Positions 1 through 64,000 of a stretch of 64,000 nucleotides of DNA are shown in pieces (position 1 is the first letter of the stretch; every line of letters begins with the position of its first letter). This stretch comes from Butyribacter intestini. Lineage in GTDB: Bacteria; Bacillota; Clostridia; Lachnospirales; Lachnospiraceae. The stretch is from positions 1-64,000 of the forward strand of contig LLKB01000006.1 of the NCBI GenBank assembly GCA_001414325.1, given 5' to 3'. Below the pieces are notes generated by a model. It was not told where the DNA came from and searched no databases. It saw only the letters and a program-made list of their open reading frames with translations. A program made the translations under genes and the position numbers.

Positions 1-38
1 TAGCTGACTGTCACTAATAGGTCGAGGGCTTGACCAAA
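1..38 (+). rRNA. 23S ribosomal RNA, 3' end (partial)
   Basis: The window opens with the typical 3' end of bacterial 23S rRNA, including CTAATAGGTCGAGGGC. Only about 38 bases are present. The exact mature end is not fixed by sequence alone. The following 279 bases before the first tRNA contain short hairpins (around 153-171 and 181-197) but nothing resembling a 5S rRNA. Confidence 0.85.
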
Positions 39-317
39 TAAACTCAATAAATTGAGTTCAGAACGAGAGCACAGGGATGACAGACAAGGCAAAGTGAAAA
101 CTTGTTTTCAGATTTGACTTGTAGTCAGACCGGTATTTGAGTGGAATGACATGAAGTATGCGAAGCATACGAATGACATGGAGCTCAAGTGCTTGAGTGT
201 AACGAGGATAAATATATGACAGAAAGTCATTTATCTGAGTATAGAACGAAGATTCTTCTTGCAATCAAAAGGAAGTCATGATATAATCAATATACAGTTT
301 TTAGGGTATAAACCTAA

Positions 318-389
318 TCCTCGATAGCTCAATGGTAGAGCACACGGCTGTTAACCGTGGGGTTGTTGGTTCGAGCCCAACTCGGGGAG
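318..389 (+). tRNA. tRNA-Asn (GTT)
   Basis: A full cloverleaf can be drawn. Acceptor TCCTCGA pairs with TCGGGGA, the T arm is GTTGG/CCAAC with a TTCGAGC loop, and the anticodon GTT sits in loop CTGTTAA. CCA is not encoded. It is the first of six tRNAs downstream of the rRNA operon. Confidence 0.96.
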
Positions 390-413
390 TTTATTTTTTT
401 TGTAGATATAATT

Positions 414-486
414 GCCGATGTGGCTCAATTGGCAGAGCAGCTGATTTGTAATCAGCAGGTTATCGGTTCGAGTCCGATCATCGGCT
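414..486 (+). tRNA. tRNA-Thr (TGT)
   Basis: Acceptor GCCGATG pairs with CATCGGC, the T arm is ATCGG/CCGAT, and the anticodon loop TTTGTAA gives TGT, reading ACA. CCA is not encoded. Confidence 0.96.
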
Positions 487-502
487 TAGGCAAAATATTT
501 AT

Positions 503-576
503 GGACCTTTAGCTCAGTTGGTTAGAGCAATCGGCTCATAACCGATCGGTCCAGGGTTCGAGTCCCTGAGGGTCCA
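503..576 (+). tRNA. tRNA-Met (CAT)
   Basis: Acceptor GGACCTT pairs with AGGGTCC, the T arm is CAGGG/CCCTG, and the anticodon is CAT in loop CTCATAA. The paired first acceptor base argues against initiator tRNA. It is most likely elongator Met. A lysidine-modified Ile2 tRNA cannot be fully excluded from sequence alone. Confidence 0.93.
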
Positions 577-611
577 TTTTAGATAAATTAAGTAAGTAAG
601 AATGATATTTT

Positions 612-685
612 GGCCTGGTGGCTCAGTTGGTTAGAGCGCCGCCCTGTCACGGCGGAGGTCGAGGGTTCGAATCCCTTCCGGGTCG
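612..685 (+). tRNA. tRNA-Asp (GTC)
   Basis: Acceptor GGCCTGG pairs with CCGGGTC (two G-T wobbles), the T arm is GAGGG/CCCTT, and the anticodon is GTC in loop CTGTCAC. CCA is not encoded. Confidence 0.96.
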
Positions 686-713
686 TTTCTCTTGTATGTT
701 ACAAGATTTTACT

Positions 714-786
714 GGGATCTTAGCTCAGCTGGGAGAGCATCTGCCTTACAAGCAGAGGGTCACAGGTTCGAGCCCTGTAGGTCCCA
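714..786 (+). tRNA. tRNA-Val (TAC)
   Basis: Acceptor GGGATCT pairs with AGGTCCC, the T arm is ACAGG/CCTGT, and the anticodon is TAC in loop CTTACAA, reading GTA. Confidence 0.96.
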
Positions 787-811
787 TTATGACAATTTAA
801 TATTGTTGTAT

Positions 812-897
812 GCCGCAGTGGCGGAACTGGCAGACGCCCAGGACTTAAAATCCTGTGGGTAGTGATACCCGTACCGGTTCGATTCCGGTCTGCGGCA
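812..897 (+). tRNA. tRNA-Leu (TAA)
   Basis: This is a class II tRNA with a long variable arm (GGGTAGTGATACCC). Acceptor GCCGCAG pairs with CTGCGGC, and the anticodon is TAA in loop CTTAAAA. It is the last tRNA before the operon terminator. Confidence 0.96.
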
Positions 898-907
898 TTT
901 TTATTTA

Positions 908-947
908 GAAAAACTTCCAATATGGTTATATGTTGGAAGTTTTTTTG
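908..947 (+). terminator. Rho-independent terminator of the rRNA/tRNA operon
   Basis: An 11-bp stem (AAAACTTCCAA / TTGGAAGTTTT) is followed directly by a T run, 10 bases after tRNA-Leu. Confidence 0.88.
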
Positions 948-968
948 GCTTGTTAGAGGATATACCTA

Positions 969-1591
969 ATGCAACAATCTCTTTCTGAGATTGTTGCTCT
1001 AAAGTTGAAAACTATGCAGACGCTGTCATGTAGGGCATCTATAAGCAGGTTTCTTTGTTACCATGAGAAGTTAATTGATATGTATGCTTCTAAAAAGAAG
1101 ATGACAATGATGCCGGTAAATATAAATGGCAATGAGTTTAAGTTTTCTGCTGGTAAACATAATGAGCTACAGAAGGCTATTATTGAAGAATTTGCACCAA
1201 GATTTACACCAAATTTTCTGAATGTTTATATGTTGGAGATACAATAGAAAAAGATCTTGTAAAAAATGTTGATAAATTGAAAGAGTTTGGATTTGAGATT
1301 ACGCTTCATGATAAAATGCCGGATGTAGTGCTATATCGTGAGGACAAGAACTGGATTTATTTTGTTGAGTCAGTAACATCTGTAGGACTGATGGATCCGA
1401 AACGCATATTGGAAATTACAGAAATGACGAAAGATGTCACGGCAGGAAAAATATTTGTAACAGCATTTCTGGATTTTAAGACATATAAAAGGTTTGCAGA
1501 GGAACTTGCATGGGAAACAGAGGTCTGGATTGCTGAAATGCCAGAGCATATGATACATTTGAATGGTGATCGATTTATGGGGCCAAGATAG
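969..1591 (+). pseudogene. Decayed BsuBI/PstI-family type II restriction endonuclease
   Basis: The last ~100 codons (1277-1591) read as the C-terminal nuclease region of the BsuBI/PstI family, including PDVVLYREDKNWIYFVESV and ITEMTKDVTAGKI. The matching upstream part is in another frame (969-1247, ending in FAPRFTPN). Joining them needs one base restored in a T run near 1217, after which the frame continues SECLYVGDTIEKD. Further upstream, a third frame around 1004-1065 reads VENYADAVM, a TAG stop at 1031, then GIYKQVSLLP, which suggests a second frameshift. The total of ~200 codons is well below the ~320 usual for the family, so the N-terminus is missing too. No methyltransferase gene is nearby. 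I infer a dead relic of a restriction-modification insertion beside the tRNA cluster. Confidence 0.78.
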
Positions 1592-1783
1592 AATGAAAAA
1601 TTTATATGGCAAAATCTAAAGTGTGATAAGTATTGGTTAAATTTATGGGGATTAGTATCGTTAAAGATGTTTGCTTCTTGAGAAAATTGTATATAAGTGT
1701 TATTATAAATATAAGATACTTAAAATAATAATACTATCAGGCATTTAGCTTGATAAAGTATTAGAATTGTTTAGGGGAGAGAA

Positions 1784-2374
1784 ATGGGTAGAGAAAATAA
1801 AGGTATAAGAATTTCATTTAATTCACCGGTTATTTTGATTTTTTCAATAGCGAGTCTTTTGGTATTAGGACTTAGCTATATGACCGGAGGTGTTTCAGAC
1901 AGGTTATTATTTTGCGTGTATAGATCGTCTTTGTCAGATCCTTTGACATATTTCAGATTTTTCGGTCATGTTCTTGGTCATGCAAACTGGGAACATTTTC
2001 TTAGTAATATTATGATGATTCTTGTTGTGGGTCCGCTTCTTGAAGAAAAGTATGGCTCGACAGATACACTGTTTGTCATATTGACGACAGCATTTGTCAC
2101 CGGACTTATTCATTTTATCTTTTTTCCCAATGTTGCTCTTTTAGGGGCGAGTGGTATTGTTTTTGCGTTTATATTGCTTGCAAGTATGACGAGTATAGAA
2201 GATGGCAAAATTCCGCTTACTTTTATTCTTGTCGCAGTTATCTATATAGGCGGTCAGATACGGGATGGAATTCTGGTAAAAGATGATGTATCAAATCTGA
2301 CACATATAATCGGAGGAATTGTCGGTTCTGTATTTGGATTTGCTATGAATAAATACAGGGTGAGGAAATATTGA
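1784..2374 (+). CDS. Rhomboid family intramembrane serine protease
   Basis: The 196-residue protein has several hydrophobic segments. The catalytic GASG motif gives Ser123 (residues 121-124), and His174 in SNLTHIIGG lies in the last membrane helix. The HANWEHFLSN segment near residue 66 is the usual loop/helix 2 signature. Rhomboids cleave transmembrane proteins inside the bilayer. The substrate cannot be read from the sequence. The start ATG follows GGGGAGAGAA. It lies about 100 bases upstream of the yceG-like gene on the same strand and may be part of the stress module, but no shared transcript is proven. Confidence 0.85.
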   Translation: MGRENKGIRISFNSPVILIFSIASLLVLGLSYMTGGVSDRLLFCVYRSSLSDPLTYFRFFGHVLGHANWEHFLSNIMMILVVGPLLEEKYGSTDTLFVILTTAFVTGLIHFIFFPNVALLGASGIVFAFILLASMTSIEDGKIPLTFILVAVIYIGGQIRDGILVKDDVSNLTHIIGGIVGSVFGFAMNKYRVRKY

Positions 2375-2480
2375 GATTAGCAAATCATGACATTGATAAA
2401 TGATTACGGCAAAAATATTGAGATTGCAATTATATCATTAAATAAAAATACAAATACCGACGGATATTGAGGTGGTAAAA

Positions 2481-5252
2481 GTGTCATTTAAGCATATGAA
2501 AATTCAAAGCCTTGACGATTTCTTTGTTCCGCTTAGCGGACGGAGTGAAAAAGGAATTTATTTTTATCGTTTTAACAAAACATCTGATAAAATAGATGAA
2601 TTTATTTATAAATATTATAATGCGGCGAGAAAATCTGGTGTTGTAATTGACGGGAAGATAGGAAATCCGACTGAAAGTAATCTTTCGTATTATCAGGAGA
2701 TTATGGGGATGGATTTTCAGATGAGCATGGGATTTATTTCTGATTCTTTGAAAAAATGGCTGCCACGCATGAGGTCGATTCAGCGTGAAAATATTGCAGG
2801 GGCGATATATGATGTTCTTGACGGACTGCGAAGAAGTGGTAAGAATGAAAATATGCTTAAAAATGCGTATATCAAATTTATGTGCTGGCTTTATTATAAA
2901 TTTGAGGGCATCGTGGAGCAGATGAACGGTGAGAATATTCCAAAGATTTTTTTCGTGGGAGATATTGTCGGCTATGAATTTATGCTTATAAATATACTTG
3001 CTGATGCAGGATGCGATGTTGTTTTTGTTCAGCCACATGGAGATGCGTATTATCTTAAGGTTGATGGAAATTTAGAAAAGTCTTTTGAGTATGTGGGAGA
3101 AAACGGTGCGGCAGAGCAAGATGTAATGAGAGCGTTTGCGGCAGATTTTAGTATAAAAAGTATGCTTGAAAATCATGATTTTAAGGCACAGAGAGAAAAC
3201 GGTCAAGGAACGGTAAGTTCGCAGGCAGAAGTACAGAGAGCGAAAAGTCAAGGAACGATAAAGTTGCAGTCAGGAGGACAGGAAACAAAAAGTCATGGAA
3301 TGGGAGGTTCGCAAGTAGATGTGCAGAACATACAAAGACAAGAAAGTGGAATAACGCAGGCAGAAGAAAAGAGTACGAAATCTTTACAGAACAAAAAAAG
3401 TTTAAATATAAAAATTCAGAGTACAGAAGCAGACAATATAAATAGTATGGCAGACAGAGGTGGTTCACAGCCAAAAATATCGTATAAGGTTTCTACTCGT
3501 AATTGCACTAATGTCTGGATAGAGGGCAATGGGCTTGACGATTTTTTGCAGCCGGCAGGGGTCAGAAAAGACAGATTTAGGAAATTATATGAAAACGAAA
3601 GAAGAACAGAAAAAGTAAACAATGTAGAAAATGCACAGAATTTGCATATAAGAAATGCAGATAAAGTAAACGATATAGAAAATGCACAGAATTTGCATAA
3701 TATAAGAAATATAGAAAATAATCTGGGAAATGGGATGTTTTCTGCTGATAATGCACAGGGTTATGGGGCAGATAAAGATAAAATATTTTTAAACTGTTAT
3801 GTAAGGATAAACGGTGTCTGGGACAAACTTACATATGAAAATGAACTTTATCAATTTTATCTTTCGCTTAAGGCTATGAAACGAAATGTTGTTGTCATTA
3901 GTGAGCTGATACCTAAGCCTGATGTTGATGAGATTGCAAAGATAAGGAGAGGAAATTACCGTGATGTTTTTCAGCTTGTAAAGGGACTTGAATTAAATAT
4001 CAATTTTACCGAAAATCCGATAGTTAGTGAGTTTCTTATCAATTCTTTTGAGGATACTGTTTATGGAGAGGCGGACAGGCTTGGGACAGGTGCAAATATA
4101 AATAAAATTTTGAATAAAGCCGTATATCTTCTTTGTTTTATTAACAGATATCAGGCGCAGTTTTTTAAGAATTTCAGCTATGACAACATACCGTGTTTTA
4201 TTTATATGGGTGGCTGCAATGATGAAAATGAAGCTATGTTTATGCATTTTCTTGCAAGGACACCGATTGATGTGCTTATTTTATGTCCAAACAGGGCAGA
4301 GAGATGCCGACTTGAGGATAATATTCTGTATGATATAAACTATGAGGAACAGCTTGCCATAGATAAATTTCCTATACAAAATTCGGGGCTGCACATAGGT
4401 ACGGCGGCATACCATGCGGAGAGAGAGCTTGACACACTTATGTATAACGATGATACCATATTCAGGGATAAACAGTATGATAAAGCACGGACTGTTTCAT
4501 TGCAGACTATGGACAGGGAAATCAAGATTTTGTGGGAGACTGAGATTAAGTACAGACCGGGATTTTCGACTGTTGACGGTTCTGTAAATATTCCTGTTAT
4601 CTTTTCTAAGTTTTCGGGTGTAAAAGACGGAAATGTCAGAGAATATATGATAATGTTAAAAAAGCTTATGACACCTGAAACGGTTGTTGTAGACAAAGTT
4701 CCTAATATTCTTTCGACAGATGCAAATCCGATTAAAGAATATGCCACAGAATTTTTTAAGAATGGCAGGCTGCACAGGGACAAGATAAAAAAAAGCAGGG
4801 CATACCGGTATGGTTTTCTGCGTGATGAGATGCAGGATTATATTCTTGACAAACTGGAATTTTTGATAGCACAAAAATATATTAAGGGGACTTTTGAAAA
4901 TGGAACTGAATATACTATAGTTTCAGTGGCTCTTAATCTGCCTAAGGAAGTGACAAGGCTTTTGCAGGCATTTGATTTTACTAAGAAAAATCCAAAACTT
5001 TTGTATATAAATACATCAGACGAGCTGATTTCCTTAGAAGATACGATTTATCTTACTTTTTTGCATTTGCTCGGTTTTGATGTTGCTTTATTTGTGCCTA
5101 CGGGTTACAATATGGAAAAATATTTCAATTTGAAACTTATGGAAGAACATCAGCTCGGTGACTATATATATGATATTCAGATACCGGACTGGGAAAGTAT
5201 TCCGTTAAGTTTGCACACATCATGGCGTGACAGGTTGTTCAGGCATGGTTGA
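2481..5252 (+). CDS. YceG-like component of the Ter stress system
   Basis: The N-terminal (about 1-230) and C-terminal (about 430-920) parts resemble the YceG family encoded next to TelA and TerD genes in Firmicutes. The family's biochemical role is unsettled; published domain analysis links Ter modules to metal sensing and a nucleoside-like metabolite. Residues ~234-430 form a polar, low-complexity insert rich in Gln, Ser, Lys and Asn, with an imperfect internal repeat (two copies of ENAQNLH at 3627-3700). I chose GTG at 2481 because GAGGTGG lies five bases upstream. An in-frame GTG at 2472 would sit inside that ribosome site. It is the first gene of a same-strand series with telA, two terD genes and a P-type ATPase. 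Confidence 0.7.
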   Translation: MSFKHMKIQSLDDFFVPLSGRSEKGIYFYRFNKTSDKIDEFIYKYYNAARKSGVVIDGKIGNPTESNLSYYQEIMGMDFQMSMGFISDSLKKWLPRMRSIQRENIAGAIYDVLDGLRRSGKNENMLKNAYIKFMCWLYYKFEGIVEQMNGENIPKIFFVGDIVGYEFMLINILADAGCDVVFVQPHGDAYYLKVDGNLEKSFEYVGENGAAEQDVMRAFAADFSIKSMLENHDFKAQRENGQGTVSSQAEVQRAKSQGTIKLQSGGQETKSHGMGGSQVDVQNIQRQESGITQAEEKSTKSLQNKKSLNIKIQSTEADNINSMADRGGSQPKISYKVSTRNCTNVWIEGNGLDDFLQPAGVRKDRFRKLYENERRTEKVNNVENAQNLHIRNADKVNDIENAQNLHNIRNIENNLGNGMFSADNAQGYGADKDKIFLNCYVRINGVWDKLTYENELYQFYLSLKAMKRNVVVISELIPKPDVDEIAKIRRGNYRDVFQLVKGLELNINFTENPIVSEFLINSFEDTVYGEADRLGTGANINKILNKAVYLLCFINRYQAQFFKNFSYDNIPCFIYMGGCNDENEAMFMHFLARTPIDVLILCPNRAERCRLEDNILYDINYEEQLAIDKFPIQNSGLHIGTAAYHAERELDTLMYNDDTIFRDKQYDKARTVSLQTMDREIKILWETEIKYRPGFSTVDGSVNIPVIFSKFSGVKDGNVREYMIMLKKLMTPETVVVDKVPNILSTDANPIKEYATEFFKNGRLHRDKIKKSRAYRYGFLRDEMQDYILDKLEFLIAQKYIKGTFENGTEYTIVSVALNLPKEVTRLLQAFDFTKKNPKLLYINTSDELISLEDTIYLTFLHLLGFDVALFVPTGYNMEKYFNLKLMEEHQLGDYIYDIQIPDWESIPLSLHTSWRDRLFRHG

Positions 5253-5436
5253 GAAAATAAAAACAGATATTTATTTCTGAGCAGGCAGTTTGCAGAAGTT
5301 TGTGAAAACAGACTGTTAAAAAATAGATATTAACTAAACAAAAGTTTAAGATGAGAACTAAAAGCTGAAAGCGAGGGACGCATCTTGAATGAAAGTCAAG
5401 AAGATTGATAGTCAAAAAATATTAAGGAGGACAAGT

Positions 5437-6573
5437 ATGGGACTTGATTTTGGAAAAAAAGAACCGGCAGCAGTTCAGCCGGCAGTTCAGAATGAGATTG
5501 AAGCGGTCGAGGTGTATGATATTGTCGAGGACAGAAAGCAGATGAACAACGAGCTTGTGGGTTCAGATGAGGTTGATGCACTTGTCAGCACTATCGAGGT
5601 AAACAACCTTGAAACGATAGTGTCTTTTGGTGCTGAGGCAGCAGATGAGATTTCAAAGGCTTCTGATATAGTTCTTAACAGTATGAGCATGAGCCAGATT
5701 GATGAGTCGAGCGAGATGCTCAATGCACTTTCAAAGATAATGTCAAAGTTTGATATTGACGAGATTAGGGAGGACAAGGGACTTTTTAATAAGTTATTTG
5801 GAAATCTGAGAAAGCAGCTTGAAAAAATCTTACAGAAATATCATACAATGGGTGATGAGGTTGACAAGATATATGTTCAGCTTAAGCAGTATGAGAGTGA
5901 GATAAAACAGTCAAATAGAAATTTAAACCAGATGTTTGATGCAAATGTTGGTTATTATCATGAACTTGTCAAATATATTCTTGCCGGTGAGCAGGGATGC
6001 AAGGAACTCGAAAATTATATTGCACAGAGACAGCAGGACTATGAAAATACGGCTGACAATGCCATTCAGCTTGAAATTTCAAGCCTTAATAATGCGTTGA
6101 TGATGCTTGAGCAGAGAACACAGGATTTAAGGACTGCAGAGAATATTGCCATGCAGTCAATTCCCATGATTAAGACGATGGAGTACAGCAACATGAATCT
6201 TGTCAGAAAGATAAATTCTGCATTTATCGTCACATTACCTGTATTTAAGCAGGCACTTGCACAGGCTATTATGTTAAAGAGACAAAAGATACAGGCAGAG
6301 GCAATGTCTGAACTTGACAAAAAGACAAATGAGATGCTTATAAAAAATGCAAAGAATACTGTTGAGCAGTCAAAGATGACGGCAAAACTTGCATCGGGCA
6401 GTTCAATAAAGATAGATACGCTTGAGAAGACATGGAGAACCATTGTAAACGGTATTGACGAGACAAGAGCTATTCAGGAAAATGCCAGAAAACAGCGTAT
6501 TGATGATGCAGCAAGACTTGACCAGATTAAGAAAGAGTTTATGGAAACATATGGCGGTGCTGTTAAGCGTTAA
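5437..6573 (+). CDS. TelA/YceH family toxic anion resistance protein
   Basis: This 378-residue protein is a soluble, largely helical TelA family member with long coiled-coil-prone stretches, for example YVQLKQYESEIKQSNRNLNQ. The C-terminal core contains RTAENIAMQSIPMIKTMEY and TLEKTWRTIVNGIDETR, regions typical of TelA. Members are named after tellurite resistance but are thought to work with YceG and TerD proteins in envelope or chemical stress. The start at 5437 is fixed by AAGGAGG six bases upstream. The longer frame from 5389 has no ribosome site. The adjacent yceG-like gene supports the call. Confidence 0.86.
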   Translation: MGLDFGKKEPAAVQPAVQNEIEAVEVYDIVEDRKQMNNELVGSDEVDALVSTIEVNNLETIVSFGAEAADEISKASDIVLNSMSMSQIDESSEMLNALSKIMSKFDIDEIREDKGLFNKLFGNLRKQLEKILQKYHTMGDEVDKIYVQLKQYESEIKQSNRNLNQMFDANVGYYHELVKYILAGEQGCKELENYIAQRQQDYENTADNAIQLEISSLNNALMMLEQRTQDLRTAENIAMQSIPMIKTMEYSNMNLVRKINSAFIVTLPVFKQALAQAIMLKRQKIQAEAMSELDKKTNEMLIKNAKNTVEQSKMTAKLASGSSIKIDTLEKTWRTIVNGIDETRAIQENARKQRIDDAARLDQIKKEFMETYGGAVKR

Positions 6574-6659
6574 TAAAAACTTAAGTATTAGATAAATACT
6601 TTTAGTGTTATACTTATATTAATGAAATTTTTACATTTAAAAAGAGGAGGAAATGAGTT

Positions 6660-7241
6660 ATGCCAATTAATTTATCAAAAGGACAGAAAGTAGATCTTAC
6701 AAAAGGAAATCCTGGACTTAAAAATGTTATGGTAGGTCTTGGATGGGATGTTAATGCATTTGATTCGGGGGCTGATTTTGATCTTGATGCAGCCGCATTT
6801 ATGGTAGATTCAAATGGTAAATGCCCGACAGAAAAAGAGTTTGTATTTTATGGAAATCTTGAACATCCATCAGGTGCTATAAAGCATATGGGTGACAACC
6901 GGACAGGTGACGGTGAGGGAGATGATGAGCAGATAGAGGTAAATCTTGCTGATATTCCCGCAAATATTGAAAAAATCGCATTTACGGCAACAATTTATGA
7001 TGCAGAGACAAGGAGACAGAATTTCGGTCAGGTGTCAAATGCTTATATAAGACTTGTCAATGTTGAGACTAATGAGGAGATTATAAGATACGACCTCGGA
7101 GAAGATTTTTCAATCGAGACGGCAGTGGTAGTTGGCGAGATATACAGACACAACGGAGAGTGGAAGTTCAATGCGATAGGAAGCGGTTTCCAGGGTGGTC
7201 TTGCTGCACTTTGCGGACACTATGGAATTGAGGTTGCCTAA
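6660..7241 (+). CDS. TerD family protein (canonical)
   Basis: The 193-residue protein is a full-length TerD domain. It has the conserved start [13 protein letters not shown], the acidic segment DFDLDAAAF (residues ~40-48) and [15 protein letters not shown] (~79-93), residues that bind calcium in characterised TerD proteins, and the C-terminal [10 protein letters not shown] motif. It is preceded by AGAGGAGG. It is followed 14 bases later by a second TerD gene, a likely tandem duplication. It probably acts in the cytoplasm as a calcium-dependent stress protein; the ligand is unknown. Confidence 0.93.
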
Positions 7242-7255
7242 AAAGGAGGTATGAA

Positions 7256-7855
7256 ATGTCAATAAGCTTAAAAAAAGGGCAGAAGGTAAGCCTTACAAAG
7301 GAAAGTGCCGGTCTTTCAAATGTACTTGTAGGTCTTGGATGGGACGCTGTGGAGAGTAAGAAAGGTTTTCTTGCATCATTATTTGGAACACAGGCAGCTG
7401 ACATAGATTGTGATGCGACCGCTATTCTTTTAAAGGACGGAAAGTTCTGCGATAAGAGTGATGTGGTATATTTTGGAAATCTCGAACATAAATCAGGGAC
7501 TGTAAGGCATATGGGTGACAATCTTACAGGTGACGGTGAGGGTGACGATGAGCAGATACTTATAGACCTTTCAAAAGTTCCTGCTGAGTATGACAGGATA
7601 GTCATTGTGGTAAATATTTATGACTGTATAAAGAGAAAACAGGAATTTGGTATGATAAAAAATGCATTTATAAGAATAGTTGACGGAAAAACAAACAGGG
7701 AAATGTGCAAATACGACCTTTCTGAGGACTATTCGGGAATGACTGCGATGATATTTGGAGAAATCTACAGACATAACGGAGAGTGGAAGTTCAATGCCAT
7801 AGGTCAGGGGACAAAGGATACAAGTATCAGTGAATTATGCAGACATTATAAGTGA
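7256..7855 (+). CDS. TerD family protein, divergent paralogue
   Basis: This 199-residue protein aligns along its length with the preceding TerD ([45 protein letters not shown]). It carries an extra segment after VGLGWD (SKKGFLASLFGTQA). The first acidic motif is altered to DIDCDATAI. Two unequal TerD copies are common in Ter operons and may form mixed assemblies; that is inference. A ribosome site (AAAAGGAGG) overlaps the short gap after the first copy, so the two are almost certainly co-translated. Confidence 0.91.
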   Translation: MSISLKKGQKVSLTKESAGLSNVLVGLGWDAVESKKGFLASLFGTQAADIDCDATAILLKDGKFCDKSDVVYFGNLEHKSGTVRHMGDNLTGDGEGDDEQILIDLSKVPAEYDRIVIVVNIYDCIKRKQEFGMIKNAFIRIVDGKTNREMCKYDLSEDYSGMTAMIFGEIYRHNGEWKFNAIGQGTKDTSISELCRHYK

Positions 7856-7973
7856 CAGGGCATATGCTGAAAGTCAGAAAAAGTTTATTTTAGAAAGAAT
7901 TGATAGCAGGTAATTGCGTGATGCTTTAATAAAGTATTGCGTGAATATAAAAAAGAGAGGAAATTTTCTAATC

Positions 7974-10610
7974 ATGATTGAAATAATGAAAAAGGACAGC
8001 CTTAAAAAAGGCTTGTCCGGTGAACAGGCAGCTAAGAGTAAAGCAGAGTTTGGAACAAATGAGCTTGCAAAAAAACAACCGGAGTCATTATTATCAATGT
8101 TTATAGGAGCATTTGATGATATATGGATAAAAGTTTTATGTTTTGCACTTCTGCTTAAAATTGTGCTTGCGGTACTTGGTGTTATATTTCCGGCTATTTC
8201 AGGCGGAAACGATGCAATAGAAATCGTGAGTATCATTCTTGCAATAGCACTTGCAACGGGCTTTTCAACATTGTCGGAGTACAGAAACAGTTCAAGAAGT
8301 GAAGCTTTGCAGGAGGAGTACAGTAAAACTTTTGCAAAAGTAATGAGAGACGGAAAACTTTTAAAGATTTCTACAAATGAAATCGTAAAAGGTGATACGA
8401 TACTTATACAGGCTGGTGACAAAGTACCGGTTGACGGACTTATTTTTGACGGTCATGTTAAAGTCTCTCAGGCGGCATTAAATGGTGAGTCAAGAGATGA
8501 GTCAAAAGTGGCAGCAGACAATATGGATGATGCAGAGTCGACAGATTATTCATCAGAAAATAAAGTGTTTATGGGTTCTGTAGTTACAAGCGGTGAGGCT
8601 TATATGGTGGCAACTGTTATAGGCGATGCTTCAGAGCTTGGTAAGATAAATAAGGCACTTACAGATAATGAGGAAGAGGAAAGAAAAGACACTTCAAGCC
8701 TTAAACTTGAGGTAGTAGCTGCAGGTATCGGTAAACTCGGTGTCTCAGCAGCAGCCATAGCAGGTGTTTTACAGGTAGTGTTAAATATCGTAAGAGCGAA
8801 TGAAGCAATTACTCCGGTATTTGTTATTTTGCTTGTTGCGGAGGCAGTGATGCTTATGGCTTCTATCGTTATCATGGCGGTTCCGGAGGGACTTCCGATG
8901 ATGAACAGTCTTGTGCAGTCGATGAATACTGAGTCAATGTATAAAAAGAATATTTTAGTAAGCCACAAAGCTGCATTTTCAGATTCCGCTTATATGAACC
9001 TTTTGTTCAGTGATAAAACAGGTACTATCACAGAGGGAAATCTCTCTTTGGTAGAATTTATCACAGGTGATGGAGAGATTGCTGATAAACTGTTAAATGC
9101 TGACTTTATAGATGCGATAACAGTCAATAACCTTGCTAAAGTATCAGAGGGAAAGGCTATCGGAAGTAACAACATGGACAGGGCACTTCTTTCTTATGCT
9201 CTTGCCAACAATGCAAAGCCGGATGAGGATGAAATTGAAAAAAGAGTTAAAGAAAATAATGGATTTGACTCTGAAAAGAAATGTGCCATCGTGGAACTTA
9301 ACGACGGTGTAGTTTACTGGAAAGGTGCAACAGAGCAGATAATTGATGACATTACCCACTATGAGACAGCAGACGGAAGTATAAAAGAGTTTACTGCTGC
9401 TGACAAAGAAAAGGTTATAAAACAGATGGAAGCACAGGCTAAGCGTACTATGAAACTTTTATCTGTTGCAAAGATAGCAGATGGAAAGAAAATACTTCTT
9501 GCAGTATTGTGTCTCAGGGATAATGTCAGAAAAGATGCAATCGAGACAGTTGAGGTGCTTAACGGTGCTGGAATACAGGTTGTCATGGTGACAGGTGATG
9601 CTGAGGAGACAGCAACGGCTATCGCAAAAGAAGCCGGTATTCTCGTGGATGAGAAAAACGATGTTGTTCTCACACATGAAGAACTTGAAAAAATGTCAGA
9701 TGAGGAGCTTAAGAAAGAACTTCCACATCTTAAGGTTGTAAGCCGTGCAAAGCCTCTCGACAAGAAGCGTTTAGTATCTATCGCACAGCAGCTTGACAAT
9801 GTTTGTGGTATGACTGGTGACGGTGTAAATGATGCACCTGCGTTAAAACAGGCTGATATAGGATTTGCTATGGGTGACGGAACTGCAGTTGCACAGGAAG
9901 CCGGTGATGTAGTTATTCTTAATAACAGTCTTACTTCAATAAAAGACTGCGTACTTAACTCAAGAACAATGGCAAAATCAGTCGGCAAGTTCCTTATTTT
10001 CCAGCTTACGGTAAATATAAGTACACTTCTTATGAACATTCTTGCACCTATACTTGGCTGGACAGAGCCATTTTCAATCGTGCAGATATTGTGGATAAAC
10101 CTCATAATGGATACGCTTGCAGCAATGGCATTTGGTGGTGAACCTATTCTTAACAGATATATGGACGAGAAGCCTGCAAAAAGAACTGACAATATCCTCA
10201 CCGGGTATATCAAGTCAGCAATAGGAGTCAGTGCTATATTTATCACATTAGGTTCAATACTGATACTTGAAAATGTGGGCGGTATAACATCATTTGTAAT
10301 GCCTGAAGGATGTAAAAATCCTGAACTTTACGAAAAGACATTTATGTTTGCCTTCTTTATCTATTCGATAATATTAAATAGTTTAAATACAAGATCTGAG
10401 AGATTTAATCTCTTTGAGCATATAAGCGAGAATAAAAATTTTGGGCTTGTAATGGGAGCAATATTTGTATTGCAAACAATTATCATTCAGATAGGCGGTC
10501 CGGTATTTGATACAACGATGCTCAGCGTAAAAGCACTTGTTGTGTCAATGTTGCTTGCTGTGCTTATTATCCCGGTAGATATGATAAGAAAGCTGATAGT
10601 ACGAAAATAA
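7974..10610 (+). CDS. Calcium-type P-type ATPase (PMCA/SERCA-like)
   Basis: The protein is about 878 residues. Visible motifs are the actuator sequence LNGES, the helix-4 PEGLP ion-site motif (residues 304-308), the phosphorylation site DKTGT (Asp347) and the hinge TGDGVNDAP (about 614-622), with paired hydrophobic helices at both ends. PEGLP and the overall order fit calcium pumps rather than heavy-metal P1B pumps, since there is no CPC motif. The start at 7974 follows AGAGAGG at a rather long spacing. An in-frame ATG at 7914 lacks a site. It is probably co-transcribed with the TerD genes. Because TerD proteins bind calcium, a role in calcium handling during stress is plausible. Confidence 0.9.
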   Translation: MIEIMKKDSLKKGLSGEQAAKSKAEFGTNELAKKQPESLLSMFIGAFDDIWIKVLCFALLLKIVLAVLGVIFPAISGGNDAIEIVSIILAIALATGFSTLSEYRNSSRSEALQEEYSKTFAKVMRDGKLLKISTNEIVKGDTILIQAGDKVPVDGLIFDGHVKVSQAALNGESRDESKVAADNMDDAESTDYSSENKVFMGSVVTSGEAYMVATVIGDASELGKINKALTDNEEEERKDTSSLKLEVVAAGIGKLGVSAAAIAGVLQVVLNIVRANEAITPVFVILLVAEAVMLMASIVIMAVPEGLPMMNSLVQSMNTESMYKKNILVSHKAAFSDSAYMNLLFSDKTGTITEGNLSLVEFITGDGEIADKLLNADFIDAITVNNLAKVSEGKAIGSNNMDRALLSYALANNAKPDEDEIEKRVKENNGFDSEKKCAIVELNDGVVYWKGATEQIIDDITHYETADGSIKEFTAADKEKVIKQMEAQAKRTMKLLSVAKIADGKKILLAVLCLRDNVRKDAIETVEVLNGAGIQVVMVTGDAEETATAIAKEAGILVDEKNDVVLTHEELEKMSDEELKKELPHLKVVSRAKPLDKKRLVSIAQQLDNVCGMTGDGVNDAPALKQADIGFAMGDGTAVAQEAGDVVILNNSLTSIKDCVLNSRTMAKSVGKFLIFQLTVNISTLLMNILAPILGWTEPFSIVQILWINLIMDTLAAMAFGGEPILNRYMDEKPAKRTDNILTGYIKSAIGVSAIFITLGSILILENVGGITSFVMPEGCKNPELYEKTFMFAFFIYSIILNSLNTRSERFNLFEHISENKNFGLVMGAIFVLQTIIIQIGGPVFDTTMLSVKALVVSMLLAVLIIPVDMIRKLIVRK

Positions 10611-10641
10611 ATAACAGAATGAGTGAAAGAAGGGGTTGTGC

Positions 10642-10719
10642 TTGACTATTCCTACAATAATCTGCCTTGTTGGGGCGGAATTATGTGCTTTATCACTTAT
10701 ATTCAGACGCAGGAAATAG
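10642..10719 (+). CDS. Possible 25-residue hydrophobic peptide
   Basis: A TTG codon six bases after AGAAGGGG opens a frame whose residues 3-20 are hydrophobic (IPTIICLVGAELCALSLI) and end in FRRRK, the layout of a single membrane helix with a positive inside tail. It sits between the P-type ATPase and the metallopeptidase gene. Small membrane peptides that modulate calcium pumps are known in other systems, so the position is suggestive, but the start codon is weak and there is no homology evidence. It may be chance. Confidence 0.25.
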   Translation: MTIPTIICLVGAELCALSLIFRRRK

Positions 10720-10862
10720 AGAGAAACAAGTGATGATGTTGAAATAAAGAAAATAGCTTAACAACTTGGCATATTTAGAAGTATGTGGGTGCGGTACCGG
10801 ATGTGCCGCACCTCAAATTTTTGTCTAACAGATATTTAATTTATGATATACAGGAGAAATTT

Positions 10863-11429
10863 ATGGATAATATATATGTAAACTATCTTTTGACAGCATT
10901 GATATTGACTTTTGCAATACCGGGTGCGGGAGTTGTCATAGAGCAGTTTGTAAAACTTCTTTATTCGGTGACAGCAGCCTTTCTTGGCGACAGTTTCACC
11001 TATTTTATATTTAACAGACTGACTTTTATAGGAGTATTCCACCATGAACTGTCTCATGCCCTGCTTGCAACGGTTACGGGAGCGAAAGTTACCAAAATAG
11101 TATTCTTTCATCCTGACGGTGACAGGCTCGGATATGTCGAGTATGTGACAAGGGGAAATATAATAATGAGGTCAATTCAGCAGGCATTGGCTTCGATAGC
11201 ACCGGTATTCTGCGGTGCATTGACAAGTGCGGGTATTTATTATTATCTTACTGTTTATGGTGCGGCATTAGCGGTATGGCAGACTGTACTTTTGTGGTAT
11301 GTATTTATTTCAATCATATTACATATGACTATGAGCAGACAGGACTTTAAAGGACTGTATCGTGGCATACCGGTTGTGTACCTGATAGTATTTGTCATTG
11401 TATATATTTGTAAATTTACATTATTTTAA
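10863..11429 (+). CDS. Putative membrane zinc metallopeptidase (M50-like)
   Basis: The 188-residue protein has four or five hydrophobic segments. HELSH at residues 61-65 fits the HExxH zinc motif and lies at the end of a hydrophobic helix, as in site-2-protease (M50) relatives. A second metal-ligand motif of the NPxxDG type is not evident; DGDRLGYVEY near residue 80 is the only acidic candidate, so catalytic competence is unproven. The ATG at 10863 follows CAGGAG; the longer frame from 10785 is unsupported. It follows the Ter/P-ATPase genes on the same strand and may be the last gene of that module. Confidence 0.6.
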   Translation: MDNIYVNYLLTALILTFAIPGAGVVIEQFVKLLYSVTAAFLGDSFTYFIFNRLTFIGVFHHELSHALLATVTGAKVTKIVFFHPDGDRLGYVEYVTRGNIIMRSIQQALASIAPVFCGALTSAGIYYYLTVYGAALAVWQTVLLWYVFISIILHMTMSRQDFKGLYRGIPVVYLIVFVIVYICKFTLF

Positions 11430-11434
11430 TTTTA

Positions 11435-11619
11435 GTAACAGTTCAGCCCCAAAAAAGATAAGTCAATAATACATGAGCTTGCTCATTGTATTGCTGATTA
11501 TATTTTTACGGTAGAATAGCCTTTTATTTATTATATGAGGTAAACATAAGCTGCGTAGCAGTGACTGACAGTTTGCTGGCAGGTTTATGAATGTAATAAA
11601 TGGAAGGCTGAACTGTTAC
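11435..11619 (+). repeat. Family A inverted-end element, copy 1
   Basis: This 185-bp element is bounded by GTAACAGTTCAGCC and its exact complement GGCTGAACTGTTAC. The interior carries two hairpins, one built around GAGCTTGCTC and one around GACTGACAGTTTGCTGGCAG. It starts six bases after the metallopeptidase stop. Copies of nearly the same length lie at 44577-44759 (reversed) and 60148-60331. It encodes no protein. A second, slightly changed end (GGTTGAACTGTTACC, 11631-11645) follows immediately, suggesting a partial neighbour copy. It resembles a non-autonomous MITE. Confidence 0.85.
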
Positions 11620-11649
11620 CCTGATTTTATGGTTGAACTGTTACCAATA

Positions 11650-11678
11650 TTGATAATATGGTGATTTTTTGCTATAAT
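11650..11678 (+). promoter_or_regulatory. Predicted sigma-A promoter for apt
   Basis: TTGATA (11650-11655) and TATAAT (11673-11678) are separated by 17 bases, a near-consensus vegetative promoter. Transcription would begin about 160 bases upstream of apt, leaving a leader that contains a short family B hairpin. Confidence 0.65.
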
Positions 11679-11751
11679 AAAAAAGATTGTGCATTGTTAA
11701 ATGCAGTTACTGTTCCCTCATAAGAGAGGTGACATTATCTTATTTTAAGTA

Positions 11752-11807
11752 TTTGCGAAACGCATATAATGTGTGTAATTAACACAACCTAAAATTAGTT
11801 TCGCAAT
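11752..11807 (+). repeat. Family B hairpin, short form, in the apt leader
   Basis: The ends TTTGCGAAAC and AGTTTCGCAA are inverted. The right half (AATTAACACAACCT, then AATTAGTTTCGCAAT) matches the right end of the 200-bp element at 46353-46552 almost base for base, so this is a stem-only, internally deleted relative. It sits between the apt promoter and start codon. Confidence 0.7.
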
Positions 11808-11845
11808 TACTTATTAGCTTATTTTAAAAGGAGGATACAGATAAA

Positions 11846-12370
11846 ATGAAGAAATTAGAGGACTATGTAAGATGTATTCCGGATTTTCCAAGCAAAGGCA
11901 TAATGTTTCGTGATATTACATCAGTGATACAGGATCCGGACGGGCTTAAACTTGCTATTGATTCCATGATAGAGGCTGTCAGGGATGTTGATTTTGATGT
12001 TGTTGTCGGTACTGAATCAAGAGGATTTATTTTCGGTATGCCTATTGCATATGCACTCGGCAAAGGATTTGTTCCGTGCCGCAAAAAGGGCAAACTTCCA
12101 TGTGAGACAGTTACGGCATCGTATGCCCTTGAATATGGAACGGCTGAGATTGAAATTCATAAGGATGCAATAAAGCCGGGACAGAAAGTTCTTCTTGTGG
12201 ATGATCTTATCGCAACAGGCGGAACTATTGAAGCCTGTGCAGGGCTTGTCGAGGAACTCGGCGGTGAAGTAGTTAAGATTTTATTCCTGCTCGAACTTGC
12301 CGGTCTTAAAGGAAGAGAAAAACTTGCTAAGTATGATGTGACATCATTGATTACATATGAGGGAAAGTAG
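11846..12370 (+). CDS. apt: Adenine phosphoribosyltransferase
   Basis: This 174-residue enzyme is of the usual length for Apt. It converts adenine and PRPP to AMP in the cytoplasm. Visible features are the N-terminal YVRCIPDFPSKGIMFRDIT, the flexible loop region CRKKGKLPCET (residues ~78-88) and the PRPP-binding loop VLLVDDLIATGGT (~115-127). The start follows AAAAGGAGG. The next gene, 27 bases downstream, is a purine permease, so uptake and salvage are probably one operon. Confidence 0.96.
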   Translation: MKKLEDYVRCIPDFPSKGIMFRDITSVIQDPDGLKLAIDSMIEAVRDVDFDVVVGTESRGFIFGMPIAYALGKGFVPCRKKGKLPCETVTASYALEYGTAEIEIHKDAIKPGQKVLLVDDLIATGGTIEACAGLVEELGGEVVKILFLLELAGLKGREKLAKYDVTSLITYEGK

Positions 12371-12397
12371 AATACAAAAAAGGAGACATAATTATTT

Positions 12398-13756
12398 ATG
12401 TTAAATAAGTTATTTAAGTTAAAGGAAAATAATACAAATGTAAAGACCGAAGTTATAGCCGGTCTTACTACATTTATGGCTATGGCATATATACTTGCCG
12501 TAAACCCAAACATTTTGAGTGGCACGGGAATGAACCGTGATGCGGTACTTCTTGCGACAGCTATTGCATCGTTTATCGGCTGTATGGCTATGGCACTTCT
12601 TGCAAATTATCCATTTGCACTTGCACCGGGTATGGGACTTAATGCATATATGGCAGGAACAGTTTGTGCAAATATGGGATATTCATGGAAAGTAGCACTT
12701 CTTGCGGTATTTGTAGAAGGTCTTATATTTATCGTGCTCTCGCTTACAAATGTGCGTGAAGCTATATTTAATACAATTCCGTCTTCACTTAAAAAAGGTG
12801 TAAGTGCAGGTATCGGTTTATTCATTGCATTTATCGGACTTCAGGGTGCAAAGATAGTAGTAGCTGATGATTCTACACTTCTTACTTATGTCAGATTTAC
12901 AAAAAATTTCCATACTGTAGGAATTGGAGCATTACTTGCACTTGTCGGATTGTTTATAACAGTTATTCTCTATGCAAAAAATGTTAAAGGTTCTATTCTT
13001 ATCGGAATATTAAGTACATGGATACTTGGAATGTTGTGCCAGCTTGTCGGAATTTATGTTCCGAATCCTGACACCGGATTTTATTCATTATATCCTACAC
13101 TTAAGATGATAGATATTACAGCTATCGGAGATACATTTGGACAGTGCTTTAAAGCAGATTTTTCAAGCATCAGAATCCTTGATTTTATCGTTGTACTTTT
13201 TGCATTCCTCTTTGTAGATATTTTTGATACACTTGGAACACTTATCGGCGTATCAACAAAAGCGGGTATGCTCGATGAAAACGAAAAACTTCCAAGAATT
13301 AAGCCTGCACTTCTTGCCGATGCTATCGCAACATCAGTCGGAGCTGTTCTTGGAACATCAACAACTACAACATATGTTGAGTCATCAGCCGGTGTACTTG
13401 CAGGAGGACGCACCGGACTTTCGGCAGCAGTAACGGGTATTATGTTCCTGCTTGCGATAATCTTCGCACCTATATTTACTGCAATTCCTTCATTTGCTAC
13501 TGCACCTGCACTTATCTTTGTAGGTTTCCTTATGATTTCATCAATCATAAGTGTAGATTTTACAGACCTTACAGAGTCAGTACCGGCATATCTTGCACTT
13601 CTTGCAATGCCGCTTATGTATAGCATTTCAGAGGGAATCGCACTCGGTGTTATATCATATGTAGTTATCAATGTATTTTGTGGAAAAGCAAAGAAAGTTA
13701 AACCTTTAATGTATATACTTGCGGTATTGTTTGTATGTAAGTATATATTCCTGTAG
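12398..13756 (+). CDS. NCS2/AzgA-family purine permease
   Basis: The 452-residue protein is highly hydrophobic, with about 12 membrane segments. The opening TEVIAGLTTFMAMAYILAVNP and ALAPGMGLNAY are diagnostic of the guanine/hypoxanthine/adenine proton symporters (PbuG, PbuO, AzgA). The later motif TSTTTTYVESSAGVLAGGRT contributes to the substrate site. The start follows AAAAAGGAG. Coupling to apt suggests adenine as one substrate, but family members differ in specificity and sequence alone does not settle it. Confidence 0.92.
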   Translation: MLNKLFKLKENNTNVKTEVIAGLTTFMAMAYILAVNPNILSGTGMNRDAVLLATAIASFIGCMAMALLANYPFALAPGMGLNAYMAGTVCANMGYSWKVALLAVFVEGLIFIVLSLTNVREAIFNTIPSSLKKGVSAGIGLFIAFIGLQGAKIVVADDSTLLTYVRFTKNFHTVGIGALLALVGLFITVILYAKNVKGSILIGILSTWILGMLCQLVGIYVPNPDTGFYSLYPTLKMIDITAIGDTFGQCFKADFSSIRILDFIVVLFAFLFVDIFDTLGTLIGVSTKAGMLDENEKLPRIKPALLADAIATSVGAVLGTSTTTTYVESSAGVLAGGRTGLSAAVTGIMFLLAIIFAPIFTAIPSFATAPALIFVGFLMISSIISVDFTDLTESVPAYLALLAMPLMYSISEGIALGVISYVVINVFCGKAKKVKPLMYILAVLFVCKYIFL

Positions 13757-13862
13757 AAACAGGGAAAACGGTGCCGTTGTCAAATAGCATGATGCAAGGG
13801 TCAAAAGCAGATAGCAATGTATGTTTACATAAAAATTGCTATCTGTTGGCAGCGTGTCAGAT

Positions 13863-13908
13863 AAAAAACGCAGTTTTGTGAATTGAGTTTCATAAAGCTG
13901 CGTTTTTT
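13863..13908 (+). terminator. Terminator downstream of the purine permease
   Basis: AAAAAACGCAG and CTGCGTTTTTT form an 11-bp stem with a terminal T run; its palindromic A and T flanks could serve both strands. Confidence 0.85.
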
Positions 13909-14289
13909 GTTTTGCCGAAAAAAAAGAACCGCTGGAGAAAGCGGTTCTAACAGTCAAGCTTTCGCTTAACTGTTTGGAGAAGGTATGAAAAAAATTTAAG
14001 CACTTATCAAATGATTTTGTTTCATTTGATGGGTTTATATTATCGTGGAAGTGTGAACTTGTAATGTTTTAAATGTGAAATATATGTTAATAAATGTGAA
14101 CAAATAAAGTTAATTGGGGAGAGTTTGTGGAAACAGGATGAAAATACGGAAAACCCAGCAATTTTAACATTATCAGGCAGGCAGCAGAGAGGGGGCAGAT
14201 ATCTGATTAGCTATGTCAGGGGATTTTTTGGCTGAAATATTATATGTATATAATTATGAAATACCTGAATATCAGGGGATTGCAGTGTG

Positions 14290-14303
14290 TGAAAACGATT
14301 TCA
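14290..14303 (+). promoter_or_regulatory. Candidate LacI-family operator / cre-like site
   Basis: TGAAAACGATTTCA fits the cre-like pattern TGWAANCGNTNNCA recognised by LacI/GalR-family proteins. It lies about 100 bases before a LacI-type regulator gene, so autoregulation or CcpA control are the two obvious readings. Confidence 0.5.
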
Positions 14304-14404
14304 AATATTATTGTTGTCCTAGGGAAAGAGTATGAATATAATGTAAGTGGGAAAAGACAAAAGTTGTTCATAGAGTACATCCTTAAGTAAGAAAGGAAAA
14401 AATC

Positions 14405-15481
14405 ATGTCAATCAAGAAAATAGCAGAGAGGGCAGGTGTATCGGCTTCGACTGTTTCACGCGTGCTCAACAATCCAAATTATAAATGTTCATCTCCCAAG
14501 CTTCGTGACAAAATCTGGAAGATTGCGATAGAGCTTAATTACACCCCAAATACTGCTGCAAGAAATCTAAAGATGGGAGTTAAGGAGAAGGAAGAAAAAG
14601 TCTATTATGTCAGTGTTCTTATGACACGAATGGAAAAGGCAACGGCAGATCCGTTTTTTAATGAACTGCTGCGGGTGATAGAAAGTGAGATACATAAACA
14701 GGTTGCAATATTGACAAAGGTCTGGTATATGCCTGTTTTTTCAAATGATAAAAAATGCCGCCATGAGGATCTTAATCTGCTGGTAGATAAAATGTATGAT
14801 GAGCTTGAGCAGAAATGTGACGGTCTTATAATCATTGGTAAATGTAATAAAGACGCATTGAAAAAACTCAATAACAAATTTAAAAATGTCGTTTCGGTAA
14901 ACCGTAATTCAACAAATTATGAGGTTGATGAGGTTTTGTGTGACGGAAAGAAAGTTGCCATGATGGCAGTAGAATATCTTATATCACTAGGGCATACAAG
15001 TATAGGTTATGTTGGTGACTGCTACAATGAAGCGAGGTATCGTGGGTATCTTGAGGCATTGCACAGACATGACATCGACCCGGAGGCAGATTATATAGTA
15101 CAGACCGGGCAGACAGAAGCGGAGGGGTTTGCGGCAATGCAGAAATTTATGCAGTCGGAGGACAGACCGACAGGAATATATTGTGCAAACGATATAACGG
15201 CTATCGGGATGTTAAAATTCCTTGAAACAAATAAAAACAGGTATTATATTCCATCTATAATAGCAAGTGATGATATAGAAGAAGCACAATATACAAGACC
15301 TATGCTCACAACAGTAAGACTTCCTAAAGAGGAGATGGGGAAGTTTGCATTATATCTTTTAGTTGACCGTATGCGTGGAGGACATAAAAGTGTTGTCAGG
15401 ACAGAACTTGAGGGAAAACTTATGGTACGAAACAGTTGTGTAGGGACTGATGAGGGTGGATGGAGTGATTATTGTATTTAG
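14405..15481 (+). CDS. LacI/GalR-family transcriptional regulator
   Basis: The 358-residue protein has a typical N-terminal helix-turn-helix (MSIKKIAERAGVSASTVSRV, residues 1-20) and hinge (NYTPNTAARNLKMG, ~41-55). A periplasmic-binding-like sensor domain follows, with conserved YLISLGHTSIGYVGD and PTGIYCANDITAIG segments. Such proteins repress sugar-use genes and are released by a sugar ligand. No sugar genes are adjacent on the same strand, so the target and ligand are unknown. The candidate operator upstream at 14290 suggests autoregulation. Confidence 0.92.
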   Translation: MSIKKIAERAGVSASTVSRVLNNPNYKCSSPKLRDKIWKIAIELNYTPNTAARNLKMGVKEKEEKVYYVSVLMTRMEKATADPFFNELLRVIESEIHKQVAILTKVWYMPVFSNDKKCRHEDLNLLVDKMYDELEQKCDGLIIIGKCNKDALKKLNNKFKNVVSVNRNSTNYEVDEVLCDGKKVAMMAVEYLISLGHTSIGYVGDCYNEARYRGYLEALHRHDIDPEADYIVQTGQTEAEGFAAMQKFMQSEDRPTGIYCANDITAIGMLKFLETNKNRYYIPSIIASDDIEEAQYTRPMLTTVRLPKEEMGKFALYLLVDRMRGGHKSVVRTELEGKLMVRNSCVGTDEGGWSDYCI

Positions 15482-15610
15482 ATGTAAAATTAGGTGTTGA
15501 CAGCTACTTTCTTATAAGATAGAAAATAATAGATATTCTAAAGGAGAAGTTGAACATTTTACTGATATTATAAGGTCAACAGCTCATTTAATAATAGAGT
15601 AAAAAAGAAT

Positions 15611-15668
15611 AAAAAACTACCCCATCTGTATAATGAAAATATTCACAACATAGATGGGGGTTAATTTT
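15611..15668. terminator. Terminator between convergent lacI-type and yjfB-like genes
   Basis: ACCCCATCT (15619-15627) pairs with AGATGGGGG (15652-15660), flanked by an A run on the left and TTAATTTTT on the right, so it can act on both strands. Confidence 0.7.
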
Positions 15669-15680
15669 TAGAAAACAGTT

Positions 15681-15872
15681 TTATATCGTAATATCAATAT
15701 TTGCACCGAGTTCCGGATTGACAGACCTTTCCATAGCAGAACGATTCATCATGTCAATAAGACCGGCTCCGCTTTCTTTCATTGTATCTAGACTTTTTGC
15801 AAGAACTGCGGTTTCAACATTATTTATTACATCTGCCTGTGATATGCCCATAGAGAGTGCTGCAATATCCAT
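15681..15872 (-). CDS. YjfB-family putative motility protein
   Basis: This 63-residue protein begins MDIAALSMGISQADV and continues AVLAKSLDTMKESG, the conserved pattern of the short YjfB family found in flagellated Firmicutes. Its precise role is not established. On the minus strand the start is preceded by AAAAGGAGG. It stands alone between two plus-strand genes. Its presence hints that the organism is motile. Confidence 0.82.
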   Translation of the reverse strand: MDIAALSMGISQADVINNVETAVLAKSLDTMKESGAGLIDMMNRSAMERSVNPELGANIDITI

Positions 15873-16012
15873 AGAAATCCCTCCTTTTCATTTTGACCTA
15901 TTGACCTATTGGTCTGTTTTCAGATTATAATTTTGAAAAATTTCTTTCTAAAATAATTATACCATAATTTGATGAAGATTAACAGTTCAGCCATAAAAAT
16001 ACTGTAAACAAC

Positions 16013-16041
16013 TTGCACTAATTATAAACTTAATGTATAAT
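16013..16041 (+). promoter_or_regulatory. Predicted promoter of the thiD leader
   Basis: TTGCAC (16013-16018) and TATAAT (16036-16041) are 17 bases apart, immediately upstream of the TPP riboswitch. A family A end-like motif (AACAGTTCAGCC, 15981-15992) lies about 20 bases upstream. Confidence 0.7.
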
Positions 16042-16043
16042 AG

Positions 16044-16141
16044 CCGATGCGGGGGAGCTTGTGCGTGAAACAGGCTGAGAGTAGATTGCGTATCTTAACC
16101 CTTATAACCTGATGGATAATGCCAGCGTAGGAAGTTGTCGG
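16044..16141 (+). promoter_or_regulatory. TPP riboswitch (THI element)
   Basis: The conserved parts are in order: GCGGGGGAGC, the CTGAGA box (16075-16080), ACCCTTATAACCTGAT, and the second helix ATAATGCCAGCGTAGGAA, closed by CCGA/TCGG. Binding of thiamin pyrophosphate should turn the downstream operon (thiD, cytX) off through the terminator at 16166-16201. Confidence 0.95.
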
Positions 16142-16165
16142 TATAGATTTGCAATGATTTATGTT

Positions 16166-16201
16166 GAGAATATGCATGGTAGTTATGTATATTCTTTTTT
16201 T
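16166..16201 (+). terminator. Riboswitch-controlled terminator
   Basis: GAATATGCAT and ATGTATATTC form a stem followed by seven T bases, 25 bases after the riboswitch aptamer. This is the expected expression platform. Confidence 0.8.
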
Positions 16202-16237
16202 GTGGCTTTTTATATGATGTAGCACGATTATAGGAAA

Positions 16238-16343
16238 TTGCGAAACTGATATTCTGCGATAGCAGTTAATAGTGTTACGAGCAGGTAGTGGAACGGATTG
16301 TCAATATCCGTTTGACTCAGGCAGATTGGTGATAGTTTCGCAG
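16238..16343 (+). repeat. Family B-type inverted-end element in the thiD leader
   Basis: The ends TTGCGAAACT and AGTTTCGCAG are inverted. The interior differs from the full family B members and contains one copy of the family C core (16281-16317: GGAACGGATTG, then AATATCCGTTTGACT). It lies between the riboswitch terminator and the thiD start. Confidence 0.55.
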
Positions 16344-16383
16344 ATACCGAGAGTACATAAATAAAAAAAGGAGGACATAAATT

Positions 16384-17181
16384 TTGAAAACAGCATTAAC
16401 AATAGCAGGAAGTGATTCAAGCGGTGGAGCAGGAATTCAGGCTGATATAAAAACAATGATAAGCAACGGAGTATATGCGATGAGTGCGATAACTGCACTT
16501 ACGGCACAGAATACTACGGGTGTGACTGCTATCATGGATGTGACACCTGAATTTTTAGGAGAGCAGATTGACGAGATATTCACGGACATTTACCCTGATG
16601 CGGTAAAGATAGGAATGGTATCGGCAAGCGGACTTATAGAAAAAATCGCAGATAAACTCATAGAGTATAAGGCAAAAAATATAGTTGTTGACCCCGTTAT
16701 GGTTGCGACAAGCGGTGCAAAACTCATAACTGATGATGCGATAAGTACATTAAAGAAAAAACTGCTTCCGATAGCAACAGTTCTCACACCAAACATACCT
16801 GAGGGTGAAGTTTTATCAGGAATGAAGATTGAGAATGAAAATGACATGGTAGAAGCGGCAAAGTTTATAAGTGAAAAATTTGACTGTGCAGTGCTTATGA
16901 AAGGCGGTCATCAGATAAATGATGCAAATGACCTTTTATATAGAAATGGTGATTACAAGTGGTTTACGGGAAAGAGGATAGACAATCCTAATACTCATGG
17001 AACCGGATGTACTTTGTCAAGTGCCATAGCATCAAATCTTGCAAAAGGATATGACCTTGATAAGGCGGTACTCAGGGCAAAGGATTATATATCAGGAGCA
17101 CTTGCGGCAATGCTTGATCTTGGAAAGGGAAGCGGACCTATGAACCACGCATTTGCGTGTGACAATGAATTTATGAAATAA
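16384..17181 (+). CDS. thiD: Hydroxymethylpyrimidine/phosphomethylpyrimidine kinase
   Basis: The 265-residue ribokinase-fold enzyme phosphorylates HMP and HMP-P to HMP-PP for thiamin synthesis. It has the ThiD opening LTIAGSDSSGGAGIQADIK (residues 5-23) and the C-terminal anion-hole motif NTHGTGCTLSSAIA (~200-213). The start is TTG at 16384, with AAAGGAGG nine bases upstream and no ATG alternative. A TPP riboswitch controls it, and a pyrimidine transporter gene follows. Confidence 0.96.
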   Translation: MKTALTIAGSDSSGGAGIQADIKTMISNGVYAMSAITALTAQNTTGVTAIMDVTPEFLGEQIDEIFTDIYPDAVKIGMVSASGLIEKIADKLIEYKAKNIVVDPVMVATSGAKLITDDAISTLKKKLLPIATVLTPNIPEGEVLSGMKIENENDMVEAAKFISEKFDCAVLMKGGHQINDANDLLYRNGDYKWFTGKRIDNPNTHGTGCTLSSAIASNLAKGYDLDKAVLRAKDYISGALAAMLDLGKGSGPMNHAFACDNEFMK

Positions 17182-17370
17182 GGGTCAAAATTGCGTAGCA
17201 ATGGAGCAATCCGTTATATTTGAAAGACTTTATACTATATTAAATGTCATAAGCTCCTTGTTTATGATATGTAAAGTTGCAAAAACAAAATATAGTTTAT
17301 TGGGAGTTTCACAAATATTTATATAAGATAACAAGAAAAGAAATAATAAGAAGTAAGAAAGAGGAATTAA

Positions 17371-18543
17371 ATGGAAAACAAGGGAAGAACATCATTATTT
17401 GAAAACGGGCTTATATGGTTTGGAGCCGGACTGTCGATAGCCGAGATACTTACGGGAACATCGTTTGCATCGCTCGGTTTTGGTAAAGGAATACTTGCTA
17501 TCATAATCGGTCATATTATAGGTTGCCTTATGCTTTTTTGTGCAGGAATCATAGGTGGAAAAGAAAGAAAAAGTGCAATGGATACTGTTACTATGAGTTT
17601 TGGTGCGGATGGAAGCAAATTTTTTGCATTTTTAAATGTGCTCCAGCTTGTGGGATGGACTTCTATTATGATCTATGATGGAGCACTTGCAGCAAATGGA
17701 ATATTTAATACAGGAAACTGGGTGTGGTGTCTTGTAATCGGTGCTCTTATTATTCTCTGGGTTGTGATTGGAATAACAAATCTTGGAAAAATAAATACTG
17801 TTGCAATGGCTGCATTATTTATTCTTACTATAATAATGTGTAAGGTTATATTCTTTAGCGATACATCAGGAGTAAAAGTATCAGGCGACAGCATGAGCTT
17901 TGGAGCAGCAGTAGAGCTTGCGGTAGCTATGCCGTTGTCATGGCTTACACTTATAAGTGATTATACAAGAGAAGCAAAAGAGCCTGTAAAGGCAACACTT
18001 GTAAGCACGATAGTTTATGGAATCGTAAGCTGCTGGATGTATATTATAGGAATGGGTGCAGCTATATTTACGGGAGAAAGTGATGTTGCACAGATAATGG
18101 TAAAAGCAGGGCTTGGAATTGTTGGTCTTTTAATTGTTGTATTTTCAACAGTGACAACAACATTCCTTGATGCATATTCAGCCGGAATATCAAGTGAAAC
18201 TATTTTATCAAAATTAAACGGAAAATATGTGACAATAGCAGTAACCGTAATAGGAACAGTGGCAGCAATATTATTCCCTATGGATGATATAACAGATTTT
18301 ATGTATCTTATAGGTTCGGTATTTGCTCCAATGATAGCTATACAGATAGCAGATTACTTTATCTTAAAAGCAGATAAGAGCAGTAAGAAAGTTGATATGA
18401 TAAATGCAATCATCTGGGTTATCGGATTTATACTCTACCGTTATCTTATGACTGTAGATATACCTGTCGGAAATACATTGCCTGATATGGCTGTTACTAT
18501 TGTGATAGCAGTGGTTGCAGGAAAGATTTTCGGAGAAAAATAA
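17371..18543 (+). CDS. cytX: CytX-like hydroxymethylpyrimidine transporter (NCS1)
   Basis: The 390-residue membrane protein has about 12 hydrophobic segments and belongs to the NCS1 nucleobase transporters. The opening ENGLIWFGAGLSIAEILTG is typical of the CytX branch, which is found in thiamin-regulated loci and is proposed to import HMP. It lies 189 bases after thiD on the same strand. No second THI box is seen in the spacer, so it probably shares the thiD transcript. Imported HMP would feed ThiD directly. Confidence 0.88.
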   Translation: MENKGRTSLFENGLIWFGAGLSIAEILTGTSFASLGFGKGILAIIIGHIIGCLMLFCAGIIGGKERKSAMDTVTMSFGADGSKFFAFLNVLQLVGWTSIMIYDGALAANGIFNTGNWVWCLVIGALIILWVVIGITNLGKINTVAMAALFILTIIMCKVIFFSDTSGVKVSGDSMSFGAAVELAVAMPLSWLTLISDYTREAKEPVKATLVSTIVYGIVSCWMYIIGMGAAIFTGESDVAQIMVKAGLGIVGLLIVVFSTVTTTFLDAYSAGISSETILSKLNGKYVTIAVTVIGTVAAILFPMDDITDFMYLIGSVFAPMIAIQIADYFILKADKSSKKVDMINAIIWVIGFILYRYLMTVDIPVGNTLPDMAVTIVIAVVAGKIFGEK

Positions 18544-18557
18544 ATATAAAGATTTAG

Positions 18558-18603
18558 CAGACTAGTGTAATGTATCATTGATACATTGCACTAGTCTGTT
18601 TGA
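18558..18603 (+). terminator. Terminator of the thiD-cytX operon
   Basis: CAGACTAGTG, AATGTATCA and their complements form a nearly perfect 20-bp stem, ending in a weak TTTG tail. Confidence 0.75.
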
Positions 18604-18810
18604 CTTAGAAAACAGAAGAAAAGAATTGTATTGTCAGAAATGAATATAAATATTTGATGATAAAAATATTTGACAGGGCAAAACAATGATGATATTATGG
18701 AAAAGTAGTAAATATTTGTATAAAAGTAACAAAAGATAGGGGTGATAAAAAGCAATAATAAAAACAATATACAAATAGCAGACGATAGTAAAGTATAGTG
18801 GAGGGAAAAT

Positions 18811-21800
18811 ATGAAGAAATATGAAAAAATTTTAGCAAATATTTTAAGTTTAACAATTATAATTTGTGGAATAGTCGGTAATTATTCAGCTAGTAAGGTT
18901 AATGCAGAAATAAAAGATGAATATTATAAAGAAAGTATAATGACTGGAGATTTAAGTATAAATGGGAAGAAGATAAAGAATGAAAATCAAAATCAAAATA
19001 TTTCTAAATTATCAGATGGTATAGTATATCAGTATGAAAATTCAGATGAAAGAGAATTGGAATTTTCTGAAAATAGTGAGGGTGAAAAATTTAAATTTAC
19101 AGGAAATATTTATTCTAAAAATAATTATGACATGAGGGCGGCAGATACAAACTTTTCAGGGAATCTTATGACAGAAAAAGATATTAAGATAGATGGACAG
19201 AAGCTGATAATGGATAATGCCATATTATATTCAAAAAATGGAAATATAATTATAAATGGAAATTCTTATATTTCTAGTGGTATAATATATGCACCCAATG
19301 GAAATGTTGAAATTAATTGTCAGCAATTTACATGTCAGGGGGTGATTATTTCAAAAGCAGTTAAAATTAATGCATCTATATTGGAAATAGAGAAAGATAA
19401 TACAGCTATAAATAAATTAAAAAATCTTGAGCAATACAAACTTCCAAAGTATAAGAATATTACTATGTTTTATGATAATAATACAGGAAAAATCGGAATA
19501 GAGGACATTGAATATCAGAAAATCAACTTATTTACAAGATTTGATGATGAAAGCTTTAAAAAGGTAAGTGGATACAAGAATGGTATGGAATTTAAATTTC
19601 GTGAAGGAAGTAAATATTTTGAGGCATATGCAGAATACACTGATAAATTTGGACAAAAATATTTAAGTCAGGTTGAAACATTTCAATCTGATAAAGAGGG
19701 AGGTTATAGTCCGGTACAAAGAGATGAGAATAAAGATGGTATTCAAGATGCATATGATGATATTGTAATGGATAGTGGGGATGTAAATGAAACGATTGAA
19801 TTATCTTTAGATGAAAAAACATATAACAAAATAAATAAATACGATAGTATTATTCAAAAAAAAGTTGAAAACAATGTTGTAAAATATATTTATCACTTAA
19901 AAAGAGGTGATGATATAGAGAAATATTATGATTCAAATGGAAATAAGGTAATAAAGATAAATAACATATTATATCTAAGAAAAGTGGTAGAGATGTCTGG
20001 AAATACATATTCGTTATATATTTATAATAAAGATGGAGATTTATATGCAAAATGTGCCTATGATGGAAAAAATCAAATTTATAATGAATATAATTATGGA
20101 AAAAAAGGATTGAAGACAGTCAAACATAATGGTGTTGAATATAAATACGGATATACGGATGGTGAAGTGACAAAGCTGTCAATAAATGATAAAATGATAT
20201 ATGAACGAAAATCTGTATCAACAAATAATACAAGTATAACGATGGCAAACGGTTATGATTATAATTTAATAACAGATGAAATTGGAAATGTGACAGATTA
20301 TGTAGAAAATGGAACAAAGAAATATAGCTGGAAATATGATGCAGATGATCATTATAAGTTGACAAGATGTTACGATAATGTCAATAATGTTATTTATAAT
20401 TATAAGTATAATGATGAAGATGAGATTATAGCTGAGCAACTCAGTGACGGATTTAGCATACAAAAAGATATTAATGGATATGAATGGGATAAAAAAATAA
20501 AGTATAATGGAGAAATATTAGAGGAAAAATATAGGACAGATTTGGATACCTATATTTATAGTGTAGGAGATTTAGAATCTTATCAAAATAAAAGTGAAAA
20601 AAATATATCATTTAAAGGTAGTACAATTTTAAAAAAGCAATATTTTTCGCAAAATGATTCAGAAAAGATAATTAATGAATTTGGTAAAAAAATATGCTAC
20701 AAATATAATGAATATGGTTTATTATATGAAATAACAGAAAATGGATCTGTTAAAGAAAATTATGAATATAATAATTTGATGGAGCTTGTAAGAGAAGATA
20801 ATAAAGATGCAGGGAAAACATATATTTATGAATATGATGGTGGTGGAAATATTGTTGCTGTAAAGTCATTTAATTATAGTTATGGAATTCCTGCAAATGA
20901 ATTAAACAAATATGAAAGTCAGGAAAACTATTTCTATAATGATAAATTTAAGGATCAATTAATTAGGGTTCGTGGGAAAGATATAACCTATGATGATGTT
21001 GGAAATCCTATAAGATATATGAATAAATATAGTATGAAATGGAGTTTTGGAAATAAATTATCTGAGATTGATAATGAATCAGGTAAAAAGATTGCAGAAT
21101 ATAAATATGACATGAATGGTCGTCGTGTTTGTAAAAATACAGGTGATAGTATTACAAAATACTATTATGATGAAGACAAGCTGATATTACAAAAAAATGA
21201 TAAAGAGGCGATATGGTTTAATTATGATGTTTATGGAATACCGATAGGATTTAAATATAATGGTGTTCAGTATATTTATAATACAGATGAGCAGGGAAGT
21301 ATAACAGGAATATATAATACCGCCGGGAAAAAAATAGTTGAATATATATATAATGGCTGGGGAGAGATAGTAAATCAGTCAGGTGATAAAGAGATTGCCC
21401 AAATTAATCCATTGAGATATAGAGGATATTATTATGATGAGGAAAGTGGTTTTTATTATTTGAATAACAGATATTATGCTTCATCAATAAAGCGTATGAT
21501 AAATATGGATAGATATACAGACACAGGTTTTGGAATGTTTTCACATAATATGTATGCATATTGCGAAAATACACCGGTAAATGCAAGTAATTATAGTGGT
21601 AATGTACCGACATGGGTGACAAAACACTCTAAATCACCTAGTGGTAAGAATTATTACTGGAAGTATATTACAAACAATAGTGATATTAATTGTTATGCAT
21701 ATGCAGTTGATTTGAGTAAAAGGAAAGATCCAGGAGAAGCGTGTGGATATAAATTTAGTTATAATTTTACAGAGTCATATATTAGAGATTTAGTTATAAA

Positions 21801-22131
21801 AGATTTAAATAATAGAAAATATGAATGTAGAAAAATATCTCCATCAGATGTACGAACGGTTACAAGTGATTGGAAGTTGATTGCAATTAGAACTGGAAAA
21901 AGTAATAAGCAGGGAATCGGAAATAAATTATATCAAGATTATCATGTCATGAGAAGAAGGTATAAAGATGGAGCATTTTGGGGTCATAAACCAGGAACTG
22001 CTTCAGCAGTACTTATATACAATGGAGATCCTATTAAAGCAAAAACTTGGAATGGAGATGAATATGATGGTGGATGGGGAGATACTACTTATAGATATAC
22101 AAGTTCAATATGTTTAGTTGCATACCGTTGA
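18811..22131 (+). CDS. Secreted RHS/YD-repeat protein with a Cys/His C-terminal domain
   Basis: The 1106-residue protein starts with a Sec signal peptide (cleavage near VNA-EI, residue ~33). Residues ~100-180 resemble a polymer-forming beta-solenoid-like region (NGNIIINGNSYISSGIIYAPNGNVEINC). A long series of YD repeats follows (motifs such as YKYNDEDEI and YEYDGGGNI). The RHS core ends with LRYRGYYYDEESGFYYLNNRYY and the junction NTPVNASNYSG near residue 930. The last ~175 residues are a separate domain with NCYAYA (Cys961), DYHVMRR (His1045) and GHKPG, consistent with a papain-like cysteine hydrolase. This is the polymorphic-toxin layout, though export is Sec-type here. Base composition is markedly AT-richer than the neighbours, suggesting transfer. 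Confidence 0.8.
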   Translation: MKKYEKILANILSLTIIICGIVGNYSASKVNAEIKDEYYKESIMTGDLSINGKKIKNENQNQNISKLSDGIVYQYENSDERELEFSENSEGEKFKFTGNIYSKNNYDMRAADTNFSGNLMTEKDIKIDGQKLIMDNAILYSKNGNIIINGNSYISSGIIYAPNGNVEINCQQFTCQGVIISKAVKINASILEIEKDNTAINKLKNLEQYKLPKYKNITMFYDNNTGKIGIEDIEYQKINLFTRFDDESFKKVSGYKNGMEFKFREGSKYFEAYAEYTDKFGQKYLSQVETFQSDKEGGYSPVQRDENKDGIQDAYDDIVMDSGDVNETIELSLDEKTYNKINKYDSIIQKKVENNVVKYIYHLKRGDDIEKYYDSNGNKVIKINNILYLRKVVEMSGNTYSLYIYNKDGDLYAKCAYDGKNQIYNEYNYGKKGLKTVKHNGVEYKYGYTDGEVTKLSINDKMIYERKSVSTNNTSITMANGYDYNLITDEIGNVTDYVENGTKKYSWKYDADDHYKLTRCYDNVNNVIYNYKYNDEDEIIAEQLSDGFSIQKDINGYEWDKKIKYNGEILEEKYRTDLDTYIYSVGDLESYQNKSEKNISFKGSTILKKQYFSQNDSEKIINEFGKKICYKYNEYGLLYEITENGSVKENYEYNNLMELVREDNKDAGKTYIYEYDGGGNIVAVKSFNYSYGIPANELNKYESQENYFYNDKFKDQLIRVRGKDITYDDVGNPIRYMNKYSMKWSFGNKLSEIDNESGKKIAEYKYDMNGRRVCKNTGDSITKYYYDEDKLILQKNDKEAIWFNYDVYGIPIGFKYNGVQYIYNTDEQGSITGIYNTAGKKIVEYIYNGWGEIVNQSGDKEIAQINPLRYRGYYYDEESGFYYLNNRYYASSIKRMINMDRYTDTGFGMFSHNMYAYCENTPVNASNYSGNVPTWVTKHSKSPSGKNYYWKYITNNSDINCYAYAVDLSKRKDPGEACGYKFSYNFTESYIRDLVIKDLNNRKYECRKISPSDVRTVTSDWKLIAIRTGKSNKQGIGNKLYQDYHVMRRRYKDGAFWGHKPGTASAVLIYNGDPIKAKTWNGDEYDGGWGDTTYRYTSSICLVAYR

Positions 22132-22143
22132 TAGGGGGAGTAT

Positions 22144-22824
22144 ATGAAAAAGCGAAAAATAATAAATATTATTGGAATAATTTTAATAGTGGCAATATTT
22201 TATTTGGCAGGAATATTTTTCCCAAATAAAGCGAGGATTGGATATTATAAACATATTGATGATAAAGGGAAATTTTATAAGGATGCTGACAGGAATATTG
22301 AAAAAAGAGTTTATATATATGAAGATGATAAAAAAGAGCATATGCCATTTTTGAATATGTATTGTGATGATGTTTTGGTATATGACTGGTCGACAAGTGG
22401 CTTGACATTACCAGTGGATTATTTTAGACCAGCTGGAATGTATGATGAGAAAATAGTATATTATTCGCATAATAAATTTGCATTTAAAACATATTCACAG
22501 AATGGTAAAGTCAATACGATATATTGCAATTTCAATGACAAATATATAACGCTTACTGATCTGAAAGGACAGAAAATAACATACAAATGGATTGGTTTAT
22601 TGTGTAATCCGGAAGAACATGAAAAGAAAGACTACACTAAGAAATATGGGGAGTACATTTTAAAGGACAGCGAAGAATTGTCATTGAAAGAAATAAAAGA
22701 AAATAGAAACAAGAGATACATTTTTTATGGAGCAGATATATTGTTCGTATTTGCTTTGGTATTTTATAATGTGCGTTGTCATAAGAAAAGCACGCAGAAT
22801 ATAGATTTTGGAGATGAAGGATAG
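22144..22824 (+). CDS. Membrane protein, candidate immunity partner of the RHS protein
   Basis: I do not recognise this 226-residue protein. It has one N-terminal helix (residues ~6-26), a ~165-residue charged, Tyr-rich extracytoplasmic region, and a second helix (~192-210) before a short basic tail. It starts 12 bases after the RHS stop, with AGGGGG as ribosome site, and shares the AT-rich composition. Its position is where immunity genes sit in polymorphic toxin loci, and a membrane-anchored external domain would suit a toxin acting outside the cytoplasm. The function is inference. Confidence 0.6.
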   Translation: MKKRKIINIIGIILIVAIFYLAGIFFPNKARIGYYKHIDDKGKFYKDADRNIEKRVYIYEDDKKEHMPFLNMYCDDVLVYDWSTSGLTLPVDYFRPAGMYDEKIVYYSHNKFAFKTYSQNGKVNTIYCNFNDKYITLTDLKGQKITYKWIGLLCNPEEHEKKDYTKKYGEYILKDSEELSLKEIKENRNKRYIFYGADILFVFALVFYNVRCHKKSTQNIDFGDEG

Positions 22825-22870
22825 TTTTTTACATTTGGTTGTTTTTTGAGCGAAGATAAATAGTTGATTT

Positions 22871-22897
22871 CACATGAAAGCGGAAAGCTTTCATGTG
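22871..22897. other. Perfect inverted repeat downstream of the RHS locus
   Basis: CACATGAAAG and CTTTCATGTG flank seven bases. There is no T run, so it is not a standard terminator. It may be an RNA hairpin or the edge of the AT-rich island. Confidence 0.4.
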
Positions 22898-22937
22898 GGT
22901 GGCACGCACCTAAATAAACCAGTATTTTTACGAATGA

Positions 22938-22969
22938 ATAAGGTCTTGTCATATGGCAAGACCTTTTAA
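22938..22969. terminator. Bidirectional terminator between the RHS locus and fbp
   Basis: AAGGTCTTG and CAAGACCTT form a 9-bp stem followed by TTTT. It ends a few bases from the fbp stop codon, so it mainly serves fbp on the minus strand as well as plus-strand transcripts. Confidence 0.75.
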
Positions 22970-22975
22970 TATCTT

Positions 22976-24964
22976 TTAATTTACCACATCACTGCCAAGA
23001 AGCATCTTAAGGTCTGAAATTTCATCTCGTATCTGTTTACCGTTTTCGGTATCCTTGACAAGTATTCTTGGACTTGCCGTGTAAACTATCTCAGATTCTG
23101 AGTCTATATCTTTATTATCTCTAAGTGCTTTATACACACTTTCAAATGGGTGGTGTGCTTTGATCCTCATTCCATGTGAATTAAATATAAGCGTGTATCC
23201 GGCGATACCGGTTGTTTCGTGGTAGGCTTTGCTGAAACCGCCGTCTATCACAAGAAGTTTTCCGTTTGCCCTTATGGGTGATTCTCCCTCAATAGTTTTT
23301 ACAGGGGTGTGACCGTTTATGATATGTGATTCAGGTGAGAAAAGACCAAATTCGTGAAGTATCATATTGCAGGTCTTTTCAGTATGATAAAATCTGTAGT
23401 AAGGGTTTGTCGGTTCATGCCATGTATTCTCATCGTTTATCATACTTCTCTCAAAGGTCTTTATGACACGGCCGCAGAGTGGTGACTTGTGACCTGCCCA
23501 TAAAAACCACATAAAATCGAGTGCATTTTCGTTGTCATTGTCAAGATAAGCAAGTCTTGCCATTTTGTCTGCATAATCAAGGTATTTTTTGCCCTGATAG
23601 ACAACTCCATCAAGTGTGATTCCGTCGAAGTTTCCGTATTCATCAAGAGGAACACAGCCGTGGTACAACAGATTGTTGTTAAATATCTTATACATACTGC
23701 CCTTTTCGTATAAAAATTTTATATGCTTCTGCAGACGGTTACTTCCGATAAAGGCAGCTTGTAATTCGTCCATAATGGCATTTTCCTGTTCAGTAAGTGC
23801 CAGGGGATTATCAGGATTTATTGTAGGCAGGTCTGTATCTGATAATTTATAAAGTAATTCCGTCGGATTGCAATCGGAGTTACAGTTGCTGTCTGAAACG
23901 GTATCAGTGTCATTTTTATTGTAGTTATTTTTTATATCAGTATTAGCAGTTATAGTATTTTTATTGTTTAAATCAGAGTTAGCAGTTTTTATGGTAAAAT
24001 CATTAAGATTTATTTTTGAAAGAAGCAGTCTTTCGTTCATCTCATATTCAGGATGGCGGCAAATTATCTGTTCTTCAAGTTTAAATAAAATAACAGATAT
24101 TGCTTTGAGTGCAGCATCCATCGGTTCTTTATCCTTATATGTTTTTTCTCCGAAAAGAGCAAGGTTTCTAAGACTTATACCATAACCGTTTTCAAGGATT
24201 CTTGTATTATCATATTTCAGATTGTTTCGTATGACATTTGCTATAGATGCCTTGTTTCCGCAAGCCGCACCCATCCAGAGAATATCGTGGTTACCCCATT
24301 CAATATCAAGTGAATGATGCTCCATGAGCAGGTCAAGTATCATATCGGCACATGGCCCACGGTCAAATATATCACCGACGATATGAAGATGGTCAACGGC
24401 AAGTCTTTTTATAAGATTTGCGAGTGCAATGATAAATTCATCACCATTATGAATGTTTAATATTGTATCAAGAATGACTTTGTGGTAGCGGACCTGGTTG
24501 TCATCCTCGTCTTTCTGTACATGTAAAAGCTCATCAATAATATAGGCAAATTCCTTTGGCATTGCTTTTCTAACTTTTGAGCGTGTGTATTTTGAGGAGA
24601 GGAGTTTTGCGACCTCAATGAGATTTCCAAGCATCATGCGGTACCATTCTTCAGGGAGTTCACATTCCTTGTGGAGCATTTCAAGTTTTTCTTTGGGATA
24701 ATATATCAGCGTGCAGATTTCCTGTCTTTCCACATTGCTGAGTGTATCACGGAATAAAAGGTCAACCTTTTCATGAATGACACCTGAGCAGTTATTTAGA
24801 ATATGGCAGAATGCTTCATATTCGCCATGAATATCGCTCATAAAATGTTCTGTTCCTTTTGGCAGGTTGCAAATAGCACTTAAATTTATTATTTCGCTGC
24901 TCACAGCTTGTTTCGTCGGATATTTTTGGGCGAGCAGTTTAAGATATTTCTTATTATTTTCCAT
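22976..24964 (-). CDS. fbp: Fructose-1,6-bisphosphatase, class III
   Basis: The 662-residue cytoplasmic enzyme hydrolyses fructose 1,6-bisphosphate in gluconeogenesis. Class III is the Firmicute type and belongs to the calcineurin-like phosphoesterases. DIHGEYEAF (Asp44, His46), GDIFDRGPC and WGNHDILW supply the metal ligands. Length is normal for the class. An Asn/Thr/Asp-rich low-complexity stretch occurs about halfway (DLNNKNTITANTDIKNNYNK). The start follows AGGAGG on the minus strand. It is divergent from the PHP/ABC locus; a 24-bp palindrome lies in the shared spacer. Confidence 0.96.
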   Translation of the reverse strand: MENNKKYLKLLAQKYPTKQAVSSEIINLSAICNLPKGTEHFMSDIHGEYEAFCHILNNCSGVIHEKVDLLFRDTLSNVERQEICTLIYYPKEKLEMLHKECELPEEWYRMMLGNLIEVAKLLSSKYTRSKVRKAMPKEFAYIIDELLHVQKDEDDNQVRYHKVILDTILNIHNGDEFIIALANLIKRLAVDHLHIVGDIFDRGPCADMILDLLMEHHSLDIEWGNHDILWMGAACGNKASIANVIRNNLKYDNTRILENGYGISLRNLALFGEKTYKDKEPMDAALKAISVILFKLEEQIICRHPEYEMNERLLLSKINLNDFTIKTANSDLNNKNTITANTDIKNNYNKNDTDTVSDSNCNSDCNPTELLYKLSDTDLPTINPDNPLALTEQENAIMDELQAAFIGSNRLQKHIKFLYEKGSMYKIFNNNLLYHGCVPLDEYGNFDGITLDGVVYQGKKYLDYADKMARLAYLDNDNENALDFMWFLWAGHKSPLCGRVIKTFERSMINDENTWHEPTNPYYRFYHTEKTCNMILHEFGLFSPESHIINGHTPVKTIEGESPIRANGKLLVIDGGFSKAYHETTGIAGYTLIFNSHGMRIKAHHPFESVYKALRDNKDIDSESEIVYTASPRILVKDTENGKQIRDEISDLKMLLGSDVVN

Positions 24965-25023
24965 AGTAGTCCTCCTATTTTAGTGCGGATTTTGGAATAA
25001 TTATATCACAAATTTGCAATTTT

Positions 25024-25047
25024 TTGTAACACACTACAGTGTTACAA
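25024..25047. promoter_or_regulatory. Candidate operator palindrome in the fbp/PHP divergent spacer
   Basis: TTGTAACAC, six bases, then GTGTTACAA form a perfect 9-bp inverted repeat 60 bases upstream of fbp. It lacks a T tail on either strand long enough to be a clear terminator. Half-site spacing fits a dimeric repressor. The rest of the 312-base spacer shows no gene. Confidence 0.4.
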
Positions 25048-25276
25048 GAATTTTACATTATTTTACAAAAATTTGTCTATTGCATGGTTATGGATTTTAC
25101 ATAAGGTTGCTATTATTAACCTTGTCAGAGAAAAGAAATTGGTTTTAATTTTCACAGTATATATAAACAGTAATGAAAATGCTGAAATAAGCTGATAAAT
25201 GGCTTGTTAGACAATATGTCTTGCAAGTGTGTGATACAGCAACGAAATTAAGACCAATAAAAAGTGAGGATTACAC

Positions 25277-26779
25277 ATGGAAACTTTAATATATCATATT
25301 GAAAATGGCGGGAGTACATGGCAGGAAAGAACAGTGGATGTCAGTTCTCCAATAAAGATTATGAATATAAAAATAAATATACCAAAAGAGTATGCGTTGC
25401 TTTGCTATATAATTGTAAAGGATAGTAATGGAAAGTTTAGAATGTTCAGGGAAATTGGGTATGGTCCCAGAACACTCATAATAGGAAATGATGGGATGCA
25501 TACGACAGCAGGTGGGACGGCAGGAGATATTCCTATAGGCAGATGGAAGTTTATAATATGTGCATTTAGGGAATATGTTATGCAGCGTCTTGGGAAAAAC
25601 AGTTTCAATGTTAAAGTTACTATTTCTGATGACATTTCTTCAGTGAAAGAGCCAGTGGGAGAACAGGACTGGGTTGGGAATAAAGAATTTGATATTGATA
25701 AGAATTATTCGGACGAGAGCAGATGGTATAAAGGTGATTTTCATACACACACGAGATTGTCTGATGGAAAGGAGACAACGAGAAGTGCGATGAAAAAGGC
25801 AGAACAAATGGGAATGGATTTTTATATCCCGACCGAACACAATGTTTTGCACACCGGATGGCCAGAAGCAAAAGTGATGGTCGTACCGGGGGTTGAGATT
25901 ACGACAAGTCTGGGGCATTTTAATATATTTGGTTGTCTTGGGATGCCGGGCAGACTTACACACATTTTAAAACATGATGGTGAGGACAGGATAAGTCAGG
26001 AAGTAGAGTACACCATCAGGGAAGCAGATGAAAAGGAATGGCTTTGGAGTATAAACCATCCATTCCTGCATATATGGAAATGGACATATTTTGACCTTAA
26101 ATTGAAAAATCTAAGATTGATGGAGATAATAAATGACCCGACATATGAATATGCAAAAAAAGCAAATGAAGATGCTATATCATTTATAGATTTTTTGTGG
26201 CAGCAGGGATTTAGGGTTTTCGGACTTGGGGGAAGTGATTCGCACAACCTTATAGACGAAAGGTACGAGGGGGCAGATGAGCCGAGTGTGCCGGGAGACC
26301 CTGCAACATTGGTATATATGGATGGAATGACGCCTTCTAAACTGTTGAAAGCGGTTTCAAAAGGTCATGTCATAGTTGCCAGATATATTACAATGGAAGT
26401 TTATTTTCTTTTTGAAAATAAAAAATATCTTCCCGGTGACAGGATAGAGATAACAGGCGATTCTGAATTTGAAAATGACATTGTTGCGAGTGTGACAATA
26501 AAAATAAATGAAGAAACATACGGAAAAAATATTATTCCTGAATTATATCTGATTGAAAACGGAGTAAAAAGAGAGGTCGTGCTTGAAAAGAGGGATGAAC
26601 GGACATATATGGCAGATGTTGTGACAAACTGGCACACCATTGACTGGGAATGGAAAAGATTTGAGGTATTGTCTAAAGATTACGGTTTCTTAGGCTATGT
26701 AAATCCGATATTTCATGGAAGAAAAAAATCAAAACTAAAGACATTCGGTGAAGCAGTGCAGCTATGGCGAGGTCAATAA
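25277..26779 (+). CDS. PHP-domain metallohydrolase (CehA/McbA-like)
   Basis: The 500-residue protein has an N-terminal beta-rich part (1-150), then a PHP domain whose metal ligands are visible in order: GDFHTHTRLSDG (~154-165), PTEHN, PGVEIT, NHPF and GGSDSH. A C-terminal beta domain follows. PHP proteins of this branch hydrolyse phosphodiesters or related esters with two or three metal ions. No signal peptide is seen, so it is cytoplasmic. It heads an ABC importer operon and precedes a HAD phosphatase, so I infer it processes the imported substrate, perhaps a glycerophosphodiester-like compound. Confidence 0.85.
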   Translation: METLIYHIENGGSTWQERTVDVSSPIKIMNIKINIPKEYALLCYIIVKDSNGKFRMFREIGYGPRTLIIGNDGMHTTAGGTAGDIPIGRWKFIICAFREYVMQRLGKNSFNVKVTISDDISSVKEPVGEQDWVGNKEFDIDKNYSDESRWYKGDFHTHTRLSDGKETTRSAMKKAEQMGMDFYIPTEHNVLHTGWPEAKVMVVPGVEITTSLGHFNIFGCLGMPGRLTHILKHDGEDRISQEVEYTIREADEKEWLWSINHPFLHIWKWTYFDLKLKNLRLMEIINDPTYEYAKKANEDAISFIDFLWQQGFRVFGLGGSDSHNLIDERYEGADEPSVPGDPATLVYMDGMTPSKLLKAVSKGHVIVARYITMEVYFLFENKKYLPGDRIEITGDSEFENDIVASVTIKINEETYGKNIIPELYLIENGVKREVVLEKRDERTYMADVVTNWHTIDWEWKRFEVLSKDYGFLGYVNPIFHGRKKSKLKTFGEAVQLWRGQ

Positions 26780-26802
26780 AATAAAGAAATGGGGAATTAA
26801 AA

Positions 26803-27684
26803 ATGTTTGGTAACAGTAAATTAAAGAAAATAGGAAGTGTGTGGCTTTTTGTACTTCCGGCATTTATACCTTTGATGGTGTTTTGGATTTATCCGATATT
26901 AAAATCATTATACATAAGCTTTACTGATTGGGACTATATGTCGCCTACATATAACTTCGTATTTTTAGATAACTTTATAAAGCTGTTTAAGGACAGCAGA
27001 TTTTATGAAGCATTAGGCACAACTGTTTGGTTTAGTATCGGAACATTATTTCCAACGATAGCCGGCGGACTTTTACTTGCACTTCTTCTTAGAAAAACAT
27101 TCAGGGGAAGCGGATTTTTCAAATTCATTCTTTTTTCGCCGTGGATAACTCCGACTGTTGCGGTATCTATCGTGTGGACATGGATATTCAATCCCGACAG
27201 CGGACTTGCAAATGCGGTGTTAAAATTTTTTCATCTTCCTGCATTGCAATGGATAAATAGTTCAGATACGGCTCTTTTATCGGTAATAGTAGTAACGGTG
27301 TGGAAAAGTCTCGGTTATGCAATGATATTTTATCTCTCGGCACTTGAAAAAGTACCGACTGAGCTTTACGAAGCAAACGGACTTGATGGTGCTAACGCAT
27401 GGCAGCGTTTCAAAGATGTGACACTTCCCTGTATATCACCGACAACATTCTTTTTGCTGATAGTGACAATGGTAAATTCATTGCAGGCTTATGACCAGAT
27501 TCAGATACTTACGCAGGGAGGTCCGTCAGGTTCGACAAGAACACTTCTTTATATGTATTATCAGCTCGGTTTTGAAGAATATGACATGGGACAGGCGACA
27601 GCCGTAGCAATAGTTCTTATAGCAATAACGGTATTGCTGTCGGTAGTTCAGTTTATTATTTCTAAAAAATGGGTTCATTATTGA
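26803..27684 (+). CDS. Sugar-type ABC transporter permease (MalF/UgpA-like)
   Basis: The 293-residue protein has six hydrophobic segments. The cytoplasmic EAA loop is EKVPTELYEANGLDGANAWQRF (residues ~184-205), which docks to the ATPase. It begins 24 bases after the PHP gene. CUT1-family permeases of this kind import oligosaccharides or glycerol phosphates with a partner permease, lipoprotein and ATPase, all of which follow here. Confidence 0.93.
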   Translation: MFGNSKLKKIGSVWLFVLPAFIPLMVFWIYPILKSLYISFTDWDYMSPTYNFVFLDNFIKLFKDSRFYEALGTTVWFSIGTLFPTIAGGLLLALLLRKTFRGSGFFKFILFSPWITPTVAVSIVWTWIFNPDSGLANAVLKFFHLPALQWINSSDTALLSVIVVTVWKSLGYAMIFYLSALEKVPTELYEANGLDGANAWQRFKDVTLPCISPTTFFLLIVTMVNSLQAYDQIQILTQGGPSGSTRTLLYMYYQLGFEEYDMGQATAVAIVLIAITVLLSVVQFIISKKWVHY

Positions 27685-27717
27685 TATAGATTGTGAACTA
27701 TGAAGAAGAAATGAGCC

Positions 27718-27751
27718 GGCAGCAGAGCGGATTGTTAATATTCGCTTGACT
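27718..27751 (+). repeat. Family C core repeat (GGCAGCAGAGCGGATT...TTGACT)
   Basis: This short palindromic motif, GGCAGCAGAGCGGA, spacer, AATATTCGCTTGACT, recurs at 54678-54711 and, diverged, at 16281-16317. Here it lies between the two permease genes of the ABC operon. Confidence 0.55.
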
Positions 27752-27814
27752 GCAAGGTATTTAAGGGATATTTGATTTGAAATCATAAATGAAACTTTAG
27801 AAAGCGAGAGAAAA

Positions 27815-28777
27815 ATGCAGCAGAATATAGTAAATGAAAATAAATATACAGGATTTGGAACAAAAAAGACATTTTCATCAATTACAAAGATAAACAAAGA
27901 CAGTGTATCAGAGAGAAATCCGGCATTAGAAAAAAGCATTGAAGTCTTTGGGAATATCGGAAAGACATTCGGAAAAATGTTTATTCTTGTCATAGCAGGT
28001 ATATTTACGGTATTCCCTTTTATATGGATGATAATCAGTGCATTAAAGACAAAGGCGGAGGTTATGGATGTGTCAAAATTATTTCCTGCAAAGGCACAGT
28101 GGGGAAATTTTGTGAGCATATTTACGGCATCGCCGATGCTTAAATACATAGGAAATAGTTTGTTCGTAAGTGTTGTGGTCGTTGCGATACAGATAATAAC
28201 AGGTGCAATGCTTGCTTATGCAATGGTATTTATGAGATTTAGGGGAAGAAAAATATTATTTGCGATAGTTATGGGAACTTATATGCTGCCGGCAGCGGCA
28301 ACATATATACCAAGTTACATAATACTTGCAAAACTGGGACTTTTAAACAGCTACACGGGTCTGATAATCTCAGACACGATAAATATATTTGGAATATTTT
28401 TGTTAAGACAGGCATTTATGCAGGTGCCGACACCGCTTATAGAGGCGGCAAAGATGGATGGTGCGGGGAATATGAAGGTTTTGTGGAAAGTCGTAATGCC
28501 CATGACTAAATCATCATTTATAACATTTGGTCTTATGAGTTTTATAACAATGTATAACAGTTATATGTGGCCGTCACTTATAACTAACGATAAAAATATA
28601 AGTCTTGTATCGCAGGGGCTTCGCAGCTTTTTTATAGAAGGTGGAGCTTACGGTACGGAATGGCCTAAGGTTATGGCTGCAAGTGCTGTTATAGTTGTGC
28701 CGCTTTTAGTGATGTTCGCATTTACCCAGAAATGGTTTATCAATGGTATTGGTGGAGATACGGGCGTTAAAGGTTAG
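27815..28777 (+). CDS. Sugar-type ABC transporter permease (MalG/UgpE-like)
   Basis: The 320-residue protein starts with an unusual ~50-residue hydrophilic N-terminal extension before the first membrane helix. Six helices follow, with the EAA loop VPTPLIEAAKMDGAGNMKVL near residue 208. It is the second half of the heterodimeric channel. An ATG at 27977 could also start the core, but AGCGAGAG precedes 27815, so the longer form is kept. Confidence 0.92.
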   Translation: MQQNIVNENKYTGFGTKKTFSSITKINKDSVSERNPALEKSIEVFGNIGKTFGKMFILVIAGIFTVFPFIWMIISALKTKAEVMDVSKLFPAKAQWGNFVSIFTASPMLKYIGNSLFVSVVVVAIQIITGAMLAYAMVFMRFRGRKILFAIVMGTYMLPAAATYIPSYIILAKLGLLNSYTGLIISDTINIFGIFLLRQAFMQVPTPLIEAAKMDGAGNMKVLWKVVMPMTKSSFITFGLMSFITMYNSYMWPSLITNDKNISLVSQGLRSFFIEGGAYGTEWPKVMAASAVIVVPLLVMFAFTQKWFINGIGGDTGVKG

Positions 28778-28899
28778 AAAGACACCTGCAGAACTGCTTA
28801 TAGACTATGTTATATCTATGCAATTCAATTCAGTGTAATGATAGTTTTGCAGATGTCTGGAAAATAGATTATATATAAAGTAAAAAATGGAGGATTATC

Positions 28900-30216
28900 A
28901 TGAGAAAGAAATTATTATGTATGGCGTTGATGATGAGCATGACAGTGGGGCTTCTTACCGGTTGCGGAACAAGTTCTAAGTCTGCCGTAAAGAGTGGGTC
29001 TGATTCTAAAAAGAATGGTCCGGTTGAGGTTGAGTTCTGGTATTCCGGCGGTAAGACTGCCGTGAATGTTGTTGCGGACATTGTTGATGAATTTAATAAG
29101 TCCCAGTCGGATTATAAGGTTAAGTGTGTTACTCAGGCAGATTATGATGAAACTTATCAGAAAGTTCAGGCTGGTATTGCAGGTGGTACTGCACCTGATA
29201 TTGCACTTCTGGATGTAAATAGTTCAAGGACTCTTAATCAGAAGAAAGTTCTTGAAGATATAAGTACATATACAAAAGATGATTCTGATTTTAATAAGGA
29301 TGATTATCTTGATGTGTTTTTAAATCAGGGTGTAGATGATGAGAATAAGACATTTGCAATCCCTGCTTATGGAACTACACAGGTACTTTATTACAATAAA
29401 AAAGCATTTAAAAATGCAGGAATTAAGCCTGAAAGCATTAAGACATGGCAGGATTTAGCAGATGCTTCTAAGAAGATTACTGAAAAAAATAAGGGCATGA
29501 CAGGCTGGGAACCTATGTGGGGCAAGGACAATCTTGTTGATGCAGTGCTAAGTAACGGCGGAAGTCTTTTTAGTGATGATGGAAAGACAGTGTGTGTAAA
29601 CAGTGATGCGTGGGTTGAAGTGTGGGACAGCTTTAAAAAATGGATTCACGATGATAAGATAATGAAAATTCATTCCGGCGGACAGGGATGGGAATACTGG
29701 TACACAACTATTGATGATGTTTTGCAGAATAAGGCAGGCGGTTATACCGGTTCGTCAGGAGATCAGGCAGACCTTGACTTTAGTATCGTAGGTGCAATGC
29801 AGCAGCCGGGATTTGGAAATAATGCATCAGCTCCGGCAGCAGAAGCTAAGAATCTTGTTATCCTCAAAAATTCTTCAGATGAAGAAAAGAAAGGTGCTTA
29901 TGAATTTATAAAGTACTTCACTACACCTGAAAATCAGGCTAAATGGTCTATGGAAACAGGTTATGTTGCAGTTAGAAAATCAACACAGGATGTAAAAGAA
30001 TTTAAGGATTATACAGAAAAAAATCCACAGGCATTCGTACCATTACAGCAGGCTTCACATGGTTCTGTACTTCCGACAGACCCTACAGGCGGAAAGATTT
30101 ATGACGCACTCAAGGTAGCAGCAGATAAAGTTGAGATTGAGGGAGTTTCTGCAAAAGATGCACTTGACGAGGCTCAGAAAACAGCAGAGGAAGCTATGAG
30201 TTCAGTTTCAAAGTAG
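28900..30216 (+). CDS. ABC transporter solute-binding lipoprotein (family 1)
   Basis: The 438-residue protein has a lipoprotein signal peptide ending LLTGC (Cys22), then a Ser/Lys linker and a family 1 extracellular binding domain (VEFWYSGGKTAVNVV, TAPDIALLD, MTGWEPMW). It captures the substrate outside the membrane and delivers it to the two permeases. Trp- and Tyr-rich segments (HSGGQGWEYWYTT) could line a sugar or glycerol-phosphate site; the ligand is not identifiable from sequence. Confidence 0.93.
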   Translation: MRKKLLCMALMMSMTVGLLTGCGTSSKSAVKSGSDSKKNGPVEVEFWYSGGKTAVNVVADIVDEFNKSQSDYKVKCVTQADYDETYQKVQAGIAGGTAPDIALLDVNSSRTLNQKKVLEDISTYTKDDSDFNKDDYLDVFLNQGVDDENKTFAIPAYGTTQVLYYNKKAFKNAGIKPESIKTWQDLADASKKITEKNKGMTGWEPMWGKDNLVDAVLSNGGSLFSDDGKTVCVNSDAWVEVWDSFKKWIHDDKIMKIHSGGQGWEYWYTTIDDVLQNKAGGYTGSSGDQADLDFSIVGAMQQPGFGNNASAPAAEAKNLVILKNSSDEEKKGAYEFIKYFTTPENQAKWSMETGYVAVRKSTQDVKEFKDYTEKNPQAFVPLQQASHGSVLPTDPTGGKIYDALKVAADKVEIEGVSAKDALDEAQKTAEEAMSSVSK

Positions 30217-30226
30217 TTTTTAGTGA

Positions 30227-30287
30227 TTGTGAAACTAATTATTTGTTATATTTCACAATTTAATTTCAGATTATGATAGTTTCACAA
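30227..30287 (+). repeat. Inverted-end spacer element (TTGTGAAACT...AGTTTCACAA)
   Basis: The ends are exact complements and resemble the family B ends (TTGCGAAACT), with GTG in place of GCG. It lies between the binding-protein and HAD genes. It is probably a small diverged family B relative. Confidence 0.45.
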
Positions 30288-30324
30288 ATATTTTAAGTAA
30301 GTATATGGAAAGAGGGGACGAGCG

Positions 30325-31044
30325 ATGATTAAGGGGATTTTGTTTGATAAGGATGGTACGCTTCTTAAGTTTGATGAGTTGTGGAATGAGGCTACTAAAA
30401 TGGTGATGCCAAAGTTTCTCCATAAGATAGGGATTGATGCTGATGAGGAAAATGTTTCAATGGCGGTGAAATCCGTTGGAAACAGCATTGCAGCAATGAC
30501 CTACAGGGATATGACGAAAGCAGTCATTGAGTTTTTTGAGATAGAAGCAGATGATAAAATGTTAAGTCTTTATTCTAAACAGCTTGAAGAACTTTATTTT
30601 GAAGAAGTTACTAAAAGCACGGCAAATATCCTACCTACCGCTGACCTTGATAAATTATTTAAGTGGCTGTCGGACAGAAAGCTGATAGTGGGGCTTGCTA
30701 CTGCTGATACAAAGCAGACAGCTCTTAAATGTCTTGACAGACTGGGCGTCAGACATTTCTTTTCATATGTTGGCTCTGATGACGGGGTTTTAAAACCAAA
30801 ACCGTCATCAGATATAATAGAAGATTTTAAAAGAAGATTTGAAATAAATTCAGATGAGATAATGGTAGTGGGAGATACAAATACGGATATGCAGTTTGCA
30901 AAGAACGGTGGAGCATTGGCAGTTGGAGTGTTGAGTGGTGTCGGTGAAAAAGAAGAATTGAAAGAAAGTGCAGACTTTATAATCGCTGATGTGGGACAAC
31001 TTATGTACAGCTGGAAGAATATAGAAATACAGGAAAGCAGGTAG
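30325..31044 (+). CDS. HAD-superfamily phosphatase (phosphoglycolate phosphatase-like)
   Basis: The 239-residue protein has the HAD motifs DKDGTL (nucleophile Asp8, acid Asp10), GLATADTK (motif II), KPKP (motif III lysine) and VVGDTNTDMQFAKN (motif IV), with an alpha-helical cap between. It dephosphorylates a small phosphorylated metabolite. Its place between the binding protein and ATPase genes suggests it acts on the product released from the imported compound. Confidence 0.9.
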   Translation: MIKGILFDKDGTLLKFDELWNEATKMVMPKFLHKIGIDADEENVSMAVKSVGNSIAAMTYRDMTKAVIEFFEIEADDKMLSLYSKQLEELYFEEVTKSTANILPTADLDKLFKWLSDRKLIVGLATADTKQTALKCLDRLGVRHFFSYVGSDDGVLKPKPSSDIIEDFKRRFEINSDEIMVVGDTNTDMQFAKNGGALAVGVLSGVGEKEELKESADFIIADVGQLMYSWKNIEIQESR

Positions 31045-31052
31045 TTACAGTT

Positions 31053-32261
31053 ATGGCAGAATTGTTGATGGACGGAATTGAAAAAAAATATGACGGTGGA
31101 AGTTTTGCAATAAAAAACTTTGACTTACAGATTAAAGACAAAGAATTTGTTGTGTTTGTTGGACCTTCAGGCTGCGGTAAATCGACGGTATTAAGAATGA
31201 TAGCAGGTCTTGAAAAGGCAACGGCAGGCAGTATTTATATAGATGGAAAAGTGCTTGATAAAAAAATGGCGGCAAACGGAGATATAGCAATGGTTTTCCA
31301 AAATTATGCCCTTTATCCGCATATGTCAGTGTATGACAATATAGCATACAGTATGAAGATAAAGAAAGTACCTAAAAGACAAATAAAAGAAAATGTTGAA
31401 AAAGTTGCAGATATGCTAGGTCTAAAAGAAGTTCTTAAAAGAAAACCGGGGCAGCTTTCGGGCGGTCAGAAACAGAGAGTTGCAATAGGAAAGGCACTTA
31501 TCAGAACGCCAAAGGTATTTCTTATGGATGAACCATTGTCAAATCTTGATGCAAAGCTCAGAACCCAGATGCGTATGGAGATTAAAGAACTTTATAAACA
31601 TTCAGATGCAACATTTGTCTATGTTACGCATGACCAGACAGAGGCAATGACACTTGGAACAAAGATAGTCGTGTTAAACAATGGAAAAATTCAGCAGGCA
31701 TCAACCCCAAAAGAACTTTATAACAAACCGGCAAATCTTTTTGTAGCACAGTTTATAGGAACCCCACAGATGAATGTCTGGAAAGCAAAAGTCGTTCAGG
31801 AAAAAAAGAATGTAATGCTTTTTATCGGTGGACTTGGAAGATACAGACTGTCAGAAAAAAATGCTGAACTTTTGAGAAAAAGAGGATATTTTGATAAAGA
31901 AGTCTATGTTGGAATAAGACCTGAAGACATATTTTTACAGGTAAAGGGTATGGATGATGAGATGTTTCAGAGCAGCCTTGCAGCAAGATTAAAAGTTTAT
32001 GAGCCGGATGGGGCAGTTTCATATTTGCACTTGGAAACGGCTGGCGAAAGTGATAGTATTGAAAATGAGAAAATTTCTTCAAATGAAAATGTTGCAAAAA
32101 ACTGGAATGATACGATTGAGAGTGAAAATAAATTTAATAGTAATGTAACAATACGCATTGAGGGAAATGGTGATTTCAGAGAAGGCGAGGAGTATCACTT
32201 TGGATTTGATGAGTCAAAAATTCATTTCTTTGATATAGAAACGGAAAAAGCAATAAGATGA
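31053..32261 (+). CDS. ABC transporter ATP-binding protein (UgpC/MsmX-like)
   Basis: The 402-residue protein has Walker A GPSGCGKST (~36-44), a Q-loop VFQNYALYPHM, the signature LSGGQKQR, Walker B VFLMDEPLSNLD, the H-loop VYVTHD, and a C-terminal OB-fold regulatory domain with GIRPEDI. The C-terminal domain is longer than usual because of a Glu/Ser/Asn-rich stretch (residues ~330-370). It starts nine bases after the HAD gene and overlaps the next gene by four bases. It powers the importer encoded upstream. Confidence 0.95.
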   Translation: MAELLMDGIEKKYDGGSFAIKNFDLQIKDKEFVVFVGPSGCGKSTVLRMIAGLEKATAGSIYIDGKVLDKKMAANGDIAMVFQNYALYPHMSVYDNIAYSMKIKKVPKRQIKENVEKVADMLGLKEVLKRKPGQLSGGQKQRVAIGKALIRTPKVFLMDEPLSNLDAKLRTQMRMEIKELYKHSDATFVYVTHDQTEAMTLGTKIVVLNNGKIQQASTPKELYNKPANLFVAQFIGTPQMNVWKAKVVQEKKNVMLFIGGLGRYRLSEKNAELLRKRGYFDKEVYVGIRPEDIFLQVKGMDDEMFQSSLAARLKVYEPDGAVSYLHLETAGESDSIENEKISSNENVAKNWNDTIESENKFNSNVTIRIEGNGDFREGEEYHFGFDESKIHFFDIETEKAIR

Positions 32262-33718
32262 AAAATACAAAAAAAGAAGTGCTTAGAAACTGCATACCTG
32301 CAATGGTATGTATGGTAATAAGCGGACTTAACACGATAATAGACGGTTTATTTATTGGCAGAAATATAGGTGAGGACGGACTTGCAGCAATAAATATTGC
32401 ATGGCCTGTGCCAGCGTTTATCCTTGCGAGCGGTATAGGTATAGGAGTAGGATGTGGGATAAATTATGTTTCCGCACTTGGAAAAAAACATGAAAAAGAG
32501 GCAAAAGAATTTTTAAAAAATGCTTTTGTCTTTTTGGCGTGTGCAGGTATTTTATACAGTGTATTTTTTGAAATGACAGCACCGTATCTTATGAAAATAC
32601 TCGGTGCAGAGGGGAAGGTGCATACGCTTGCGGTACAATATACTAGGATAATAGCGGCAGCGGCACTCTTACAGATATTTGGAGCAGGACTTGTCCCGAT
32701 AGTCAGAAATCTTAATATGCCAATACAGGCTATGGCAGCAACGATAAGTGGTGTCTGTTCAAATTTTGTATTTAACACGATATTTATTTTTGTACTTCAG
32801 ATGGGAATGAGAGGAGCGGCACTTGGAACGGTGCTTTCACAGGTGGTAACAAGTGTTATAGCAGGTGTGAGCATAAAAAAATCAGGTGCATTAAGCAGAG
32901 AAGATGTGGAAGAAAAAGCGGAAAATACGGGTGGTTTAAGTTGTTATAAAAAAGTGGGAAATAAAATATTATCGGATAAGTTTATAGAAGAAAAATCAGA
33001 AAAAATATATTCGGGAAATATTGAGAAAATTATTAAAGAAGGATGTGAAGAAGAAAAAAGGTCAGGTTATATAAAAAAGATTTTTTTAGGCGGTATAGCT
33101 TCATTTGGAATTTCACTTCTTCCTACCTGGGTACTTGCATTGACAAATTATCAATGTCTTTCATATGGAGGCAGCAGGACGGTGGCTTGTTATGCGGTTA
33201 TATCGTATCTTGTATATCCGGCTCAGAATATGCTCACCGGCATAGCAGACGGAGTGCAGCCGCTTTTTAGTATGTGTGCGGCAAAAGAAAATACGGAAAA
33301 GAAAGAAAAGCAGATAAAAGGTGTTGTGACAAGACTTGTGGTATTAGTATCAATATTAGTAATGCTTTTGCTTTTTGCTGCTGCACCCGTATTTCATAAA
33401 GTTTTCTCACTAAGCAGTGAAAATTATGAATCATTTGTGCAGGGACTTAGAATAACAGCCATATCATTGTTGTTTTATGGATTAAACAGACTAAGTATAA
33501 CGATAATGAACGGAAAAGGACAGCACCAAGAAGCATCAATAATAATTTATGGAGAAGCAATAATATATACACCGTTTTTTTTATTTGTGCTGCCAAAACT
33601 TTTTTTAGTTACAGGAATATGGATAGAGCCGGTTGCGGCGGCTGTATTGACTGAAGCAGTATGTGTCATAGGTCAATTAAGAAAGAGTGAAAAATATGAA
33701 TATACAAAAGCTGGATGA
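32258..33718 (+). CDS. MATE-family efflux transporter
   Basis: The 486-residue protein has 12 predicted helices and the MATE opening AMVCMVISGLNTIIDGLFIG. Between the two halves (residues ~215-275) it carries a hydrophilic, Lys/Glu-rich insertion (ENTGGLSCYKKVGNKI and following) not usual for the family. The ATG overlaps the ATPase stop (ATGA), so it is translationally coupled to the importer operon. It exports an organic cation, drug or metabolite by Na+ or H+ antiport; the substrate is unknown. Confidence 0.9.
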   Translation: MKNTKKEVLRNCIPAMVCMVISGLNTIIDGLFIGRNIGEDGLAAINIAWPVPAFILASGIGIGVGCGINYVSALGKKHEKEAKEFLKNAFVFLACAGILYSVFFEMTAPYLMKILGAEGKVHTLAVQYTRIIAAAALLQIFGAGLVPIVRNLNMPIQAMAATISGVCSNFVFNTIFIFVLQMGMRGAALGTVLSQVVTSVIAGVSIKKSGALSREDVEEKAENTGGLSCYKKVGNKILSDKFIEEKSEKIYSGNIEKIIKEGCEEEKRSGYIKKIFLGGIASFGISLLPTWVLALTNYQCLSYGGSRTVACYAVISYLVYPAQNMLTGIADGVQPLFSMCAAKENTEKKEKQIKGVVTRLVVLVSILVMLLLFAAAPVFHKVFSLSSENYESFVQGLRITAISLLFYGLNRLSITIMNGKGQHQEASIIIYGEAIIYTPFFLFVLPKLFLVTGIWIEPVAAAVLTEAVCVIGQLRKSEKYEYTKAG

Positions 33719-34019
33719 ACTGAATATGGAAAATAATCGTATAGAAATATACGACAAAGACAATAATCTGTTAAAAGTAATAGAGCCGTATGCTGTGGAA
33801 AGCTGCATGAATCCCGGAATATTTAAAATTACGCCGGTTAAAATAGAAAAAACGAAAGACAGCATTATATTTATATCGGAAAATATTAAAACTGAGATAA
33901 AAAAACAGGATATAGAAAGCGGTGATATAGAGGTGAAAGCATCTGATTTTACACCGCAAAGGCGAAAGGTAAAAAGTAACTGTACTAACTGCACTAACTG
34001 TGGCAGATGCAGCTGGTGA
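33696..34019 (+). CDS. Small protein with a C-terminal CxxCxxCxxC motif
   Basis: I do not recognise this 107-residue protein. The first ~90 residues are charged and beta-prone. The last 14 read SNCTNCTNCGRCSW, four cysteines at exact three-residue spacing, suited to metal or cluster binding or to modification. The ATG at 33696 overlaps the end of the MATE gene by 23 bases; a GTG at 33687 and an ATG at 33726 are alternatives. It is the last gene of the PHP/ABC/HAD/MATE series. Confidence 0.6.
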   Translation: MNIQKLDELNMENNRIEIYDKDNNLLKVIEPYAVESCMNPGIFKITPVKIEKTKDSIIFISENIKTEIKKQDIESGDIEVKASDFTPQRRKVKSNCTNCTNCGRCSW

Positions 34020-34230
34020 AAATGAGTTCTTGGCAACAGAATGATAAAGTAAGCGTCAGATTGTAAAGCAGCTTGCAAAATAGTTGAGAATAATCTTTTT
34101 TGCAAATAATTTGTCAATTTATGTTAAGTTTGTGAGCCGGCAGTAAAAAAAATTCTTGCCTGATACACTCTTTTTGCGTATAATTTAGTTTGGTGTAAAA
34201 ATATTAAATTACGTACAAAAGGAGAAAATC

Positions 34231-35646
34231 ATGTGGGATAGTATTAATAAGATATTAGCTAACATTGACGATTTCGTCTGGGGAGTTCCACTTATGGCAA
34301 TCATAATAACAGGTGGAATTTTGCTTACATTTCGTCTTGGATTTTTGCAGATTCGCAGACTTCCACTTGCATTAAAATGGATGGTTAAAAATGAAGAGGG
34401 TGGAAAAGGCGAAATATCAAGTTTTGCGGCATTGTGCACAGCACTTAGTGCAACAATAGGAACTGGTAATATAGTAGGTGTGGCAACGGCTGTTGGAGCA
34501 GGCGGACCCGGAGCACTTTTCTGGATGGTTGTAACAGCGTTGTTCGGAATGGCAACAAAGTATGCAGAGGGACTTCTGGCGGTCAAATACCGTGTGGTAG
34601 ATAAAGACAATCACAGTCTTGGCGGGCCGTTTTATTATATAGAGCTTGGAATGGGTAAGAAATTCAAATGGCTTGCAAAAATATTTGCATTTTTTGGAGT
34701 CTGTGTAGGACTTTTTGGAATAGGAACATTCAGTCAGGTGAATGGAATATCAAGTGCTGTTCAGAATTTTTTTGATCCAAATAAGGCACATACGGTATCA
34801 ATCCCCGGAATAGGTACATATTCATGGATGGTAGTAATTGCATCACTTATTCTTGCATTCTGCGTTGGAGCCGTACTTATAGGTGGAATTAAGAGAATTG
34901 CAAGTGTAAGTCAGATAATAGTTCCTTTTATGGCAATAATTTATTTTATATTTGCAGTAATGCTTGTCATATGCAATATAACAAAAATTCCTGATGCCAT
35001 AGTGATAATTGTAAAAGCTGCATTTAATCCGCAGGCAGTTGCAGGCGGCGTGACGGGAAGTATGCTCGTTGCAATGCAAAAAGGTGTTGCACGTGGTATA
35101 TTCTCAAATGAGGCGGGACTTGGAAGTGCACCTATAGCGGCAGCAGCAGCTCAGACACACGAACCTGTAAGACAGGGACTTGTCAGCATGACAGGAACAT
35201 TTATTGACACAATAATTATCTGTACAATGACAGGACTTTCAATCGTACTCACAGGAGCATGGAAAGTTAAGGGACTTGAGGGTGTTCAGGTGACAACATA
35301 TGCGTTTAAGCAGGGTCTTCCGTTCCCGGCAGAAGTATCCGCATTTGTCTTGATGCTCTGTCTTGTATTCTTTGCTTTTACAACGATACTCGGATGGGAT
35401 TATTATAGTGAGCGTTGTTTGGAATATCTTACAAATGGAAATATGAAAAAAGTAAAAGTATTCCGTTGGGTATATATACTTGCAGTATTTATCGGACCTT
35501 ACATGACAGTAAGTGCGGTATGGGTAATCGCAGACATATTTAACGGACTTATGGCACTGCCAAATATGATAGCAATATTTGCGTTAAGCGGTGTTGTCGT
35601 AAAAGAAACAAGAGATTTCTTTAAAGCAAAGAAACATTTAAAATAG
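34231..35646 (+). CDS. Alanine/glycine:sodium symporter (AGCS family)
   Basis: The 471-residue integral membrane protein is of normal AGCS length. The opening DDFVWGVPLMAIIITGGILLT, the segment TALSATIGTGNIVGVATAV, and RGIFSNEAGLGSAPIAAAAA are diagnostic. It imports alanine or glycine with sodium. The start follows AAAGGAG. It has its own 210-base upstream spacer and a terminator downstream, so it is probably monocistronic. Confidence 0.95.
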   Translation: MWDSINKILANIDDFVWGVPLMAIIITGGILLTFRLGFLQIRRLPLALKWMVKNEEGGKGEISSFAALCTALSATIGTGNIVGVATAVGAGGPGALFWMVVTALFGMATKYAEGLLAVKYRVVDKDNHSLGGPFYYIELGMGKKFKWLAKIFAFFGVCVGLFGIGTFSQVNGISSAVQNFFDPNKAHTVSIPGIGTYSWMVVIASLILAFCVGAVLIGGIKRIASVSQIIVPFMAIIYFIFAVMLVICNITKIPDAIVIIVKAAFNPQAVAGGVTGSMLVAMQKGVARGIFSNEAGLGSAPIAAAAAQTHEPVRQGLVSMTGTFIDTIIICTMTGLSIVLTGAWKVKGLEGVQVTTYAFKQGLPFPAEVSAFVLMLCLVFFAFTTILGWDYYSERCLEYLTNGNMKKVKVFRWVYILAVFIGPYMTVSAVWVIADIFNGLMALPNMIAIFALSGVVVKETRDFFKAKKHLK

Positions 35647-35760
35647 GGTGAGTTTTCAGTCTGCACCATTTAATAAAATATTATGATTATTTTGTAGATA
35701 CTTAAAATGCAGATAATGGCAGAGCCGGTCGAATAAATAGAATATATATAATATATATAA

Positions 35761-35816
35761 GAAGCTTATGTTTTAACAATAGGATGGATAGAAGTTAAGA
35801 CATAAGCTTCTCTTTT
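35761..35816 (+). terminator. Terminator downstream of the AGCS symporter
   Basis: GAAGCTTATG (35761-35770) pairs with CATAAGCTTC (35801-35810), extended by TTTTAAC/GTTAAGA pairing, and is followed by TCTTTT. The rest of the 35647-36079 spacer is AT-rich and shows no gene. Confidence 0.8.
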
Positions 35817-36079
35817 AAAGTTTTATTTAATCTTCATTGTGCTGTGCTATTTAGTGAAATATGCGTTAAGTAAAATGTAACAAAAAGTAATCTCAATATA
35901 ATACTTGATTTTGTATAGAATTTTGAAATCTCATTAAATCTCATAAAAAGCTATATGTTCATTGTAAGAATTACACAGAAAATAAGAATACGGTATGTGA
36001 AAAATGCAGATAGAAAAAGCTGACAATATTATGTTAATATGGCGAAAAAGCTGAAACGGCAGAAGTAGGAGAAAATTTT

Positions 36080-36430
36080 TTGGATGAAGACTTTGAACTG
36101 CAAGAGCCGTTTGAAAAAGATTGCATAAATTCACTGTTAGGAATAATGGTATCGTCAAACCAGGAATTATTTGACAGTATAAAGAATGGAGGGACTGGGA
36201 TTATGAATGAAGTATTAAGAGAATTTTTTAAGGAAGAGATAAAGGCTGGCGAAGAACAGGCAAGAAACGAAGGAGTGCAGGAAGGACGCCTTGAAGGACG
36301 CGAAGAGGGCAGGATAGAGACTTTATATACCGATTGCAATATGTCAGTGCCGGATATAGCTAAAAAGGTGTCAAAGTCAGAAGAATATGTAAGAGAGATA
36401 ATAAAAAATATATCGGCGGCGTGTCTGTAA
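36080..36430 (+). pseudogene. C-terminal remnant of an Rpn/YhgA-like PD-(D/E)XK nuclease
   Basis: The ~116 codons read like the tail of Rpn-family recombination-promoting nucleases: an acidic helix, then NEGVQEGRLEGREEGRIETL, then a short helix-turn-helix-like end SVPDIAKKVSKSEEYVREII. The N-terminal nuclease domain, which would be ~200 residues, is missing. The frame is open only back to a TAA at 36035. The possible TTG start at 36080 has weak support. I infer a truncated, non-functional copy. Confidence 0.55.
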
Positions 36431-36976
36431 GAGCGATATTTCTTGCCAGAAAAGCAAATATTTAAAGAAAAAACAGTAAATCTTAACAATGGGAACAAAA
36501 ATATCAAGAACTCATATTAGGATTTGCTGTTTTTTTATATAAAAATGATTTCACCATAAAATCTCAAAAATCAACATTATAAAATCTATTACCGTATAAA
36601 TATTCTTTGTGCAAAATCACCAAAAACAATATAAAAATATAGAAACAAACAGTGCTATATGCAGACTAATAAATATGGTACAAACACTGTAATTATTAGG
36701 GTTCTATACATTTGAATAAAATAGTTTACAAAAAGCAAAAATGAACAAAAAATGCATGATTTGTTAAATGTTTACAAAAAATTAACATACAGTTAAAAAT
36801 CTGTTGACACTAATTACTAATTTATGGTATTCTTAGGCTATCCAAAATAATGTAAAGTATTTTAGAAAAAAATAAAGTTTTCTGGAATACTTTTTGGTTG
36901 AAATCTGGAGATAGATTAAGGACCAAGGTTGAGAAAAAAATTAAAGAATTAAAAAGATTATAGGAGGAGACATTTT
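36431..36976 (+). other. 546-base AT-rich spacer with promoter and attenuator-like hairpin
   Basis: No gene is seen. A promoter (TTGACA 36804-36809, TATTCT 36828-36833, 18-base spacing) is followed within 20-60 bases by a hairpin at 36853-36895 (AAAGTATT, AGAAAA pairing with TTTTCT, AATACTTT) with TTTTT at its end, before the ribosome site AGGAGGAG of the secreted protein gene. Confidence 0.55.
36804..36833 (+). promoter_or_regulatory. Predicted sigma-A promoter of the secreted-protein gene
   Basis: A perfect TTGACA box and TATTCT are separated by 18 bases, about 140 bases upstream of the start codon. Confidence 0.65.
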
Positions 36977-38887
36977 ATGAGAAAGACAAAACTTTTAGCA
37001 ATCACAATGGCTGCTGTTGTTGGAATGTCATCAGTTCCAGCGGTTTATCGAGATGTAGTAGTAGCACAGGCGGATGAGACTACCGGTGAAACATTTAGTT
37101 TGGATGAGCCCAATTATTTAGCTGCGTATACTGCTGGAAAGAAAGTTACAACAGATAAGCAAACTTTGAATTTTACATTTAAGACATATGAGACTGCAAC
37201 ATTAAATTGGGATACGCCGGTGTTGTTGGTTTATACATCTGATGATGGAATTTATGATAGTAAAAATACAAATTATAAACATTATGCAAATGTAAGGTCT
37301 GATTGCTGGGTTGATGCTGAGGGTACAACTGAAACAGATGCATCAAAAAATATAACAATTAATAAAACATATCCAAGTGATTGGAATGAGTGGTTAAAGG
37401 CTTGTAAAGAAGAAGGAAAAGCTACTGTAGAATATCAGAAAGATTCATCTAATAAGGTTACGATTAAATATACAGTTGTTGCAGGTGATTATACAAGTGT
37501 ATCAGAGTTTTCATTTATAGCTGATGAAGGAAAAGAGACATATTTTGCAGTTACAGGTGAGTTATGTACAATATCAGGACTACCAATAGATATGAAAATG
37601 GAACTGTCAAATGAGCAGACAAGGTTGAAGTCAGTTGCAGGTACTTACTCTGACACCGACAAGACAACTACTTTCGGTCAGGTGAAATGTGACGGATGGT
37701 GGACTAATTGGAGTAATGGTGTTGAAATTACGGAAGATGCACAGAAGTTTTCTTTCAAAACAACAACAAATGAGTCTACAGATCTTAGATGGAATACACC
37801 AACAACAGTAGTGTTTACATCAGTGGATGGTGGTCTTTATAAACCGACTACTTCAAAGAATTTGTATAAGGAATATTCGGTTATAAGGTCAGATTGCTTT
37901 GTTATTACTGGAGCAGATACTGTAAATGAAACATCAGGAAGCCTTAAAACAACAGGTATTCCGACAGTTGAAACAAAAGCATACCCTGATGGTGCAAATG
38001 CAGATGAGAAAAAAGCTATTGATGATGAAAACAACGCTAAAATAACAGAAGCTTGGAAACCATGGGTTGATGCTAATAAAGCAGGTACAGAAGTAACAGG
38101 AACTGTTAAGAGAGAGGGTAATAAAGTTATCCTTACATACTTAAATAATGGTATAGGCTACACTGCTACAATTCCAGTAGAAGAGGGAAAGAAAGCATAT
38201 CTTTCTTTAACAGGTGAACAGTGTACGATAGATAATCTAAAATTTGCACCTGCTCCAGCGGAGTCAACACCAGCACCAGGAACAGAAGCAACACCAGCAC
38301 CGGGAACAAGTGCAACACCAGCACCGGGAACAAGTGCAACACCAGCACCGGGAACAAGTGCAGCACCAGCACCGGGAACAAGTGCAACACCAGCACTGGG
38401 AACAAGTGCAACACCAGCACCGGGAACAAGTGCAGCACCAGCACCGGGAACAAGTGCAAAACCGGCACCAGGAACAAGCACAAAACCGGCACCGGGAACA
38501 AGTGCAACACCAGCACCGGGAACAAGTGCAACACCAACAGCTAAACCAACTGTAGCACCTACAAAGAAACCAAGTAATACAAAGAAACCGGCAAAGAAAC
38601 TTAAGAGTGCAACAATTACTGTTAAAAATGGCAAGAAGAAAGTTTCTTCAGTGACTGTTAAGGCAAAGAAGTCAGTTAAGCTTGCAGTTTCAGTAAACTC
38701 AAAAGCAAAACTTTCAGTAGCAAAACTTTCTAAGAAGAATGCTAAGATTGCAAAGGTAACATTTAAGAAAAACAAACTTACTATAAAGGGTCTTAAGAAA
38801 GGAAAAGTTTCTATTAAGATTACAAGTAAGAAGACATCTAAGTATAAGGCAGCAACAAAGACGATTAAGGTTACTGTCAAAAAATAA
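36977..38887 (+). CDS. Secreted two-module protein with TPAPGTSA repeats and a wall-binding-like domain
   Basis: The 636-residue protein has a Sec signal peptide (cleavage near AQA-DE, residue ~31). Two related beta-rich modules follow (~40-205 and ~225-425). Each has a WNTP/WDTP segment, RSDCW/RSDCF, a W..W pair and an ending [10 protein letters not shown] or [11 protein letters not shown] linker of eleven 8-residue repeats (38267-38530) leads to a ~100-residue C-terminal Lys-rich domain ([33 protein letters not shown]). The same C-terminal domain ends the arabinanase next door. No catalytic motif is evident. The modules may bind carbohydrate; that is inference. Confidence 0.8.
38267..38530 (+). 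repeat. Eleven in-frame 24-bp tandem repeats (TPAPGTSA linker)
   Basis: The unit ACACCAGCACCGGGAACA plus AGTGCA is repeated eleven times with few changes ([16 protein letters not shown] and TPALGTSA variants). It encodes a flexible Pro/Thr linker. Near identity of the DNA implies recent slippage, and the copy number is likely to vary between strains. Confidence 0.95.
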
Positions 38888-38923
38888 AAAAGTTCCAAAA
38901 AAGATATTATTTATGTACATTGA

Positions 38924-38960
38924 GGGGGGAGTTGACATAAAGTCAGCTCCTCCTTCTGAT
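38924..38960 (+). terminator. Hairpin after the two-module secreted protein gene
   Basis: GGGGGAGTTGAC and GTCAGCTCCTCC form a strong stem, but only TTCTGATTTCTT follows. It is a weak terminator or processing hairpin, so read-through into the arabinanase gene is possible. Confidence 0.5.
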
Positions 38961-39092
38961 TTCTTACAGTAAAAAAATAAAGTGTTATCTGGATTAAAAG
39001 CAGATTGCAATGTATGATCTTAACATCTTGCAAAATACATTTTGAATCCAACATAACAAAAAATTGCAAAGTATTGAAAAGGAGATAAGCAT

Positions 39093-42000
39093 ATGGTAAG
39101 ACATAAGATTAAAAAAGCGGTAGCTATTGCCATGTCAGCAGTGATTGCACTTACGGCAGTGCCCAATAAGAACATTGTCCAGACTGTAAAAGCGGATGAA
39201 AAAAGCAAATTTGGTGAAAATACATCTGATATTGTCGATATTGATACAGGATTCACTAATAAATCAGGGGATGAATATTTAAGTGGTAATTTCGATGTTC
39301 GTTATACATTTACGAATAAAACTAAAGATTCATCTGCAAATTGGTTTAATTTTGCTGTTGAAATATGGGATACAAACAATGGGGAAAACAGCGGATATAC
39401 TGCAAGAGCTGATAATTATGGCTGGTTTTATGGTGGTGATAAATATAACCATAATAATGATGGCTCAAAAGCGACATGGGATAATATAAATTTTGTGTGG
39501 GATGACTTTGCAAAATCTATGGAAGATGCCAGTGTTACGGTAGATATTCATAGGGCAGAAAGGTCAGTTGTATTGAAATATAATATTGTCGATAATAAAG
39601 ATAATTCAAAAGTTTACTCATTGAGAAATACGATTGAATTTGGTAAGTTTGAAGATACTGTCGGAATGCATCTTACAGGAGAAAAATGTACTCTTTCAAA
39701 TATTAAAGCTGTAGACATGACTGATAATACAACTGAATCATCAGAACCGACAGAGATTTCAGCTTCTGAAGTTCAGAGTAAATATAATACATATTTCAAC
39801 AGCAGTAATCAGAAAAATCATGTAACAGTACATGATCCATCTGTTGTAATAGGTTATACTGATACTAAATATACGGGGAATAAAAATGTAAAAATATATG
39901 GTGTTCAGAATACTGCTAAAACAAGAAAAAAGGTTTATTTTATATTTGGTTCGCACAGAGCTTTTGCATGGTCGACCGATATGCAGAATTGGAACTATTT
40001 TCAGAATAATATAAATAATGACACGACTTGTCAGGCTTTGTTTAAAGATGCGTTCAACTGGGCTAAGCAGGGTGATGCATCATACCAGTGGGATGGAAAT
40101 TTATGGGCACCTGATGTAATATGGAATCCTGATTACGTTAATTCGGACGGTTCAAAGGGAGCATGGTGTATGTATATGAGTATAAATGGTAACTCATGGA
40201 ACTCAAGCATTGTACTTCTTACATCAGATGATTTGGATGGTGATTGGACAAACAGAGGTACAGTTGTGTATTCTGGATTTACTGAGTCAGGAGTTCATGA
40301 TTATAAGGATACTGACTTTGCGAATATAGTCGGTTCGGATGAAAATGCTAAAAAGTTTATTTCAGAACACTACAAAAGGGGTTCATATACACCTTCATAC
40401 AATGATGGCAAAAATGTATGTAGCAAAACAAATTGGAATAATTATTACGGGGCACACGCTATTGACCCTTGTGTAACATATGACTCAGAAGGAAGACTTT
40501 GGATGAGTTATGGTTCATGGTCAGGTGGTATCTGGATGTTTGAACTTAGTACAAGTACGGGACTTCGTGATGCTTCGATTGAGCATACATATAAAGATAA
40601 TGAGAGTGACCCTTATATGGGATATAAACTTGCAGGTGGAAATCAGAAATCAGGAGAAGCTTCTTATATAGAAAAAATAGGAAGTAAATATTATTTATTT
40701 GTTTCATATGGTGGTTTTGCTGCAAAGGGTGGATATAATATGCGTGTTTTTGCATCAGACAAAATAAATGGTCCATATAAGGATGTGGCTGGAAATGATG
40801 CGAGATATGGTAGCAGTCAGTCCGATACTACAAGCACAGATGCAGGAAATACAAACGGAGTTGTCGGTGAGCGTCTTATGTCATATTATAAGTGGAGTTA
40901 TCTTGACAAAGGGCGTGTAGCAGAGGGGCATAATTCAGCGGTAGCAGATGACGATGGAAAAGCATATGTTGTTTATCATACACGATTTAATGATGGAACT
41001 GAGGGACATCAGGTAAGAGTGCATCAGTTATTTAAGGCTAAAAACGGAGGTCTTGTTGCGACACCGTTTGAGTACTCCGGCGAGACATTATCTAAGTCTG
41101 CATATAGCAATGATGAAGTAGAAGGAGAATACAAAGTTATATTACACAAACAAAAGGTTGACAATAATAACCTTGAATGTTGCAATGAAGAAACTATCAA
41201 GCTTAATAAAAATGGAACTGTTACAGGTGATTATTCAGGTTCATGGGTGCAGTCAGAAGACGGGCCATACGTGACTATCGTAGCGGGTGGAGTTGTTTAT
41301 CAGGGGGTATTTATAAAACAGAAGATAGAAGGCACTGCATACGAAACAATGTGTTTTACAACCGTTGGAAATAACAATGTAACTTTCTGGGGAACAAAAG
41401 GTTATACAGATGAAGCAATAGTCATAAAAGATGCAGGAATGATGAAAGTAACTGTTCCTGAAAAAACATATGTAGACCTTTCGCTTCCTACAAACGGAGA
41501 TAATGGTTCTAGGATAAGCTGGTCATCTTCTGATACATCGGTAATGTCTGATAATGGTGAGGTTATTGATGCTCCAAAGGATGTAAAAGTGACACTGACA
41601 GCAACTATAACCTATAATAATTATTCAACAAAAAAGACATATGAAACTATCGTAACAACAGATAAAATGGCTGACAAAGATTCTGGCCTTGAAGCAAATT
41701 ATACATTTGAGAACGGACTTAGAAATGAAGCTGATACGACTCAGACAGGTACAGCGAAAAAACGCGGTTCAGGAACTACTCCTACTATTGAATATAATAA
41801 GGATAGAAGTGGAAACGTATTAAAACAGGGATTTGGTGCTAATGGAAATGAAAGCTATACAGAATTTAGTAATCCGTTAAAAGGAAAAACATTAAGTGGA
41901 GTGACTGTTTCACAGTGGGTAAATTGTCCGAGTGAAGATTTGTGGGATGCACTCTGGAGCTTTTATGATACTGATTCATCTGATTCAAAAGACGGCAGAG

Positions 42001-44417
42001 TATTTTTTACTCCGAATGCTTATCTTGGATATAATGGAACGGTGAATGGAATCAATAAGTGGTTTGATCTTAATAGGGCTGACAAAACTACAGGAAATAT
42101 TTGGACAAATCAGTGGCACTATGTAACAGTATCACTTGGAAAGAGTGATTTTGGAATATATGTTGATGGAAAACTTGTGTGCGATAAATCTAAATATACT
42201 TTGTATGCAGGTTCATCATATGCGGCTGCTGCCGAGGATATGCTTAATGTCATTTCATCATCAGATAGGTTTTATCTTGGATACGGCTCTTTCTGGGGTT
42301 CGGCTCCAGCATATATGGACAATGTACGAATTTACAGCAGGGCATTAAATATAGGTGATGTTGCAGTATTATATAATTCAGAAAAGGAAGAACTTGTCAA
42401 TTCAAAAAATGCTGAGCAGATTCAGGAAAAAGCCATGCAGATTCAGGAAAAAGCCATGCAGCAGCAGAGTATATTCTACAAGAATTATAATGCAGATACG
42501 GATGCAAAGACGGCAGGATGGACATCAACAAGTGCACAGGGTTCGCTTACATTAGCAGGTGAGAGTGACGATGCATATAGGGGGTATGTTCAGTTTGCAC
42601 CGGGAAATGTCACAGGAGGTAGAAGTGCTTATACTTCATTTGGAAATGTAACCCTGCCTGACAAATATGTAGTTGAATTTGATGCTAAACTTACAGCAGG
42701 AAATACATCTAGTTCGCAGCTTGCATTGTCAACGGCTGCTTATAGCAGGACAAATTGTGAGAGCAGTAATATAAATTATAGCTTATTAAATACCTCGTAT
42801 TTATGGAGTTTGGATACAACAAATTCAACAAGCTGGAATATTTCATCAGGAAGTACGGCTTCAACAGCAAAGACAGATACAGTAACTATTGCAAAGAATA
42901 CATGGACACATTTTAAGACGACTGTTGATAAGACCAACAAAAAGGTCACATTAGAGATAACGGATGCATCAGGAAAGACACTTAAGAAAATTGATATTGC
43001 AATGAGCAGTATCTCAGATGTAAAGGGATTATGGTATCTGAGTGGAAGAGCGAATGGTGTTGCTGGATTTGACAATGTCCGTATCTATGAAGAATCTGCA
43101 AGCCAAAAATATTCAGTATGTTACAGTCCTAATCATGTAGCAGCAGGAACGACTATAGAAACACAGGAATTTACTGTCAATGAGTCGCAGAAGCTCAAAA
43201 AGAATGAATTTACTCGCGACGGATATGAATTTATCGGATGGTCTAAAACTCCTGATGGAGCAGTTGACTATGCGGATGAGCAGAGTGTAAAAAATCTTGC
43301 AGGAGCAACAGAGGCGGTTGTATTGTATGCGGTTTGGAAAGAAGATTCATATACCGTAAAATACAATGCAAATGGAGCTGCGGGAGAGGAGATTTTACAG
43401 TATGGAAAACCAGGCTGCGGAATACGACTTATAGAAAATGCATATGTTCGCAACGGTTACAAGTTTAGCGGATGGGCAACAACAAAAGATGGAATTGTCT
43501 TATACAAAAATGCACAGGAAATTTTAGCAGACCTTGCAGAAAAAAATCAGACAGTTACATTGTATGCGGTATGGGAGGATACGCATCAGTTTACAATTAA
43601 GTTTAACTCAAATGGCGGAAGTGGCTCAATGTCAAATCAGTCAGCATTAAATAATGCTGAGTTCAAACTTAGTAAATGTAGATTTTCAAGAACAGGATAT
43701 ACATTTGCAGGCTGGGCAGAAACAGCAAATGGAACGGTTGTATATAATGATGAACAAAGCATTGATAAGAAACTTGCGGAGACAGGTGGAACTATAAGTT
43801 TATATGCCGTGTGGAATAAAAACGCAGTGGTTTCAACACCTACCCCTACTCCAACAGTAACCCCGACGGTTACTCCATCGCAGAAACCGGCTTCAAGTCA
43901 GACTCCTGCACCGGGTTCGTCGGCAACAACAAAACCGACAGATATGCCAAGTAAGACTCCGACAGTAAAACCGACAGAAGTACCTACACAGAAACCAACG
44001 ACAAACCCATCGGCAGAGCCGACGGTGTCACCAAGCAATGAACCGGCTGTTACACCATCAGTATCGCCAAGCACAGAGCCTGAACAGACTCCGACGGCGG
44101 CACCGACAAAGAAACCGGCAACAAAGAAGCTTAAGAGTGCAGCCATTACGGTTAAGAAAGGAAAGAAGAAAGTATCTTCCGTAACCGTTAAGAGAAAGAA
44201 AACTGTTAAACTTTCAGTTTCAGTGAACTCAAAAGCAAAACTTTCAATGGCAAAACTTTCAAAGAAGTATGCAAAGATTGTTAAAGTTAAATTTAAGAAG
44301 AATAAACTCACGATAAAAGCACTTAAGAAAAAGGGAAAGGTTTCCATTAAGATAACAAGTAAAAAGACTTCTAAGTATAAGGCGGCATCTAAGACGATTA
44401 AAGTTACCGTTAAATAG
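39093..44417 (+). CDS. Secreted multidomain GH43 endo-arabinanase
   Basis: The 1774-residue protein has a signal peptide (cleavage near VKA-DE). Residues ~45-210 are a module that ends LTGEKCTLSNI, like those of the preceding protein. The GH43 catalytic domain spans ~245-650, with carboxylates Asp248 (VHDPSVV), Asp458 (IDPCV) and Glu522 (GEASYIEKIG), as expected for inverting alpha-L-arabinanases. A GH43 C-terminal beta domain (~655-775), an Ig-like domain (~780-860), a LamG-like domain (~865-1110), another beta-sandwich (~1125-1340), three InlB/Flg_new-type repeats with GWS/GWA and LYAVW motifs (~1345-1585), a Pro/Thr linker, and the Lys-rich C-terminal domain follow. It probably degrades arabinan side chains of pectin at the cell surface. 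Confidence 0.87.
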   Translation: MVRHKIKKAVAIAMSAVIALTAVPNKNIVQTVKADEKSKFGENTSDIVDIDTGFTNKSGDEYLSGNFDVRYTFTNKTKDSSANWFNFAVEIWDTNNGENSGYTARADNYGWFYGGDKYNHNNDGSKATWDNINFVWDDFAKSMEDASVTVDIHRAERSVVLKYNIVDNKDNSKVYSLRNTIEFGKFEDTVGMHLTGEKCTLSNIKAVDMTDNTTESSEPTEISASEVQSKYNTYFNSSNQKNHVTVHDPSVVIGYTDTKYTGNKNVKIYGVQNTAKTRKKVYFIFGSHRAFAWSTDMQNWNYFQNNINNDTTCQALFKDAFNWAKQGDASYQWDGNLWAPDVIWNPDYVNSDGSKGAWCMYMSINGNSWNSSIVLLTSDDLDGDWTNRGTVVYSGFTESGVHDYKDTDFANIVGSDENAKKFISEHYKRGSYTPSYNDGKNVCSKTNWNNYYGAHAIDPCVTYDSEGRLWMSYGSWSGGIWMFELSTSTGLRDASIEHTYKDNESDPYMGYKLAGGNQKSGEASYIEKIGSKYYLFVSYGGFAAKGGYNMRVFASDKINGPYKDVAGNDARYGSSQSDTTSTDAGNTNGVVGERLMSYYKWSYLDKGRVAEGHNSAVADDDGKAYVVYHTRFNDGTEGHQVRVHQLFKAKNGGLVATPFEYSGETLSKSAYSNDEVEGEYKVILHKQKVDNNNLECCNEETIKLNKNGTVTGDYSGSWVQSEDGPYVTIVAGGVVYQGVFIKQKIEGTAYETMCFTTVGNNNVTFWGTKGYTDEAIVIKDAGMMKVTVPEKTYVDLSLPTNGDNGSRISWSSSDTSVMSDNGEVIDAPKDVKVTLTATITYNNYSTKKTYETIVTTDKMADKDSGLEANYTFENGLRNEADTTQTGTAKKRGSGTTPTIEYNKDRSGNVLKQGFGANGNESYTEFSNPLKGKTLSGVTVSQWVNCPSEDLWDALWSFYDTDSSDSKDGRVFFTPNAYLGYNGTVNGINKWFDLNRADKTTGNIWTNQWHYVTVSLGKSDFGIYVDGKLVCDKSKYTLYAGSSYAAAAEDMLNVISSSDRFYLGYGSFWGSAPAYMDNVRIYSRALNIGDVAVLYNSEKEELVNSKNAEQIQEKAMQIQEKAMQQQSIFYKNYNADTDAKTAGWTSTSAQGSLTLAGESDDAYRGYVQFAPGNVTGGRSAYTSFGNVTLPDKYVVEFDAKLTAGNTSSSQLALSTAAYSRTNCESSNINYSLLNTSYLWSLDTTNSTSWNISSGSTASTAKTDTVTIAKNTWTHFKTTVDKTNKKVTLEITDASGKTLKKIDIAMSSISDVKGLWYLSGRANGVAGFDNVRIYEESASQKYSVCYSPNHVAAGTTIETQEFTVNESQKLKKNEFTRDGYEFIGWSKTPDGAVDYADEQSVKNLAGATEAVVLYAVWKEDSYTVKYNANGAAGEEILQYGKPGCGIRLIENAYVRNGYKFSGWATTKDGIVLYKNAQEILADLAEKNQTVTLYAVWEDTHQFTIKFNSNGGSGSMSNQSALNNAEFKLSKCRFSRTGYTFAGWAETANGTVVYNDEQSIDKKLAETGGTISLYAVWNKNAVVSTPTPTPTVTPTVTPSQKPASSQTPAPGSSATTKPTDMPSKTPTVKPTEVPTQKPTTNPSAEPTVSPSNEPAVTPSVSPSTEPEQTPTAAPTKKPATKKLKSAAITVKKGKKKVSSVTVKRKKTVKLSVSVNSKAKLSMAKLSKKYAKIVKVKFKKNKLTIKALKKKGKVSIKITSKKTSKYKAASKTIKVTVK

Positions 44418-44514
44418 CAAAATTTTATAAAACTTGTTTTGGAACTAAAAATCCAATAAAGTAACAGCGATAATAAATGTTCTTGTTTGGTAAAAGTTCC
44501 AATATAAAAATATG

Positions 44515-44556
44515 ACAGGCAATACAATGAACAAGTTCATTGTATTGCCTGTTTTG
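44515..44556 (+). terminator. Terminator of the arabinanase gene
   Basis: ACAGGCAATACAATGAAC and its complement (44535-44552) form an 18-bp perfect stem followed by TTTTGCC. Confidence 0.8.
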
Positions 44557-44576
44557 CCATTTTTATCTGAATTGTC

Positions 44577-44759
44577 GTAACAGTTCAGCCTTGCATTTCT
44601 TACATTCATAAACCTGCCAGCGAGCTGTCAGTCGCTGCTTTGCAGCTTATGTTTACTCATTTCAGAAATGAAAGGCTATTCCGCCCAAAAAAACAAGCCA
44701 ATAATACATCGAGCAAGCTCGTGTATTATTGACTTATCTTTTTTTGGCTGAACTGTTAC
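44577..44759 (-). repeat. Family A inverted-end element, copy 2
   Basis: This 183-bp copy has the same GTAACAGTTCAGCC / GGCTGAACTGTTAC ends. Its interior is the reverse complement of copies 1 and 3 (CCAGCGAGCTGTCAGTCGCTG, AATACATCGAGCAAGCTCG). It lies directly after the arabinanase terminator. Confidence 0.88.
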
Positions 44760-44916
44760 GAATTGTCAGTCAGATTGTGATTTATAATGGACTTTATGTT
44801 TTTTTTGTGTTAAATTATATGATACAGGGGTCTGGAACAGATAGTGATATACTCTGCATAAAGATCGCTGTCAATATCATTATGAAATGATACTATTATC
44901 CGGAGGTGGCAGGCGA

Positions 44917-46218
44917 ATGCTTAGAAAACCATCAGCAAGACGTGCGCTTGCTTCATATATAGACAGTCAGGAAAGAGTTGACATAAAAGTAATCATGATT
45001 CTTTTCATGCTGAATGTATTTGGAATTATCATGATATACAGTGCATCAAGCTATAATTGCAGTCTGAGTCCAAAGTACAATTACGATGGTATGTATTTTG
45101 CAAAGAAGCAGATATTTAATGTTGTTCTGGGATTTGCTGTTATGCTTGTCATACGCTTGTGTAATTATAATCAATTATATATTTATCGTTTTTCAAAATC
45201 CCATTTGTTTAAGAATATAAAAGCTTTAAAAAATAAAAAAATATCTTTATCATGGCTTATATATATCATGTCGATAGTTATGACGCTTACATTGTTTTCA
45301 ACGCTTAAAGTTGCGGCAAAGGGTGCAGTTAGATGGATAAAGATAGGACCGCTTTCACTGCAGGTTGCTGAGGTATCAAAGATACTCATTATTCTGTGGG
45401 TCGCAGCAATGATATCAAAATATATCAATCACAGAAACAAAATAAGAGTGTTGTTATTTATATGGATTCCGTCAATGCTTTCGGTACTTTTTTTATTTAA
45501 AGTCAGTTCCAATCTTTCCTCAGCCATTATAATCGGCGGTATAATTTTCGGAATGACTTTTATTATGACTCCATTTTGGAAGATACATATTGGAGTTGTT
45601 GCAGCCGGAGGTGTCGGTGTATATTATTATATAAATCACCTTAGAAATCTTATCAAATTGAATGTAAATCCCAAGGATTACAGTTTCAGAACCAGGCGTT
45701 TTTTGGGATGGCTTGCACCGCTTAAATATGCGGATGATGAGAGTTATCAGTCCCTCCAGGCACTCTATGCGGTTGCATCAGGAGGATTTTCCGGAAAAGG
45801 ACTTGGAAACAGTGTCCAGAAGCTTTCTAAAATTCCTGAGGCACAGAACGATATGATATTTGCCGTTATATGTGAAGAACTTGGGATACTTGGTGCAGGG
45901 ATACTGATAATGATGTTTATATACCTTATTTATCAGTTATTTAAGATAGCAGGGAGAGCAGAAACGGTATTTGGTCGTGCTATGGTTGCAGGCATTGCGA
46001 TACATATAGCACTCCAGGTTGTTGTAAATATATTTGTCGTGCTTATGATAATACCAAACACAGGTGTATCACTGCCATTTATAAGTTATGGAGGTTCAGC
46101 AGTCGTATTTACGATGGCGGAGATGGGACTCGCTCTTGCAGTAGACAGGGAGCATTTCAAAGCTAAAGTAAAGAGAAAAGCAAAGCAGATAATAGAAGAA
46201 AAAGAACTTGCAGAGTGA
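44917..46218 (+). CDS. FtsW/RodA/SpoVE-family peptidoglycan polymerase
   Basis: The 433-residue membrane protein has about ten helices. SEDS family motifs visible are NVFGIIMIYSAS, AAKGAVRWIKIGPLSLQVAE, SYQSLQALYAVASGGFSGKG, EAQNDMIFAVICEELG and NTGVSLPFISYGGS. SEDS proteins are glycan-strand polymerases working with a class B penicillin-binding protein. The start at 44917 follows GGAGGTGGC; a longer frame from 44887 would begin inside that region. Neighbouring genes do not reveal whether it serves elongation, division or sporulation. Confidence 0.92.
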   Translation: MLRKPSARRALASYIDSQERVDIKVIMILFMLNVFGIIMIYSASSYNCSLSPKYNYDGMYFAKKQIFNVVLGFAVMLVIRLCNYNQLYIYRFSKSHLFKNIKALKNKKISLSWLIYIMSIVMTLTLFSTLKVAAKGAVRWIKIGPLSLQVAEVSKILIILWVAAMISKYINHRNKIRVLLFIWIPSMLSVLFLFKVSSNLSSAIIIGGIIFGMTFIMTPFWKIHIGVVAAGGVGVYYYINHLRNLIKLNVNPKDYSFRTRRFLGWLAPLKYADDESYQSLQALYAVASGGFSGKGLGNSVQKLSKIPEAQNDMIFAVICEELGILGAGILIMMFIYLIYQLFKIAGRAETVFGRAMVAGIAIHIALQVVVNIFVVLMIIPNTGVSLPFISYGGSAVVFTMAEMGLALAVDREHFKAKVKRKAKQIIEEKELAE

Positions 46219-46244
46219 AATAAATTATGATAAACTAAATTTAG

Positions 46245-46312
46245 TTATATGACTGACGGAAGTGGAAGTGACCACAGGGAGTATAACAGTTTGACAGCCG
46301 ACCGTCTGGGCA
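46245..46312 (+). promoter_or_regulatory. ZTP riboswitch (pfl motif)
   Basis: GACTGACGGAAGTGG, then CCACAGGGAGT, and after a variable linker CCGACCGTCTGGGCA match the conserved parts of the ZTP/ZMP aptamer, the last being the pseudoknotted half. The downstream gene uses AICAR (ZMP), the molecule sensed, so ZMP build-up should turn expression on. Confidence 0.88.
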
Positions 46313-46343
46313 GAAAAGTTCCCGGAAGTGTCGGTTTTTTTTT
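46298..46343 (+). terminator. ZTP riboswitch terminator
   Basis: CCGAC/GTCGG and CTGGG/TCCCGG pair around an AAAAG loop, followed by nine T bases. The left arm overlaps the 3' half of the aptamer, so ligand binding would block it, as in known ZTP switches. Confidence 0.85.
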
Positions 46344-46352
46344 CATTAGGCA

Positions 46353-46552
46353 TTTGCGAAACTATCATAAAACTTCATTAAATTGTGCAGGTATAACAAA
46401 TAGTGTTAGTCGGCATTTTTGTCGTCGTCAGCACTTAATCAGCGTTTTTTGCTGATTTATGTACTGCTACGAACGACAACATAGCGAAAGCGTGCCGACG
46501 ATATTATTTGTTATATCTGTGCAATTAACACAACCTATAATTAGTTTCGCAA
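46353..46552 (+). repeat. Family B long-hairpin structured element, full member 1
   Basis: The 200-bp element folds as one long imperfect hairpin from TTTGCGAAACT to AGTTTCGCAA, with further paired arms (AATTGTGCAG/CTGTGCAATT, TATAACAAAT/ATTTGTTATA). The head (46409-46499) has helices GTCGGCA/TGCCGAC, TTGTCGT/ACGACAA and ATCAGC/GCTGAT plus a GCGAAAGC tetraloop hairpin. Its loop sequences CGTCAGCACTTA, TTATGTACTGCTACGA and GCGAAAGCGTGCC recur in the element at 61478-61622. It lies between the ZTP switch terminator and the gene it controls. Confidence 0.75.
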
Positions 46553-46588
46553 TCACCTATATATTTCATTTACGAAAGGAGATATTTA

Positions 46589-47767
46589 ATGAACGAAATT
46601 CAGTTAAAATACGGATGCAATCCAAATCAGAAACCAGCAAGAGTATTTATGAAAGATGGAAGTGACCTGCCTTTTGAGGTTTTAAACGGAAAGCCGGGAT
46701 ATATAAATCTTCTGGATGCTTTTAACAGCTGGCAGCTTGTTAAGGAAGTAAAAGAGGCTACAGGTCATGTCGCAGCAGCTTCATTTAAGCATGTAAGTCC
46801 TGCCGGAGCCGCTATAGATGTACCTCTTACGGACACTATGAAAAAGGTTTATTTCGTAGATGATGATATAGAACTTACTCCTATGGCGACAGCTTACATC
46901 AGAGCAAGAGGAGCTGACAGAATGTCATCTTTCGGTGATTTTGTGGCACTCTCAGATGAGTGTGACGAAGCAACAGCAAAATATCTTAAGTCGCTTGTTT
47001 CAGATGGCATCATTGCACCGTCATATTCGGACGAAGCACTTGAGATACTTAAGGGCAAAAAGCGTGGAAATTACTGCGTTATCAAGATTGACCCTGATTA
47101 TGAAGCAGCACCGCTTGAGACAAAAGATGTATTCGGAATCACATTTGAGCAGGGACACAACACGGTCAAGACAACAAAGGAACTTTTTGCAAATATTGTA
47201 ACTGAGAAGAAAGAACTCTCAGAAGATGCATTAAATGATATGATAATTGCAAATATTGTACTTAAATATACACAGTCAAATTCAGTATGTTATGTAAAAG
47301 ACGGACAGGCAATCGGTATTGGTGCAGGACAGCAGTCACGCATCCACTGTACAAGACTTGCAGGGGATAAAGCAGACAAGTGGTTCTTACGCCAGTCACC
47401 AAAAGCACTTAATCTTCCTTTTAAGAATGACATCAGAAAACCTGACAGGGACAATACTATAGATGTATATCTTTCAGATGAATATATGGATGTTCTTGCA
47501 GACGGCAAATGGGAGCAGTTCTTCACAGAGAAGCCTGAACCTATGACAAGAGAGGAACGTGCGGAGTGGATTAAAAATCTTGACGGAGTTACACTCGGTT
47601 CAGATGCTTTTATCCCATTCAGCGACAATATCGAGCGTGCAAATAAGAGTGGTGTCAAGTATGTTGCACAGGCAGGCGGCTCAAAGAATGACCAGTCTGT
47701 AATCGATGCCTGCAACGAATTTGGAATACTCATGGCATTCACCGGACTTAGATTATTCCATCACTAA
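46589..47767 (+). CDS. AICAR formyltransferase (stand-alone PurH transformylase)
   Basis: The 392-residue protein corresponds to the AICAR transformylase domain of PurH without the IMP cyclohydrolase domain. Conserved parts include LKYGCNPNQKPA, AAASFKHVSPAGAAI and NIVLKYTQSNSVCYVKDGQAIGIGAGQQSR. It adds the formyl group of 10-formyl-THF to AICAR, giving FAICAR. The missing second step is supplied by the next gene. It starts after GAAAGGAG and is controlled by a ZTP riboswitch. Confidence 0.95.
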   Translation: MNEIQLKYGCNPNQKPARVFMKDGSDLPFEVLNGKPGYINLLDAFNSWQLVKEVKEATGHVAAASFKHVSPAGAAIDVPLTDTMKKVYFVDDDIELTPMATAYIRARGADRMSSFGDFVALSDECDEATAKYLKSLVSDGIIAPSYSDEALEILKGKKRGNYCVIKIDPDYEAAPLETKDVFGITFEQGHNTVKTTKELFANIVTEKKELSEDALNDMIIANIVLKYTQSNSVCYVKDGQAIGIGAGQQSRIHCTRLAGDKADKWFLRQSPKALNLPFKNDIRKPDRDNTIDVYLSDEYMDVLADGKWEQFFTEKPEPMTREERAEWIKNLDGVTLGSDAFIPFSDNIERANKSGVKYVAQAGGSKNDQSVIDACNEFGILMAFTGLRLFHH

Positions 47768-47850
47768 GATGTAATAATCGTAAAAAATTCATCTTGAATT
47801 TTTCGTTCAGAAGATTTCGAGAGTACATTACGGAAAAAACGGAGGTTTTT

Positions 47851-48564
47851 ATGGAAAAAGTATCTTTAAATAATGAACTCGCTTCAAATACATATCCGGG
47901 TAGAGGCATTGTTGTCGGAAAGACTGCTGACGGAAAGCATGCAGCAATCGCATATTTTATCATGGGCAGAAGTGAAAACAGCAGAAACAGGGTATTTGTG
48001 ACAGATGGCGACGGAATCCGCACACAGGCTTTTGACCCGTCAAAGCTTACAGACCCAAGTCTTATAATATACGCACCTGTCCGTGTTCTTGGCAATGACA
48101 CAATAGTTACAAACGGTGATCAGACAGATACGGTATATGAGCTTATGCAGGATGGTTCTACATTTGAACAGTCACTCTGCACAAGAGAGTTTGAGCCTGA
48201 TGAGCCAAACTTCACACCTAGGATTTCAGCTATACTTCATGTGGAAGACGGCGGATTTGACTATTCAATGTCTATCCTTAAAAGCAATAACGGAAATCCT
48301 GACTGCTGCAACAGATTTACATTTGACTATGAAAATCCGGTCGCAGGCGAGGGAAGATTTATCCATACATATATGCATGATGGAAATCCGCTTCCAAGTT
48401 TTGAGGGAGAGCCAAAGCTTGTTGAGATACCAAATGATATGGATGAGTTTGGCGAGCTTGTATGGAACAGCTTAAATGAAGATAATAAGGTATCGCTTTT
48501 TATCAGATTTATAAACATTGAAGACGGAACATTTGAGAGTAAGATTTATAATAAGAATAAATAA
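47851..48564 (+). CDS. IMP cyclohydrolase, archaeal PurO type
   Basis: The 237-residue protein shows ASNTYPGRGIVVGKTADGKH at its N-terminus (residues ~10-29), followed by AAIAYFIMGRSENSRNRVF, the signature of the PurO-like IMP cyclohydrolase family. It closes the ring of FAICAR to IMP, replacing the cyclohydrolase half of bifunctional PurH. The start is ATG at 47851 after ACGGAGG; an upstream ATG at 47794 lacks a site. The gene lies 83 bases after the transformylase, probably in one operon. Confidence 0.92.
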   Translation: MEKVSLNNELASNTYPGRGIVVGKTADGKHAAIAYFIMGRSENSRNRVFVTDGDGIRTQAFDPSKLTDPSLIIYAPVRVLGNDTIVTNGDQTDTVYELMQDGSTFEQSLCTREFEPDEPNFTPRISAILHVEDGGFDYSMSILKSNNGNPDCCNRFTFDYENPVAGEGRFIHTYMHDGNPLPSFEGEPKLVEIPNDMDEFGELVWNSLNEDNKVSLFIRFINIEDGTFESKIYNKNK

Positions 48565-48889
48565 GTATTGTTTGATTTTATTAGTTCAATGATTATGAAT
48601 TGCAATTTTATATAAGAAAATTTAAGTCTGAGTTTAACCGCTCAGACTATTTTCTTTTTAAAATGAGAAGTAATATTTCAAGAATTAAGAGATTGTTCTT
48701 ATCTCATTTCTAAATGTAGTGACGGAAAAGAGAAAAAAGTTGTAAAACACATGAGTTGTATATTGGATGATGAATATAGATTTTCACATCAGGCAGAATA
48801 AAGATATAAGTTGCTATTTATATCGGAAATGATTATACTGATATTACAATGAAAGTAAGGGATTTCTTACAGTGAAGGGAGGAAGAAAG
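48565..48889 (+). other. 325-base spacer before the AbrB/PIN pair
   Basis: It contains a terminator at 48624-48660 and AT-rich sequence. A 40-codon open stretch without a start codon (ending at a TAA near 48801) is probably meaningless or a gene relic; I recognise nothing in it. Confidence 0.5.
48624..48660 (+). terminator. Terminator of the split purH operon
   Basis: AGTCTGAG and CTCAGACT form an 8-bp stem around TTTAACCG, followed by ATTTTCTTTTT. Confidence 0.85.
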
Positions 48890-49150
48890 ATGGATTTAGC
48901 AAAAGTTACATCTAAGGGGCAGGTAACAATTCCTATTGATATTCGTAAAAAGCTTGGTCTGAAAAATGGTGATAAAGTGTTGTTTGTTGAAGAAGCAGGA
49001 AGAATATATATGATAAATTCATCAATGGATGCTTTTAGAGAAGCTCAGATGGAATTTGCGGGTGAAGCTGACAGAGTAGGACTTAGAGATGATGAAGATA
49101 TTGTAAATATGATTAAAGAATTGAGGAAAGAGGGTGTTGTGGACAGATGA
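48890..49150 (+). CDS. AbrB/MazE-type antitoxin
   Basis: The 86-residue protein begins with a SpoVT/AbrB swapped-hairpin DNA-binding domain (MDLAKVTSKGQVTIPIDIRK, residues 1-20). A helical C-terminal tail that would bind the toxin follows. ATG 48890 is preceded by GGGAGG; the GTG at 48872 would overlap that site. Its stop overlaps the next start by four bases. It should neutralise the PIN toxin and repress the pair. Confidence 0.88.
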   Translation: MDLAKVTSKGQVTIPIDIRKKLGLKNGDKVLFVEEAGRIYMINSSMDAFREAQMEFAGEADRVGLRDDEDIVNMIKELRKEGVVDR

Positions 49151-49545
49151 GAATTATGCTTGATACAAATGTGATTATATCAGCATTATTATTTCCGAGT
49201 AAAAGAATGAATGATATGATGGATTATATTTTTACACAACATCAGCTCGTTTTATCTTCTTATGTAGTTGAAGAACTAAAAAGCGTTGTAAAACGCAAGT
49301 TTCCTGCTAAGGAATATGCGATAGAAAAGTTACTCATGGTAATGAGCTATGAATATGTTTATACACCTAAGAAAATGGATGAAACTCTTTTTAATATAAG
49401 AGACTGTAAAGACTATCCGGTTTTATATACGGCAATAATAGAGGATGTGGATATATTGATTACGGGAGACAAGGATTTTTCTGATGTAAATATAGAAAAA
49501 CCAGAGATAATTACTCCCGGAGAGTTTATCGAAAAATATATTTAG
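49147..49545 (+). CDS. PIN-domain toxin (putative ribonuclease)
   Basis: The 132-residue protein has the PIN acidic residues in order: LDTNVIISALL (Asp6), a conserved Glu in VVEELKSV, RDCKDYPVL and TGDKDF. Family members cut RNA using Mg2+ or Mn2+. It is translationally coupled to the AbrB-type antitoxin (ATGA overlap), a standard type II arrangement. Confidence 0.9.
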   Translation: MRIMLDTNVIISALLFPSKRMNDMMDYIFTQHQLVLSSYVVEELKSVVKRKFPAKEYAIEKLLMVMSYEYVYTPKKMDETLFNIRDCKDYPVLYTAIIEDVDILITGDKDFSDVNIEKPEIITPGEFIEKYI

Positions 49546-49595
49546 TAATATTTTTATAGAGAAATTTACAAACCACAACAAGAGGAGGCACCGCT

Positions 49596-50375
49596 ATGAA
49601 CATCGAAGAAAACATAAAATTATTTCAGCAGTACCAGAAAAGCAACAAACTCGAAAAAGCATCGGAAATGGTTGATGCGATAGCATATGCACTTAAAACA
49701 GATGGCAGAACTGTTTTGTGTGCAAATCATATTTTAGAGTTTTATCTGTTTGAATATTATTTTAAGACGAGAGATTATGAGGCGGTGAGGTATCCCGTGC
49801 ATCGTATGTATCATTCTCTTGCAAAAAAATATATGGAGAGGATGCATTTTGACAAAGCATATGAAAAACTGGAGAGGGCAGCGGAGTGGAATCGGGTCGA
49901 TATGGATATTTACTGGGAAAAGACCGAGTGCTTAAAACAGCTTGGGGAACTTAAAAAACTTAAAGAAACGACAAAAGAACTTCACAAATTTATATATACG
50001 AGGGCGGATATTGCCCGTTATTATCGAAATATAGCTTATTATTATGTGGAGAAAAAAGAGCCCGAAAAGGCAATGATGCTATATACATACAGCAATATGT
50101 TCAGTCACAGCAAGACTGCCGACAGTGAGATTAACTTCCTTGAAACTGCTCTTGGCAGGGAGTGCCCGGAATATACTGTTGAGCAGATACAAAAGGATGT
50201 AAAGAAAATTAAACTGCCTGTCGGTATATCAGAGACAACGCTTGCTATACTTTTCAGGGCAGGACAGCTTGAACTGGAGCAGGGGGACAAGGCTTCCGGA
50301 TTAGAATGTATGGAAGTTTTGTATCAGGTGACAGGCGATGAAAATATAAGAAAGATCGTAGAGGGAAATTCATGA
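49596..50375 (+). CDS. TPR-like protein coupled to a patatin
   Basis: This 259-residue protein is all-helical, with repeated pairs of helices of TPR type (MHFDKAYEKLERAAEWN, EKKEPEKAMMLYTYSNMF). No catalytic motif or signal peptide is seen. It starts after AAGAGGAGG and overlaps the patatin gene by four bases, so the products are likely to work together, perhaps as scaffold and enzyme. The function is unknown. Confidence 0.7.
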   Translation: MNIEENIKLFQQYQKSNKLEKASEMVDAIAYALKTDGRTVLCANHILEFYLFEYYFKTRDYEAVRYPVHRMYHSLAKKYMERMHFDKAYEKLERAAEWNRVDMDIYWEKTECLKQLGELKKLKETTKELHKFIYTRADIARYYRNIAYYYVEKKEPEKAMMLYTYSNMFSHSKTADSEINFLETALGRECPEYTVEQIQKDVKKIKLPVGISETTLAILFRAGQLELEQGDKASGLECMEVLYQVTGDENIRKIVEGNS

Positions 50376-51205
50376 CAGGAGTATTATTTGAGGGTGGTTC
50401 GTTCAGACCGGTTTTCAGTTGCGGAGTGATGGATGCATTACTGGAAGAGGATATTATTTTTCCGTATTGTATAGGTGTTTCAGCAGGTGCGGCGGATGCT
50501 GCATCATATATTTCAAAGCAGAAAGAGAGAAACATAAGGATACTTGAAAAATATCGCAATGATAAAAGGTATTTAAGTAAAAGAAATTTTATAAAAGAAA
50601 GAAGTATATTTGGGCTTGACTTTGTGTTCAGAGAGATACCAAACAGTCTTGACCCGTTCGATATGAAAACTTTCAAAGATTATAAAGGCAGCTTTGTAAT
50701 AGTTACGACGGATGCGAAAACCGGCAAGGTACATTATTTTAACCAGAATGATGTGGACGAGACATTCGAGGTGTTTTGTGCAACCTGTGCATTACCGGGT
50801 GCGTGTCCGCCGGCAAAGATAAATGGCAGAAAATATTATGACGGGGGACTTTCAAATCCCATTCCAATAGATAAATGCCTTGAGGATGGTTGTGACAAGA
50901 TGCTTATAGTCCTTACACAGCCTGACGGATTTGTGAAAACTCCAAGAAAATCAGAAAAAAACATAGCAAAGATAATGAAATTAAAATATCCAAAGATAGC
51001 AGATGAACTTCTTAACAGATGTGACAAATACAATGAGTCTGTAAAAATGTGCGAAAAGCTCGAAAAAGCAGGCAAGGCAGTAATACTCAGACCACGCTGT
51101 AAACTAAACAGTCTTGAAAGTGATGTTAGCACATTAAGAAAAACATATGAGATGGGAAAAGAAGTCGCAAAAGCTAATATGGAAAAGATAAAGTTTATAG
51201 AGTAA
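50372..51205 (+). CDS. Patatin-like phospholipase
   Basis: The 277-residue protein has the oxyanion loop FEGGSFR (residues ~6-12), the nucleophile elbow GVSAG (Ser38) and the Asp of the DGG motif YYDGGLSNP (Asp158), so the Ser-Asp dyad of patatin acyl hydrolases is complete. There is no signal peptide; it is probably a cytoplasmic lipid acyl hydrolase (bacterial YjjU-like). It is coupled to the TPR-like gene. Confidence 0.91.
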   Translation: MTGVLFEGGSFRPVFSCGVMDALLEEDIIFPYCIGVSAGAADAASYISKQKERNIRILEKYRNDKRYLSKRNFIKERSIFGLDFVFREIPNSLDPFDMKTFKDYKGSFVIVTTDAKTGKVHYFNQNDVDETFEVFCATCALPGACPPAKINGRKYYDGGLSNPIPIDKCLEDGCDKMLIVLTQPDGFVKTPRKSEKNIAKIMKLKYPKIADELLNRCDKYNESVKMCEKLEKAGKAVILRPRCKLNSLESDVSTLRKTYEMGKEVAKANMEKIKFIE

Positions 51206-51303
51206 CGGTTCTGCTATAAAAATATATTGTAATACAATCAACTGTTTTTTGCATTATAAATTATCTTTTTATGGCAGAAAGATGGCACTATATAAAAAAA
51301 TGA

Positions 51304-51332
51304 TTTGATTTTTATAAGAAATAGTATATAAT
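51304..51332 (+). promoter_or_regulatory. Predicted strong promoter of fba
   Basis: TTGATT (51304-51309) and TATAAT (51327-51332) are separated by 17 bases, about 110 bases upstream of the aldolase start. This fits a highly expressed glycolytic gene. Confidence 0.7.
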
Positions 51333-51440
51333 AAAACTGATTGAGAAAAGTTAAGCCTAGAAAGCCTTGTTTAAAAGGTTCTGGGAAAATAAAGTTCCTG
51401 CTACACATCAGGGACAAGTCTAAAGATGGAGGATTTTAAA

Positions 51441-52313
51441 ATGAGTAGATTAGTTTCAGCAAAAGAAATGCTTACAAAAGCTAAAGCTGGTAAGTACGCA
51501 GTAGGTCAGTTTAACATCAACAACTTAGAGTGGACAAAGTCTATTTTACAGACAGCACAGGAATTACAGTCACCTGTTATCCTTGGTGTATCTGAAGGTG
51601 CAGGAAAGTATATGTGTGGTTATAAAACAGTCGTAGGTATGGTAGAGGGAATGCTTGAGGAATTAGACATTACTGTTCCTGTAGCACTTCATCTTGACCA
51701 CGGTTCATTTGAAGGTGCAAAAGCTTGTATCAATGCAGGATTTTCTTCAATCATGTTTGATGGTTCAAGCCTTCCAATCGATGAAAATGTTCAGAAAACA
51801 ACAGAATTAGTAAATACATGTAATATTCTTGGTCTTTCTCTTGAAGCTGAAGTAGGTTCAATCGGCGGAGAAGAAGACGGAGTTATCGGTGCCGGTGAGT
51901 GTGCAGATCCTGATGAGTGTAAGAAAGTTGCAGACCTTGGTGTTACAATGCTTGCAGCAGGTATCGGAAATATTCACGGTAAATATCCTGAAAACTGGGC
52001 AGGACTCAGCTTTGAGACACTTGATGCTATCCAGGCTAAGACAGGAGATATGCCTCTCGTTCTTCACGGTGGTACAGGAATCCCTGCTGATATGATTAAG
52101 AAAGCTATCTCTCTTGGTGTTGCAAAGATTAATGTAAACACAGAGTGCCAGTTAGCATTCCAGGAAGCTACACGTAAGTATATCGAAGCTGGCAAGGACT
52201 TAGAAGGAAAGGGATTTGATCCTCGTAAACTTCTTGCTCCTGGTGCAGAAGCAATCAAAGCAACTGTAAAAGAGAAGATGGAACTCTTCGGATCAGTTGG
52301 AAAAGCTAACTAA
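51441..52313 (+). CDS. fba: Fructose-bisphosphate aldolase, class II
   Basis: The 290-residue zinc-dependent enzyme cleaves fructose 1,6-bisphosphate in glycolysis. The FBA signature is complete: VGQFNINNLEW, HLDHGSFEGAKACINAGFSS (catalytic Asp and zinc His), LEAEVGSIGGEEDG, and the phosphate-binding HGGTGIP and KINVNTE. ATG 51441 follows GGAGG; the frame could extend to 51426 but that overlaps the ribosome site. It has its own promoter and terminator. Confidence 0.95.
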   Translation: MSRLVSAKEMLTKAKAGKYAVGQFNINNLEWTKSILQTAQELQSPVILGVSEGAGKYMCGYKTVVGMVEGMLEELDITVPVALHLDHGSFEGAKACINAGFSSIMFDGSSLPIDENVQKTTELVNTCNILGLSLEAEVGSIGGEEDGVIGAGECADPDECKKVADLGVTMLAAGIGNIHGKYPENWAGLSFETLDAIQAKTGDMPLVLHGGTGIPADMIKKAISLGVAKINVNTECQLAFQEATRKYIEAGKDLEGKGFDPRKLLAPGAEAIKATVKEKMELFGSVGKAN

Positions 52314-52364
52314 AAAGTGAGCCATAATTAAAATGGTATTTTAAGGCTTAGAAAAGTTATCAGA

Positions 52365-52402
52365 CAGCTTTGCAGTATATATTGCTGCAAAGTTGTTTTT
52401 CC
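52365..52402 (+). terminator. Terminator of fba
   Basis: CAGCTTTGCAG (52365-52375) pairs with CTGCAAAGTTG (52385-52395), followed by TTTTTCC. Confidence 0.85.
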
Positions 52403-52518
52403 TTTATAAAAAAATATAAAAATTATCTAAAAACCGACTGAAATGCAGTGTTTTTTTGCATTGTCTAAAAATTATAACCATAAATTTTTAAGCTATAATG
52501 CCCGGAAGGAGTAATTAT

Positions 52519-53001
52519 ATGACTAAAAACGAATTTTTATCCATACTTAGGGACAGTCTGGCGGGAAATGTGCCTTCTGATGTTATCAATGAAAATATAA
52601 GTTATTACAGGGATTATATTGAAAATAATGATAAAGCTGAAAGTCAGGTACTTGAAGAACTTGGGGATCCAAGACTTATAGCCAGGACTATCATAGACAG
52701 TTTTATTGCTGAAAAAGGACCTATGGCTGATTTTTATACAAAACAGGCAAGAGACGAATATCGCGGAAATTATGATAATGCATCATCATATGACAATAAT
52801 TATGAAGATGATTATGATAATGGGTACAACCGTTTTTCTTTAAAATGGTATGATAAATTATTGGGAATAATAATTATCATAGTGGTGGCAGCACTGGTTC
52901 TTGCACTAGGTGCAGTCGCTCTTGGAATATTCTTTAGGATAATACTTCCGCTTATAGTTATATATTTTGTAGTTAAGTTTATAATGGAAAGGTTGACATA
53001 A
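52519..53001 (+). CDS. HAAS-domain (DUF1700-like) membrane protein
   Basis: The 160-residue protein opens with a helical HAAS domain (TKNEFLSILRDSLAGNVPSD and a VLEELGDPRLIARTII segment), then an Asp/Asn/Tyr-rich linker, and ends in one or two membrane helices (~118-155). Proteins of this kind are often paired with PadR regulators and sense or modulate membrane systems; no PadR gene is nearby. The start follows GGAAGGAG. Confidence 0.75.
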   Translation: MTKNEFLSILRDSLAGNVPSDVINENISYYRDYIENNDKAESQVLEELGDPRLIARTIIDSFIAEKGPMADFYTKQARDEYRGNYDNASSYDNNYEDDYDNGYNRFSLKWYDKLLGIIIIIVVAALVLALGAVALGIFFRIILPLIVIYFVVKFIMERLT

Positions 53002-53143
53002 AGGTTCACACAGTGTTAATATCCTTATTGTCCGTAAAATAAGAGTGAACAAAAAGCACTGGTTTAGCTATAGACAGCAGTTCAATATATATGGTGCGGA
53101 CAGCGTACAATACAGCGTTTATAAATAAAACTGATTTTATTAG

Positions 53144-54624
<1,481 letters not shown>

Positions 54625-54677
54625 GTTGTTGTGCCGCATTTAAGATATGTACGGCAATATAAGCAATGCTGTGAACA

Positions 54678-54711
54678 GGCAGCAGAGCGGACTCAGAATA
54701 TCCGTTTGACT
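54678..54711 (+). repeat. Family C core repeat, second clear copy
   Basis: GGCAGCAGAGCGGA, six bases, then AATATCCGTTTGACT; the same core as at 27718-27751 and 16281-16317. It is located between yajC and its terminator. Confidence 0.6.
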
Positions 54712-54726
54712 TATCCATAAAATTTA

Positions 54727-54770
54727 AAAAGCTGTAAATTCACATATTTTTGTGGATTTGCAGCTTTTTT
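54727..54770 (+). terminator. Terminator of the tgt-yajC operon
   Basis: AAAAGCTGTAAATTCACA and TGTGGATTTGCAGCTTTT form a long, slightly imperfect stem ending in a T run. Confidence 0.85.
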
Positions 54771-54900
54771 ATGTTATAGGAAACTTCTCGTTTCCCATAA
54801 CATAAAAACACTCCGTGAGGATGCGCATTTCGCGGAAAAGAAATAAATGCTACGCATTCCGCTTAAGCGCGAAAGAGTCGCAAGCGACTCTTTGTTCTTG
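54771..54900. repeat. Cluster of palindromes after the yajC terminator
   Basis: Three consecutive inverted repeats lie here: GGAAAC/GTTTCC inside ATGTTAT/ATAACAT (54771-54805), a GCGGAA/TTCCGC pair (about 54834-54866), and AAAGAGTCGC/GCGACTCTTT (54873-54894). No coding potential is seen. It looks like a composite of small intergenic palindromic units between two convergent genes. Confidence 0.55.
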
Positions 54901-55009
54901 TTGTAAATATTTGGTAAATCCAAATATTTTTTTGAAATTATAAATATCTATAAAATTCTAAAACTTTTTTGACTGTAATTTTTTTGGAAACTCAAACTTT
55001 GTCAGTACA

Positions 55010-55915
55010 CTAGGCATTTTCAGCATAATCCAAAACTTTTTTTGTGAATTCTGAAGGCTTTGCGGCTTTTGCAATATTAACAAGATACTCGAAAGGAACA
55101 CTTAATGTGCCACGGCCCGTACCCATATCTATAGCCGGTTTGTTACTGCCGTGGAAGTCTGAGCCGCCGCTTGGAAGAAGCTCGTATTTGTTGCAAAGTT
55201 TTCGTGCATATGTCTCGTCCTGTGCCGTGTGATTTGAATATTTTGCCTCCATACCTTTAAGTCCGGCAGCTTTAAGACGGACGATAAGAGTTTCAAGTTC
55301 TTTTTCTTCGAGTTTATAGTGGAGAGGGTGTGCAAGGATAGGAACACCGCCCGATTCGAGAATAAGTTCAATACCCTCCTCAGGAGTGATATATTTTCTT
55401 GGAACATAGAATGGACAATGTGTGTCGAGATATTTATCAAAAGCCTCGGCAGCATTTTTTACAATACCGTGTTTTATAAGCCATCTTGCAAAGTGTGCTC
55501 TTGTTATAACGGTGTCAGGATTGCCCTCCTGAAGTTCTTCATAGGTCATATTGATGGAAGCGTTGTTGAATTTTGCTACCATTTCCTTGTTTCTATCAAC
55601 TCTTCTTGAAACTAAAAGGTCAGAAATTTTGGTAAATGCAGGATTTTTGTAGTCGATAAAAAGCCCGACTATGTGAATATCCCCGTCTTTATATCCTACA
55701 GAAAGTTCAGTTCCGGGAACAAAAAGAACGGATGCGTTTTGTTCTTTAATGGCGGTAATCGCACTTTCTATTCCGCCTACTGCATCGTGGTCGGTGAGAG
55801 CAAATGCAGCGAGATTTTTTTCAACTGCTTTTTTAACAAGCTCTGCCGGAGAAAATGTTCCATCTGAAAAAGTTGAATGTGTGTGTAAGTCTACTGTTTT
55901 TATCATATTGTTCAT
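55010..55915 (-). CDS. PHP-domain phosphoesterase (TrpH/YciV-like)
   Basis: The 301-residue protein has an N-terminal PHP domain with DLHTHSTFSDG (residues ~8-18), LTDHD, PGTELS, H in ARWLIKHG and AHPLHY, and a GGSDFHG metal site. E. coli YciV (RNase AM) of this family trims 5' ends of RNA and hydrolyses 3',5'-pAp-type substrates. The ATG at 55915 has GAGG upstream on the minus strand; ATG 55927 is an alternative start. It is convergent with tgt-yajC. Confidence 0.88.
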   Translation of the reverse strand: MNNMIKTVDLHTHSTFSDGTFSPAELVKKAVEKNLAAFALTDHDAVGGIESAITAIKEQNASVLFVPGTELSVGYKDGDIHIVGLFIDYKNPAFTKISDLLVSRRVDRNKEMVAKFNNASINMTYEELQEGNPDTVITRAHFARWLIKHGIVKNAAEAFDKYLDTHCPFYVPRKYITPEEGIELILESGGVPILAHPLHYKLEEKELETLIVRLKAAGLKGMEAKYSNHTAQDETYARKLCNKYELLPSGGSDFHGSNKPAIDMGTGRGTLSVPFEYLVNIAKAAKPSEFTKKVLDYAENA

Positions 55916-56268
55916 GTAATGCCTCATTTCTTTTTTATGTACTTTTTATAGTGTTGTCTGGAATGCCGCAAAAGAAAAGTTTTATACGAAATATAGATAA
56001 TTGATGGTAAGCAGTTCTATATTTCGTATGATTTTCCATTAAGGTGGCATCTCAAATTTATGCTTAGACTGCATAACATCATGTAATATAACAAAAGTTT
56101 AACATAAAAAAGGATAAAAATGAATAGACATGAAAAAGAAAGGTGTGAACAGTAAATGATGTTTAGTCATGCAAAGGCAAAGTGTGAATGTTGTTTATTA
56201 CATCTAGGCACACCAATAGGGATATTTGACTTTGCAGGTAGTGTATGCCGGTCAGAATGGAGGTTGTT
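55916..56268. other. 353-base spacer between divergent PHP and TIGR04086 genes
   Basis: It is AT-rich, with a TTATACGAAATATAG / CTATATTTCGTATGA inverted repeat near 55981-56030. No gene or known RNA is recognised. Confidence 0.45.
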
Positions 56269-56631
56269 ATGGCGGAGAAAATAGTGAAAAATTATATGAT
56301 AATATTGGTAATTCAGATTTTACTGACCGTGGTAATATTATTTGCGGCTTCGGCAATAATATGGAAGTGTGCGGGAGATGAGAGTATGGTTAGTGCCGTT
56401 GTCACAGGGACATACATAATAGTAAGTCTTGTGGGGGGCTTTACTGCCGGAAAAATGTTTGAAAAAAACAGGTATCTTTGGGGAATACTGGCAGGGATAT
56501 TGTATTTTGCCGTACTTATAGCAGCAGGTGCAGCAATTTTTAAGACATTTAAATTTGAGAGCAGTATGATTATTAATGGAATTATATGTATGACATCCGG
56601 CATGGTAGGTGGAATGATTTCACATAAATAG
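56269..56631 (+). CDS. TIGR04086-family small membrane protein
   Basis: The 120-residue protein has four hydrophobic helices separated by Gly-rich turns (VVTGTYIIVSLVGGFTAGK, ICMTSGMVGGMISHK), the pattern of the TIGR04086 family common next to yajC/secDF loci in Clostridia. Its function is unknown. ATG 56269 is preceded by GGAGG; the frame also opens at 56245 without a ribosome site. Confidence 0.8.
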   Translation: MAEKIVKNYMIILVIQILLTVVILFAASAIIWKCAGDESMVSAVVTGTYIIVSLVGGFTAGKMFEKNRYLWGILAGILYFAVLIAAGAAIFKTFKFESSMIINGIICMTSGMVGGMISHK

Positions 56632-56804
56632 TGACGGCAGAATATTGCCGGCTGAAATTATGGGATTGTTGCAATAAATAACATCTTTTTATACTGTAAT
56701 GCAACATTAAAAATATATATAAAACTTAATAAAAAAGTAAGCACATATTACAAAAAATGTGTTATCATGAATATAAAGTAACATAGTGGAAGGCAGGGAG
56801 TGTT

Positions 56805-57746
56805 ATGAAACGCAGAGATGAAATGAGAATAGAAAGCTATAGAGAAAGAGCAGTGCGAAGCAGGCGGCGCAGGGAGCGTGAACTTAAAAAGACGAGATTT
56901 ATTCTTATGAATGCGGCGATAGCTTTAGTTGTGATACTTATTGTGTTTGTTGTTGCGATTATTAAATTAAATGGAAAAGGAAACAGCGGCAGCAAAGATT
57001 ATACACAGGAAAATATAAAAAAGAAAGACACAAAAAAAGCTAAGAAGCCGGTCATGACGGCAACTCCGGCACCTACGAAGAAAGCCGTAACGCAGAATAC
57101 AGGTGTCGGTGCAAAAAAGTGGATAAGGACAGATCTTGACAAAGACAAGCCGATGATAGCTTTGTCATTTGATGACGGTCCATACACACCGGTTACATCC
57201 AAGATTTTAAAGGTTTTGAAAAAGTATGATTCAAGGGCTACATTCTTTGTTGTTGGAAACAGAATACAGACATATAAAGAGATATTAAAAGAGTCGTACG
57301 ACATGGGAAATCAGATTGGAAGCCACACATATGACCATGAGGATTTAAGTAAAAAGAATAAAAAGCAGCTTATATCTGAGATGAGAAAGACAAATAGAGA
57401 ACTTCGCTCAGTTATAGGATGTAATGCGACGCTTATCAGACCTCCATATGGAAATATAAGTGATCTTATGAGAAAAGTCATCAAAATTCCGATGATGTAC
57501 TGGAGTGTTGATACAGATGACTGGAAATGGAGAAATACGGCAAAGATTCTTGCTGGGTGCAAAAATGTAAAGGATGGAGATATAATACTTATGCATGATC
57601 TTTATCCGAGTACGGCAAATGCAGTAAAGAAGCTTGTTCCAAGGTTAAGGAAAAAGGGGTATCAGCTCGTAACGATAGATGAATTGTTTTATTATAAAGG
57701 AATAAAGGCGAAAGCCGGAAAAGTTTATGCGAGTGGAAGAAAATAG
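56805..57746 (+). CDS. Membrane-anchored polysaccharide deacetylase (CE4/NodB)
   Basis: The 313-residue protein has a basic N-terminus, one membrane helix (~31-52) and a Lys/Thr-rich linker. The NodB domain follows from ~105: ALSFDDGPY (Asp-Asp motif 1), SHTYDHEDL (motif 2 zinc His pair), RPPYG (motif 3), DTDDWKW (motif 4) and LMHDLYP (motif 5). All catalytic motifs are present. It probably removes acetyl groups from peptidoglycan, which raises lysozyme resistance. Confidence 0.93.
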   Translation: MKRRDEMRIESYRERAVRSRRRRERELKKTRFILMNAAIALVVILIVFVVAIIKLNGKGNSGSKDYTQENIKKKDTKKAKKPVMTATPAPTKKAVTQNTGVGAKKWIRTDLDKDKPMIALSFDDGPYTPVTSKILKVLKKYDSRATFFVVGNRIQTYKEILKESYDMGNQIGSHTYDHEDLSKKNKKQLISEMRKTNRELRSVIGCNATLIRPPYGNISDLMRKVIKIPMMYWSVDTDDWKWRNTAKILAGCKNVKDGDIILMHDLYPSTANAVKKLVPRLRKKGYQLVTIDELFYYKGIKAKAGKVYASGRK

Positions 57747-57865
57747 TTATTAAAAAAATTTGCCAATATGCTGTTTGCTATGGTATAATACAATTTAGCG
57801 TGGCTTATTGTACGGTAAACTACGGTAATCATGTTTTAAGTATTAAGTAAAAGGAGAAAAACAGC

Positions 57866-60091
57866 ATGAAGGACAAGAAAAAAGGATTATTGCATTTGTT
57901 TATCATAATAGCAATAATCGGACTCTGTTCTTATATAACATTAGTAGGTATCACTAGTGCACATAAGGGCAGTGCCAAAAACATTAAACTTGGTTTGGAC
58001 TTAGCCGGTGGTGTAAGTATCACATATGAAGCTACTAAGGACAATCCAACGGCAACGGAGATGAAAGATACCATTCAGATGATGCAGCAGCGTGCAGAGG
58101 TTTACAGCACAGAGTCTTCAGTAGTTCAGGTGGGTGACAATCGTATTGAGATTGATATACCGGGTGTTGCGGATGCAGATGAGGTTCTTAAATCACTTGG
58201 TAAAGAGGGTTCACTTGACTTTGTAGCAGAGGATGATATGAAGCTTGATAAAAAGGGAAATCCTCAATACACAAAGACCGTATGTACAGGTAAACATATC
58301 AAAAAGGCTGAGGCAGGTACACAGCAGAATGAAGTTACAAAGAATAAAGAATATGTAGTTGAACTTTCATTTAATGCAAAGGGTACAAAGTTATTTGCGG
58401 ATGCGACAAAAGCCGCTTATCCTACAAAAAAGAAGATTTATATTGTATATGACGGAAAAGTGCTTTCAGCACCAAATGTTCAGGCTGAGATTACAGACGG
58501 AAAAGCAGTTATTTCCGGCAGCTTTGACACATATGACAAGGCAGAAGAGCTTGCATCAATGATTCGTATCGGTGCACTTCCGGTAGAACTTAAGGAAATC
58601 CAGTCACAGGTAGTTGGAGCACAGCTTGGTCAGGATGCCATTCAGACAAGTTTACTTGCCGGTGCAATAGGTTTTGCTCTTGTAGTAATATTTATGCTTG
58701 TATTCTACAGACTTCCGGGACTTGCAGCTTCTATAGCACTTGTTTTTTACCTCGTGCTGATGCTTGTAGCATTAAACGGATTGAATATAACGCTTACACT
58801 TCCGGGTGTGGCAGGTATCATACTTAATATAGGTATGGCGGTTGATGCGAATGTTATCATATTTACCCGTATCAAGGAAGAACTGGCTAAGGGCAAATCA
58901 GTTCAGACAAGTATTAAGCTTGGTTTTGAAAAAGCTCTTTCAGCCATCGTTGATGGTAATGTTACAACGCTTATCGCCGCATTCGTACTTTATATAAAAG
59001 GATCAGGAACTATAAGAGGTTTTGCAACAACACTTGCAATGGGTATTATCCTCTCAATGTTTACTGCACTTTACATCACAAAATATATTCTTCAGGCAAT
59101 GTATTCACTTGGTGTGGATGATGTAAAATATTTTGGTGTTGAGAAACCTAGAAGACAGATTAAATTCGTTCAGAACAGGGTTAAATTCTTTGTTATCTCA
59201 GGAGTGCTTATTGCTGGATGTGTTGTTTGTCTTATAGTAAATAAGGCGACATCAGGAAACATATTAAATTATGGTCTTGACTTCCTCGGTGGTACAACAT
59301 ATGACATACCATTTGGCAAAGATACAAAGATTGATTCAAGTCTTAAGAAAGAGGTTGAGTCTATCTTTGCAAAGAACAGCAACTCAAACGATATAGTAAT
59401 ATCAGAGGTTTCAGGTTCTAATGAACTTAATGTAAAGACTGTTGAGCTTACAGAAGAACAGAGAGCTAATGTTACAAATGAGCTTTCTAAGAAATACAGT
59501 ATTAAAGAGAAAAATATCCAGATACAGAGTATCAGTGCTTCGGTATCAGGCGAGATGAAGCGTGATGCCGTACTTGCGGTAATAATAGCAGCAATCTGTA
59601 TGCTTATTTATATTTGGTTTAGATTTAAAGATATTGTATTCGCAGGAAGTGCCGTACTTGCATTGCTTCATGATGTTATAGTAGTGCTTCTTGTATATGC
59701 AGCAGCAAAGATTTCAGTAGGAAATACATTTATTGCCTGTATGCTTACGATAGTGGGTTACTCAATAAATGCGACTATCGTCATATTCGACCGTATCCGT
59801 GAAAACATTGGAACACGTTCATCTATTACTGACGAGAGACTTTCAGAGATAGTAAATGACAGTATTACACAGACATTGACAAGAAGTATCAATACATCAC
59901 TTACAACATTCTTCATGGTATTCATGCTTGCAATACTTGGAGTAGATTCAGTAAGAGAGTTTGCTATACCGCTTCTTGCAGGTATCGTTTGTGGTGCATA
60001 CTCATCAGTATGTATAACAGGTACACTCTGGTACACGATTAAAAAAGCAACACACAATAAGAGTGGAAAGGCTGCTAAGAAAGCTAAATAA
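57866..60091 (+). CDS. secDF: Fused protein translocase subunit SecDF
   Basis: The 741-residue protein fuses SecD and SecF. The SecD half has the N-terminal helix, LGLDLAGGVSITYEA (residues ~34-48) and the P1 head; the SecF half has LNYGLDFLGGTTYDIP near residue 470. Each half ends in membrane helices of RND type. It drives late steps of Sec export using the proton or sodium gradient. The start follows AAAAGGAG. The many secreted proteins in this window depend on this pathway. Confidence 0.95.
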   Translation: MKDKKKGLLHLFIIIAIIGLCSYITLVGITSAHKGSAKNIKLGLDLAGGVSITYEATKDNPTATEMKDTIQMMQQRAEVYSTESSVVQVGDNRIEIDIPGVADADEVLKSLGKEGSLDFVAEDDMKLDKKGNPQYTKTVCTGKHIKKAEAGTQQNEVTKNKEYVVELSFNAKGTKLFADATKAAYPTKKKIYIVYDGKVLSAPNVQAEITDGKAVISGSFDTYDKAEELASMIRIGALPVELKEIQSQVVGAQLGQDAIQTSLLAGAIGFALVVIFMLVFYRLPGLAASIALVFYLVLMLVALNGLNITLTLPGVAGIILNIGMAVDANVIIFTRIKEELAKGKSVQTSIKLGFEKALSAIVDGNVTTLIAAFVLYIKGSGTIRGFATTLAMGIILSMFTALYITKYILQAMYSLGVDDVKYFGVEKPRRQIKFVQNRVKFFVISGVLIAGCVVCLIVNKATSGNILNYGLDFLGGTTYDIPFGKDTKIDSSLKKEVESIFAKNSNSNDIVISEVSGSNELNVKTVELTEEQRANVTNELSKKYSIKEKNIQIQSISASVSGEMKRDAVLAVIIAAICMLIYIWFRFKDIVFAGSAVLALLHDVIVVLLVYAAAKISVGNTFIACMLTIVGYSINATIVIFDRIRENIGTRSSITDERLSEIVNDSITQTLTRSINTSLTTFFMVFMLAILGVDSVREFAIPLLAGIVCGAYSSVCITGTLWYTIKKATHNKSGKAAKKAK

Positions 60092-60111
60092 AGTTTTTGG
60101 AAAGTTACAGG

Positions 60112-60146
60112 AAAAAACCCCATAAGGCACAACTTATGGGGTTTTG
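60112..60146 (+). terminator. Terminator of secDF
   Basis: AAAACCCCATAAG and CTTATGGGGTTTT form a perfect 13-bp stem around six bases. Family A copy 3 begins two bases after it. Confidence 0.9.
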
Positions 60147-60147
60147 T

Positions 60148-60331
60148 GTAACAGTTCAGCCAAAAAAAGATAAGTCAATAATACACGAGCTTGCTCGATG
60201 TATTATTGGCTTGTTTTTTTGGGCGGAATAGCCTTTCATTTATGAAATGAAGTAAACACAAGCTGCATAGCAGCGACTGACAGCTTGCTGTCAGGTTTAC
60301 GAATGTAATAAATGAGAGGCTGAACTGTTAC
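60148..60331 (+). repeat. Family A inverted-end element, copy 3
   Basis: This 184-bp copy has exact GTAACAGTTCAGCC / GGCTGAACTGTTAC ends and an interior in the same orientation as copy 1: AAAAAAAGATAAGTCAATAA, then a hairpin around CGAGCTTGCTCG, GGCGGAATAGCC, and GACTGACAGCTTGCTGTCAG. It lies between the secDF terminator and the end of prmA. Confidence 0.88.
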
Positions 60332-60377
60332 GGTTTTGTTTTTGTGTTCATATGATGGGGTACATAACGCATTAGCT

Positions 60378-61415
60378 TTATTTACATTTGCATACAAATG
60401 ATACCCAGTCACCTAAGGTGTTTTTCTCGATTATCTCAAAATTATTTTTTAGAAGTGCTTCTTCAACAAGGTCAGCTTTTTCGGCTAGTATTCCGGATGA
60501 GATAAAAAGACCGCCGGGTTTGATAAAGTTTGCAATGCAGTCTGAGAGCGGTATGATAACATCAGCGAGAATGTTCGCAACTGCAATGTCAACAGGTTCT
60601 TTTAATTCGTTTCGGACATTTTCGGTATCTTCAAGTATATTAAGGTGTTTAGCCTTGATGCGTGTTTCTTCTATATTATTAAGTGCAGCATTTTCAATCG
60701 TTGCCTCAACTGCATATGGGTCTATGTCAAGACAGAATGCAGATTTTGCACCGCAGAGCAGTGAGCATATCGCAAGGATTCCACTTCCGCAGCCTGCATC
60801 AAGAAGCGTGGTTTCTGTGGTGATATATTTTCTGAGTGACAAAAGACAGAGTTTTGTTGTCTCGTGAGTTCCGGTTCCAAAGGCAGAACCGGGATCTATC
60901 TGCATTATTATGTCATTTTGATCTGCATCATCAGGTGTTTCTTCCCAAGTGGGTTTGATGATGATATCATCTGCAACTCTGAAAGCCTTGAAATTATCTT
61001 TCCATTTATCTTTCCACTGACTGTCATCCTCGATTGAATAATTTATCTGCGGCATTTTTATATGTGTAAATTTCTTGATCTTTTTGATCTTCTTTTTAAG
61101 TCTTTTAATAAGAACTTCAGGTTCTAAGACTTCTTTTTTGTTATTATCCATATCCTCATCTCTTATAGAAGAACCTGTGCTGAAAAATTCTGTATTTTCC
61201 TCGCCGGGAACTTCCGTATAAAAAGTAAGGATCGAGCTGCCATCATCAACTCCCATATCAGCAGGAATATCAGTGTACATCTGTTTTTCTTCCTTCTCGG
61301 TAAGAGGAACATGATCCTTTATCTCATATCCGTCAATGCCCATAGAGCAGAGGATGTTTCCTATAATGGGGGCATCATGTGTGGTTGTATGTAATTCATA
61401 TTTAAGCCAGTTCAT
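60378..61415 (-). CDS. prmA: Ribosomal protein L11 methyltransferase
   Basis: The 345-residue protein opens with the PrmA N-terminal domain (MNWLKYELHTTTHDAPIIG). The SAM-binding motif is LLDAGCGSGILAI, with FGTGTHETTKLCLL upstream and DIAVANILADVIIPL downstream, all typical of PrmA. It trimethylates lysines and the N-terminus of L11. A ~35-residue hydrophilic insertion (~70-110) makes it longer than the usual ~310. ATG 61415 follows AAAGGA on the minus strand. Confidence 0.94.
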   Translation of the reverse strand: MNWLKYELHTTTHDAPIIGNILCSMGIDGYEIKDHVPLTEKEEKQMYTDIPADMGVDDGSSILTFYTEVPGEENTEFFSTGSSIRDEDMDNNKKEVLEPEVLIKRLKKKIKKIKKFTHIKMPQINYSIEDDSQWKDKWKDNFKAFRVADDIIIKPTWEETPDDADQNDIIMQIDPGSAFGTGTHETTKLCLLSLRKYITTETTLLDAGCGSGILAICSLLCGAKSAFCLDIDPYAVEATIENAALNNIEETRIKAKHLNILEDTENVRNELKEPVDIAVANILADVIIPLSDCIANFIKPGGLFISSGILAEKADLVEEALLKNNFEIIEKNTLGDWVSFVCKCK

Positions 61416-61477
61416 AAAAATTCCTTTCATTGAGTTTTTTAATGATAGTTAATTGCAAAACAATCAAAAGACTACAT

Positions 61478-61622
61478 TTTTTGTGCAACTTTAAATATCA
61501 TAAGCAAGGTGCTTCTGACACCGTCGGTACTTAAGGTGTGTCTTTTACGCCTTTATGTACCGCTACGAGTGTCGGGCAGCGAGAGCGTGCCTTGTGTTGA
61601 TATTGTATATGTTGCACAAAAA
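61478..61622 (+). repeat. Family B long-hairpin structured element, full member 2
   Basis: The 145-bp element has ends TTTTTGTGCAAC and GTTGCACAAAAA, with inner arms AAATATCA/TGATATT. Its head has helices CTGACAC/GTGTCGG, CGGTAC/GTACCG and AGGTGT/ACGCCT and a GCGAGAGC tetraloop hairpin. Loop sequences CGTCGGTACTTA, TTATGTACCGCTACGA and GCGAGAGCGTGCC match member 1, while the helices differ by paired changes. It lies in the 386-base divergent spacer between prmA and the MNT gene. Confidence 0.75.
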
Positions 61623-61801
61623 TTCACAGCGTAATTTTCGTTTCGCTAATGTCTAAGTTTTATAATGATTGTAGCATATATAGATGTAAATGTGTACTGG
61701 TGTATTGTGTCACTGAATGATATAGCACTATGGGTTGTTGTTGCTCAGGTTTTGTGTTAAGGTATAAATAATATGTGTATGGTGGCTGAAAGGGGGATAA
61801 A

Positions 61802-62137
61802 ATGTCTGATATAATCTTAAATATTATAAATGAATATGTAGAAGCTGTAAAAAAAATATTTGGAACATACTTAATGAAAGTTATAGTATATGGTTCATAT
61901 GCAAGAGGGGATTACAATGAAAAATCTGATATAGATATTATGTTTATCGTAACTTTGGATGAAAATAAAATACATGAAACATTTAATGAGGTATGTGATA
62001 TTGCATTTGAATATGAAATGAAGTACGGAATAGTGATTTCGCCTATTATAAAAAATGATAAACATTTTGAAAAATGGATGGAGGTGCTTCCGTTCTACCA
62101 GAATGTTGTCAAGGAGGGAGTATGTGTATATGAATAA
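61802..62137 (+). CDS. MNT-type minimal nucleotidyltransferase
   Basis: The 111-residue protein has the pol-beta fold motif GSYARGDYNEKSDIDIMFIV (residues ~37-56), with the two catalytic Asp in DID. MNT proteins pair with HEPN RNases as toxin-antitoxin modules; some MntA proteins inactivate HepT by AMP transfer. The start follows AAAGGGG. The downstream HEPN gene is broken, so this antitoxin-like protein is now without its partner. Confidence 0.87.
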   Translation: MSDIILNIINEYVEAVKKIFGTYLMKVIVYGSYARGDYNEKSDIDIMFIVTLDENKIHETFNEVCDIAFEYEMKYGIVISPIIKNDKHFEKWMEVLPFYQNVVKEGVCVYE

Positions 62138-62265
62138 AGAAGCGGATAGATTAAATTTAAGCAAATATCGTTTGGAAAGTGCTGAAAGCACATATAGAAC
62201 TAGCTAAAACAGTCATATATCAAGTGAAAGAATACCTAAAAGAAAAAACAGGAGATTTCCAATGA
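62130..62265 (+). pseudogene. HEPN toxin remnant with internal deletion
   Basis: An ATG overlapping the MNT stop opens MNKEADRLNLSKYRLESAES, the usual HEPN start, but stops after 25 codons. From about 62179, a different frame reads KAHIELAKTVIYQVKEYLKE and KTGDFQ, the usual C-terminal helix of HEPN proteins. The central part with the RxxxxH catalytic motif is absent. So a ~130-residue gene has lost its middle and its frame. Its last codons still overlap the recJ start. Confidence 0.65.
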
Positions 62266-64000
62266 AACAGTGGATGTATAAAAAATGCAATGCCGATACC
62301 GCAGCAGTTGCGAAAAGATATAATATTTCTGAGATATTTGCGAGAGTTCTTGTAAACAGGGGACTCCATTCATGGAAAGCAATGGATGCTTATATTTTTC
62401 CGGATATGGAAAAAATGTATAGACCTGAGCTTATGAAAGATCTCACTAAGGCGGCAGATATTCTTGTAAATTCGATAAATGATAAAATCAAGATAAGAGT
62501 TATAGGTGATTATGATGTTGATGGAGTTATGTCGTCGTATATTCTTTACCGGGGGATAAGGATGCTCGGTGGAGAGGTGTCCTGTCGTATTCCGCACAGG
62601 GTAAAGGACGGCTATGGTATCCGTGATTACATGGTTGACGAGGCGGCAGATGACGGAGTCGGTCTTATCATTACCTGTGACAATGGAATATCTGCCTTAG
62701 GTGCGGCTAAAAGGGCAAAAGAGCTTGATATTAAATATATTCTTACGGATCATCATGAAGTGCCGGACAAGGACGGGGTGGAGATTATCCCGGTTGCAGA
62801 TGCAGTTGTTGACCCGAAGCAGAAAGCGTGTACCTATCCTTATAATATGCTTTGTGGTGCAGGTATTGTCTATAAACTTATGAGTTATATTTTTGAGGGG
62901 AAAAATGACAAGTCATATATAAATGAACTTCTTCCGTTTGCGGCAGCTGCAACGGTGTGTGATGTTGTACCGCTCGCTGATGAAAACAGGATAATAGTGA
63001 GCAATGGACTTAAGATACTCAACGATACTGCACATCTTAAAAATACCGGCATGCGAAAGATGATAGAACTTCTTGAACTGTCTGAACATATAAAATCAGG
63101 GTCTCTCGGTTTTCGTATAGGTCCGTGCATAAATGCAGCGGGGAGACTTGATGATGCCTCACTCGGTCTTAAGATGCTTATGACCGAAGATGAAAAAGAA
63201 GCAGTAAAACTTGCAAATGAACTGATAACGCTTAACGAGGAGAGAAAGGAACTAACGGCACAGGCAACGGATGATGCAATTACACAGATTGAGGAAACGA
63301 ATGCACTTGAAAGACCTGTACTTGTAGTTTATCTTAAAGACTGTCATGAGAGTGTTGCGGGCATAGTGGCTGGGCGGATAAGGGAGAAATACTACAGACC
63401 GGCATATATACTTACCGACGGTGAAAAAGGGCTGAAAGGTTCTGGACGCTCAATACCAGGGTATCATATGCAGCAGGCATTGCAAAACTGTCAGGAACTG
63501 CTCACTGAATTTGGAGGCCATGCACTGGCGGCAGGTTTTTCGCTGCCAAAAGAAAATCTTGGAAAATTTAGGGAAACTTTAAATGAACAATGCCGTCTTT
63601 CCGATGAGCAGCTTGTTGAAAAAGTAAGTTTTGATATGGAACTTGAGCTGTCGAAAGCCACAAAAAATCTTGTAGAACAGCTTCAATATATGGAGCCTTT
63701 TGGTGAGTCAAATGACAGTGCCGTGTTTGCGAGAGGAAAGCTTAAGATAAGTTCGATGTATCTCTGCGGAAAAGAAAATCAGATTGCAAAATTAAAACTT
63801 GAAGATGACGGACTTTTGTATGAAGCGGTGGATTTTCATGCGGATAATTGCCTTTTGCGTGCAATAGAAGAAAAGTACGGAAAAAATGAGTGGGAGAAAA
63901 TGAAGCAGGGGAAGTTCGGGCAGCAGATAAGTATTCTCTATCAGCCTGAGATTAATAACTGGAGCGGAAATGTGCAGATGAAGATTGTTGATTGTATGTA
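62262..64000 (+). CDS. recJ: Single-stranded-DNA exonuclease RecJ (partial, runs off the window)
   Basis: The frame is open from ATG 62262 to the window end (580 codons seen). DHH-family motifs are RVIGDYDVDGVMSSY (first Asp at residue 83), TCDNGIS, TDHHEVPD (Asp163, His164, His165) and VVDPKQ. The later GRLDDA segment, DHHA1-domain GLKGSGRSIPG and GGHALAAGFSL, and an OB-fold end also fit. RecJ degrades single-stranded DNA 5' to 3' in recombination and repair. The start overlaps the HEPN remnant by four bases, so translation was coupled to that gene. Confidence 0.95.
   Translation, partial: MKQWMYKKCNADTAAVAKRYNISEIFARVLVNRGLHSWKAMDAYIFPDMEKMYRPELMKDLTKAADILVNSINDKIKIRVIGDYDVDGVMSSYILYRGIRMLGGEVSCRIPHRVKDGYGIRDYMVDEAADDGVGLIITCDNGISALGAAKRAKELDIKYILTDHHEVPDKDGVEIIPVADAVVDPKQKACTYPYNMLCGAGIVYKLMSYIFEGKNDKSYINELLPFAAAATVCDVVPLADENRIIVSNGLKILNDTAHLKNTGMRKMIELLELSEHIKSGSLGFRIGPCINAAGRLDDASLGLKMLMTEDEKEAVKLANELITLNEERKELTAQATDDAITQIEETNALERPVLVVYLKDCHESVAGIVAGRIREKYYRPAYILTDGEKGLKGSGRSIPGYHMQQALQNCQELLTEFGGHALAAGFSLPKENLGKFRETLNEQCRLSDEQLVEKVSFDMELELSKATKNLVEQLQYMEPFGESNDSAVFARGKLKISSMYLCGKENQIAKLKLEDDGLLYEAVDFHADNCLLRAIEEKYGKNEWEKMKQGKFGQQISILYQPEINNWSGNVQMKIVDCM

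Follow-up and report, generated by a model that had tools for sequence, protein, structure and literature searches.

A family of mobile repeats, found mainly in Lachnospiraceae, carries a branched and probably RNA core with a selected fold

The two repeats in the window (the whole 64,000-nt stretch of Butyribacter intestini DNA that was analysed) belong to a family of mobile repeats that is new and well supported, and whose core is under selection and is probably RNA. In our reading both sites are copies of one non-autonomous mobile element, with a structured core of ~97 nt as its cargo, and we consider it very probable that the family is a mobile element with a selected fold. The core is a three-way junction made up of P1, a long P2/P3 arm that carries a conserved CU bulge and an internal loop, and a 2-bp GNRA hairpin (Table 1). 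Each window copy folds by itself into a long stem with this junction on top, with folding z-scores against 200 shuffles of -10.15 for copy 1 and -7.40 for copy 2. A sequence-only reading of this DNA had described three loops shared in the same order by both copies, with helices of differing sequence between them, and this description holds: the loops are CGTCRGYACTTA, TTATGTACYGCTACGA and GCGARAGCGTGCC, the helix TTGTCGT/ACGACAA of copy 1 is CTGACAC/GTGTCGG in copy 2, the P3 stems also differ, the R-Y change in CRGYAC/GTACYG is present between the copies, and both have the hairpin with a GNRA tetraloop. P2b of copy 1 holds a C.A mismatch (CAGCAC/GTACTG). The start then given for copy 1, 46353, had to be moved, as it falls inside the left terminal repeat of the whole element.

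Table 1. Features of the two repeat copies, in window positions
Feature	Position	Strand	Details and basis
Copy 1, whole MITE-like element, 213 bp	46347..46559	+	Ends TAGGCATTTGCGAAACT / AGTTTCGCAATCACCTA; compared with sister copies
Copy 1, left imperfect target duplication	46337..46347	+	Partner 46560-46570; 9/11 positions by eye
Copy 1, right imperfect target duplication	46560..46570	+	From flanks
Copy 1, left terminal inverted repeat	46347..46363	+	
Copy 1, right terminal inverted repeat	46543..46559	+	
Copy 1, structured core	46405..46502	+	Model R1 match, 88.1 bits; fold prediction
Copy 1, P1, 5' strand	46409..46416	+	Partner 46492-46499; fold and covariation
Copy 1, P2a (46419-46425) and P2b (46426-46434), 5' strands	46419..46434	+	Fold and covariation
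Copy 1, P3 hairpin, T-rich loop	46437..46457	+	Fold and covariation
Copy 1, conserved loop and P2b 3' strand	46458..46472	+	TATGTACTGCTACGA, CU bulge, bulged A
Copy 1, P2a, 3' strand ACGACAA	46473..46479	+	Covariation
Copy 1, P4, 2-bp hairpin, GAAA loop (GC-GAAA-GC)	46484..46491	+	Fold and tetraloop survey
Copy 1, P1, 3' strand	46492..46499	+	Fold and covariation
Copy 2, whole MITE-like element, 210 bp	61446..61655	+	Ends TAGTTAATTGCAAAACA / CGTTTCGCTAATGTCTA
Copy 2, left imperfect target duplication	61433..61446	+	Partner 61656-61669; 13/14 positions by eye
Copy 2, right imperfect target duplication	61656..61669	+	From flanks
Copy 2, structured core	61501..61597	+	Model R1 match, 84.4 bits; fold prediction

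The window copies are two of many. With at most one mismatch allowed, the 15-base loop pattern TATGTAYYGCTACGA is present at 39 places in the genome of origin (3.61 Mb) and the reversed pattern at one. A covariance model, R1, was built with a hand-drawn structure from 12 cores, one of them from this genome and neither of the window copies among them; it matches copy 1 with E 3.4e-23 and copy 2 with E 4.2e-22, and gives at least 46 matches in the genome, for which 150 of 827 candidates were scored. The earlier count of two full members is therefore right for the window and wrong for the genome. Among 299 sampled genomes of the same family at least 102, own genome included, have R1 matches, a lower bound as 13 candidates were scored per genome. 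A sample of the phylum gave matches in 5 of 398 genomes, four of them (again with the own genome) in the same family; the fifth, G656, is from a different family and has a single weak hit (E 2.5e-5) which by eye retains the loops, a bulge, the GNRA loop and a stem of its own. Six genomes, picked for assembly quality or many matches, contain 20, 15, 46, 5, 27 and 7 matches.

An exact-pattern scan of other genomes returned at least 110 stretches, and the whole motif is present in 15 of those listed, 13 titled Lachnospiraceae or Lachnospira and two Eubacterium sp. MSJ-13. Applied to 58 of the other listed stretches, R1 found 17 more matches in 13 stretches, seven titled Lachnospiraceae and six from one MAG titled Candidatus Gastranaerophilales; the rest of these 58 have no R1 match, just what chance hits of a 15-mer would give. 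Judged by record titles, the core is found mainly in one bacterial family, Lachnospiraceae. The eight R1 matches of the Candidatus Gastranaerophilales MAG (L037, L051, L052, L060, L135, L140) may be due to cross-phylum transfer or a mis-binned genome. Viral contigs gave 0 matches to two strict patterns; elsewhere four weak phage records were found and no plasmids. Tandem or closely spaced cores occur at L226, L229 and G110:C21, with a period of 187 bp in G110.

Across many genera the core is under selection for its fold, on one strand. In alignment A4 (94 matches, 91 distinct) 31 of the 32 pairs change on both sides and 92.3% of cells are paired, compared with 68.3% (sd 0.5) in shuffles and 22.6-42.9% in slid versions, and the covariation score is 0.633 vs 0.193; none of the five measures was matched by any of 500 shuffles. 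Alignment A6, with 50 matches from 42 loci plus the window and mostly one locus per genome, mirrors this result, as 29 of 32 pairs have double changes, 94.0% of cells are paired and the covariation score is 0.647, with one of the five measures matched by 1 of 500 shuffles and the remaining four by none. Both alignments were fitted to R1 and are biased towards it. RNAalifold on a structure-free MAFFT alignment of 25 cores recovered P2b, P3, P4 and two P2a pairs, in a consensus of 20 pairs of which 11 have double changes, and did not recover P1, which this alignment leaves out of register. Among the unpaired letters, those conserved at 90% or above include the internal loop's TT and TA, the CU bulge's T, the A that precedes P4 and both outermost letters of the tetraloop. 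ACUUAG/UUAUGU may resemble the 11-nt GNRA receptor. The further homologues with covarying stems that the sequence-only reading called for are thus many, and their covariation is strong.

The pairs also indicate which strand folds. Over all pairs there are 110 G-U cells and 38 A-C cells, or 110 and 22 after dropping one position with a frequent C.A mismatch, and because a G-U on one strand would read A-C on the other, this excess identifies the + strand as the folding strand. A purine at the third position of a GNRA tetraloop is a rule of RNA loops. Of 161 distinct copies, 152 have a tetraloop that could be parsed; it is GNRA in 136 of these, GNYA in 2 and something else in 14, which favours RNA. 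The shape is also the same when the + strand is folded as DNA, at -21.8 kcal/mol and z -4.49, and for copy 1 the complementary RNA is about as stable as the + strand (-37.8 vs -37.3 kcal/mol), so single-sequence energies cannot decide on strand or molecule. We infer that the fold probably acts as RNA. Of the earlier proposal of a selected RNA structure, selection on the fold is borne out by covariation; its RNA nature is favoured by the GNRA loops and the strand asymmetry, folding of the same strand as DNA being the less likely alternative.

The family of the window copies is MITE-like, having both terminal inverted repeats and duplicated target sites. Eighteen full-size copies in the own genome measure 209-215 bp, end near TAGGYRWTTGCGAAACT and its complement, and have 17-bp terminal inverted repeats, the window copies included. 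Exact edge duplications of 10-14 bp (one end base may be counted in) accompany ten of the 18; the other eight, both window copies among them, are without an exact duplication of at least 10, and at the edges of both window copies the longest exact direct-repeat stretch is 7. Neither the 213- nor the 210-bp window element contains an ORF of 80 aa or more. PF01609, the one transposase family searched for, is found at five places in the own genome, none flanked by both element ends, and paired ends 500-5000 apart were met twice in 354 sequences, both cases being read as neighbouring elements. No transposase with these ends, and hence no partner for the element, came out of these searches, so its mobility today is putative. 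The shared loops are internal and are not the termini of a transposon; the window element itself is nonetheless transposon-like, with its terminal inverted repeats and, in many sister copies, edge duplications.

Elements with other ends carry this core too, and it also stands on long stems private to single copies. G188 elements have ends much like those of the window family, and in G178 the core lies inside elements ending GGGGCTGTAAAAA. Some G178 elements (L421, L424, L426, L427, L429, L430) are ~310 bp long and have an extra ~105-nt multi-hairpin block at the P2 bulge, as if the core tolerated an added peripheral domain. Some copies of the family are deleted, truncated or split by other repeats. 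Core-less copies of ~60-81 bp resemble, by eye, deletions between short repeats, and those of the own genome and G178 were set aside, again by eye, as apparent deletions or palindrome collapses. A core-less relative is present on the - strand of the window at 30223-30297, with a left end TTTGTGAAACTATCATAA at 30271-30288, a matching right end and an inner arm reduced to a remnant. A second small repeat, AACAGCGAGAAAATTTTATTTTCGAGCTGT or near it, is found within the core or in place of its 5' half in the own genome (L014, L016, L018, L276), and the G188 copies L313, L316 and L319 contain a similar AGCGAG...CGAGCT hairpin within the core.

Many copies lack both kinds of end and are borne on long stems. 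In 60 of 63 such stand-alone copies (13 from the own genome, 14 from G207, 19 from G180 and 17 others) the 5' arm has a better partner in its own 3' arm than in the 3' arm of any other copy of its set, with cis means of -29.6 to -34.5 kcal/mol vs -9.2 to -17.2 kcal/mol in trans. Terminal inverted repeats common to copies, as MITEs have them, are lacking here, the arms being nearly unrelated. In the 44 G180 pairs with cores at least 85% identical the arms average 61% and 60% identity, compared with 57-59% for pairs with less similar cores and 53% for random 22-mers of even composition; L329 and L331, for instance, agree at 96% of core positions and 50-55% of arm positions, and a single pair, L230 and L330, is alike in both (core 97%, arms 91% and 82%). 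Since near-identical cores carry nearly unrelated arms, the private arms have a higher turnover than P2a and P3, two helices that can themselves covary freely. In the own genome no pair of stand-alone cores exceeds 88% identity. Three readings of the private arms are left: they are made at insertion, ready palindromes are targeted, or gene conversion keeps old cores alike.

Several more specific schemes were tried and rejected. For simple insertion into a ready loop, the exact sequence GGCNNACGGACGC occurs at four places in the own genome, three at full core copies and one at a partial copy (with one mismatch, at 13 places vs 15 for the control), so that some stand-alone copies have a common foot outside the private stem; a foot GCGTCCGTNNGCC is common to some copies in the own genome. 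Insertion into terminators as a general rule was dropped, as no clear T-tract follows the private stems (mean T of 2.62, 3.14, 2.95 and 3.19 of 10 in four sets, raw values without a background), and so were guide-like arms, as one arm searched with up to three mismatches was found once, at its own place. Among the dnaB loci of 13 genomes (own, G698 and 11 others) the element is present only in the own genome and G698; the 11 others have no comparable hairpin by eye and, at 77-80% identity, are too distant to judge empty sites. Congeners of G180 are 69-78% identical, and they too yielded no usable empty site. A further model seems to us quite unlikely, namely that the core is a mobile unit which leaves its stem behind, each jump yielding a new site-private palindrome of 20-50 bp by fold-back copying of the flank or by use of a ready hairpin; the core would then be a structured-RNA parasite of hairpin tips, sometimes caught in a MITE, of which two kinds of ends are seen, and amplified with it.

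The positions of the core are not explained by any one cis role. With neighbours called as ORFs of at least 80 aa by a simple ORF caller, 44 of the 46 own-genome copies could be placed, and both neighbours are opposite in 24, both same-strand in 8, mixed in 8 and missing on one side in 4. A riboswitch or other cis-regulator is expected at a constant same-strand place upstream of a gene class, which the 8 of 44 do not show; given the lack of a constant gene relation, a mobile element fits better than a cis-regulator. An opposite gene lies beyond the 3' side in 11 of 13 stand-alone copies of the own genome; the stop codon of that gene lies at a distance of 39-49 nt in ten of these copies and of 73 nt in the eleventh. 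Forty loci of other genomes divide into 15 same-same, 13 opposite-opposite and 12 mixed. Downstream genes, where called, run in the direction of the core in 12 of 13 cases in G180 (19 copies) and against it in 10 of 12 in G178 (20 copies). Copy 1 follows a ZTP riboswitch and precedes the AICAR formyltransferase gene, in sense orientation (the order over 46239-48564 is ZTP riboswitch, repeat, AICAR formyltransferase, IMP cyclohydrolase-like gene), and its transcription would need read-through allowed by the riboswitch. Copy 2 is flanked by prmA and a nucleotidyltransferase-like gene; at 61802-62137 the window encodes a short nucleotidyltransferase-domain protein with a weak, sub-cut-off likeness to the MntA antitoxin and HalB models.

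One stand-alone copy, between dnaB and pgi, is common to the own genome and G698, a second species, with 136 of 151 positions identical and 5 gaps; beside it, dnaB is identical at 562 of 640 and the next 150 nt at 101 of 137 positions with 77 gaps. One of its pairs has changed on both sides with pairing kept, and by eye the own-genome copy has lost P2a pairs. The evidence for use in place is mixed, because the copy is conserved about as well as the adjoining coding DNA but has lost these pairs; its conservation hints at host use.

Our preferred account is that the fold is kept because the element needs it to spread; it might, for example, tag the element for selection by a trans-acting protein that binds RNA or ssDNA. 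That the fold is kept mainly for the element's own spread, rather than for regulation of each copy's neighbours, we give an even chance. Alternatively, the core could be an RNA module used by the host, with copies in untranslated regions being retained for an effect of the folded RNA on how the adjacent message is processed, decays or is read through. The sense placement of copy 1 behind the ZTP riboswitch, the dnaB-pgi copy with its doubly changed pair and the co-directional genes of G180 are consistent with this, as is the observation that among 14 distinct young own-genome copies the core varies by 0.029 and the arms by 0.063 per site. However, orientation varies between genomes (predominantly opposite-opposite in the own genome, opposite in G178), the dnaB-pgi copy is without some P2a pairs in the own genome, and copies are found deleted, truncated or split by other repeats, and we find host use doubtful.

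The same strand might instead fold as ssDNA during replication or transposition and be read by a DNA enzyme, like the hairpins of IS200/IS605, REP and attC. The DNA fold of the + strand does have the same shape, the stems are long palindromes and gene orientation is not constant; structured DNA is also the caveat that the authors of the comparable repeat MRSC-65-2 themselves raise in the part of PMC11109978 used here. Yet a third-position purine is kept in the tetraloop, and the window copies are bounded by conventional terminal inverted repeats and target duplications, which makes a DNA-level role unlikely. The ends of IS200/IS605 are unlike such conventional ends. A MITE in mere decay, in which the likeness between copies reflects recent copying of palindromes and the fold has no role, would account for the MITE-like window elements and the many deleted or broken copies, as palindromes fold by construction. 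It would leave unexplained a covariation in A4 that no shuffle reached, the same core with unrelated ends and unrelated arms and a GNRA rule that holds in nearly nine of ten parsed loops, and is so strongly disfavoured that we regard it as extremely improbable.

The earlier statement that the core is no known RNA family agrees with our Rfam searches, which gave no significant match to either copy. Across the whole window, Rfam 15 left the cores without a match at the gathering score, self-cleaving ribozyme families included; searched individually to E 10, each core gave only far sub-threshold matches, beside the ZTP riboswitch upstream of copy 1, and 15 loci of relatives gave only sub-threshold matches. 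The window also contains a TPP riboswitch match at 16041-16150 (56.3 bits vs a gathering score of 54.3). Searches of open-licence full texts gave no description of the core family. Should the fold drive mobility, it would open a way to learn how an element without genes is recognised; should the core act on messages, one and the same folded module would be attached to dozens of genes per genome in a large bacterial family. In both cases the covariance model could serve to annotate intergenic stretches in roughly a third of the family genomes sampled.

The nearest parallels are known repeats. MRSCs, such as MRSC-65-2, likewise have many copies per genome, inconsistent gene orientation and strong covariation, with the choice between RNA and DNA left open, in the part of PMC11109978 drawn on, and the core family shows the same copy number, inconsistent orientation and covarying structure. 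According to that source MRSC-65-2 itself consists of a single long stem that has a UYCCGG repeat; it comes from diverse phyla and is sometimes near a transposase gene, whereas the core family is branched, has a GNRA hairpin, comes mostly from one family and was not found with a transposase. Bacterial MITEs, as far as covered by the sections of PMC10969869 and PMC2229807 consulted, are likewise ~200 bp long, AT-rich and intergenic, with terminal inverted and edge direct repeats and transcripts predicted to fold; unlike them, our core is common to elements with different ends and also occurs without such ends, and those sections of the two reviews mention no MITE with a covariation-supported branched core. 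The bcr1-bcr18 repeats of the Bacillus cereus group are likewise high-copy and interspersed; from what we have of PMC3446304, bcr1-bcr3 are MITE-like, bcr10 and bcr18 have conserved secondary structure and about half are transcribed, and these repeats, from another host group, are set beside the core family by description alone. REP elements of the GTAG and CGTC classes are palindromic and of high copy number, some REP dimers lie inside longer palindromes and the CGTC class is without a known transposase (excerpts of PMC3733652). According to the same excerpts REPs are single hairpins of 20-40 bp with an unpaired tetranucleotide at one end; in place of such a palindrome with a GTAG or CGTC foot, the core has 97 nt and three helical arms. 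The kind of element is already known, among MITEs and mobile/repeat sequence candidates, and what is unusual is a branched core that is carried under different ends and on private stems.
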